Below, in pieces: positions 1 through 32,328 of a DNA stretch of 32,328 nt. How positions within the stretch are numbered: the first letter of the stretch is position 1; each line of letters begins with the position of its first letter. Both the position numbers and the translations under genes were made by a program. The stretch is taken from contig JAQSDJ010000084.1 in assembly GCA_029945855.1 (NCBI GenBank), forward strand, positions 11,443 through 43,770, in the 5' to 3' direction. The notes below the pieces were generated by a model. That model was not told the DNA's origin, searched no databases, and saw only the letters and a list, made by a program, of their open reading frames with translations. This DNA comes from Lacunisphaera sp. GTDB lineage: Bacteria > Verrucomicrobiota > Verrucomicrobiia > Opitutales > Opitutaceae.

Positions 1-13
1 TTCATTACGCCGG

Positions 14-36
14 GGGATCCGCGATCCCGCCCTACA
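14..36. repeat. Short palindrome and gene-end repeat
   Basis: GGGATC (14-19) and GATCCC (23-28) form an inverted repeat with a 3-nt spacer just beyond the stop codon of the minus-strand cyclase gene. The adjoining CCGCCCTACA (27-36) recurs exactly at 17046-17055, at the end of alaS, also beside a palindrome. No T-tract follows on the minus strand, so a classical Rho-independent terminator is not supported. A REP-like gene-end element is more likely. Confidence 0.4.
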
Positions 37-39
37 ATC

Positions 40-1698
40 CTACTTCTTCGCCGGCTTGAGGCCGAGGAGGTAGGCGTTCACGGGGGGCGAGTTCTTGATG
101 TCGATCTTGCCGAGCGGCTCGAAGACGAACTTTTCGGGGAGGAGCTTCATCGTGATCTCGGAGATCTGGATCTTGCCCGGCTGGCCGTGCGACTCCATGC
201 GGCTGGCGATGTTGACGGTGTCGCCCCAGAGGTCGTAGGAAAATTTCTTGGTGCCGATGATGCCGGCGACGACGGGGCCGCTGTTCATGCCGATGCGGAT
301 GGTCCAGTCGAGCTGGTGGCGGCGGTTGAAGACGCGGACGGCCTCGAGCATCTCGAAGGCGGCGATGGCGCAGGCCTCGGCGTGGTCGTTGCGCATGACG
401 GGCACGCCGCTGACCATCATGTAGGCGTCGCCGATGGTCTTGATCTTTTCGAGCTCGTGCTGCTCGGCGATGCGGTCGAAGCCGGAGAAAATCTCGTTGA
501 GGAGCTGGACGGTGCGGTGCGGGGACTGCTTGCTGGCGATGCGGGTGAAGCCGACGATGTCGGCGAAGAGCACGGTGGCGTCGATGAAGCTGTCGACGAT
601 CGTGCGCTGGCCGGCCTTGAGGCGTTCCGCGATGGCCTTGGGCAGGACGTTGAGGAGGAGGCGCTCGGACTTGGAGCGCTCGACCTGCAGCTGGGCGAGG
701 AAAGCCTGCTCCTGGTCGCGGAGGCGTTTCTTTTCGAGCGAGGCGGTGATGCGGGCGCGCAGGATGGTCGGGTTGAAAGGCTTCGGCACGTAGTCCTCGG
801 CGCCGGCCTCGATGCAACGGACGGTGCTCTCGACGTCGTCGAGGGCCGTGAGCATGATGGCGGGGATGTGCTTGAGGCGCGGGTCGGCCTTCATGAACTC
901 GAGGGTCTGGAACCCGTCGAGATCGGGCATCAAAATGTCGAGGAGGACCAGGTCGTAGTTGCCGTCCTTGAGCCGGCTGAGGGCCTCGCGGCCGGTGGCG
1001 GCTTCGCCGACCTCGTAGCCGAGCTTTTGCAGGCGGCGCACGAGCATCTCGCGGTTCATGTCGTCGTCGTCGACGGCGAGCAGCTTGGCGCTGGGCATTG
1101 GGGCGGCGGAGACGCCGAAGTCATTGGCCGTGGTGACGGGGATGACCGGCGGGTTCATGGCGCCGAGGGTGACATCCCCGGCGATGCCGAGGTCGCCGGA
1201 GGCGCTGCCGATCTCGAGCTGCTCGGGGTAGTCCTCGCTCTCGAAGAGCGCGAAGAGGTTCTTGCCCGCGCGCAGGATCTTCTCGAGATCCTTGACGAGC
1301 TCGGGGTGGTTGCCAATGCGGGCCTCGTCGAGGCAGAGTTCGGCGTAGCCGATGACGGCGTTGAGGGGGGTGCGCATGTCCCGGCGCATGCCGCCGAAAT
1401 CGACGGTGCCGGTCTCGATCTTCCAGGCGGCGAGGGAGTCGTTGATCAGGGCCAGCAGCTGGCCGCCGGAGGTGTGGATGCGTTTCAGGTCGGTGAGGAT
1501 CTCGCCGAAATTGTTCTCCTCGGCCGACTCCATCAGCATCTCGCTGTAGCCGATGATCTGGTTGAGGGGGGTGCGGAGGGAATGGCGCAGCTTGGAGAGC
1601 GCCTCCATGTCGCGCGACTTGAGCGCCTTCAACAGGGGGGCGATGGAGCCGGGCGACATGGCGCCCGTCACCGAGGACTTGGGGGGCGGTTCACTCAT
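40..1698 (-). CDS. Receiver-linked class III adenylate cyclase with two degenerate HisKA segments
   Basis: A 552-residue cytoplasmic signalling protein predicted to make cAMP from ATP. Residues 35-60 and 103-125 each resemble the HisKA phosphoacceptor helix (RTPLNQIIGYSEML and RTPLNAVIGYAEL). The first keeps the histidine (His39); the second has Arg106 in its place; no HATPase domain follows. A receiver domain spans about 204-318 (acidic pocket 210-213, Asp254, Thr284, Lys306). A helical linker (320-360) leads to a class III cyclase domain (about 366-550) with metal aspartates Asp380 and Asp424, adenine-selecting Lys420 and Asp489, and Asn496/Arg500 for transition-state binding. The Lys/Asp pair points to adenylate rather than guanylate cyclase. 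Its start overlaps the stop of the upstream receiver gene by 4 bp (ATGA), implying translational coupling. No membrane segment is seen. Confidence 0.88.
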   Translation of the reverse strand: MSEPPPKSSVTGAMSPGSIAPLLKALKSRDMEALSKLRHSLRTPLNQIIGYSEMLMESAEENNFGEILTDLKRIHTSGGQLLALINDSLAAWKIETGTVDFGGMRRDMRTPLNAVIGYAELCLDEARIGNHPELVKDLEKILRAGKNLFALFESEDYPEQLEIGSASGDLGIAGDVTLGAMNPPVIPVTTANDFGVSAAPMPSAKLLAVDDDDMNREMLVRRLQKLGYEVGEAATGREALSRLKDGNYDLVLLDILMPDLDGFQTLEFMKADPRLKHIPAIMLTALDDVESTVRCIEAGAEDYVPKPFNPTILRARITASLEKKRLRDQEQAFLAQLQVERSKSERLLLNVLPKAIAERLKAGQRTIVDSFIDATVLFADIVGFTRIASKQSPHRTVQLLNEIFSGFDRIAEQHELEKIKTIGDAYMMVSGVPVMRNDHAEACAIAAFEMLEAVRVFNRRHQLDWTIRIGMNSGPVVAGIIGTKKFSYDLWGDTVNIASRMESHGQPGKIQISEITMKLLPEKFVFEPLGKIDIKNSPPVNAYLLGLKPAKK

Positions 1699-2075
1699 GC
1701 CTTGGGCGGAAACTTCTTGAGCAGTTCCTCAATCTTGCCCAGCAGGCGGGCGAGTTCCACGGGCTTGGTGTCGAAGTCGTCGCAGCCGGCGCCGATGGCC
1801 TTCTGCCGGTCGCTGTCCATGGCGTGGGCGGTGAGCGCAATGATGGGGATGTGCTTGGTCTCGGGATCGGCCTTGAGCTGCTTGGTGGCCTCCCAGCCGT
1901 CGATGACGGGCAGGCTCATGTCCATCAGGACAAGATCGGGCTTCTCGCTCTTGGTCAGAGCGACCCCGGCCCCGCCGTCAACGGCGATGGAGAGGGTGTA
2001 GCCACGCTTTTCCAGGCGGCGGGAAAGCATGTCGCGGTTCATTTCGTTGTCTTCGACGAGCAGGATCTTGGGCAT
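1695..2075 (-). CDS. Stand-alone response-regulator receiver (DivK/CheY-like)
   Basis: A 126-residue single receiver domain with no output domain. Visible features are the acidic pocket (Glu8, Asp9), phosphoacceptor Asp52 in LVLMDMSLP, Thr82 and Lys104 in the DTKP motif. Such proteins shuttle phosphoryl groups between a kinase and another target. It lies between the hybrid kinase (2105-4498) and the receiver-cyclase (40-1698) on the same strand, overlapping the latter by 4 bp, so a relay through this protein is plausible but inferred. GGAG lies about 9 nt upstream of the ATG and supports the start. Confidence 0.9.
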   Translation of the reverse strand: MPKILLVEDNEMNRDMLSRRLEKRGYTLSIAVDGGAGVALTKSEKPDLVLMDMSLPVIDGWEATKQLKADPETKHIPIIALTAHAMDSDRQKAIGAGCDDFDTKPVELARLLGKIEELLKKFPPKA

Positions 2076-2104
2076 GGCGGTGATCTCCGAGTAAGAGGGG
2101 TGAT

Positions 2105-4498
<2,394 letters not shown>

Positions 4499-4517
4499 TG
4501 GGAAATAATGTCAAATG

Positions 4518-5261
4518 TCATTCGTGCCCTGGGGAATGGGCTTCGCCGGCGGGGGAAAAATCCGAATACGCGACCTGCAGGTCCTCCTGCGTGCCGATAA
4601 AGAAGATCCGGCCGGAGAAATGCGAGGTATACGCGACCGGCAGGCAGGGCCGGGCCGGCGCGGGCGGGGCGAAGGTCATCTCAACCTTGAGTGAGTTCAT
4701 TTTCACCCCGAGAATGGGGGAGTAAGGTTCGCGAAGGGTGAGGGTGAATTTTTCCACATGGGGGGTGTGCTTGTTGATCGTCAGGCGCAGGATCAGGTGT
4801 CCCAGCATCTTGTCACCCGCGGCGGACACCTCGCGGAAACCGCCCTCATATTCGGCCCGTCCGACGTCCTCCGACACCAGCCGCAGGCTGCCGGGATCGA
4901 TGTCGCCGCGCTGGAAGTTGGCCGGCGAGGAGGGGAGGGGGTTGGCCGAGCGGAGTTTTCGGTATTTCTCCAGTTCCTTCCCGGTGGGCGGCTGGCCGTT
5001 GAAGGTGAGCAAGGTCCAGCGCGCCGCGGGCGGCTGCGCGGGATCGTAGCGCTCGGCCGTCGAGGCCTCCGGGCGGACCGTCGTGGTCGTATAGGCCCAG
5101 CGGGCCGGCGGCTCGGCGCTGAAAGCGCCCAGCGCCTCGCGCACATAATCGGGCAGCGCGGCCCGGGCGGCGGCCACCGCACCCAGTGCGGCCAGCCCCA
5201 GCGTGCCGAGCCTAGACCAAGGGCGGCGGGACCTGCGAAATGAACCAGTCGAACTTGCCAT
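4518..5261 (-). CDS. Predicted secreted protein of unknown function
   Basis: I do not recognise a family. The 247-residue product has a signal-peptide-like N-terminus: a basic segment (about 9-17), a hydrophobic stretch (18-33) and an ARA-A cleavage-like site near residue 34. The remainder looks like a compact extracytoplasmic beta-rich domain with no further membrane helix; no catalytic motif stands out. The proposed ATG lies 50 bp inside the 3' end of the upstream thioesterase gene. This start is favoured because shorter in-frame options would cut into the basic part of the signal peptide. It ends 19 bp before the start of the hybrid kinase on the same strand, so the three genes may be cotranscribed. 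A periplasmic accessory role for the sensor is possible but unsupported. Confidence 0.62.
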   Translation of the reverse strand: MASSTGSFRRSRRPWSRLGTLGLAALGAVAAARAALPDYVREALGAFSAEPPARWAYTTTTVRPEASTAERYDPAQPPAARWTLLTFNGQPPTGKELEKYRKLRSANPLPSSPANFQRGDIDPGSLRLVSEDVGRAEYEGGFREVSAAGDKMLGHLILRLTINKHTPHVEKFTLTLREPYSPILGVKMNSLKVEMTFAPPAPARPCLPVAYTSHFSGRIFFIGTQEDLQVAYSDFSPAGEAHSPGHE

Positions 5262-5646
5262 GGAAGGTGAGCGTGCCCGCCGCGTCCTTCAGATCAATCA
5301 GGATAACCGCCGAGGTGCGGCCGCGCGCGGCGAGTTCCGTCCGCAGTCCGTCACGGGTGGAATCGTCCGGCCTGCCGAAAGCGAGCAAGGTGCCGGTCGC
5401 CGGCCGGCGGTAGTTGACCTCGACGCCGCGCACGACGGCGAAAACCCGGCCGGCCAGTTCGCTGAAGTGACGTTGCAGGCACTCGGCGCTGGCGGCCTCG
5501 GCCAGGGCGAACTGCGCGGCGGCGTGCATCGTGCCGAGATGATTGTGCAGCAGCGGGGTGAAGGGCAACTCGAGCAGGTGATCGGCGCCGGCCGGCGCGA
5601 CGCGGATGCCGAGCTGCCGGCTCAGCGGAATAGCGGTGACCTGCAT
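5212..5646 (-). CDS. Hotdog-fold thioesterase-like protein (DUF4442/YiiD-C type)
   Basis: A 144-residue protein resembling the small hotdog-fold acyl-CoA thioesterase group. The segment HNHLGTMHAAAQFALAEAAS (residues 34-53) matches the conserved loop and central helix that form the active site in this family, and the beta-rich remainder fits one hotdog domain of normal length. The substrate cannot be inferred. Its 3' end overlaps the secreted-protein gene by 50 bp, so it may be the first gene of the minus-strand cluster. It is divergent from the TonB-like gene, with about 98 bp between starts. The frame stays open upstream of the ATG without a better start codon, so the N-terminus is moderately certain. 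Confidence 0.7.
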   Translation of the reverse strand: MQVTAIPLSRQLGIRVAPAGADHLLELPFTPLLHNHLGTMHAAAQFALAEAASAECLQRHFSELAGRVFAVVRGVEVNYRRPATGTLLAFGRPDDSTRDGLRTELAARGRTSAVILIDLKDAAGTLTFHGKFDWFISQVPPPLV

Positions 5647-5744
5647 CGCGCCGATTTCGCGCGCGCGGCGGGCGAAGGCAATGCCGGAGTGGAGACCCCT
5701 AATAAACCACGCGCCCGTCCGTCGAAGAAATGGAGACCATCAAC

Positions 5745-6419
5745 ATGAACATCCACCGCTTCATCCTGCCAGCCACGGTCGCCGCGACGCTGCACGTCGC
5801 TTTGTTCTGGGCGCTTCCCCATGAGGAATATGTCCGCCTGATCCCGGTCGTGCTCGGCCCGAAGGAGCCGCCGCCCCCGCCGCCTCCGCCCGAGGTTCCG
5901 ATTCCGCCGCCTCCGACGGAAAAGACCGCGGCGGACGAGCCGTTCCGGCCGATCGCCGGTGGTCCGACCCCGCCGGAAATCCCCGAGGAAATATCGCTGG
6001 CCAAGCCTGACGGGCCGACCATCGACCTCGAGCCCCGGCTTCGTGGGCCGGTCGTGATCACCACGAAGATCCCGGTGGTCTCCGGTCCCGGCGAGGTCGG
6101 AGCGCCCGGCGGCCCCGGTCTGCCGGTTTTTCCGCCCGGCGAACTCGACCGCGTGCCCGATGCCAGGGTCCGGATCGCCCCCGAGTATCCGTTCGCCATG
6201 AAGAGCGGCGGCCTCGATGGCTCGGTGACGGTGGAATTCGACGTGGACCGCGCCGGCAAGGTGGTCGCGGCGCGCGTGCTGAAAAGCACGCACAGCGAGT
6301 TCGAGGCGCCCACGCTGCGGGCGGTGCTGAAGTGGCGGTTCGAGCCGGGCCGGAAGAACGGCCGGACCGTGCCGTTCCGCATGGTGGTGCCGGTGGACTT
6401 CCACCTGAGCCCAGACTGA
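5745..6419 (+). CDS. TonB-like energy transducer
   Basis: A 224-residue envelope protein of TonB architecture. An N-terminal signal anchor (about residues 5-25) is followed by a proline-rich periplasm-spanning segment beginning with a run of eight prolines (about 42-60) and continuing as a Pro/Glu/Gly-rich linker to about 135. The C-terminal TonB domain (about 140-222) contains GLDGSVTVEFDVDRAGKV and LRAVLKWRFEPGR, typical of the family. TonB couples the inner-membrane proton gradient, via ExbB/ExbD, to outer-membrane receptors; no exbBD is in the window. The start at 5745 is chosen because GGAG (5732-5735) lies 9 nt upstream. An in-frame ATG at 5730 would add five residues. Its identity as a transporter-dedicated TonB or an accessory paralogue is not resolvable here. 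Confidence 0.85.
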   Translation: MNIHRFILPATVAATLHVALFWALPHEEYVRLIPVVLGPKEPPPPPPPPEVPIPPPPTEKTAADEPFRPIAGGPTPPEIPEEISLAKPDGPTIDLEPRLRGPVVITTKIPVVSGPGEVGAPGGPGLPVFPPGELDRVPDARVRIAPEYPFAMKSGGLDGSVTVEFDVDRAGKVVAARVLKSTHSEFEAPTLRAVLKWRFEPGRKNGRTVPFRMVVPVDFHLSPD

Positions 6420-6430
6420 GCTGCCGCGCC

Positions 6431-6814
6431 TCAGCCGGCGCGCGCCAACAGGAGCTGGTTGACCCGCTGGACCAGCTCCGGCGGGCTGAACGGCTTCGTG
6501 ATGTAGTCAAGGGCGCCGAGCTCCAGCCCGAGATGACGCGAGTCGGTCGAGGCCCACGCCGAGACGATGATGATGGGGATGGTGGCCGTGAGCGGATCGC
6601 GCCGCAGGATCTCGCACACGCCGAAGCCGTCGAGGTCGGGCAGCATCAGGTCGAGGAGGATGAGGTCGGGCCGGTTTTTCTTGATGCAATCCAGGGCCTC
6701 CCAGCCGTTGGCGGCGGTGTCCACGGCATGGCCGGCGCGCAGGAGGTGATATTGCATCAACCCGGTGAGTTCGGGTTCATCGTCCACGGCAAGGATTCGG
6801 GCGGTTGGGGGCAT
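6431..6814 (-). CDS. Stand-alone response-regulator receiver
   Basis: A 127-residue CheY-like receiver. Acidic residues 11-12 (AVDDE), phosphoacceptor Asp55 in LILLDLMLP, Ser85 in the Thr/Ser position and Lys107 in ITKPF are all present; there is no output domain. The start at 6814 is preferred because GGGAG lies 8 nt upstream. An in-frame ATG at 6862 would add a 16-residue non-conserved tail. It ends 11 bp from the end of the TonB-like gene, which is convergent with it. The cognate kinase is not adjacent, so its partner is unknown. Confidence 0.88.
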   Translation of the reverse strand: MPPTARILAVDDEPELTGLMQYHLLRAGHAVDTAANGWEALDCIKKNRPDLILLDLMLPDLDGFGVCEILRRDPLTATIPIIIVSAWASTDSRHLGLELGALDYITKPFSPPELVQRVNQLLLARAG

Positions 6815-6886
6815 GCCCCATTCTCCCAGCGGCAGGTCACAATCCGGTGACCCCGATGTCACAATCGGGCAACAAGGTCCGCGGCC

Positions 6887-7381
6887 TCACCAGCGATGGT
6901 AGGCGGGATGGCCCGGTTTCACGGCGACGAAGGTGCCGCGGCAGGTCGCGCAGGGCTTGCCGGCCGCCGTGAGCACGCCTTCAACCGTGGCCCGGTCGGC
7001 GGTGGACTCGACCACCTTGGCGGAGAGTTCGATGGGTCCGTCGGTCGGGGTGGGGCGGAGCAGCTTGATGGCGTAGTCAGCCGTGACAGTGCAAGGCGGG
7101 TGGGTGAGCTGAGTGCGCTGCATGAGGTGCCAGGCGGCGGCCCAGTTGCAGTGGCAGTCGAGGAGGGAGCCGATGATGCCTCCATTCAGCACGCCCGGGA
7201 AGGCCGCATGGTGCGGTTCCGGGCGCCACGTGGCCCGGACCTCATCCCCGTGGACCATACTGCGGATATGCAGACCCTTGGGATTGGCCGGTCCGCAGCC
7301 GAAGCAGATACTATGGGGGGAAAAACGTTCTTGGAGGCTGGATTCGTCCACGGAGGAAGGAGAGACGGGGGCGAAGCTCAT
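6887..7381 (-). CDS. PaaI-type hotdog thioesterase
   Basis: A 164-residue protein of the PaaI/YbgC-like hotdog thioesterase superfamily. The N-terminal CFGCGPANPKGLHI (about 26-39) is typical of one subgroup. The segment GVLNGGIIGSLLDCHCNWAA (about 63-82) is the glycine loop and helix that carries the catalytic acidic residue (Asp76 position). Length matches one domain plus a short leader. The physiological acyl-CoA substrate is not deducible. It is divergent from the ParA-like gene with 84 bp between starts. On the same strand it lies upstream of the lone receiver with 72 bp between, so cotranscription is possible. No clear ribosome-binding site was seen. Confidence 0.75.
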   Translation of the reverse strand: MSFAPVSPSSVDESSLQERFSPHSICFGCGPANPKGLHIRSMVHGDEVRATWRPEPHHAAFPGVLNGGIIGSLLDCHCNWAAAWHLMQRTQLTHPPCTVTADYAIKLLRPTPTDGPIELSAKVVESTADRATVEGVLTAAGKPCATCRGTFVAVKPGHPAYHRW

Positions 7382-7465
7382 GGAAATCCCAAACTTCGTA
7401 AGATTTTTAACTGGCGCCCGACGCGGCCTGTGCCATGGTGACCGCCGGATACTAATTTACTACTA

Positions 7466-8356
7466 ATGGCCCGCAAGATAGCCTTCCTCAACTACAAGGG
7501 CGGTGTCGGCAAGACCTCGCTAATCGTAAATACAGCGGCCAGCCTGGCTCGGCGCGGCATGCGCGTGCTGTTGCTCGATTTTGACACCCAGTCCAACGCC
7601 AGCATCTGGCTCATGCGGCTGGAGCGTTGGAACAAGATCAATTCAACCGGCGTCGGCTCGATCTATTCGATCTACGATCCCGGCACGTCGCGCCTCAAGG
7701 ACTGTGTGATCAAGGACGTGGTCGAGGGCAAGGAAGGGGAAAAACTTCTGCCCGGGCTGGATCTGGTGCCGACGACCTTCAACCTGGTTGATCTCGAGGG
7801 CGAATACAAACCGGACCCGAAGCGCCCGTCCTACGCGATATTCCAGGAGCAGCTGGCGGAGATCGAGTCCAACTACGACTTCATCCTGTTCGACTGTCCG
7901 CCCAACGTGCTGCGCGCCTCGCAGAACGGCGTCTATTGCGCGGGTGAGATCTACGTGCCGTCCAATCCCGACGCCCTCAGCCTCATCGGCTTCACGCTGC
8001 TGGTGGAGAAGATGCTGCGCTTCCAGCAGGCGTCGGCGAGTTTCCGCACCACGGCGATGGGCCCGGCGGCGCTGATCTACGGCATCGTGTTCAACTCGAT
8101 CAAGGCCAACACCGACATCGAGGTCCCGAAGATGCGCATGCAACTCCGGTTGAATCAATTCAAGACCCAGAAGCGCGGCTGCGCCCCGACCGCCAAGATC
8201 TGCACGACGCAGATCCGCGATGCGATGATCGTGCGCCGCGCCGTCACCCTCGGGTTGCCGGTGTTCCTGGTCGGCACGGAAGGGAACGACGAAGACAGCG
8301 TGTCCAATGACTATCTGATGCTCGCCAACGAGATCATCGAGAACGCCCCGCACTGA
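7466..8356 (+). CDS. ParA/MinD-family (Soj-like) ATPase
   Basis: A 296-residue cytoplasmic P-loop ATPase. The deviant Walker A is KGGVGKTS at 11-18, with both signature lysines (Lys11, Lys16). Walker A' is DFDTQSNAS (38-46) and Walker B is FILFDCPP (about 139-146, Asp143). These ATPases form ATP-dependent dimers on nucleoid DNA or membrane and position chromosomes, plasmids or protein assemblies. No parB or parS-like array is nearby, so a role in segregation is not supported. The next two genes follow on the same strand with small gaps (23 and 17 bp), consistent with a dedicated positioning system. No Shine-Dalgarno is obvious; an AT-rich stretch (7448-7465) lies immediately before the ATG. 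Confidence 0.88.
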   Translation: MARKIAFLNYKGGVGKTSLIVNTAASLARRGMRVLLLDFDTQSNASIWLMRLERWNKINSTGVGSIYSIYDPGTSRLKDCVIKDVVEGKEGEKLLPGLDLVPTTFNLVDLEGEYKPDPKRPSYAIFQEQLAEIESNYDFILFDCPPNVLRASQNGVYCAGEIYVPSNPDALSLIGFTLLVEKMLRFQQASASFRTTAMGPAALIYGIVFNSIKANTDIEVPKMRMQLRLNQFKTQKRGCAPTAKICTTQIRDAMIVRRAVTLGLPVFLVGTEGNDEDSVSNDYLMLANEIIENAPH

Positions 8357-8379
8357 CCCACTTTTCCCGCAACAACACC

Positions 8380-9345
8380 ATGGCCAAGTTTACTTCCACC
8401 GAATGGGACGAGATCCGCAAAAAGTTCCGCCACTCGATCATGGCGGACACTTCGCTCGTCAGCCTCGCCCAGAACCTGGACACCCAGGAATGGCCGCACA
8501 GCGGCGAGGACGAGAAACCGTCCAAATACATGGATTTCACCTACGATGAACTGCTGATGATGCCCGAGATCGCCGGCAAGACGGAACGGGCCGATCACCT
8601 GATGGGTATCCTGAAGGAGACGCTCGCCTTCGATGATCCGTTTGGCGACATGGTGGCGGAGGTCGAGAAGACGTCGGCCAAGGACAATCCCATCCTCAAG
8701 ACCCTCGCCCGGCTCAGCATTCCCGAGGATTACCCGCTGCTGCTGGCTAATTTTAGCGAAGGCACGCGGGTGGTCTGTAGTTCCGAGGGGATCAAGACCA
8801 TCGGGGAGTTCGCCAATCTCGGCCAGCAGATGGCCACGCGGGTCGTGCTCGGCGGCGATTTCCGCAATGCGCTCAACGCCCTGACCCATGGTGACGAGGA
8901 GGGCATCGGCCAGTTCCTGCCTTATCGCAAGGGCTCGACCGGTCTGCATCTGGCCGAGGCCATCGGCCTGATCCCCGCCGGTCTGCCGCGCCCCGAACAG
9001 CTCGGGCTCGCGAAGGCTTACGGCGCCCGGCTCAACGCCGCCGATGCGGCGGCGGCCAGGACCCTCACCAAGGATCAGGTCGAGAAGCATGAGACGATGA
9101 TGCGCGCCACCGTCGCGTCCGCCTTCGAGTGGTTCAAGGACGAGAAAGCCGCGCTGCTCAAGACGCTCGGCGACGGCGGCACCTACGAACGCTATTTTGT
9201 CGTGATCAACGACCCCGCCCGCGAGGCCATTGCGGTCCGTCTGGCGAGTGCCGCGCTCAAGGATGTGGTCACGGTCAAGCCGGCGGCCCAGACTTCCGCC
9301 GTGAAGAAGGGCGGGTTCTTCTCCCGCATGTTCGGCAAGGGCTGA
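8380..9345 (+). CDS. Conserved-looking protein of unknown function in a ParA operon
   Basis: I do not recognise this 321-residue protein. It looks soluble and mostly alpha-helical with some beta segments, and has no signal peptide or transmembrane helix. The centre (about 105-180) contains LSIPEDYPLLLANFSEGTR and a phenylalanine/glycine-rich stretch. The extreme C-terminus is a flexible Ala/Val/Lys linker ending in KKGGFFSRMFGKG, a basic aromatic tail that could be a short binding or membrane-touching peptide. The gene starts 23 bp after the ParA-like gene and its codon use matches its neighbours, supporting a real operonic gene. By position it is a candidate partner or cargo adaptor of the ATPase; that is inference only. 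Confidence 0.72.
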   Translation: MAKFTSTEWDEIRKKFRHSIMADTSLVSLAQNLDTQEWPHSGEDEKPSKYMDFTYDELLMMPEIAGKTERADHLMGILKETLAFDDPFGDMVAEVEKTSAKDNPILKTLARLSIPEDYPLLLANFSEGTRVVCSSEGIKTIGEFANLGQQMATRVVLGGDFRNALNALTHGDEEGIGQFLPYRKGSTGLHLAEAIGLIPAGLPRPEQLGLAKAYGARLNAADAAAARTLTKDQVEKHETMMRATVASAFEWFKDEKAALLKTLGDGGTYERYFVVINDPAREAIAVRLASAALKDVVTVKPAAQTSAVKKGGFFSRMFGKG

Positions 9346-9362
9346 TCCGTCGTCTCATTCCT

Positions 9363-10109
9363 GTGGAAAATCGTCCACCCAACACGCCCGGCGCATTCCC
9401 GCGGCCCGGGGCGGGCTTCCCACCCCCCAAGACGCTGGCGGCGCCACCCCCTGCCTTCCCCGCGCCGGGAGGCATGAAATCCCCGGTCAAGCCCATTGGT
9501 GGACTCAAGCCGCTGGTGTTGCCGCGCCGCCTCAGTCCGCTTCAGCGGGCCCAGGAAGCGACCCAGGCCACCGCCGAGGCCCGCAAGTCCATCGGTGCGA
9601 TCATCTCGCAGTCCCGTCCGCCCTGGGGTGGCAAGCCGACCCTGAGCGGCTCGCAGGTCGATGAATTGGAAAAGGCCCTCCGGGCGCTGGAGGCCAAGGT
9701 CGGCGAGCGCGAGATGGCCCTGGCCGATGCCGAGAACAAGTTGGTCGAGCGCGATCGCGCCCTCGCGGAGACCGAGGCCCTGCTGCAGGCCCGCGAGAAA
9801 GTCATCGACGCCATGCGCAAACAGCCGGCCCCGCAGACCGCGGCGGCCGTCAATCCCGAGGAAATGGCCGCCCTGGCCAGGCTGAAGGAGGAACTGGACC
9901 GGCAGGAGGCCTCCATGAAGGAGCAACGCGCCGCCCTGAAGGAACGCGAGGAATTCCTGGAGCAAAGCGAAGCCGCCCTATTCGAGAAAATGCAGGCCCA
10001 GCAGGAAAAGGAGACGGAACTCGAGCAGAAGGCGGAGGATCTGAAGAAAGGCATGCTTCGGGCCGGCCTCATCAAGCCGGAGCCGAAGGAACCGATGGAA
10101 AAAGCCTGA
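9363..10109 (+). CDS. Proline-rich/coiled-coil protein, third gene of the ParA operon
   Basis: A 248-residue protein with no catalytic motif. Residues 1-55 are rich in Pro, Gly and Ala and probably disordered. Residues about 57-80 form a basic helix. Residues 97-152 and 165-235 are strongly heptad-like, charged coiled coils broken by a short Pro/Ala linker (153-163). The GTG at 9363 is chosen because the frame upstream lies inside the preceding gene and looks non-coding. An ATG at 9474 has GGAGG only 1 nt away, too close for normal initiation. A disordered head plus coiled coil next to a ParA ATPase recalls scaffold partners such as PomX or McdB, but similarity of style is not evidence of homology. 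Confidence 0.68.
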   Translation: MENRPPNTPGAFPRPGAGFPPPKTLAAPPPAFPAPGGMKSPVKPIGGLKPLVLPRRLSPLQRAQEATQATAEARKSIGAIISQSRPPWGGKPTLSGSQVDELEKALRALEAKVGEREMALADAENKLVERDRALAETEALLQAREKVIDAMRKQPAPQTAAAVNPEEMAALARLKEELDRQEASMKEQRAALKEREEFLEQSEAALFEKMQAQQEKETELEQKAEDLKKGMLRAGLIKPEPKEPMEKA

Positions 10110-10170
10110 TGGAACCTCCGTCAGTTTGGCCTTTCCAAGAGCGCTGGCCAACCCTATGCCCTTCCCCTTC

Positions 10171-11445
10171 ATGACCCAGCGTTCGCTCAAAAGCCTTCTC
10201 GCCACCGCCCTCCTGCTCCTGCCCAGCCTGCTCGCCGCCCAGCAGGTGGCCGCCAGTGAAGAGGAGCGTCTGGCCGCGATCATGGCGGACCCGAGCCGCT
10301 GGTATGTGCCCAAGAACACCGTCACCATCGGCTTTCGCATGCTGAGCGCCGGCGGCAACGTCAGTTATGGCAATCTCGGCATCGTGCCGGGCGGCACGGT
10401 CGCCCCGGCCAGCGACGGGGCCGTCCCGCGCTCCTACACCAACGGCTATGTCGATTTCGACAGCCAGCGGGCCGACGAGAAGAACACGGACGGCAGCCAA
10501 TCGTCGACCCCCGGGGGCCGCTATGCCGTCTTCTCCACCCGGACCAACGAGGATGGCACCACCCGCCAGGTGCAGACGGCCGACTACCTGAGCTACACCC
10601 CGGGCGTCTCCCGTTACTGGGCCTATGCCACCGCCGACCAGGTCACGGCCGACGGCCGCATCGCCATGAGCAACTACAGCGCTGCGAGCGACGGCGGCAC
10701 GGCGTTGAAGGAAACCGGCCCGACCGGCGGCGTGGAGTTCACGCTCAACCGGGCTTTCGGCCAGATCACCAAGCGGACGGAATGGGGCGTGATCGCCGGC
10801 GTCTCGCTCAACAATCTCAACAACAAGACCAGCGGTTCCGTGCTCTCCACCCTGAAGGTGGCCACGGATTATTATTCCCTGAACGGGCTGACCGCCCCCG
10901 CTGCCCCTTACAGCGCCGACAGCTACGCCGATTACGTCACCACGGAAGGCGACACCGTCACGTCCGGGCTGGAAACCACCGTGCCGATCGGCACCGTGCC
11001 GGTCCAGTCCATCACCAGCGCCGTCGTCGGCGGCGCCACCGTGAACGGCAACTGGCAGGTCAAGGGCGCCTACATGCTGGTGCGCGTCGGGCCCAGCCTG
11101 CGCGCGCAGCTGACCTCGCGGCTGGGGTTGAGCGCCAGCATCGGCCTGGCCGGGGCCTACGCCGGCAGCACCTATACCGCCTATGAGTCTTTCACCGTGC
11201 CGGACACGGAGAGCACGGCGATCTCGACGAATGACAGCATCGAGCAGAACAAGACGGCCAAGTTTCTCAGCGGCTACTACGCGGATTTCAACCTGGAGTG
11301 GGCGGCCACCGAGCGCACCGGCCTGTTCGGCGGTCTCACGGCCCAGCAGCTGGGCGACTACGACCAGACCCTGAACGGCCGCACGGCCCGCATCGACCTC
11401 GGCAACTCGGTCGGTATCCGCGGCGGCGTCAGCATCCGCTTCTAA
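10171..11445 (+). CDS. Probable outer-membrane beta-barrel protein
   Basis: A 424-residue exported protein. A basic start (MTQRSLK), a hydrophobic core (about 8-21) and a small-residue cleavage region near AAQ-Q form a signal peptide. The mature part is rich in alternating hydrophobic/polar strands, Tyr, Ser, Thr and Gly, and ends in a terminal phenylalanine (GGVSIRF), the usual beta-barrel insertion signal. The strands are densest in the last 130 residues (VKGAYMLVRVGPSLRAQL onward). No specific porin or transporter family is recognised. An ATG at 10156 would add five residues before the signal peptide. It follows the coiled-coil gene by 61 bp on the same strand, and may or may not share its transcript. 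Confidence 0.68.
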   Translation: MTQRSLKSLLATALLLLPSLLAAQQVAASEEERLAAIMADPSRWYVPKNTVTIGFRMLSAGGNVSYGNLGIVPGGTVAPASDGAVPRSYTNGYVDFDSQRADEKNTDGSQSSTPGGRYAVFSTRTNEDGTTRQVQTADYLSYTPGVSRYWAYATADQVTADGRIAMSNYSAASDGGTALKETGPTGGVEFTLNRAFGQITKRTEWGVIAGVSLNNLNNKTSGSVLSTLKVATDYYSLNGLTAPAAPYSADSYADYVTTEGDTVTSGLETTVPIGTVPVQSITSAVVGGATVNGNWQVKGAYMLVRVGPSLRAQLTSRLGLSASIGLAGAYAGSTYTAYESFTVPDTESTAISTNDSIEQNKTAKFLSGYYADFNLEWAATERTGLFGGLTAQQLGDYDQTLNGRTARIDLGNSVGIRGGVSIRF

Positions 11446-11490
11446 GCTGCCTGCTGGTATTACTTGGCTGCGTTGGGGGCATGCCAAGAG

Positions 11491-11576
11491 GGTGGGCCGG
11501 CAGGTCCCTCTGCCGGCAGGGACCACGCGAGGTGCGACTGTCGCCCAAAGCGGGCACAGGGACGTGCCCGCCCACC
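11491..11576. repeat. Structured intergenic element A (nested inverted repeats)
   Basis: GGTGGGC (11491-11497) is complementary to GCCCACC (11570-11576) and encloses two inner hairpins: GGTCCCT/AGGGACC (11503-11509 with 11518-11524) and GGGCAC/GTGCCC (11552-11557 with 11564-11569). There is no open reading frame of note. The arrangement resembles a REP or BIME-type extragenic palindrome rather than a terminator, as no T-tract follows. Confidence 0.5.
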
Positions 11577-11605
11577 AGCCGACCAAACTAACCTGGATAT
11601 TTCAT

Positions 11606-11665
11606 GGAGCCACGGCGACCTCGCCGTGGTTCGCTCGCCAACCGCAGCGAGGTCGCTGCGGCTCC
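11606..11665. repeat. BIME-like double palindrome (element B)
   Basis: Two perfect 9-bp-stem palindromes with 2-nt centres stand side by side: CCACGGCGA/TCGCCGTGG (11610-11629) and CCGCAGCGA/TCGCTGCGG (11642-11661). They are bracketed by GGAGCC (11606-11611) and GGCTCC (11660-11665), so the whole unit can also fold end to end. It lies between the beta-barrel gene and the end of ispH, which converge. The form is that of a bacterial interspersed mosaic element. Whether it is repeated elsewhere in the genome cannot be seen. Confidence 0.6.
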
Positions 11666-11727
11666 AGTAAACAGGTTGGCGCCAGTTATCATTCTGCGTG
11701 TGAAATAAACGGGCTGACAGAGTAGGA

Positions 11728-13458
11728 TCAGCTGGCCGCGAGGTCCGCCAGCACCGCTTCGATCGTCCGCAGCCGCTGGGGCGGGAAGAAGGAATTGATG
11801 CGGGTCACGACCTGCTGGACCAGGCCGTCGGGACAGGAGGCGCCGCCGGTGATCAGCACGCGCTTCGGCGTGTCGTCGCCCGGCCAGAGAGGGTGCACCT
11901 CCATGTGGCCGCCCTTGCCGGGGCCGGCGGGGGGGAACACGTAATGGGTGATCTCGTCGCGGGAGCTGATGTTGGCCTCCGACTGGATGAAGAACGCGCG
12001 GGGGCCGAGCTTCTGCTGACACAGCCGGTAGAGCTGGTAGGTGTTCGAGCTGTTCTTCCCGCCGAGGATGAAGGCCGCATCGAGGGGTTCGGCCAGGGCC
12101 CGTTGCAGCGCATCCTGGTTGACCTGGGTGGCGTAGCACAGCGTGTCCTTCTTGCCGGCGCCGCCGACGTGGTCGGGGCCGGCGTGTTCGCCGTATTTCG
12201 CGACGAAGAGCGACTTGAAATAGTCGATGATCGACGCGGTCTCGTTCATCAGCAGCGTCGTCTGGTTGACGACGGCGATGCGGTCGAGGTGGCGCGCCGG
12301 GTCGAAGCCGGGCGTGTGCAGGCCGGCGAAGCGGGTGAGCAGGGCCATGCGCTTCGCCTCGGTGGGGACGGCGATGAAGTCGCCGAGCATCTTCGCCTCC
12401 TCCAGGTTGCGGATGATGATCGAGGGGGCGTGGCGGCGGGTGTTGGAAAAGGTGGCCTTGGTCTCCTCATGCTCGCTCTTGCCGTGGATGATGATGCTGT
12501 AGCCCTCGCGGCCGAAGGCGCGCGCCGCCTTCCAGACTTTTTCCACCAGCATGCAGGTCGCGTCGAACTGGGCGACCCGGATGCCCTTGCGGACGAGCCG
12601 CTTCTTGTCCTCGTCGGTGGCGCCGAAGGCCGGGATGATGACGATGTCGTCGCTGGTGAGCGTATCCCAGAGCAGCGGGTCGGGTCCGCCGGCCGGAGCG
12701 ATGCGGCCGTCGGTGCCGAAGGGGAGACCCTTGTCGGTCTGCAGGAAGCGCAGGCCGCGGCGGAGCAGGTCCTCGTTCACGAACGGATTGTGGATCAGTT
12801 CGCTGAGCATGAAGACACGCCGGCCGGGATTCTCGGCCAGGGTCTCGTAGGCGCGCTCGATGGCGTTTTTCACGCCCAGGCAGAAACCGAAATGGCTGGG
12901 GATGATGTAGCGCACCGCGCCAAAATCGAGGGTGGCCGGCTTGGAGGCGGAGCGCTCGTTGGTGCGGGCCAGGGCCTTGATCGCCTCGCACAGGCGGCTT
13001 TGGTAGAGCCCGCGCGCGGCCTCGTCCTGCTGGTAGATGTCCCTGTTGCGGAGCTTCTCGACGCGGAACTTGTAGATGTAGTCGTTCTCCCCGAGGTGCA
13101 GGTAGGGAATCTCGATGAGGTGGGGTTCCAGTTGCCCCAGCACCGCCGCCAGCGCGGGGGTGAGTTTGTCGGGCATGCCGTCCAGCTGGTCCAGGGAATG
13201 GAACGCCACCTCGGGGTCGGCCGGTGCGCCCTCCACCTGGACGAAGAACACCCGGTAGCGCGAGTCGTTGGCCTCGCAGGTGAAATACTCGACCGGCTGG
13301 GTGTGCAGCGGAAAGCACGACTGCAGCCGGGTCATCGCCATGGCCTCGTCGGTCCCGACGAAAGCGTGACCGGTCTGCGTGCCGGCCCGGCGCACGGCCA
13401 GCTGGTTGTGCGCGTTGAAGGCGAGCAGCACACACTGGGTAGCGGAGGAAACCTGCAT
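11728..13458 (-). CDS. ispH: 4-hydroxy-3-methylbut-2-enyl diphosphate reductase with long N-terminal extension
   Basis: The last enzyme of the MEP isoprenoid pathway, reducing HMBPP to IPP and DMAPP with a 4Fe-4S cluster. The catalytic part (about 182-570) shows the three cluster cysteines: Cys193 in HFGFCLGV, Cys302 in DATCMLVE and Cys441 in CYATQVNQ. Substrate-contact motifs are also visible: ELIHNPFVN (His223), HGKSEHEE (His330), VVNQTTL (399-401) and GGKNSSNTYQL. The product is 576 residues, whereas typical bacterial IspH is about 310-400. Residues 1-180 form an extra N-terminal region with no family I recognise and no clear transit or membrane segment. Codon use appears uniform, so the extension looks like a true part of the gene. 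It is divergent from the orphan permease gene, with 115 bp between starts. Confidence 0.92.
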   Translation of the reverse strand: MQVSSATQCVLLAFNAHNQLAVRRAGTQTGHAFVGTDEAMAMTRLQSCFPLHTQPVEYFTCEANDSRYRVFFVQVEGAPADPEVAFHSLDQLDGMPDKLTPALAAVLGQLEPHLIEIPYLHLGENDYIYKFRVEKLRNRDIYQQDEAARGLYQSRLCEAIKALARTNERSASKPATLDFGAVRYIIPSHFGFCLGVKNAIERAYETLAENPGRRVFMLSELIHNPFVNEDLLRRGLRFLQTDKGLPFGTDGRIAPAGGPDPLLWDTLTSDDIVIIPAFGATDEDKKRLVRKGIRVAQFDATCMLVEKVWKAARAFGREGYSIIIHGKSEHEETKATFSNTRRHAPSIIIRNLEEAKMLGDFIAVPTEAKRMALLTRFAGLHTPGFDPARHLDRIAVVNQTTLLMNETASIIDYFKSLFVAKYGEHAGPDHVGGAGKKDTLCYATQVNQDALQRALAEPLDAAFILGGKNSSNTYQLYRLCQQKLGPRAFFIQSEANISSRDEITHYVFPPAGPGKGGHMEVHPLWPGDDTPKRVLITGGASCPDGLVQQVVTRINSFFPPQRLRTIEAVLADLAAS

Positions 13459-13573
13459 GCTTTTACGGAATCCGCCGGCGCGCGCAGGTCAACGTTGCTG
13501 TGGGAGCAATCTGGTTGTCCTCCCGGCTAACATCCGTGTAACTTCCGGCCACTCCCGCGGGTTTTCCTTCACG

Positions 13574-16069
13574 ATGTCCCTCCCCATTGCCCCTGTCCCG
13601 TCTTCGGCCGGCCTGTTTTCCGGTGTCGGGGGCGATCTGCGCCACGCCTGCCGCCTCCTCTGGAAGGGCAAGGGCATGACCGCCACCACGCTGCTGACCC
13701 TGGCGCTGTGCACCGGCGCCACCACGGCGATTTTTTCCACGGTCTACTCGCTGATGCTGAAGCCGCTGCCGTTTCATGAGCCGGAGCGGATCGTCGAACT
13801 CTACACCTCGGCGGCGAAGGCCGGCTTGGACAAGATGCCGGCGAATGTCCCCATCTACCTCGATTACTCCAAGAACGCCTCGTCCTACGAGACCATTGCG
13901 CTGTGGTCGTTCGGGCAGCAGATGTTCGGCCTCGACGAGTCGCCCATCTCCCTGGACATGGCCCGGGCGACGGCGGAAATATTCCCGATCCTGCGGGTGC
14001 AGCCCCTGCTCGGGGAATTTTTCAGCAAGGAGCAGAACAAGCCTGGCGCCGACAAGGTCGTCGTGCTGACCCAGTCCTTCTGGCGGACGCAGTTTGCCGA
14101 GGATCCCGGCGTCCTCGGCCGGGAAGTCCGGCTGAACGGCGAGACTTTCAAGATCATTGGCGTGGCCCCCCGGGTGTTCGAGGCCTGGGATGCCCGGGTC
14201 AAATACGTGGTGCCGTTGTCCTGGCCGCCGGCGCAGGAGAATCCGCAGGGCCGCTACGGCGTCGGTCTCCAGTTGTTCGGCCGCCTCAAGCCCGGCGCGA
14301 TGGCCGGCCAGGCCGATGCCGAGGCCAAGACCCTGGAGAAGCGCTATGTCGAGGCCTCCCCGCCGCCGGTGAAGGCCTTTGCCGAGCGCTCGGGCATGAC
14401 GATGAACGTCGGCGGCGTGCAGGAGCAGCGCGTCAAGCCGGTGCGGTCGACCCTGCTCATGCTGCAGGGTGGCGTGGCCTTTGTGCTGCTGATCGGCTGC
14501 GTAAACGTGGCGAACCTGCTCCTGGTGCGCGCCAACGCCCGCCAGTCGGAGCTTGCCATCCGTTCGGCGCTGGGGGCCGGCCGCGGCACCATCGCCCGCC
14601 AGCTCATGCTGGAAAGCCTGCTGCTGACCGTGCTCGGCGCCGGGCTCGGGCTCGGGGTGGCGTGGGGCGCGCTGCGCACGAGCAATTTCTACCTGGCGAA
14701 AATGCTGCCGCAGTCGCTGCCGGCGACGCTGGACCTGCGCGTGCTCGGCTTTGCCATCGGCCTGACGGTGGTGATCGGCCTGCTGATCGGCCTGGTCCCG
14801 GTTTTCCACATCCTGCGCACCAACCTCGCGGAGATCATCCAGAGCAGTTCCCGCAGCGCTTCCTCCGGCCGCGGCGTGCGGGCCCTGAGCAGCCTGCTGG
14901 TCGTCGTGCAGGTGGCCGTCGCCCTGATGCTCCTCACCGGCGCGGGCCTGCTGGTCCACAGCTTTGCCAAGGCCCTCGGCGTTGATCCCGGCTTCAATCC
15001 CAAGGGCGTGGTGACCGCCCGCATCGTCATCCCCCGGCCGCACCGCGCCACCGCGGAAGCGGCCGACAAGTTCCAGGAGCGCCTGCGGCAGGCCCTGCTG
15101 GAACTGCCCGGCGTCACCTCCCTGGCGCTGTCCGCTTCCACGCCGTTCCAAGGCGGCCTGCCGATCAATGCCTTCACCTTGGAGGAGGATACGCTGCCGC
15201 CGGGCTCCCCGCAGCCGGGGGCCTTCCGCGTGCAGGTGACTCCTGGTTATGCCGAGACGCTCGGGCTGAAGCTGCTGGAAGGACGCTTCTACGAGGAGGC
15301 CGACCGCGATCCCAAGCGCCGGGTGTATGTCGTGGATGAGAGCTTCGCCAAGCGGTATTTCCCCAAGCGTTCCGCGCTCGGCGGCCGGTTCTCGTTCGGC
15401 CCACGCCCGGAAAAACCCGAGGACTGGCCGACCATCATCGGCGTGGTGAAAGACATCCCGCACAACGGCGTGGAGGAAAAGAGCGGGAATCCCTTCATCT
15501 ACCAGGTCGTGCCCCAGGGAGCGCGGCCGGGCGGCGCGACGTTGTTCCTGCGGACGAGCCGGCCAGCGGAGGAACTGGTGCCGGCCCTGCGGGCGAAGCT
15601 GAAGGCGCTCGACCCGACGATATTCATCTACGAGGCCGGTGCCCTGGAGAAGGCGGTCGGCTCGGCGTTCGACAACCGGCGCGCGGTGATGCTGCTGCTG
15701 GCGGCCTTCGCCGGTCTGGCGCTGTTCCTTTCCTCGCTGGGTATCTACGGCGTGCTGGCCTACGATGTTGCCCAGCGCACCCGGGAAATTGGCGTGCGCA
15801 TGGCCATCGGCGCCTCGGCCGGCCAGATCATCAGCCTGATCCTGTGGCAGGGCCTGTGGAAGGCCGGCCTGGGCGTCGGGATCGGCCTGACGGGCGCGGT
15901 GCTGCTCAGCCGATACATGACCACCTTGCTTTTCGGCGTGAAGCCCATCGACCCGATGGTTTACGCCGTCGTGTCACTCGGGCTGATCGTGGTGGCGCTG
16001 CTCGCGAGCTACCTGCCGGCGCGGCGCGCGGCGAAGATCGATCCGCTCGTCGCCCTGCGCGACGAGTGA
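13574..16069 (+). CDS. Orphan MacB/FtsX-type permease with duplicated domains (ADOP family)
   Basis: An 831-residue inner-membrane protein with two copies of the MacB periplasmic core plus FtsX unit. The first helix is at about 35-60, after the typical DLRHACRLLWKGKG leader. The first periplasmic region runs to about 290, and FtsX helices are near 298-318, 345-368, 390-412 and 438-462. A second periplasmic region follows, then a second FtsX set over the last about 135 residues (GIYGVLAYDVAQRTREIGVR, ending YLPARRAAKIDPLVALRDE). No ATPase domain is fused or adjacent, which matches the duplicated orphan permease family described from Acidobacteria and also found in Verrucomicrobiota. Its ATPase partner and substrate are unknown. 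The start is placed at the ATG at 13574; the upstream open frame (to 13379) overlaps ispH and looks non-coding. Confidence 0.88.
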   Translation: MSLPIAPVPSSAGLFSGVGGDLRHACRLLWKGKGMTATTLLTLALCTGATTAIFSTVYSLMLKPLPFHEPERIVELYTSAAKAGLDKMPANVPIYLDYSKNASSYETIALWSFGQQMFGLDESPISLDMARATAEIFPILRVQPLLGEFFSKEQNKPGADKVVVLTQSFWRTQFAEDPGVLGREVRLNGETFKIIGVAPRVFEAWDARVKYVVPLSWPPAQENPQGRYGVGLQLFGRLKPGAMAGQADAEAKTLEKRYVEASPPPVKAFAERSGMTMNVGGVQEQRVKPVRSTLLMLQGGVAFVLLIGCVNVANLLLVRANARQSELAIRSALGAGRGTIARQLMLESLLLTVLGAGLGLGVAWGALRTSNFYLAKMLPQSLPATLDLRVLGFAIGLTVVIGLLIGLVPVFHILRTNLAEIIQSSSRSASSGRGVRALSSLLVVVQVAVALMLLTGAGLLVHSFAKALGVDPGFNPKGVVTARIVIPRPHRATAEAADKFQERLRQALLELPGVTSLALSASTPFQGGLPINAFTLEEDTLPPGSPQPGAFRVQVTPGYAETLGLKLLEGRFYEEADRDPKRRVYVVDESFAKRYFPKRSALGGRFSFGPRPEKPEDWPTIIGVVKDIPHNGVEEKSGNPFIYQVVPQGARPGGATLFLRTSRPAEELVPALRAKLKALDPTIFIYEAGALEKAVGSAFDNRRAVMLLLAAFAGLALFLSSLGIYGVLAYDVAQRTREIGVRMAIGASAGQIISLILWQGLWKAGLGVGIGLTGAVLLSRYMTTLLFGVKPIDPMVYAVVSLGLIVVALLASYLPARRAAKIDPLVALRDE

Positions 16070-16072
16070 GGT

Positions 16073-16502
16073 TCAGGCCAGCCGCGGATCGAAGGAGAAG
16101 GGCTCGGGCTTGCCGACCTTGACCCGGGCGAACTGCGGATGCGCCGGGTTGAGCAGGTAGTTGAACTCACCCGGCACGACGACGCTTGGCACGCGCAAGG
16201 CGACACTGCGCCGGGTCTGCACCCATTCGGCGCCGAAAGCCTGGGTGGCCGTGGAGTGGGGGAATTGCCGCCAGTCATCGGGCACCCGGGCGGGCTTTTC
16301 GATGCAATCCGCCGGGATGTCCGCCGGCACCAAAACCCATTTCTCGCCGAAAAGCCGGTCCACGTCGTCGGTGCCCGCCCGGACTTCCACCAAGGCGAGC
16401 GAGCGGGATTCCGCGCAATAGATCACCGCCAGCCCGGACGGGGACCAGCGTCCGCCGTGTTGCTTGGCGCCTTCGCCACTGAACGCGGCGCCACACGGTC
16501 AT
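16073..16502 (-). pseudogene. RES-domain toxin gene, frame disrupted near the 5' end
   Basis: RES toxins are NAD-degrading partners of Xre/MbcA-ParS antitoxins. The ATG at 16502, 4 nt after the antitoxin stop, opens with MTVWRR, a proper RES start. The rest of the family (FSGEGAKQHGGRW, then VIYCAESRSLALVEV, then LRVPSVVVPGEFNYLLNPAH) is read in another frame, from about 16483 to the stop at 16073. Going back, that second frame meets a TGA at 16501-16499 and has no start before FSGEGA. The ATG-to-stop span is 430 nt, not a multiple of three, and about nine or ten residues normally found between WRI and the FSGEGA segment are missing. A small out-of-frame deletion explains this. A 117-residue product from an internal GTG at 16426 would lack the conserved GGRW arginine and is unlikely to be active. 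An assembly error is the alternative. Confidence 0.75.
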
Positions 16503-16506
16503 GGGC

Positions 16507-16923
16507 TCACATCACGATGCCGTGCTCGATGCGGCCGATAATGTTCTCGACCTCCCGGGCGCCGGGCTCGGTCTGGGCATACTCGAGCGGAGTTTTCCAG
16601 CCCAAGGCCAGGATCTTGGCATTGAACCACCCTCGCGTATTTTCGTCCGTGACAAAGACGTCTTTGGCGCGATTGAACAGGCGCATCAGCCGGATGGCGC
16701 GCTCTCCCTCGGCCACCTTGAGCCGGGCCTTGTCGGCGACGCGCCGCGCGTAGGTGCGGGCGGGGATGTTGATCAGTTTGGCGAGCTCATCGTTCGTGAA
16801 GCCCGCCTCCTTGGCGAACCGCACGACTTCCATCACAGGCAGGCCTTCCTCGACCCGTTGCGCCGTGGCATGGTTGTCGTGGATCTGCTCGTAGGTGGTG
16901 GCCTTGGCCTTCTTCGTTTTCAT
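16507..16923 (-). CDS. Xre/MbcA/ParS-type antitoxin of a RES toxin-antitoxin pair
   Basis: A complete 138-residue antitoxin. Residues about 28-75 form a helix-turn-helix (FTNDELAKLINIPARTYARR), and the C-terminal part (about 85-136) is the DUF2384 toxin-binding domain ending in GWKTPLEYAQTEPGAREVEN. In such modules the antitoxin neutralises the RES toxin and represses its own promoter. The toxin gene follows immediately on the same strand, in the family's usual antitoxin-first order. Three palindromes with TGCC/GGCA half-sites lie over and upstream of the start codon, fitting autoregulation. Because the partner toxin appears broken, this antitoxin may be a relic or may protect against related toxins. 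Confidence 0.85.
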   Translation of the reverse strand: MKTKKAKATTYEQIHDNHATAQRVEEGLPVMEVVRFAKEAGFTNDELAKLINIPARTYARRVADKARLKVAEGERAIRLMRLFNRAKDVFVTDENTRGWFNAKILALGWKTPLEYAQTEPGAREVENIIGRIEHGIVM

Positions 16924-16999
16924 GCCGGCATGCTACCTGTCTCCGGACATGGCGCAATAAGAACCTGCCATATGGCATTAATTGCACTGCCATATGGCA
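16921..16999 (-). promoter_or_regulatory. Probable autoregulatory operators of the Xre antitoxin
   Basis: Two perfect copies of the 12-bp palindrome TGCCATATGGCA lie at 16966-16977 and 16988-16999, with centres 22 bp apart (about two helical turns). A third palindrome, CATGCCGGCATG (16921-16932), carries the same TGCC/GGCA half-sites without the central ATAT and overlaps the start codon. Spacing and position match operators bound cooperatively by an HTH antitoxin dimer. The AT-rich stretch between the two perfect copies (16978-16987) may hold promoter elements, but no clean -35/-10 pair was identified. Confidence 0.68.
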
Positions 17000-17022
17000 T
17001 CTTCCCGTAGGAGGACCTGGTG

Positions 17023-17055
17023 GCCGCCCGCGGGCGGCGGCGAGGCCGCCCTACA
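17023..17055. repeat. Gene-end palindrome after alaS
   Basis: A perfect 16-bp palindrome, GCCGCCCGCGGGCGGC (17023-17038), is followed by GGCGAGGCC and CCGCCCTACA (17046-17055). The last segment covers the alaS stop codon and equals the sequence at 27-36. No T-tract is present. It is best described as a REP-like element; it may also slow transcription from alaS into the toxin-antitoxin module. Confidence 0.42.
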
Positions 17056-19789
17056 GTTTGAGCACTTCAGCCAGCTTGCCGGCGTCGCCGCCGCCGCCCT
17101 GGGCGTAGTCGGGTTTGCCGCCGCCCTTGCCGCCCAGCTTGGCGGTCAGGCCCTGGATCAGTTTTCCGGCGGCCTGGCCGGCCTTGATGGCCTCGGGCGA
17201 ACAGTAGGCGACCAGGCTGACCTTGCCGTCGAAGATCGCACCGAGCTGGACGACGGCGCCGGCGCCGATCTTGTGCAGCACCTGGCTGCCGAGCGAACGG
17301 AGGGCATCCTGGTTCTCGGCCGTGACGACCGTGGACACCCACTTGAGTCCGTCCCTGGCGACGGCGGCGGTGGAAAGTTCGTCAGCGAGGCCCGCGGAAG
17401 CCTTGGCCTCGAAGGCCTTCAGCTTTTTCTCGAGTTCCTTCTGATGGGTGAGAACCAGGTCGAATTTCTGGGCGACATCCGCCACGCCGGCGTTGAGCCG
17501 GGCGCTAACAGCGGCGAGGGCGGCTTCCTTGGCGGCGATGTGATCGAGCGCGGCCTGGCCGGCGACGGCCTCGATGCGGCGCGTGCCGGCCGCGATGGCC
17601 ATCTCGGCCACGATCTTGATGACGCCGATTTCGCCGGTGGTGGCGACGTGCGTGCCGCCGCAGAGTTCCTTGGAGAAGCCGCCGATGTCGACGAGGCGGA
17701 CGTATTTGCCGTATTTGTCGCCGAAGAAAGCGAGGACATCCTCGGGCTTCTTCGCGTATTCAATCTCGGCGGAGACGACGCGGGAGTTGTCTAAAATCTT
17801 CTCATTGATGAGCTGCTCGCACTCCTTGATCTGCGCGGCGGTGAGCGCCTCGAAATGGGTGAAGTCGAAGCGCATCCGGTCGGGCGTCTTGTGCGTGCCG
17901 AACTGGCGGACATGCGTGCCGAGCATCTTCCGCAGGGCCCAATGGATCAGGTGCGCCGCCGAGTGGTGGCGGTTGATCGCGCGGCGGCGGTGGAGGTCGA
18001 CATGCAGGATGGCGGTAGCGCCGGGAACGGGTAGGGCGAGTCCTCCGGACGAGCCGATCTTGTGCAGATGGCGGCCGGACTTGTCCTTGATGCAATCGAC
18101 GAGGTCGACCTTGGCGCCGTTGATGAGCGCATGGCCGGAGTCGCCGACCTGGCCGCCCATCTCGGCGTAGAAGGGAGTCTGGTCGAACACGAGATAGGTG
18201 TCCTTCTCGGTTTTGACGATGTCGATGAGCTTCGCGTGCGTGGCGTGGGTCGAATCGATCTCGTAGCCGACAAACTTGGTCGCCTCGGCGACGGTTTCGC
18301 CCTCGGTGGAAGCGACGATGACATCGGTCTTGCGAGCCGCACGGCCGCGTTCGCGCTGCTCTTCCATCAATTGCTCGAAATACTTCACATCAACTTCCGC
18401 ACCACGCTCGGTGGCGAGCAGTTGGGTCATATCGAGTGGAAAGCCGTAAGTATCGTAGAGTTCAAAAGCCAGTAAGCCAGAAACCTTATTCCCGGAATAC
18501 GGATGCCATTTCCCCTGAAGTTGGGCAGCGCTGTGGCCGCCATCTTCTGCTGTGCTTACGAAGGACGCATTGAGACGAGCTAGGCCGCGCGCCAGTGTCC
18601 TGCCAAACGACTCTTCTTCCGCCCGGATTGCGCGCTCGATCATCGTGCGCTGGGTGTGGAGCTCGGGGAAGACGCCACCGAGAGACTCAATCACCGGCGC
18701 GACGAGTTGTTCGAAGAAGCCGGTCTGCAGGCCGAGGTTTTTCTGACCATACATGATGCCGCGGCGGAGGATGCGGCGGATGACGTAGTTGCGGTCGGCG
18801 TTGCCGGGCAAGATACCGTCGGCGATGGCGCAGGAGACGCAGCGGGCGTGGTCGGCGAGGACACGGAAGGTGATGTCGATCGTCTGCTGCTCGGTCAGGC
18901 CGGTGCGCTCGGTCGGGACGGTGCCGGTGTAGCTTTTGCCGGAGAGGGCGGCGATCTTGTCAAAAGTCGGTTTAAAAACGTCGGCGTTGTAGTTCGAGGG
19001 CTCGGCGGAGAAATCCTTGAATCCCTTCGTCGTGGCGTGGATGCCGGCGACGCGCTCGAAACCCATGCCGGTGTCGATATGTTTGGCGGCGAGCGGGGCG
19101 ACGGTGCCGTCGGCGTTTGCGTTGAACTGGATAAACACGTGGTTCCAGATCTCGATGCAGCGCGGCGCCGAACTGTTCACGAGTTTGCGTCCGGCGGCCT
19201 CGTCGTCGGAGGGGAGGAGGTTGAAATGAATCTCCGAGCACGGGCCGCAGGGGCCGGTGTCGCCCATCATCCAGAAATTATCCTTCTTGTTGCCGTTGAC
19301 GATGTGGAGGGCGGGGTCGAGGCCGGCGTCCTTGAAAATCTTGGCCCAGATATCGTAGGCCTCCTGGTCGAAGTCGGACGGGTCACCTTTGCTTTTATCG
19401 GGCGAGTAGACGGTCGCGAACAATCGCTTCGGCGGGATGCCCCAGACCTTGGTGAGCAGTTCCCAACCCCAGGTAAGCGTCTCTGTTTTGAAATAATCGC
19501 CGAAGGACCAGTTGCCCAGCATCTCGAACATCGTGTGGTGATAGGTGTCGAAGCCGACGTCCTCGAGGTCGTTGTGCTTGCCGCCGGCGCGGATGCATTT
19601 CTGGGTGTCGGCGACGCGTTTCCACGGGGCAGGCTGGTCGCCGAGGAAATAGGGCACGAACTGGTTCATGCCGGCGTTCGTGAACAGCAGGTTGGGGGCC
19701 GTCGGCATGAGCGAGGACGACGGCACGACGGTGTGCTGCTTCGAGGCGAAGAAATCGAGGAACGACTGGCGGATTTGGGCGGAGGTCAT
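17051..19789 (-). CDS. alaS: Alanyl-tRNA synthetase
   Basis: A full-length, 912-residue enzyme that charges tRNA-Ala. The class II catalytic core (1-250) includes FTNAGMNQFVPYFLG and GDTGPCGPCSEIHF. A tRNA-recognition region follows (about 250-460). The editing domain has HHSAAHLIH (His609, His613) and CGGTH (Cys710, His714), the zinc ligands that clear mischarged Ser/Gly. The C-terminal C-Ala/DHHA1 region ends GGKGGGKPDYAQGGGGDAGK. Residues about 411-438 appear longer than usual between the RGLARLN helix and the LYDTYGFPLD motif, and this stretch (about 18440-18620) is locally less GC-rich with codons such as TTA. All catalytic residues are present. GGAGG is not seen before the ATG; a GGTAAAATAATAC stretch on the minus strand around 19870 is a possible promoter area. 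Confidence 0.97.
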   Translation of the reverse strand: MTSAQIRQSFLDFFASKQHTVVPSSSLMPTAPNLLFTNAGMNQFVPYFLGDQPAPWKRVADTQKCIRAGGKHNDLEDVGFDTYHHTMFEMLGNWSFGDYFKTETLTWGWELLTKVWGIPPKRLFATVYSPDKSKGDPSDFDQEAYDIWAKIFKDAGLDPALHIVNGNKKDNFWMMGDTGPCGPCSEIHFNLLPSDDEAAGRKLVNSSAPRCIEIWNHVFIQFNANADGTVAPLAAKHIDTGMGFERVAGIHATTKGFKDFSAEPSNYNADVFKPTFDKIAALSGKSYTGTVPTERTGLTEQQTIDITFRVLADHARCVSCAIADGILPGNADRNYVIRRILRRGIMYGQKNLGLQTGFFEQLVAPVIESLGGVFPELHTQRTMIERAIRAEEESFGRTLARGLARLNASFVSTAEDGGHSAAQLQGKWHPYSGNKVSGLLAFELYDTYGFPLDMTQLLATERGAEVDVKYFEQLMEEQRERGRAARKTDVIVASTEGETVAEATKFVGYEIDSTHATHAKLIDIVKTEKDTYLVFDQTPFYAEMGGQVGDSGHALINGAKVDLVDCIKDKSGRHLHKIGSSGGLALPVPGATAILHVDLHRRRAINRHHSAAHLIHWALRKMLGTHVRQFGTHKTPDRMRFDFTHFEALTAAQIKECEQLINEKILDNSRVVSAEIEYAKKPEDVLAFFGDKYGKYVRLVDIGGFSKELCGGTHVATTGEIGVIKIVAEMAIAAGTRRIEAVAGQAALDHIAAKEAALAAVSARLNAGVADVAQKFDLVLTHQKELEKKLKAFEAKASAGLADELSTAAVARDGLKWVSTVVTAENQDALRSLGSQVLHKIGAGAVVQLGAIFDGKVSLVAYCSPEAIKAGQAAGKLIQGLTAKLGGKGGGKPDYAQGGGGDAGKLAEVLKL

Positions 19790-20252
19790 TGAGGAGGAAT
19801 GCCAGTAGTTGAGTCTGGAATTCGTAAAGGGCCAGCTAACAACGCCCCAAGCAAGGGGGGAAGTATTATTTTACCGTCAAAGGACACCGGCCGGATTGCG
19901 CGGGAATGCCGGCCAGTTACAAACTGATCGGGAAACAAATTTGCGAATGCGACCACCTAGAACGACGCTTCTGTCGAAGCCAATTCGCAGCCGAAGCGAC
20001 TGACTTGCCAGTCATGGGATCCACGCTCCCAAATTCGCCTCCTTTTTCGCGACCCATCCAACGTCGCGCTCGGGCGACTTGTGCCTCCAAGCGATGCGTT
20101 CGCCTTGAGGCGGCTCGGTATGGGGGCGGACGCCGAAAGGCAGACAAATCAGCCGCTCCCGCGAGTCCACATTGCTCCGGCCTGCGCGGCGTCGGTCGTT
20201 TATTGTCACTCATAGTCTATTGAACGGGCTGTTACATTCTATCCAAGTGCCA
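19790..20252. other. Non-coding interval with several RNA-like inverted repeats
   Basis: This interval separates the divergent alaS and sensory-operon genes and is less GC-rich than its surroundings. No open reading frame in it looks like a real protein. Potential stems are GGCCGG/CCGGCC (19889-19914), TGCGAAT/ATTCGCA (19942-19948 with 19983-19989) enclosing a GCTTC-TGTC-GAAGC hairpin (19967-19980), TGACT-TGCC-AGTCA (20001-20014), GTCGC/GCGAC (20063-20078) and an imperfect GCCTC...GAGGC hairpin (20083-20111). It could hold a structured leader or small RNA as well as both promoters. No known RNA family was recognised. Confidence 0.35.
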
Positions 20253-20960
20253 ATGGGAAATATAGTTCCTCAAAAAGAGACCCCCGACCTGCAATACAGG
20301 ATGGGGGTGACCATAAAGGCACATCGCTTGCGCTTGGGGGTGACGCAGGAGGAGCTGGCTTGGCGGGCCAACATTCACCGAAGTTATCTGGCGGATATCG
20401 AGCGCGGGGGCAGGAACGTGACCTTGCAGAGCATCGCCAACCTGGCGCGGGCGCTGGAGGTATCCGTGACCGACCTCCTGCACCTTACCGAAGTCGCGGT
20501 CAAGGGAGCGGAAGTCCGGAATGTCAATGGGGGGGAAATCCTGTTGGTGGAGGACAACGCCGAGGATGCCGCCCTTGCACTGCGCGCCTTTCGACGGGCC
20601 AAATTTGCCAACCCGATCAAGCTCGTGACCGACGGGCAGGCCGCCTTGGACTTTCTTTTCCGGACGGGCCGCTACCAGAAACGGCAGCCGACGCTGCCCC
20701 AGTTGGTGCTGCTTGATCTCAATCTGCCCAAGGTCTCGGGCGTCGAGGTCCTGCGCGCCATCAAGTCCAGTGAGCTGACGCGAAACATCCCGGTGGTGGT
20801 GCTCACCGTAGCGCTGCAGGATGAACTCATCCTCGAGTGCAGCCGTCTGGGCGCGGAGAACTACATCATCAAGCCGCTGGGGTTTGAGAATTTCAGCAAG
20901 ACGACTCCCGCCCTGGATCTGCAATGGGCCCTGGTCGGGCCCGCCGCCACCAGAACTTGA
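20253..20960 (+). CDS. XRE helix-turn-helix fused to an Rcp1-like receiver domain
   Basis: A 235-residue two-domain protein. Residues 15-77 are an XRE/HTH_3 DNA-binding domain (IKAHRLRLGVTQEELAWRAN, then YLADIERG and SIANLARALEVSVTDLL). Residues 95-225 are a receiver of the Rcp1/CheY-like type with Glu100/Asp101, Asp155 in LVLLDLNLP, Thr185 and Lys207. The DNA-binding domain lies before the receiver, the reverse of the usual response-regulator order, and is an XRE type rather than OmpR, LuxR or Fis type. It heads a plus-strand operon with the PAS kinase starting 11 bp downstream, so phosphorylation by that kinase is likely. Start at the ATG at 20253; no good Shine-Dalgarno. A longer frame back to 20172 is not protein-like. 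Confidence 0.85.
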   Translation: MGNIVPQKETPDLQYRMGVTIKAHRLRLGVTQEELAWRANIHRSYLADIERGGRNVTLQSIANLARALEVSVTDLLHLTEVAVKGAEVRNVNGGEILLVEDNAEDAALALRAFRRAKFANPIKLVTDGQAALDFLFRTGRYQKRQPTLPQLVLLDLNLPKVSGVEVLRAIKSSELTRNIPVVVLTVALQDELILECSRLGAENYIIKPLGFENFSKTTPALDLQWALVGPAATRT

Positions 20961-20971
20961 AGCCACCACCC

Positions 20972-22972
20972 ATGAAACCGCATAGCTCCATCACGGCGGG
21001 CCCGGCGGCACTCCCGCCCGTCCCCAGACCAGGCCGGAAAGGGAGCTCGCCCGCCGTCCCGGCATGGCCTGCCTTGAGGACTGAAGAACAACTCCGGGAC
21101 TCCCTCAAGGAGCTGGGCGACCTGAAGGCGGCGCTGGACGAGCACGCCATCGTGGCGATCACCGACCCGCAGGGGAAAATCACCTATGTGAACGACAAAT
21201 TCTGCGCGATCTCGAAGTATGCGCGGGAGGAACTGCTCGGGCGGGACCACCGGATCATCAACTCCGGCCATCACCCGAAGGAATTCATCCGCAACCTGTG
21301 GGCCACCATCGGGCGCGGGAAAGTCTGGCACGGGGAAATCAAGAACCGGGCCAAGGACGGCTCGTTCTACTGGGTGGACACGACGCTGGTGCCGTTCCTC
21401 GACGAGCAGGGCAAGCCCCGCCAATACGTCGCCATCCGCGCCGACATCACCGAGCGCAAGAAGGCCGAGGAGCAGCTCAAGGCCTCCACCAAGGAAGTGG
21501 ACGACCTGAAGGCAGCGCTGGACGAGCACGCCATCGTGGCGATCACTGACCCGCGAGGAAAGATCACCTACGTGAACGACAAGTTCTGCGCGATCTCGAA
21601 GTATGCGCGGGAGGAACTGCTCGGGCAGGACCACCGGATCATCAACTCCGGTTATCACCCGAAGGAGTTCATCCGCGAGTTGTGGGCGACCATCGGTAGC
21701 GGCCGGGTGTGGCACGGGGAGATCAAGAACCGGGCCAAGGACGGTTCGTTCTACTGGGTGGACACAACGCTGGTGCCGTTCCTCGACGAGCAGGGCAGGC
21801 CCCGCCAATACGTCGCCATCCGCGCCGACATCACCGAGCGCAAACACGCGGAAATGGAGCAGTTGCGCCTGGCCGCCATCGTCACCTCCTCGGATGACGC
21901 CATCATCGGCAAGACCTTGGAAGGAGTCATCACCACGTGGAATCCCGGGGCGGTCAGGATGTTCGGCTATCCCGCCGCCGAGGCGATCGGCCGGTCGATG
22001 TTGATGATTTTCCCGCCGGAGCGGGTGGAGGAGGAAGCCGAGATCCTGGCGCGGATCGGGCGCGGGGAAAGCGTGCGGCATTTTGAAACGGTGCGGGTGC
22101 GCAAGGATGGTGAACGGGTGGATGTCTCGGTCACCATTTCCCCCATCATGGCCGCCGGTGGCCAGATCATCGGCGCCTCGAAAATCGCCCGCGACATCGG
22201 CAAGCGGAAGCGCGCGGAGGAGGAAATTCAAAAACTGAACACCGAACTGGAACAGCGGGTGGCCGAGCGAACCGCGCAGCTCATGGCGGTGAACAAGGAG
22301 CTGGAAGCATTTTGCTTTTCCGTATCGCACGACCTGCGCGCGCCCCTGCGGGCGATGGACGGTTTTTCCCAGGCCGTGATCGAAGACTTTGGAGGGTTGT
22401 TGCCAGAGGAAGGCCGGCGCCAGCTGCAAATCATCCGGCATAGTTCCCAACGCATGGGTGCGCTGATTGACGACCTGCTGACCTTCTCGCGGCTGGGTCG
22501 ACAGGAGCTGAGCAAACGGCCGGTTGACGCGCGCCAACTGGTGCGCGACTGCCTGGAGGATTTGAAGCCGCAGCAACTAAATCGGCGGGTGGATTGCAAG
22601 GTCGGGGAGCTGCCAGCTTGCATCGGCGACCCGGCCCTGTTGAAGCAGGTCTTCCTTAACCTGCTCGAGAACGCACTGAAATACTCACGCAAGCGGGAAT
22701 CAGCAATCGTCGAGATCGGTTGCCACCGTGAGAGCGGTGTCGACACCTACTTTGTCCGCGACAACGGCACCGGCTTCGACATGCGATATGCGGGCAAGTT
22801 GTTTGGAGTATTCCAACGCCTGCACCGGACTGAGGATTACGAGGGCACCGGCGTCGGCCTGGCCATCGTGCAACGCATTGTTCAACGGCACGGTGGACGG
22901 ATCTGGGCTGAGGCGGCCGTGGACCGGGGCGCCACCTTTCATTTCACTCTCGAAGGAGCACCCAGCCTATGA
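20972..22972 (+). CDS. Three-PAS sensor histidine kinase
   Basis: A 666-residue soluble kinase without transmembrane helices. PAS1 (about 50-165) and PAS2 (about 178-293) are nearly identical and share VNDKFCAISKYAREELLG, with PAC-type tails ending RADITERK. PAS3 (about 295-412) is different (TTWNPGAVRMFGYPAAEAIG). A coiled coil (413-445) leads to HisKA with His453 in SVSHDLRAPLR, then HATPase (about 553-662) with Asn567, DNGTGFD (597-603) and GTGVGLAI. The kinase half resembles phytochrome-like kinases that pair with Rcp1-type receivers, and such a receiver is encoded next, overlapping by 4 bp (ATGA). PAS1/2 may bind a cofactor, but no diagnostic ligand residue was identified. The start at 20972 is the first ATG after the preceding stop; an earlier in-frame start would overlap that gene. 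Confidence 0.9.
   Translation: MKPHSSITAGPAALPPVPRPGRKGSSPAVPAWPALRTEEQLRDSLKELGDLKAALDEHAIVAITDPQGKITYVNDKFCAISKYAREELLGRDHRIINSGHHPKEFIRNLWATIGRGKVWHGEIKNRAKDGSFYWVDTTLVPFLDEQGKPRQYVAIRADITERKKAEEQLKASTKEVDDLKAALDEHAIVAITDPRGKITYVNDKFCAISKYAREELLGQDHRIINSGYHPKEFIRELWATIGSGRVWHGEIKNRAKDGSFYWVDTTLVPFLDEQGRPRQYVAIRADITERKHAEMEQLRLAAIVTSSDDAIIGKTLEGVITTWNPGAVRMFGYPAAEAIGRSMLMIFPPERVEEEAEILARIGRGESVRHFETVRVRKDGERVDVSVTISPIMAAGGQIIGASKIARDIGKRKRAEEEIQKLNTELEQRVAERTAQLMAVNKELEAFCFSVSHDLRAPLRAMDGFSQAVIEDFGGLLPEEGRRQLQIIRHSSQRMGALIDDLLTFSRLGRQELSKRPVDARQLVRDCLEDLKPQQLNRRVDCKVGELPACIGDPALLKQVFLNLLENALKYSRKRESAIVEIGCHRESGVDTYFVRDNGTGFDMRYAGKLFGVFQRLHRTEDYEGTGVGLAIVQRIVQRHGGRIWAEAAVDRGATFHFTLEGAPSL
21119..21853 (+). 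repeat. In-frame tandem duplication of a PAS domain
   Basis: A 384-bp unit (128 codons) beginning at 21119 repeats at 21503 inside the kinase gene. Over about 116 residues (50-165 versus 178-293) only eight amino-acid substitutions were counted, and the DNA is also highly alike, including long stretches with no change at the third codon position. This indicates a recent duplication or ongoing gene conversion. Confidence 0.88.
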
Positions 22973-23418
22973 ACGAATCACACGCCGTCGAACTGCTGCT
23001 CGTTGAAGACAATCCGCAGGACCTCGAGTTGGCGCTGCGCGCCCTGCGCAAGGCCAATTTGGCAAACCGCATCCAGGTTGCCCGGGACGGGGCGGAGGCA
23101 CTGGAGTTCATTTTCTGCACGGGCCCGCATGGCGGCCGCAAGATCTCCGACGGCCCCAGGGTGATCATGCTCGATTTGAAATTGCCCAAGGTCGACGGGC
23201 TGGAAGTGCTGCGCCGCGTCAAGGGCGATCCGCGCACCAAGGTCATTCCGGTCGTGGTGATGACCTCATCGAAGGAGCAGAGTGACGTGGTCGAGAGTTA
23301 CCAGCTCGGGGTGAACAGTTACATCGTCAAACCAGTGAATTTCGAAAACTTTGCGGATTCCGTGCGTAGCCTCGGGCTCTACTGGCTGCTGCTCAACCAA
23401 CCGCCCAAGGTGGGCTGA
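22969..23418 (+). CDS. Rcp1-like response-regulator receiver
   Basis: A 149-residue single receiver of the Rcp1 type seen beside phytochrome-like kinases. Glu13/Asp14 form the acidic pocket, Asp69 in VIMLDLKLPK is the phosphoacceptor, and Thr99 and Lys121 complete the active site. The long FIFCTGPHGGRKISDGPR loop before the phosphorylation strand and the tail SVRSLGLYWLLLN are typical of this subgroup. The ATG overlaps the stop of the PAS kinase (ATGA), so translation is probably coupled. The product is the likely phosphoacceptor of that kinase. A 5-nt gap separates it from the next hybrid kinase. Confidence 0.9.
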   Translation: MNESHAVELLLVEDNPQDLELALRALRKANLANRIQVARDGAEALEFIFCTGPHGGRKISDGPRVIMLDLKLPKVDGLEVLRRVKGDPRTKVIPVVVMTSSKEQSDVVESYQLGVNSYIVKPVNFENFADSVRSLGLYWLLLNQPPKVG

Positions 23419-23423
23419 TCTCC

Positions 23424-26150
23424 ATGGCGAGGAAACTGCACCTGCTGCTGGTCGAGGACAGTGAAGACGACGCCGAGCTGGTGCTACGGGAGCTGCGCAC
23501 CGCCGGCCTGGCGTTTGACTGGCGGCGGGTGGACACAGAACCGGGCTTCCTCGCTGCGCTGGAGACACCGCCGGACCTGATCCTGTCCGACTACCGGATG
23601 CCGGAATTTTCCGGCCCCCGGGCCCTGCAACTGCTAAACGAGCGTGGTCTCGAGATACCTTTCATAGTCGTCTCCGGCACGATCGGCGAGGAAACCGCCG
23701 TCCAGGCGATGCGGCAGGGTGCCACTGATTATTTCCTGAAGGACCGGCTGCTTCGGCTGGGGCCGGCGGTGTGCCACGCGCTGGAAACTGCGCGCCTGCG
23801 CCACGAGCAGCGGGAAAAGGACGCCGCGCTGCGGCTTTTCCGTGCCCTTGTCGACCAGTCCGGCGACGCCTTCGAGATTATCGACGTGTCAACGGGCCGG
23901 TTCCTGGATGTCAGCGCCAATTGCTGTCTCGCGCTGGGCTACACGCGGGAGGAACACCTGGCCCTGCGCGTGGCCGACATCAATCCGGAGGTCCGCGTCC
24001 GGGGTTGGCCGCAGGTGGCCGAAGAGGTCCGCCGGACCGTCTCCTGGCGGAGGGAGTCCATGCACCGGCGCAAGGACGGCTCGGAGTTTCCGGTCGAAGT
24101 CACCGCCCGATGGGTGCGGCTCGGCAAGGATTACATCGTGGCGGTGTCGCGCGACATCACCAGCCGGCAGCAGACGGAGGCCGCCTTGCGCAGGGGCGAA
24201 TCGGAACAACGCCAGCTGGTGGCGCGCCTGCTGGCCGCGCAGGCGGTCGGCAACGTGGGGAGCTGGGACACTGATCTGGCCTCGCTGACAGTCACCTGGT
24301 CCGAGCAGACCCATCTCATCTTCGATACCGATCCGCGCACCTTTCAGGTCTCCCACGAGGCGTTTCTGCAGCTGGTGCATCCGGACGACCGGGCGGCCGT
24401 GGACCGGGCCCTGCAAGCCTCGCTGCTCGGTGACGAGGCCTGCATGATCGAGCACCGCATCCGGCTCCGGAGCGGCCGCACCCGGATGGTCGAGGAAAGG
24501 TGGCGGATCTTCCGGGACGACGACGGCAGGCCGGTCCGGGCCGTCGGGACCTGTCAGGACATCACCGAGCGGAAGCGCGCGGAAGCGGCGTTGCGCGAGA
24601 GCGAGGAACGCTTCCGGCAGGTGGTCGAGAGCATCCAGGAGGTTTTCTGGATGACGGACACGGCCAAGCGTCAGATGCTCTACATCAGCCCGGGTTACGA
24701 AAAGATCTGGGGCCGGACGCGCGAGGGTCTGTATGCCTCGTCGCTTTCCTGGCTGGAAAGCATCCATCCCGAGGACCGGGAGCGCATCCTATCCTCGGCC
24801 CGCACGAAGCAGGTGCTGGGCACCTATGACGAGGAATACCGGATTTTACGGCCGGACGGCAGCATCCGGTGGATCCGTGACCGGGCCTTTCCCGTGCGGA
24901 ATGCCGCGGGCGAGGTCTACCGCATCACCGGGGTGGCGGAGGACATCACCGAGCGGAAGAAGCTGGAGGAGCAATTCCTCCACGCCCAGCGCATGGAGGC
25001 CATCGGGGTGCTGGCCAGCGGCATTGCCCACGACCTGAACAACATCCTGGCGCCTTCGCTCATGGTGGCGGGCCTGCTGAAGGCCAGTTTCACGACTCCG
25101 CGGGACCACAAGCTGCTGGAGCTGGTCGAGAACGGGGCCAAACGTGGCGCCAATCTCATCCGCCAGCTCCTCAGCTTCACCCACGGTGGGGCGGCCGGCG
25201 CCCGGGTCATGGTGCAGATGCGTCATCTGCTGAAGGAAATGATGGAGATCATGCGCGAGACCTTCCCGCGCAACATCACCATTGAGGAACTCATCCCGCT
25301 GGATCTCTGGACGGTCAACGCCGATCCCACGCAATTACACCAGGTGCTCATGAACCTGTGCGTCAATGCGCGGGACGCCATGCCGGACGGCGGCACCCTG
25401 ACCGTCGAGGCGGCCAACACGCAGGTGACCGCGACGGCACCCATCGATGCGGCCCTGCGGCCGGGACCTTGCCTCTGGATCAGCATCAAGGACACCGGCC
25501 ACGGGATTCCCCCGGATATCATGTCACGGATATTCGATCCTTTCTTCACCACGAAGGGTGTCGGCAAGGGCACGGGACTGGGGTTGTCCACCGTGCAGAG
25601 GATCGTGCGGAGCCATGAAGGCGTGGTGAAGATCTTCAGCCAGCCCGGCGAGGGCACGGCGTTTGAGCTTTACCTGCCCGCCGTCGACACCCAGGTGGCC
25701 AGCAGCCAGGATGAGTTGCCGAACCTGCCCCATGATGGGCAGCAGGAGTTGATCCTCCTCGTGGATGACGAGCCGTCGATCCGCGAGTCTGTCGGCCGGT
25801 TGCTCGAGAAATGGGGCTACCGCGTGCTCGCGGCCGCCGATGGCGAGGAGGCCCTGCGACTGTTTGTCGAGCATCAGGGTGAGGTGCGGCTGGTCCTGAC
25901 CGACATCCAGATGCCCGGCATGGACGGATTGGCCCTCATCCGGGCGCTGCGGGTGCTGGAGCCCGACATGCGGGCCGTCGTGATCAGCGGGCTGGGCCAC
26001 GATGTGAAGCAGGCCGAGCTGGCTGAGCTGGAGATCCCGGAAATTTTGACGAAGCCCTTCAGCCCCGAGCGGCTGCTCAAGCAGCTGCACCACCTGCTTC
26101 CGGCGCCAACCCGGCCCGGGCAGCCGGACCGGCCGCCGCCCCACGGCTAA
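23424..26150 (+). CDS. Hybrid kinase: receiver - three PAS - HisKA/HATPase - receiver
   Basis: A 908-residue soluble protein. An N-terminal receiver (4-118) has Asp56 and Lys106. PAS/PAC units lie at about 135-250, 270-385 (SWDTDLASLTVTW, HPDDR) and 395-512 (ending ITGVAEDITERKK). HisKA has His536 in GIAHDLNNILAP, the NtrB-like form common in such hybrids. HATPase (about 633-752) has Asn648, DTGHGIP (690-696) and GKGTGLGLST. A C-terminal receiver (775-895) has Asp827 and Lys877. A receiver at each end suggests input from another kinase (perhaps the operon's Rcp1-like relay) and output through its own tail; that is inference. It is the last gene of the four-gene sensory operon. Confidence 0.9.
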   Translation: MARKLHLLLVEDSEDDAELVLRELRTAGLAFDWRRVDTEPGFLAALETPPDLILSDYRMPEFSGPRALQLLNERGLEIPFIVVSGTIGEETAVQAMRQGATDYFLKDRLLRLGPAVCHALETARLRHEQREKDAALRLFRALVDQSGDAFEIIDVSTGRFLDVSANCCLALGYTREEHLALRVADINPEVRVRGWPQVAEEVRRTVSWRRESMHRRKDGSEFPVEVTARWVRLGKDYIVAVSRDITSRQQTEAALRRGESEQRQLVARLLAAQAVGNVGSWDTDLASLTVTWSEQTHLIFDTDPRTFQVSHEAFLQLVHPDDRAAVDRALQASLLGDEACMIEHRIRLRSGRTRMVEERWRIFRDDDGRPVRAVGTCQDITERKRAEAALRESEERFRQVVESIQEVFWMTDTAKRQMLYISPGYEKIWGRTREGLYASSLSWLESIHPEDRERILSSARTKQVLGTYDEEYRILRPDGSIRWIRDRAFPVRNAAGEVYRITGVAEDITERKKLEEQFLHAQRMEAIGVLASGIAHDLNNILAPSLMVAGLLKASFTTPRDHKLLELVENGAKRGANLIRQLLSFTHGGAAGARVMVQMRHLLKEMMEIMRETFPRNITIEELIPLDLWTVNADPTQLHQVLMNLCVNARDAMPDGGTLTVEAANTQVTATAPIDAALRPGPCLWISIKDTGHGIPPDIMSRIFDPFFTTKGVGKGTGLGLSTVQRIVRSHEGVVKIFSQPGEGTAFELYLPAVDTQVASSQDELPNLPHDGQQELILLVDDEPSIRESVGRLLEKWGYRVLAAADGEEALRLFVEHQGEVRLVLTDIQMPGMDGLALIRALRVLEPDMRAVVISGLGHDVKQAELAELEIPEILTKPFSPERLLKQLHHLLPAPTRPGQPDRPPPHG

Positions 26151-26193
26151 TTTGCATTTGCGGGCGGGGCGCCCGGGGGCATCTAGTGGACGC

Positions 26194-26838
26194 GTGAAAA
26201 TCCATGTCCTGCCGTCCGGCCCGATCCAGACCATCGGTTACCTGCTGACCGATGCCGCCTTGGGCGAGGCCGTGCTGGTGGACGCCCCCGGCGGCATCTG
26301 GGCGAAAATCTCGCCGCTGCTCGCCAAGGAAGGCTGCCAGCTCAAGGAACTCTGGCTGACCCACGGGCATTGGGACCACACGCAGGATGCCGCCAAGGTC
26401 GTGCGGGAGACCCAGGCGCTGGTGCGTGGACACAGCGACGACCGGGTGCTGTTCGAGACGCCGGAGATCATGGAGGAGCGGATGGGGCGGGAGATGGGCC
26501 TCGAGCCCGTGAAGATCGACACCTGGGTGGCGCAGGGCGACCGCTTCAAGGCGCTGGGGCGTTTTTTTGAGGTGCGGCACGTGCCGGGCCACTGCCCCGG
26601 CAACGTCCTGTTTTACCAGGCCGACACCCACGCTGCTTTTGTCGGTGACGCGCTGTTCAATGCCGGCGTGGGCCGGTGGGACCTGCCGGGCGGCAGTTTC
26701 AACCTGCTGGCACGCTCCATCCGCGAACAAATCTACACGCTCCCGGACGAGACGGTGGTTTTCCCCGGCCACGGCGAGCGCACCACCGTCGGCGCCGAGA
26801 AGGCCGGCAATCCCTACGTGGCGGCAATTCCGGCATGA
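26194..26838 (+). CDS. MBL-fold metallo-hydrolase (glyoxalase II-like)
   Basis: A 214-residue metallo-beta-lactamase-fold hydrolase. The metal-binding motif THGHWDH (56-62) supplies the first site, HVPGHCPGN (about 131-139) the next ligand histidine, and FVGDALFN and FPGHGERT the remaining Asp and His. The protein is shorter than true glyoxalase II and most like the small YcbL-type group, so the thioester substrate is uncertain. The GTG at 26194 is chosen because the protein pattern begins there (KIHVLPSGPIQTIGYLL); the frame before it is not conserved-looking. Its stop overlaps the ribD start (ATGA), which suggests coupled expression. Confidence 0.85.
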   Translation: MKIHVLPSGPIQTIGYLLTDAALGEAVLVDAPGGIWAKISPLLAKEGCQLKELWLTHGHWDHTQDAAKVVRETQALVRGHSDDRVLFETPEIMEERMGREMGLEPVKIDTWVAQGDRFKALGRFFEVRHVPGHCPGNVLFYQADTHAAFVGDALFNAGVGRWDLPGGSFNLLARSIREQIYTLPDETVVFPGHGERTTVGAEKAGNPYVAAIPA

Positions 26839-27998
26839 GCGGGCACGAGCCATTCATGCGGCGCGCCCTCGAGGTCGCGCGGCGCGGGTGGGGCGAGACC
26901 CACCCGAATCCGCTGGTCGGCGCCCTCATCGTCGAGGACGGCGAGGTGGTCGCGGAGGGCTATCACGCCAAGGCCGGCGAGGCGCATGCGGAGGTCAACG
27001 CGCTGGCGGCGCTCGGGCGGAAGCCCAAGCCCGGCGCGATGCTCTACGTGACGCTCGAGCCCTGTTGCACGCACGGGCGGACGCCGCCTTGCACCGATGC
27101 CATCGTGGATGCGGGTATCACGCGGGTCGTGGTCGGGACGACCGACCCGAATCCGGCGCACGCCGGCAAGGGTTTCGACGTGCTGCGCGCGGGGGGCGTC
27201 GAGGTGGAGACGGGCGTGCTGGCCGCCGACTGCACCGACCTGAACCTGATCTTCAACCACTGGATCGCGAAGGGCGGGCCGCTGTTCGCCGCGAAGTCCG
27301 GCGTGACGCTCGACGGCAAGGTCGCGACCCGGACCGGCGATTCCAAATGGATCACCGGCGAAAAGTCCCGGGCTGACGGTCATCGCTGGCGGCGGCTGTT
27401 CCCGGCCATCGCCGTCGGCGCCGGCACCGTCCGGGCCGACAATCCGCGGCTGACCGCGCGCAGTGCCGGCGGCGAATGGTGCCCGTGGCGGTTTGTGTTC
27501 GACGGCCTGCTGCGCACGGTGACGGACAAGGCGCTGCCAAGCGTCTACACGGACGAGTTCCACGAGCGCACCATCGTCGTGACGACCCCGCATGGCGGCC
27601 TCGGCTACGTGCGCAAGCTCAATGCCCTGGGGGTGAAGACATGGGTGCTGCCGGCGCAGTCGCCCAAGGTGAATTTCCAGGATTTCCGCAAGCGCTGTGC
27701 CGTGGAAGGCATCACGGGCGTTTTCTTCGAGGGCGGGGCGCAGTTGCTCAGCGAGCTGCTGCAGGCGCGCGAACTGGATTATCTTTTCACCTATCATGCC
27801 CCGGTCCTGTTTGCCGACGACAAGGGGAAGAGCATTTTGCGCGGCCTGCGCACGGAGACGCTGGGGGAGGCCATCCGCCTGGAGCAGGTGCGGCACGAGA
27901 TCCATGGCGACGACTCGTTGATGCGCGGCTTTGTGAAGTATCCGGCGAAGATCAACGTGGATGAGGCGACGTTCAACCGGAAGCTGTATGGCGAGTGA
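26835..27998 (+). CDS. ribD: Bifunctional riboflavin deaminase/reductase
   Basis: A 387-residue enzyme for steps two and three of the riboflavin pathway: deamination of the GTP-derived pyrimidine and reduction of its ribosyl group. The deaminase domain (1-145) has the zinc motif HAE (51-53) and PCCTHGRTPPC (76-86), with Cys77 and Cys86 as ligands. The reductase domain (about 147-365) has AKSGVTLDGKVATRTGDSKW, ITGEKSRAD, VGAGTVRADNPRLT and FFEGGAQLLSELL. Both halves appear complete. No other rib genes are nearby. The stop codon is 3 bp before the first 117-bp repeat, so that element lies directly in its 3' flank. Confidence 0.95.
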   Translation: MSGHEPFMRRALEVARRGWGETHPNPLVGALIVEDGEVVAEGYHAKAGEAHAEVNALAALGRKPKPGAMLYVTLEPCCTHGRTPPCTDAIVDAGITRVVVGTTDPNPAHAGKGFDVLRAGGVEVETGVLAADCTDLNLIFNHWIAKGGPLFAAKSGVTLDGKVATRTGDSKWITGEKSRADGHRWRRLFPAIAVGAGTVRADNPRLTARSAGGEWCPWRFVFDGLLRTVTDKALPSVYTDEFHERTIVVTTPHGGLGYVRKLNALGVKTWVLPAQSPKVNFQDFRKRCAVEGITGVFFEGGAQLLSELLQARELDYLFTYHAPVLFADDKGKSILRGLRTETLGEAIRLEQVRHEIHGDDSLMRGFVKYPAKINVDEATFNRKLYGE

Positions 27999-28001
27999 GC
28001 C

Positions 28002-28118
28002 GAGCCATCCCGGTTTCCCCCCACGAATCGCACGAATCATCACGAATGGATCCAAATGCCATTTCCGGGATTCGTGACACGCTGCCGGCTGCGGCAGCGT
28101 ATTTGTGTGATTCGTGGG
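28002..28118 (+). repeat. 117-bp direct repeat, copy 1 (left of the GxxExxY gene)
   Basis: Identical to copy 2 (28514-28630) at 115 of 117 positions. The inner 99 bp (28020-28118) are bounded by 10-bp perfect inverted repeats, CCCACGAATC and GATTCGTGGG. Three CACGAAT heptamers (28022, 28031, 28041) face three inverted ATTCGTG units (28070, 28101 as variant ATTTGTG, 28110). A hairpin with 9-bp stem (ACGCTGCCG/CGGCAGCGT) lies at 28079-28100. A possible GTG start for the next gene (28114) falls inside it. Confidence 0.95.
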
Positions 28119-28137
28119 TATCTCCTCCGACTTCTTT

Positions 28138-28515
28138 ATGACTGAACTATTGTTGAAGGATGAAGTTTACCGCGTGATCGGGTGCGCGTTTGAAGTTTAC
28201 AACGACCTCGGCTGCGGGTTTCTCGAACCGGTCTACCAAGAGGCGTTCGAACTGGAACTGACCGACCAAGGGATTGCTTACGAGGCCCAGAAGCGTTTGC
28301 AGATTTTCTACAAAGGCCGTCCGCTCAAGAAGGACTACATCGCCGACTTGATCGTGATCGGGCAAATCGTAGTGGAACTCAAAGCGGAGGAGCGGCTTCT
28401 GCCCCGCGACGAGGCTCAGCTTATCAACTACCTCAAGGCCACCCGGCTTCGCGTTGGGTTGCTGGTGAATTTTGGAGCCCATCCCAAATTGGAGTGGAAG
28501 CGATTGGTGAACTGA
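28138..28515 (+). CDS. GxxExxY-family protein, PD-(D/E)XK-like, flanked by direct repeats
   Basis: A 125-residue protein of the GxxExxY family; the naming motif is GFLEPVY (Gly27, Glu30, Tyr33). The biochemical function is not established to my knowledge. Asp70, then Glu80-x-Lys82 (ADLIVIGQIVVELKA) and Gln94 form a PD-(D/E)XK nuclease-like pattern, so DNA cleavage is possible but unproven. The ATG at 28138 follows repeat copy 1 by 19 bp. An in-frame GTG at 28114 would begin inside the repeat and add eight residues. The stop codon (28513-28515) overlaps the first bases of repeat copy 2. The gene is less GC-rich than ribD and rdgB on either side, suggesting acquisition as a gene-plus-repeat unit. 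Confidence 0.88.
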   Translation: MTELLLKDEVYRVIGCAFEVYNDLGCGFLEPVYQEAFELELTDQGIAYEAQKRLQIFYKGRPLKKDYIADLIVIGQIVVELKAEERLLPRDEAQLINYLKATRLRVGLLVNFGAHPKLEWKRLVN

Positions 28516-28630
28516 GCCATCCCGGTTTTCCCCCACGAATCGCACGAATCATCACGAATGGATCCAAATGCCATTTCCGGGATTCGTGACACGCTGCCGG
28601 CTGCGGCAGCGTATTCGTGTGATTCGTGGG
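28514..28630 (+). repeat. 117-bp direct repeat, copy 2 (right of the GxxExxY gene)
   Basis: Same orientation as copy 1, 512 bp further on, differing at two positions: a T/C change in the T/C run near the left end, and ATTCGTG instead of ATTTGTG in the fifth heptamer. The 10-bp terminal inverted repeats are at 28532-28541 and 28621-28630. A weaker likeness continues beyond both copies (CTCCTCCGACTTC versus CTCCTCCGCCTTC). The rdgB start lies 40 bp downstream. Confidence 0.95.
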
Positions 28631-28669
28631 ACAAACTCCTCCGCCTTCCGGTTTCGCCAGGAATTTAGA

Positions 28670-29272
28670 GTGAGTATTCGCCTCATCCATCTCGCCAGCG
28701 GGAATTCGCACAAGGCGGCTGAGTTTCAGCGGCTGGCTGAGGCGTCGGGCTCGCCCTGGGAGATCCTGCCGACTGCGGGCATGCCCGCAGTGGTCGAGGA
28801 CACGGGCACGTTTCCCGGGAATGCCCGGAAGAAGGCGATGGCCTTGCAGGCGCTGCTGCCGGCGGACGCATGGGTGTTGGCCGATGACAGCGGCGTGTGC
28901 GTCGATGCGCTCGGCGGCCTGCCGGGGGTGGAGTCGGCGTATTTCGCCGGGCCGCAGCATGACAGCGCGGCCAATTTGCGGAAACTCGCCGAGGTGATGC
29001 GTGACGTGCCGGAGGGGCAACGCGGGGCGGCCTTTGTGTGCTGCCTGGTGCTGCGCGGACCGGGCGGAATCGAGCAGGTCTGCGAGGGGCGCTGCACGGG
29101 TGTGCTGCGGCATGAGCCGCGGGGCGGCTTTGGCTTCGGCTACGATCCGCTCTTCATCCCGGACGGGTTTGCGTGCACCTATGCCGAGCTCCCGGAGGCG
29201 GAGAAAAACAAAATCAGCCACCGCGGACGCGCGTGGCTGATTCTGGCGGAGTGGCTGCGGCGGCAGTCCTAA
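28670..29272 (+). CDS. rdgB: RdgB/HAM1-family dITP/XTP pyrophosphatase
   Basis: A 200-residue nucleotide-pool cleaner that hydrolyses dITP, ITP and XTP to monophosphates. Conserved blocks are ASGNSHKAAEF (9-19), EDTGTFPGNARKKA (43-56), ADDSGVCVDALGG (71-83) with the catalytic Asp region, GGFGFGYDPLF (152-162) and EAEKNKISHRGRA (176-188). Length is normal. The GTG at 28670 is chosen because the conserved SIRLIHLASGN strand begins there and AGGA lies 7 nt upstream; the longer open frame before it runs through repeat copy 2. It converges on the large pilus-type gene, with only 13 bp between stop codons and no obvious terminator. Confidence 0.94.
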   Translation: MSIRLIHLASGNSHKAAEFQRLAEASGSPWEILPTAGMPAVVEDTGTFPGNARKKAMALQALLPADAWVLADDSGVCVDALGGLPGVESAYFAGPQHDSAANLRKLAEVMRDVPEGQRGAAFVCCLVLRGPGGIEQVCEGRCTGVLRHEPRGGFGFGYDPLFIPDGFACTYAELPEAEKNKISHRGRAWLILAEWLRRQS

Positions 29273-29285
29273 GTCCGCGGCCGGC

Positions 29286-32200
29286 TCAAGGTATGGTGGT
29301 CAGTGCTTCGAGGTAGGTCTTGCGGGTGGCGTAGTCGGTTGCGGACAATTCACGGAAACCCAGGCGGTCGGCGCCGATCACGAGCGGCTCGAGCGGGACG
29401 TCGTGGTTGGCGGTGCGGAAGCCCTCGTGCAGGCCCCAGTAGCGGTCAGGCGCCGCATAGCAGCGGATGTTCCAAGGTTCCATCGCCACGCGACTCTCGA
29501 AGAGGGCGACCATGGAGCCGCGGATGTAGAGACCGGAATTGGTGCCGCTGCCCATGTCATTGTGCCAGTCCTCAATCAGGCGGGGGAAGTTGTGGGCGCC
29601 ACCGCTGTATTGGGCGTTGGCGGCGCTCATCGGCGGTCGGTCGGTCAGGTTGGTGGCATTGTGATTGCTCGGGATCATGCCCATCAGCACGGCGGTGGAG
29701 AACTCGGTATTGACCGTCGGCAGCTTGGTCTGCCAGGTCGAGCCCGTCGGGCCGGGGGTGCTGCTGGTGGGCAAAGCGCCGGGTCTGATGGCGGTGGCGC
29801 TGCCGAGACCTTCGAATTGGTTGCTATTGCTGGGGGCGGCCGTGTCCCAGGTGGCCACCCAGGCGGCATTCGTAACGCGGAAAGCGCTCAAGGCGTCGTT
29901 CCAGCCGTTGGTCTGGTAGTAGGGAGTGCTGGCCGTGCTGAAGACCGGCTGGGACAGCAGCGTGATGGCATCGGCCATCACGGAGGCCAGTTTTTCGTTG
30001 GCCGAGTCGGGGAACCGGGCGCTGTAGCCGCCGATGGCCGTGGTGGAGGTCGTGGTGCTGTTGACCGTGCCGTCGGCGTTGAAATGGCCCACGAGATAGG
30101 CCGCATCGTTGGTGGCAAAGGTAAAGCCTGTCTTGGCAGTGGTGCTGAGCGAGACGAGCGGACCGCGGCCGTTGATCAGGCGGACGCCAGAGTCGATGCG
30201 GTCGTTGATGTTGGTGGCGATCGTCTGGGCGCGACGCTCCGCTTCGACCGATTGGACGAAGATGGCGATACCGTCATACCAGGCGGAACCCAAGTCGCTC
30301 GCCGGCACGGCCAGGTTGCTGGGGTCGGCCGGGATGAGCGTGGGGGTGCTGGGGGTGAGATAGGCGGGCGTGTAGTAGAGCTGGAACGGATCCAGCCGGT
30401 TGAGGGTCGCGGCGGTGCCGGTGACGGGGAAAATGTTGTAGGTGAAGGCCGCGGCGAGATCGGCGTCAGTGCCCAGGGCGATGGATGTCGCGGTGCCGCC
30501 GGAGTTGTAGATCGAGTTGGTCCAGTTGGTGGCGGTCGGCAAGTCGACATTGTAGCCGGTGCTGGACATGCCGTCGGTGGTGAGGGTGGAAAGGGTGCTC
30601 ATGACGCGGTTCACCATCATCTTCAGGCGGGCGAGGTCTAAATCGATCTTCACCAGGGCGCGGGGCCGGTAATTGTTGGTGCTGCGGGCGGAACCGCCGG
30701 CGATGTTGGAATTGTAGCCGACATTGCCGTCGGCGCGGCGCAGGTCGAAGAAGTAGGCCTCGGCCGGGTAGGGTTGCGTGGCAGTATCCGCAGGGAAAAG
30801 GTTGCCCGAGCCGCCGACGGCCGTGTAGCCGGTGTAGGGCAGGGGATCGACGGTGACCAAGGTGTTGTCGGTCACGGGACTGCCCGAGATCCCGGGGACG
30901 ATGGTGATGACGCCGCCGTTGAGCGAGGAGGCGGCCATGTAGCGCGTCCCGCCAATGTTGAGGAAGTTGCCGGCGTGGATGGTGCCGACACCGGTATCGA
31001 TCACGATCTGCTGGGTCCCGACGGCATAATCGGTGGCGTTGTTCGTGAAATACTCCTTGCCGGTGCCCAGCGCACCGGTGGTGGCGTCGATCGTGACCGA
31101 AAAGCCGTCGGAGACGCCGACGGCGGTGCGAATACCCGGGGAGGAGATGCCGATCGGATAATTCGTCGTGACGTTGGCCGGCGCCGCGACAGGTGCGCGG
31201 GTGACCAGATAGCGCTGGGGATTGATGTAGATGGTGTTGCCCGGGATGATGGTCTTGGTGTCGCCATCGAGATTCAGGGCCGTGGCAAACTGCGCAACGG
31301 CACCGTTGGTCACGAATGTTGTGGCGGTGCCGCGGAAGGAGGGACCAACCGTAATCGCGGCGTTGTCCGCGACCGCGGCGGCCAGACCGGGGGCCCCGAT
31401 CTTGACGATGCCGCCGGAGAGATCGCCGACGACCAGGTAGCGGTAGGCGCCGATGGTCAGGACTTCGCCCGTCTGGATAATGCCGGTGCCTGTGTCCACC
31501 GCGAGGTCCGTGGCCCCGATCGCGTAGCCGGCGGCGTTGTTGATCACGTAGCCGGTGGCCAGATTGTAACCGTGCTGGACGGTGCGCAGGACCTGGTTGG
31601 AACCGACCGCCGTGCCGGAGCCGACAATGGTTCCGGACAGGTAACGGTTGGGCAGCACGTTGTCATACATGAAGTCATCGGCCATCTGGGCCGCCGTGGT
31701 GCCCGCCGTGCCGCCATTGTTGTAGCCGTAAGTGGGCTGGCCGGGCAGAACCACCTCGCGCAGGGTGTGCGTGGAATCGCTATTCACGATGTTCAACCAA
31801 GCCCGGTAGGAGCGGGGCAGGATCGGCACGGTGGTGCCGTCCGGCAGCCGGCCGAGGCGGGCGGTATTATCGGGATTGACGGCGATGTAGAGGCCGCATT
31901 TGCGGGACATCTTGAGTTCCTTGGTGGCGGCGTCGTCGGTGGTGTCCATCCACTCCCAAGCGGTGGTCGTGGAGTTGAACAGCCATTTCCGGGGGTTGCG
32001 CGGCTCGATCATCTGGCGACCGTTGCTGCGGTCGTCCTCCGGGGTCGAGGCCAGATTGGTTTCATTGTAGGAACCGATGCCGGGAAGCTCGAGCTTGGAG
32101 ACGCCGTGGGCGCTGGTGCGGACGTTGCCGCCGTAGGTGGAGGTGGCGAAGGTCTTGAACTGGTTCACCGTGCTCGTGCTCTCGGTGGCGGAGCCATACT

Positions 32201-32328
32201 TGTGGTCGCGCCAGACGCCGCCGGAGGACTTCAGGTTGACGGCGGCGCCGGAGACCGGCTTGTAATTGACCGCACCGGTGCCGCCGGCCCCGGCGGGGGT
32301 GGGGCCGGCGCGCGTGTCGGAGGGCGCC
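29286..32328 (-). CDS. Large pilus/surface-type protein, N-terminus outside the window
   Basis: The reading frame stays open to the right edge, so only the C-terminal about 1,014 residues are visible. A GTG at 32168 is internal, since similar Gly/Ala-rich sequence continues upstream of it. The protein is rich in Thr, Asn, Ser, Gly and Ala, as expected for a secreted product. The C-terminal region (NFPRLIEDW, then SGLYIRGSMVALFESRVAMEPWN, AAPDRYWGLHEGF) matches a pattern I associate with PilX-like or Verru_Chthon-type pilus-associated proteins; the exact family is unsure. Two related 68-residue segments (31344-31547 and 30849-31052) share NNAxxYAxGT, DTGxGxIxxG and DNxxxTV. A prepilin-like N-terminus, if present, would lie beyond the window. 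Confidence 0.62.
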   Translation of the reverse strand, partial: APSDTRAGPTPAGAGGTGAVNYKPVSGAAVNLKSSGGVWRDHKYGSATESTSTVNQFKTFATSTYGGNVRTSAHGVSKLELPGIGSYNETNLASTPEDDRSNGRQMIEPRNPRKWLFNSTTTAWEWMDTTDDAATKELKMSRKCGLYIAVNPDNTARLGRLPDGTTVPILPRSYRAWLNIVNSDSTHTLREVVLPGQPTYGYNNGGTAGTTAAQMADDFMYDNVLPNRYLSGTIVGSGTAVGSNQVLRTVQHGYNLATGYVINNAAGYAIGATDLAVDTGTGIIQTGEVLTIGAYRYLVVGDLSGGIVKIGAPGLAAAVADNAAITVGPSFRGTATTFVTNGAVAQFATALNLDGDTKTIIPGNTIYINPQRYLVTRAPVAAPANVTTNYPIGISSPGIRTAVGVSDGFSVTIDATTGALGTGKEYFTNNATDYAVGTQQIVIDTGVGTIHAGNFLNIGGTRYMAASSLNGGVITIVPGISGSPVTDNTLVTVDPLPYTGYTAVGGSGNLFPADTATQPYPAEAYFFDLRRADGNVGYNSNIAGGSARSTNNYRPRALVKIDLDLARLKMMVNRVMSTLSTLTTDGMSSTGYNVDLPTATNWTNSIYNSGGTATSIALGTDADLAAAFTYNIFPVTGTAATLNRLDPFQLYYTPAYLTPSTPTLIPADPSNLAVPASDLGSAWYDGIAIFVQSVEAERRAQTIATNINDRIDSGVRLINGRGPLVSLSTTAKTGFTFATNDAAYLVGHFNADGTVNSTTTSTTAIGGYSARFPDSANEKLASVMADAITLLSQPVFSTASTPYYQTNGWNDALSAFRVTNAAWVATWDTAAPSNSNQFEGLGSATAIRPGALPTSSTPGPTGSTWQTKLPTVNTEFSTAVLMGMIPSNHNATNLTDRPPMSAANAQYSGGAHNFPRLIEDWHNDMGSGTNSGLYIRGSMVALFESRVAMEPWNIRCYAAPDRYWGLHEGFRTANHDVPLEPLVIGADRLGFRELSATDYATRKTYLEALTTIP
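30849..31547 (-). repeat. Internal protein repeat in the large surface protein
   Basis: The segments encoded by 31344-31547 and 30849-31052 align over about 68 residues: VINNAAGYAIGATDLAVDTG against FTNNATDYAVGTQQIVIDTG, then QTGEVLTIGAYRYLV against HAGNFLNIGGTRYMA, then VADNAAITV against VTDNTLVTV. A third, weaker unit lies between them (about residues 300-325, TKTIIPGNTIYINPQRYLV). The units are diverged, so this is an old duplication of a beta-strand module. Confidence 0.7.

Follow-up and report, generated by a model that had tools for sequence, protein, structure and literature searches.

A gene of 125 codons lies between two nearly identical direct repeats in the ribD-rdgB junction of a Lacunisphaera genome. 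What kind of unit do gene and repeats form, and what does the encoded protein do? The window analysed here is a stretch of 32,328 nt on contig C84 of a 5.0-Mb genome. The initial annotation proposed that the gene, of the GxxExxY family, makes up a mobile or selfish unit with the repeat, much as RAYT genes do with REP sequences. The idea of a mobile unit has gained partial support, from iterated-word arms around such genes and not from the 117-bp repeat itself. We conclude that the locus is probably one copy of a widespread miniature mobile element, similar to REPIN/RAYT systems and equipped with an unrelated enzyme.

The gene (28138..28515, plus strand; PF13366, E=1.9e-42; TIGR04256, E=5.9e-42) has ribD (26835..27998, plus strand; TIGR00326, E=1.5e-88) as its left neighbour and rdgB/HAM1 (28670..29272, plus strand; PF01725, E=9.6e-55) as its right neighbour, with a repeat copy on either side, as first described. 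The copies, both on the plus strand at 28002..28118 and 28514..28630, are 512 bp apart in the same orientation and identical at 115 of 117 positions, the mismatches falling at left-copy positions 28017 and 28104. The right copy begins within the TGA stop codon of the gene, two bases being common to both. Each copy is in turn an inverted repeat: its left arm holds the word CACGAAT three times at spacings of 9 and 10 nt, and its right part holds reverse complements of that word. In the left copy the three-word arm occupies 28020-28047 (words at 28022, 28031 and 28041) and the closing arm 28101-28118; in the right copy they occupy 28532-28559 (words at 28534, 28543 and 28553) and 28613-28630. Folding of the 107-nt core of each copy as single-stranded DNA gave -35.7 and -39.1 kcal/mol (z -8.0 and -8.2), and none of 200 dinucleotide shuffles was as low. 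This inverted-repeat architecture of iterated words, overlooked at first reading, is the common feature of GxxExxY loci, and the 117-bp sequence is not. Adjoining rdgB is a 960-aa open reading frame (29286-32168, minus strand) with a weak match to HpsA (E=9.1e-9; 33.5 bits, cut-off 400).

The protein exceeds the cut-offs of both family models (TIGR04256, 142.7 bits against 35; PF13366 PDDEXK_3, 144.8 bits against 22), the latter being its sole Pfam match. The PD-(D/E)XK-like signature pointed out at first reading (D70, E80, K82 and Q94) is invariant in all 27 aligned sequences, the window's included, as are E30 and, among others, G15, G25, G27, Y33, E40 and N97. An AlphaFold model has a mean pLDDT of 95.5. 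Its best Foldseek match among solved folds is SSO0001 (4ic1; E=2.2e-4), which we take to be a Cas4, followed by lambda-type exonucleases at E of 6e-3 or weaker. Residues Q94-Y98 form the Q-h-x-x-Y motif of RecB/Cas4 nucleases. The likeness to Cas4, lambda exonuclease and the RecB nuclease domain consists of nearest solved fold and motif; the GxxExxY protein differs in being a stand-alone domain of 125 aa. The Fe-S cluster of Cas4 is held by four cysteines, and the window protein, with only two, lacks that set. No sequence relative was found in PDB at E<=10, PADLOC defence models gave 0 families at E<=1, and a PHROGs search gave no match; nor does the only gene of the element match a DDE, tyrosine, serine or HUH transposase domain in Pfam. 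From sequence and model, the protein looks like an intact, minimal, single-domain RecB/Cas4-like PD-(D/E)XK nuclease, its activity being a prediction.

The gene is under purifying selection. Among 12 Prevotella copies the median dN/dS is 0.054 and the maximum 0.156 (56 of 66 pairs with finite dS). An intact, selected gene fits a mobility enzyme and a useful cargo alike. The window genome has eight GxxExxY matches by sequence and nine by profile; TIGR04256 matches occur in 20 of the 21 genus genomes, 116 in all with fragments included, and 11 of the 21 have 5 to 12 matches each. In G027, a Neomarinimicrobiota MAG, 24 GxxExxY matches were found, many partial and several with stops, reflecting either decay after a burst or, in part, MAG contig ends.

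Repeats accompany GxxExxY genes far beyond this locus, and the lack of any such link, named in the initial annotation as an outcome that would refute it, was not what we found: the association is strong, with the same architecture and with words that differ between clades. At six of the other seven sequence matches in the window genome the gene lies between short inverted arms, each with a 7-nt word iterated about three times; at the seventh (L009) the arms are not clear. The words differ among these loci (CACTAAT, CGCGAAT, CGCTAAT/CGCTGAT, CGCGAAG, CAGGAG type and CACAAAA). For a wider survey, with 53 further loci from records of many phyla, we located 149 gene matches. After dropping truncated flanks, same-gene repeats and certain named loci, 140, 138 or 96 were kept, which include many orthologs and are not independent events (L121 is from the same genome as G003; L122 is the same locus as L033).

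When the upstream flank was aligned with the reverse-complemented downstream flank, a score of at least 16 was reached at 103 of 140 GxxExxY loci. Other ORFs on these contigs reached it in 11 of 376 cases, and random pairings in 5.9% of 3000. A three-word arm detector scored at least 75 at 105 of 138 GxxExxY loci and at 11 of 377 control ORFs; these control ORFs (376-377) have coding-dense flanks and are lenient, S23 loci and shuffles being stricter. With the detector restricted to periods 9 and 10, 84 of 138 loci scored at least 65, as did 0 of 552 dinucleotide shuffles. Single-period scans from 5 to 13 found 32 loci at period 9, 22 at period 10 and at most five at any other. Several results count against the explanation that we favour: 33 of the 138 loci fall below the three-word score of 75; in a new set of 17 GxxExxY loci (30 less four truncated and nine already used) only six reached the strict score; and arms from different GxxExxY loci, when mispaired, scored at least 70 in 135 of 600 cases, because the words have a common core.

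Spacings are identical in both arms at 81 of 96 loci. The right arm usually starts at the stop codon, and the left arm is found a short way upstream of the start codon. Outer edge and first word of 145 arms give the consensus TTnACC-[A/G]-C-[G/A/T]-[A/G]-A-N, biased at the first three word positions because the register was filtered on those positions; the commonest register is C-R-C-D-R-A-N, at 9-10 nt spacing with TTnACC as outer edge. Three plasmid loci were examined, out of eight records matched, and clear arms are present at one only, in Bacteroides, which again counts against the favoured explanation. The Treponema plasmid locus has one short inverted pair. At the third (L236, Fusobacteria plasmid CP102406.1) the gene lies, by eye, between direct, not inverted, copies of a short sequence around CAGATTTAATCCGTGTACCTAT, as in the window.

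How does the window's direct pair relate to this pattern? The general geometry is that of inverted arms of three iterated words, and the direct pair is a doubled hairpin around the gene. Dispersal of the 117-bp repeat through its own genome, the lack of which the initial annotation had counted as refuting, was not found: a whole-genome search returned two places, both at the window locus, and so the repeat was ruled out as a high-copy element of that genome. The window-type arm pattern has 21 matches in eight of the 21 genus genomes, of which ten belong to three homologous gene loci (G000, G003 and G007) and the remaining 11 are mostly other words. Doubled hairpins around the gene were also seen by eye in G003, G007, L154 and L091. 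A direct-repeat pair was ruled out as the defining feature of these loci, since doubling was seen only at loci of the window type and at a few more, L154 and L091 among them. At those two, from a Chloroflexota record and from G011, the layout is hairpin-gene-hairpin as in the window. The two window hairpins are 98% identical to each other and 63-66% identical to hairpins of relatives; those of G007 are 82% identical to each other. Since the hairpins are closer mutually than to those of relatives, we infer that the copies around the gene were duplicated or homogenised within the lineage.

The word in the arms goes with the protein clade, not with the host genome. Over the 96 loci with clear words, protein similarity and word similarity are correlated (Mantel r=0.31, 0 of 2000 permutations). 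For 79 of the 96, identity to the word of the closest protein from another genome is 6/7 or higher, where the background is 19%. Words of paralogs within a genome are no closer than those of other pairs (0.645 vs 0.643). Pairs with similar flanks were then taken out to exclude simple inheritance at one site; 58 of 96 still agreed, where the background is 18%, and none of 2000 permutations reached this number, the maximum being 35. Only loci scoring at least 80 were used, so the word-protein result applies to loci with clear arms. That the word tracks the protein clade indicates that gene and arms travel and evolve together.

Arms also occur without the gene. The three-word pattern beginning ACCACNAA has 528 matches in the 21 genus genomes, and the reversed pattern has one; by eye, about 12 of 30 fetched loci are plain gene-less hairpins. 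Among the 150 arms listed, out of the 528, neighbours less than 600 bp apart are convergent in 34 cases, divergent in none and on the same strand in one; 31 of the arm pairs, at 67-240 bp, leave no room for the gene, and all three pairs spanning 436-447 bp are GxxExxY loci. Arm and gene numbers are correlated across genomes (rho 0.71, or 0.48 once two arms per gene are subtracted), and arm number also tracks genome size (0.51). Two genomes count against our explanation: G010, 86% complete, has 13 arms and a GxxExxY gene was not found in it, and G001 has 38 arms and a single gene, of another word. These counts indicate that hairpins can outlast or outnumber the gene. In Herpetosiphon (G024, G033-G037), a 2-kb query around one conserved GxxExxY locus has 39-75 matches per genome, and those listed beyond the conserved locus are short and to the arms; many iterated-word repeats are found in the intergenic regions of these genomes.

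Comparison of orthologous junctions bears on movement. The ribD-rdgB junction was compared in 20 genus genomes, not 21, because an rdgB match was not found in G013. Sixteen are empty, with gaps of -3 to 42 nt; in G000 and G003 hairpins enclose the gene; in G014 the junction is occupied by an inverted repeat of CACAAAA-type words and no gene; and that of G009 (L111) has an unrelated inverted repeat around GCTGAGCGCAGCGAAG and its reverse complement, so that several kinds of repeat use this junction. In G007 the window-type element lies about 3.5 kb upstream of ribD, and that genome's own ribD-rdgB junction is empty (gap 6). Recombination between the copies had been expected to delete the gene cleanly and leave one copy; no such event was observed, the 16 empty junctions having no leftover copy and the gene-less repeat of G014 having another word. 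One window-type element (L166) has a gene lacking about 246 nt in the middle.

At a Prevotella permease-ATPase junction, the best 30 of 99 matching genomes comprise four with a GxxExxY element, 25 empty and one (G113) with a gene-less arm pair; as these are the best 30 of 99, they give no frequency of filled sites, and four of the 25 junctions counted as empty were judged so from the sequence, the left alignment having stopped short. A second Prevotella element, with similar ends, is found at three loci in related species: one in G029, G098, G107 and G137, another in eight genomes (L347-L353 and L355) and a third in G119. A gene-less, internally deleted version is present at the first of these loci in G066; species without the element mostly have other sequence there and not a clean empty site. 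By eye, gene-less inverted repeats of AACAAC words, or in some species of ACAATAA words, were seen at this first locus (L324, L328, L330, L332, L340 and L344) where the GxxExxY element is absent. Inspection of the Prevotella loci by eye for target-site duplications gave one candidate, GATTA in G029, which was not seen in the others.

Filled and empty junctions, relocation and internal deletion are what one usually sees of a mobile element that has non-autonomous derivatives. Three observations count against this account of the locus. Target-site duplication goes no further than the one candidate, no excision or insertion within a species was seen, and the gene region of L225 is kept in all six Herpetosiphon genomes, as with a host-useful gene. 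Between Herpetosiphon G024 and G034 (mostly 91-95% identical over about 180 kb) no clean empty site was found, because the intergenic regions hold many overlapping repeat types.

S23 genes (TIGR02436), which are small and multi-copy and present in 20 of the 21 genus genomes, were chosen as a control. Their use as a clean negative control had to be abandoned: periods 8-11 gave 1 of 30 loci at a score of at least 75, but a detector with a 7-nt period reversed that result. At this period, inverted iterated arms scoring at least 70 were found at 14 of 25 genus S23 loci and at 11 of 30 from ten other genomes (all from the sets L362-L391 and L404-L433); none of 138 GxxExxY loci, 377 control ORFs and 17 new GxxExxY loci had them. 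At periods 9 and 10 the pattern is reversed, with 73 of 138 and 6 of 17 GxxExxY loci, 1 of 25 and 0 of 30 S23 loci, and 1 of 377 controls. Examples of S23 arm words are GTTGAG, AGTTTA and GGGCAG. The 7-nt detector was built after viewing the same S23 loci, and the independent test is that on the loci of ten other genomes; in a first 7-nt scan 8 of 30 loci were dropped because strand had been guessed, and in the rescan strands were taken from the listing and five truncated loci of 30 were dropped. Arm spacing goes with the protein family, which favours a code read by the protein. The S23 arms also weaken the case that nuclease activity as such moves the arms: we know of no nuclease activity of the S23 four-helix bundle, and since its genes have similar iterated arms, such arms may be moved by something else. 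In two genomes a GxxExxY gene has an S23 gene about 1.2 kb away (L025/L362 in G005, contig C279; L024/L365 in G018, contig C68).

Known systems resemble the element in part. RAYT systems have one small gene flanked by two inverted repeats, with dispersed hairpins composed of inverted pairs of those repeats (PMC2817692, PMC3116915, PMC3733652). The GxxExxY family likewise has gene-flanking inverted repeats and dispersed gene-less hairpins, a likeness limited by the window's own repeat, which is not dispersed. The transposase domain of RAYTs is of the IS200/IS605 type (Pfam01797), and each REP is a palindrome headed by GT(A/G)G (PMC2817692); in contrast, PF01797 is absent from the window protein, whose only Pfam match is PF13366, and GxxExxY arms are three iterated 7-nt words with a TTnACC edge. 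REPIN/RAYT is the closest working analogue, and membership fails on enzyme and arm structure. With IS elements and MITEs the element shares terminal inverted repeats, a single gene, internally deleted gene-less derivatives and occupied or empty orthologous sites, but it has no known transposase domain, its arms are iterated, its target-site duplication is no more than a candidate, and it is about 440-560 bp long where measured. S23 is the ORF of 23S rRNA intervening sequences (IVS), bounded by inverted repeats, and the IVS described in PMC4990558 is a selfish element of 428 nt whose single small ORF lies within terminal inverted repeats. The small ORF within terminal inverted repeats recalls the GxxExxY element; the differences are that S23 is a four-helix bundle and IVSs are sited in rRNA helices, whereas the GxxExxY elements found encode a PD-(D/E)XK protein and lie between protein genes. 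In the open-access literature searched, the GxxExxY family is rarely named and not in connection with arms, and we saw no account of such arms flanking GxxExxY or S23 genes.

The element as we picture it would consist of one small GxxExxY nuclease gene and two inverted arms, normally of three 7-nt words each. Gene-less hairpins with such arms would be its non-autonomous form, and in the window the hairpin would have been doubled, placing a whole hairpin on either side of the gene. The protein may recognise its own word, making three contacts per arm at about one per helical turn, and may nick or cut the arms or an extruded hairpin; cutting would then lead to new copies, in intergenic sites, of the unit itself and, in trans, of its gene-less relatives. 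That gene and arms move as a unit is quite likely. That the nuclease drives this movement could be so, and we stop short of calling it probable.

The main rival holds that GxxExxY is cargo, a host-beneficial or defence-type nuclease riding on a miniature inverted-repeat element mobilised by a different enzyme. Strong purifying selection, retention in all six Herpetosiphon genomes and analogous arms at S23 genes would all suit it. So would the precedent of Rpn (PF04754), whose proteins are of PD-(D/E)XK type like GxxExxY and belong to another Pfam family. They were first called transposase-like (PMC5350276) and later reported to act in toxin-antitoxin phage defence (PMC10327210). Against the cargo explanation, the word differs by protein clade, not by host, even with similar-flank pairs removed; among the 150 of 528 arms listed, only three of 34 arm pairs are gene-sized, and all three hold GxxExxY; and no PADLOC model matches. 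We consider the cargo explanation rather unlikely.

Could the arms instead be immobile, passed on together with the gene, and act as RNA in the form of hairpins that flank the transcript (terminators, stabilisers or an RNA ligand for the protein)? Their placement, from the stop codon on the right and just upstream of the start on the left, would be natural for such a role, as would the strong fold of the window copies, which was computed as DNA only. Against it stand the gene-less copies, the presence or absence of the whole unit at orthologous junctions, the same Prevotella unit at different loci, and an Rfam search of window positions 27900-28750 that gave no match; the RNA explanation is improbable. 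Least credible, to the point of being nearly dismissed, is a mere local duplication around an ordinary gene, without wider meaning. Its one advantage is that the own genome holds the 117-bp sequence at this locus only, and its general form is already contradicted by the same architecture at 105 of 138 GxxExxY loci and by words that co-vary with the protein; the origin of the second window hairpin may be so described. The mobile element with a protein of its own remains the reading we prefer.

Extending it to both families, we tentatively suggest that GxxExxY and S23, two unrelated families, may be the genes at the heart of a superclass of tiny mobile elements, not recognised before and spread across many bacterial phyla. 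The ends of such elements would be inverted word arrays, with a spacing that depends on the protein family (9-10 nt in GxxExxY elements, 7 nt in those of S23) and a sequence that depends on the protein clade, as seen so far for GxxExxY, and the protein would read the word as a code for the hairpins that it mobilises.

From its arms, each protein has a predicted DNA target specific to its clade, which makes binding, cleavage and transposition directly testable, and for GxxExxY a swap of words between clades is a built-in control. The S23 parallel ties in to the old question of the role of the 23S rRNA intervening-sequence protein. If the explanation is confirmed, a PD-(D/E)XK protein would be added to the enzymes with a mobile element of their own, and there would be an explanation for a class of hairpin repeats between genes, observed in a genus of Verrucomicrobia, in Prevotella and in Herpetosiphon; a natural set of co-evolved protein-word pairs would also be at hand.
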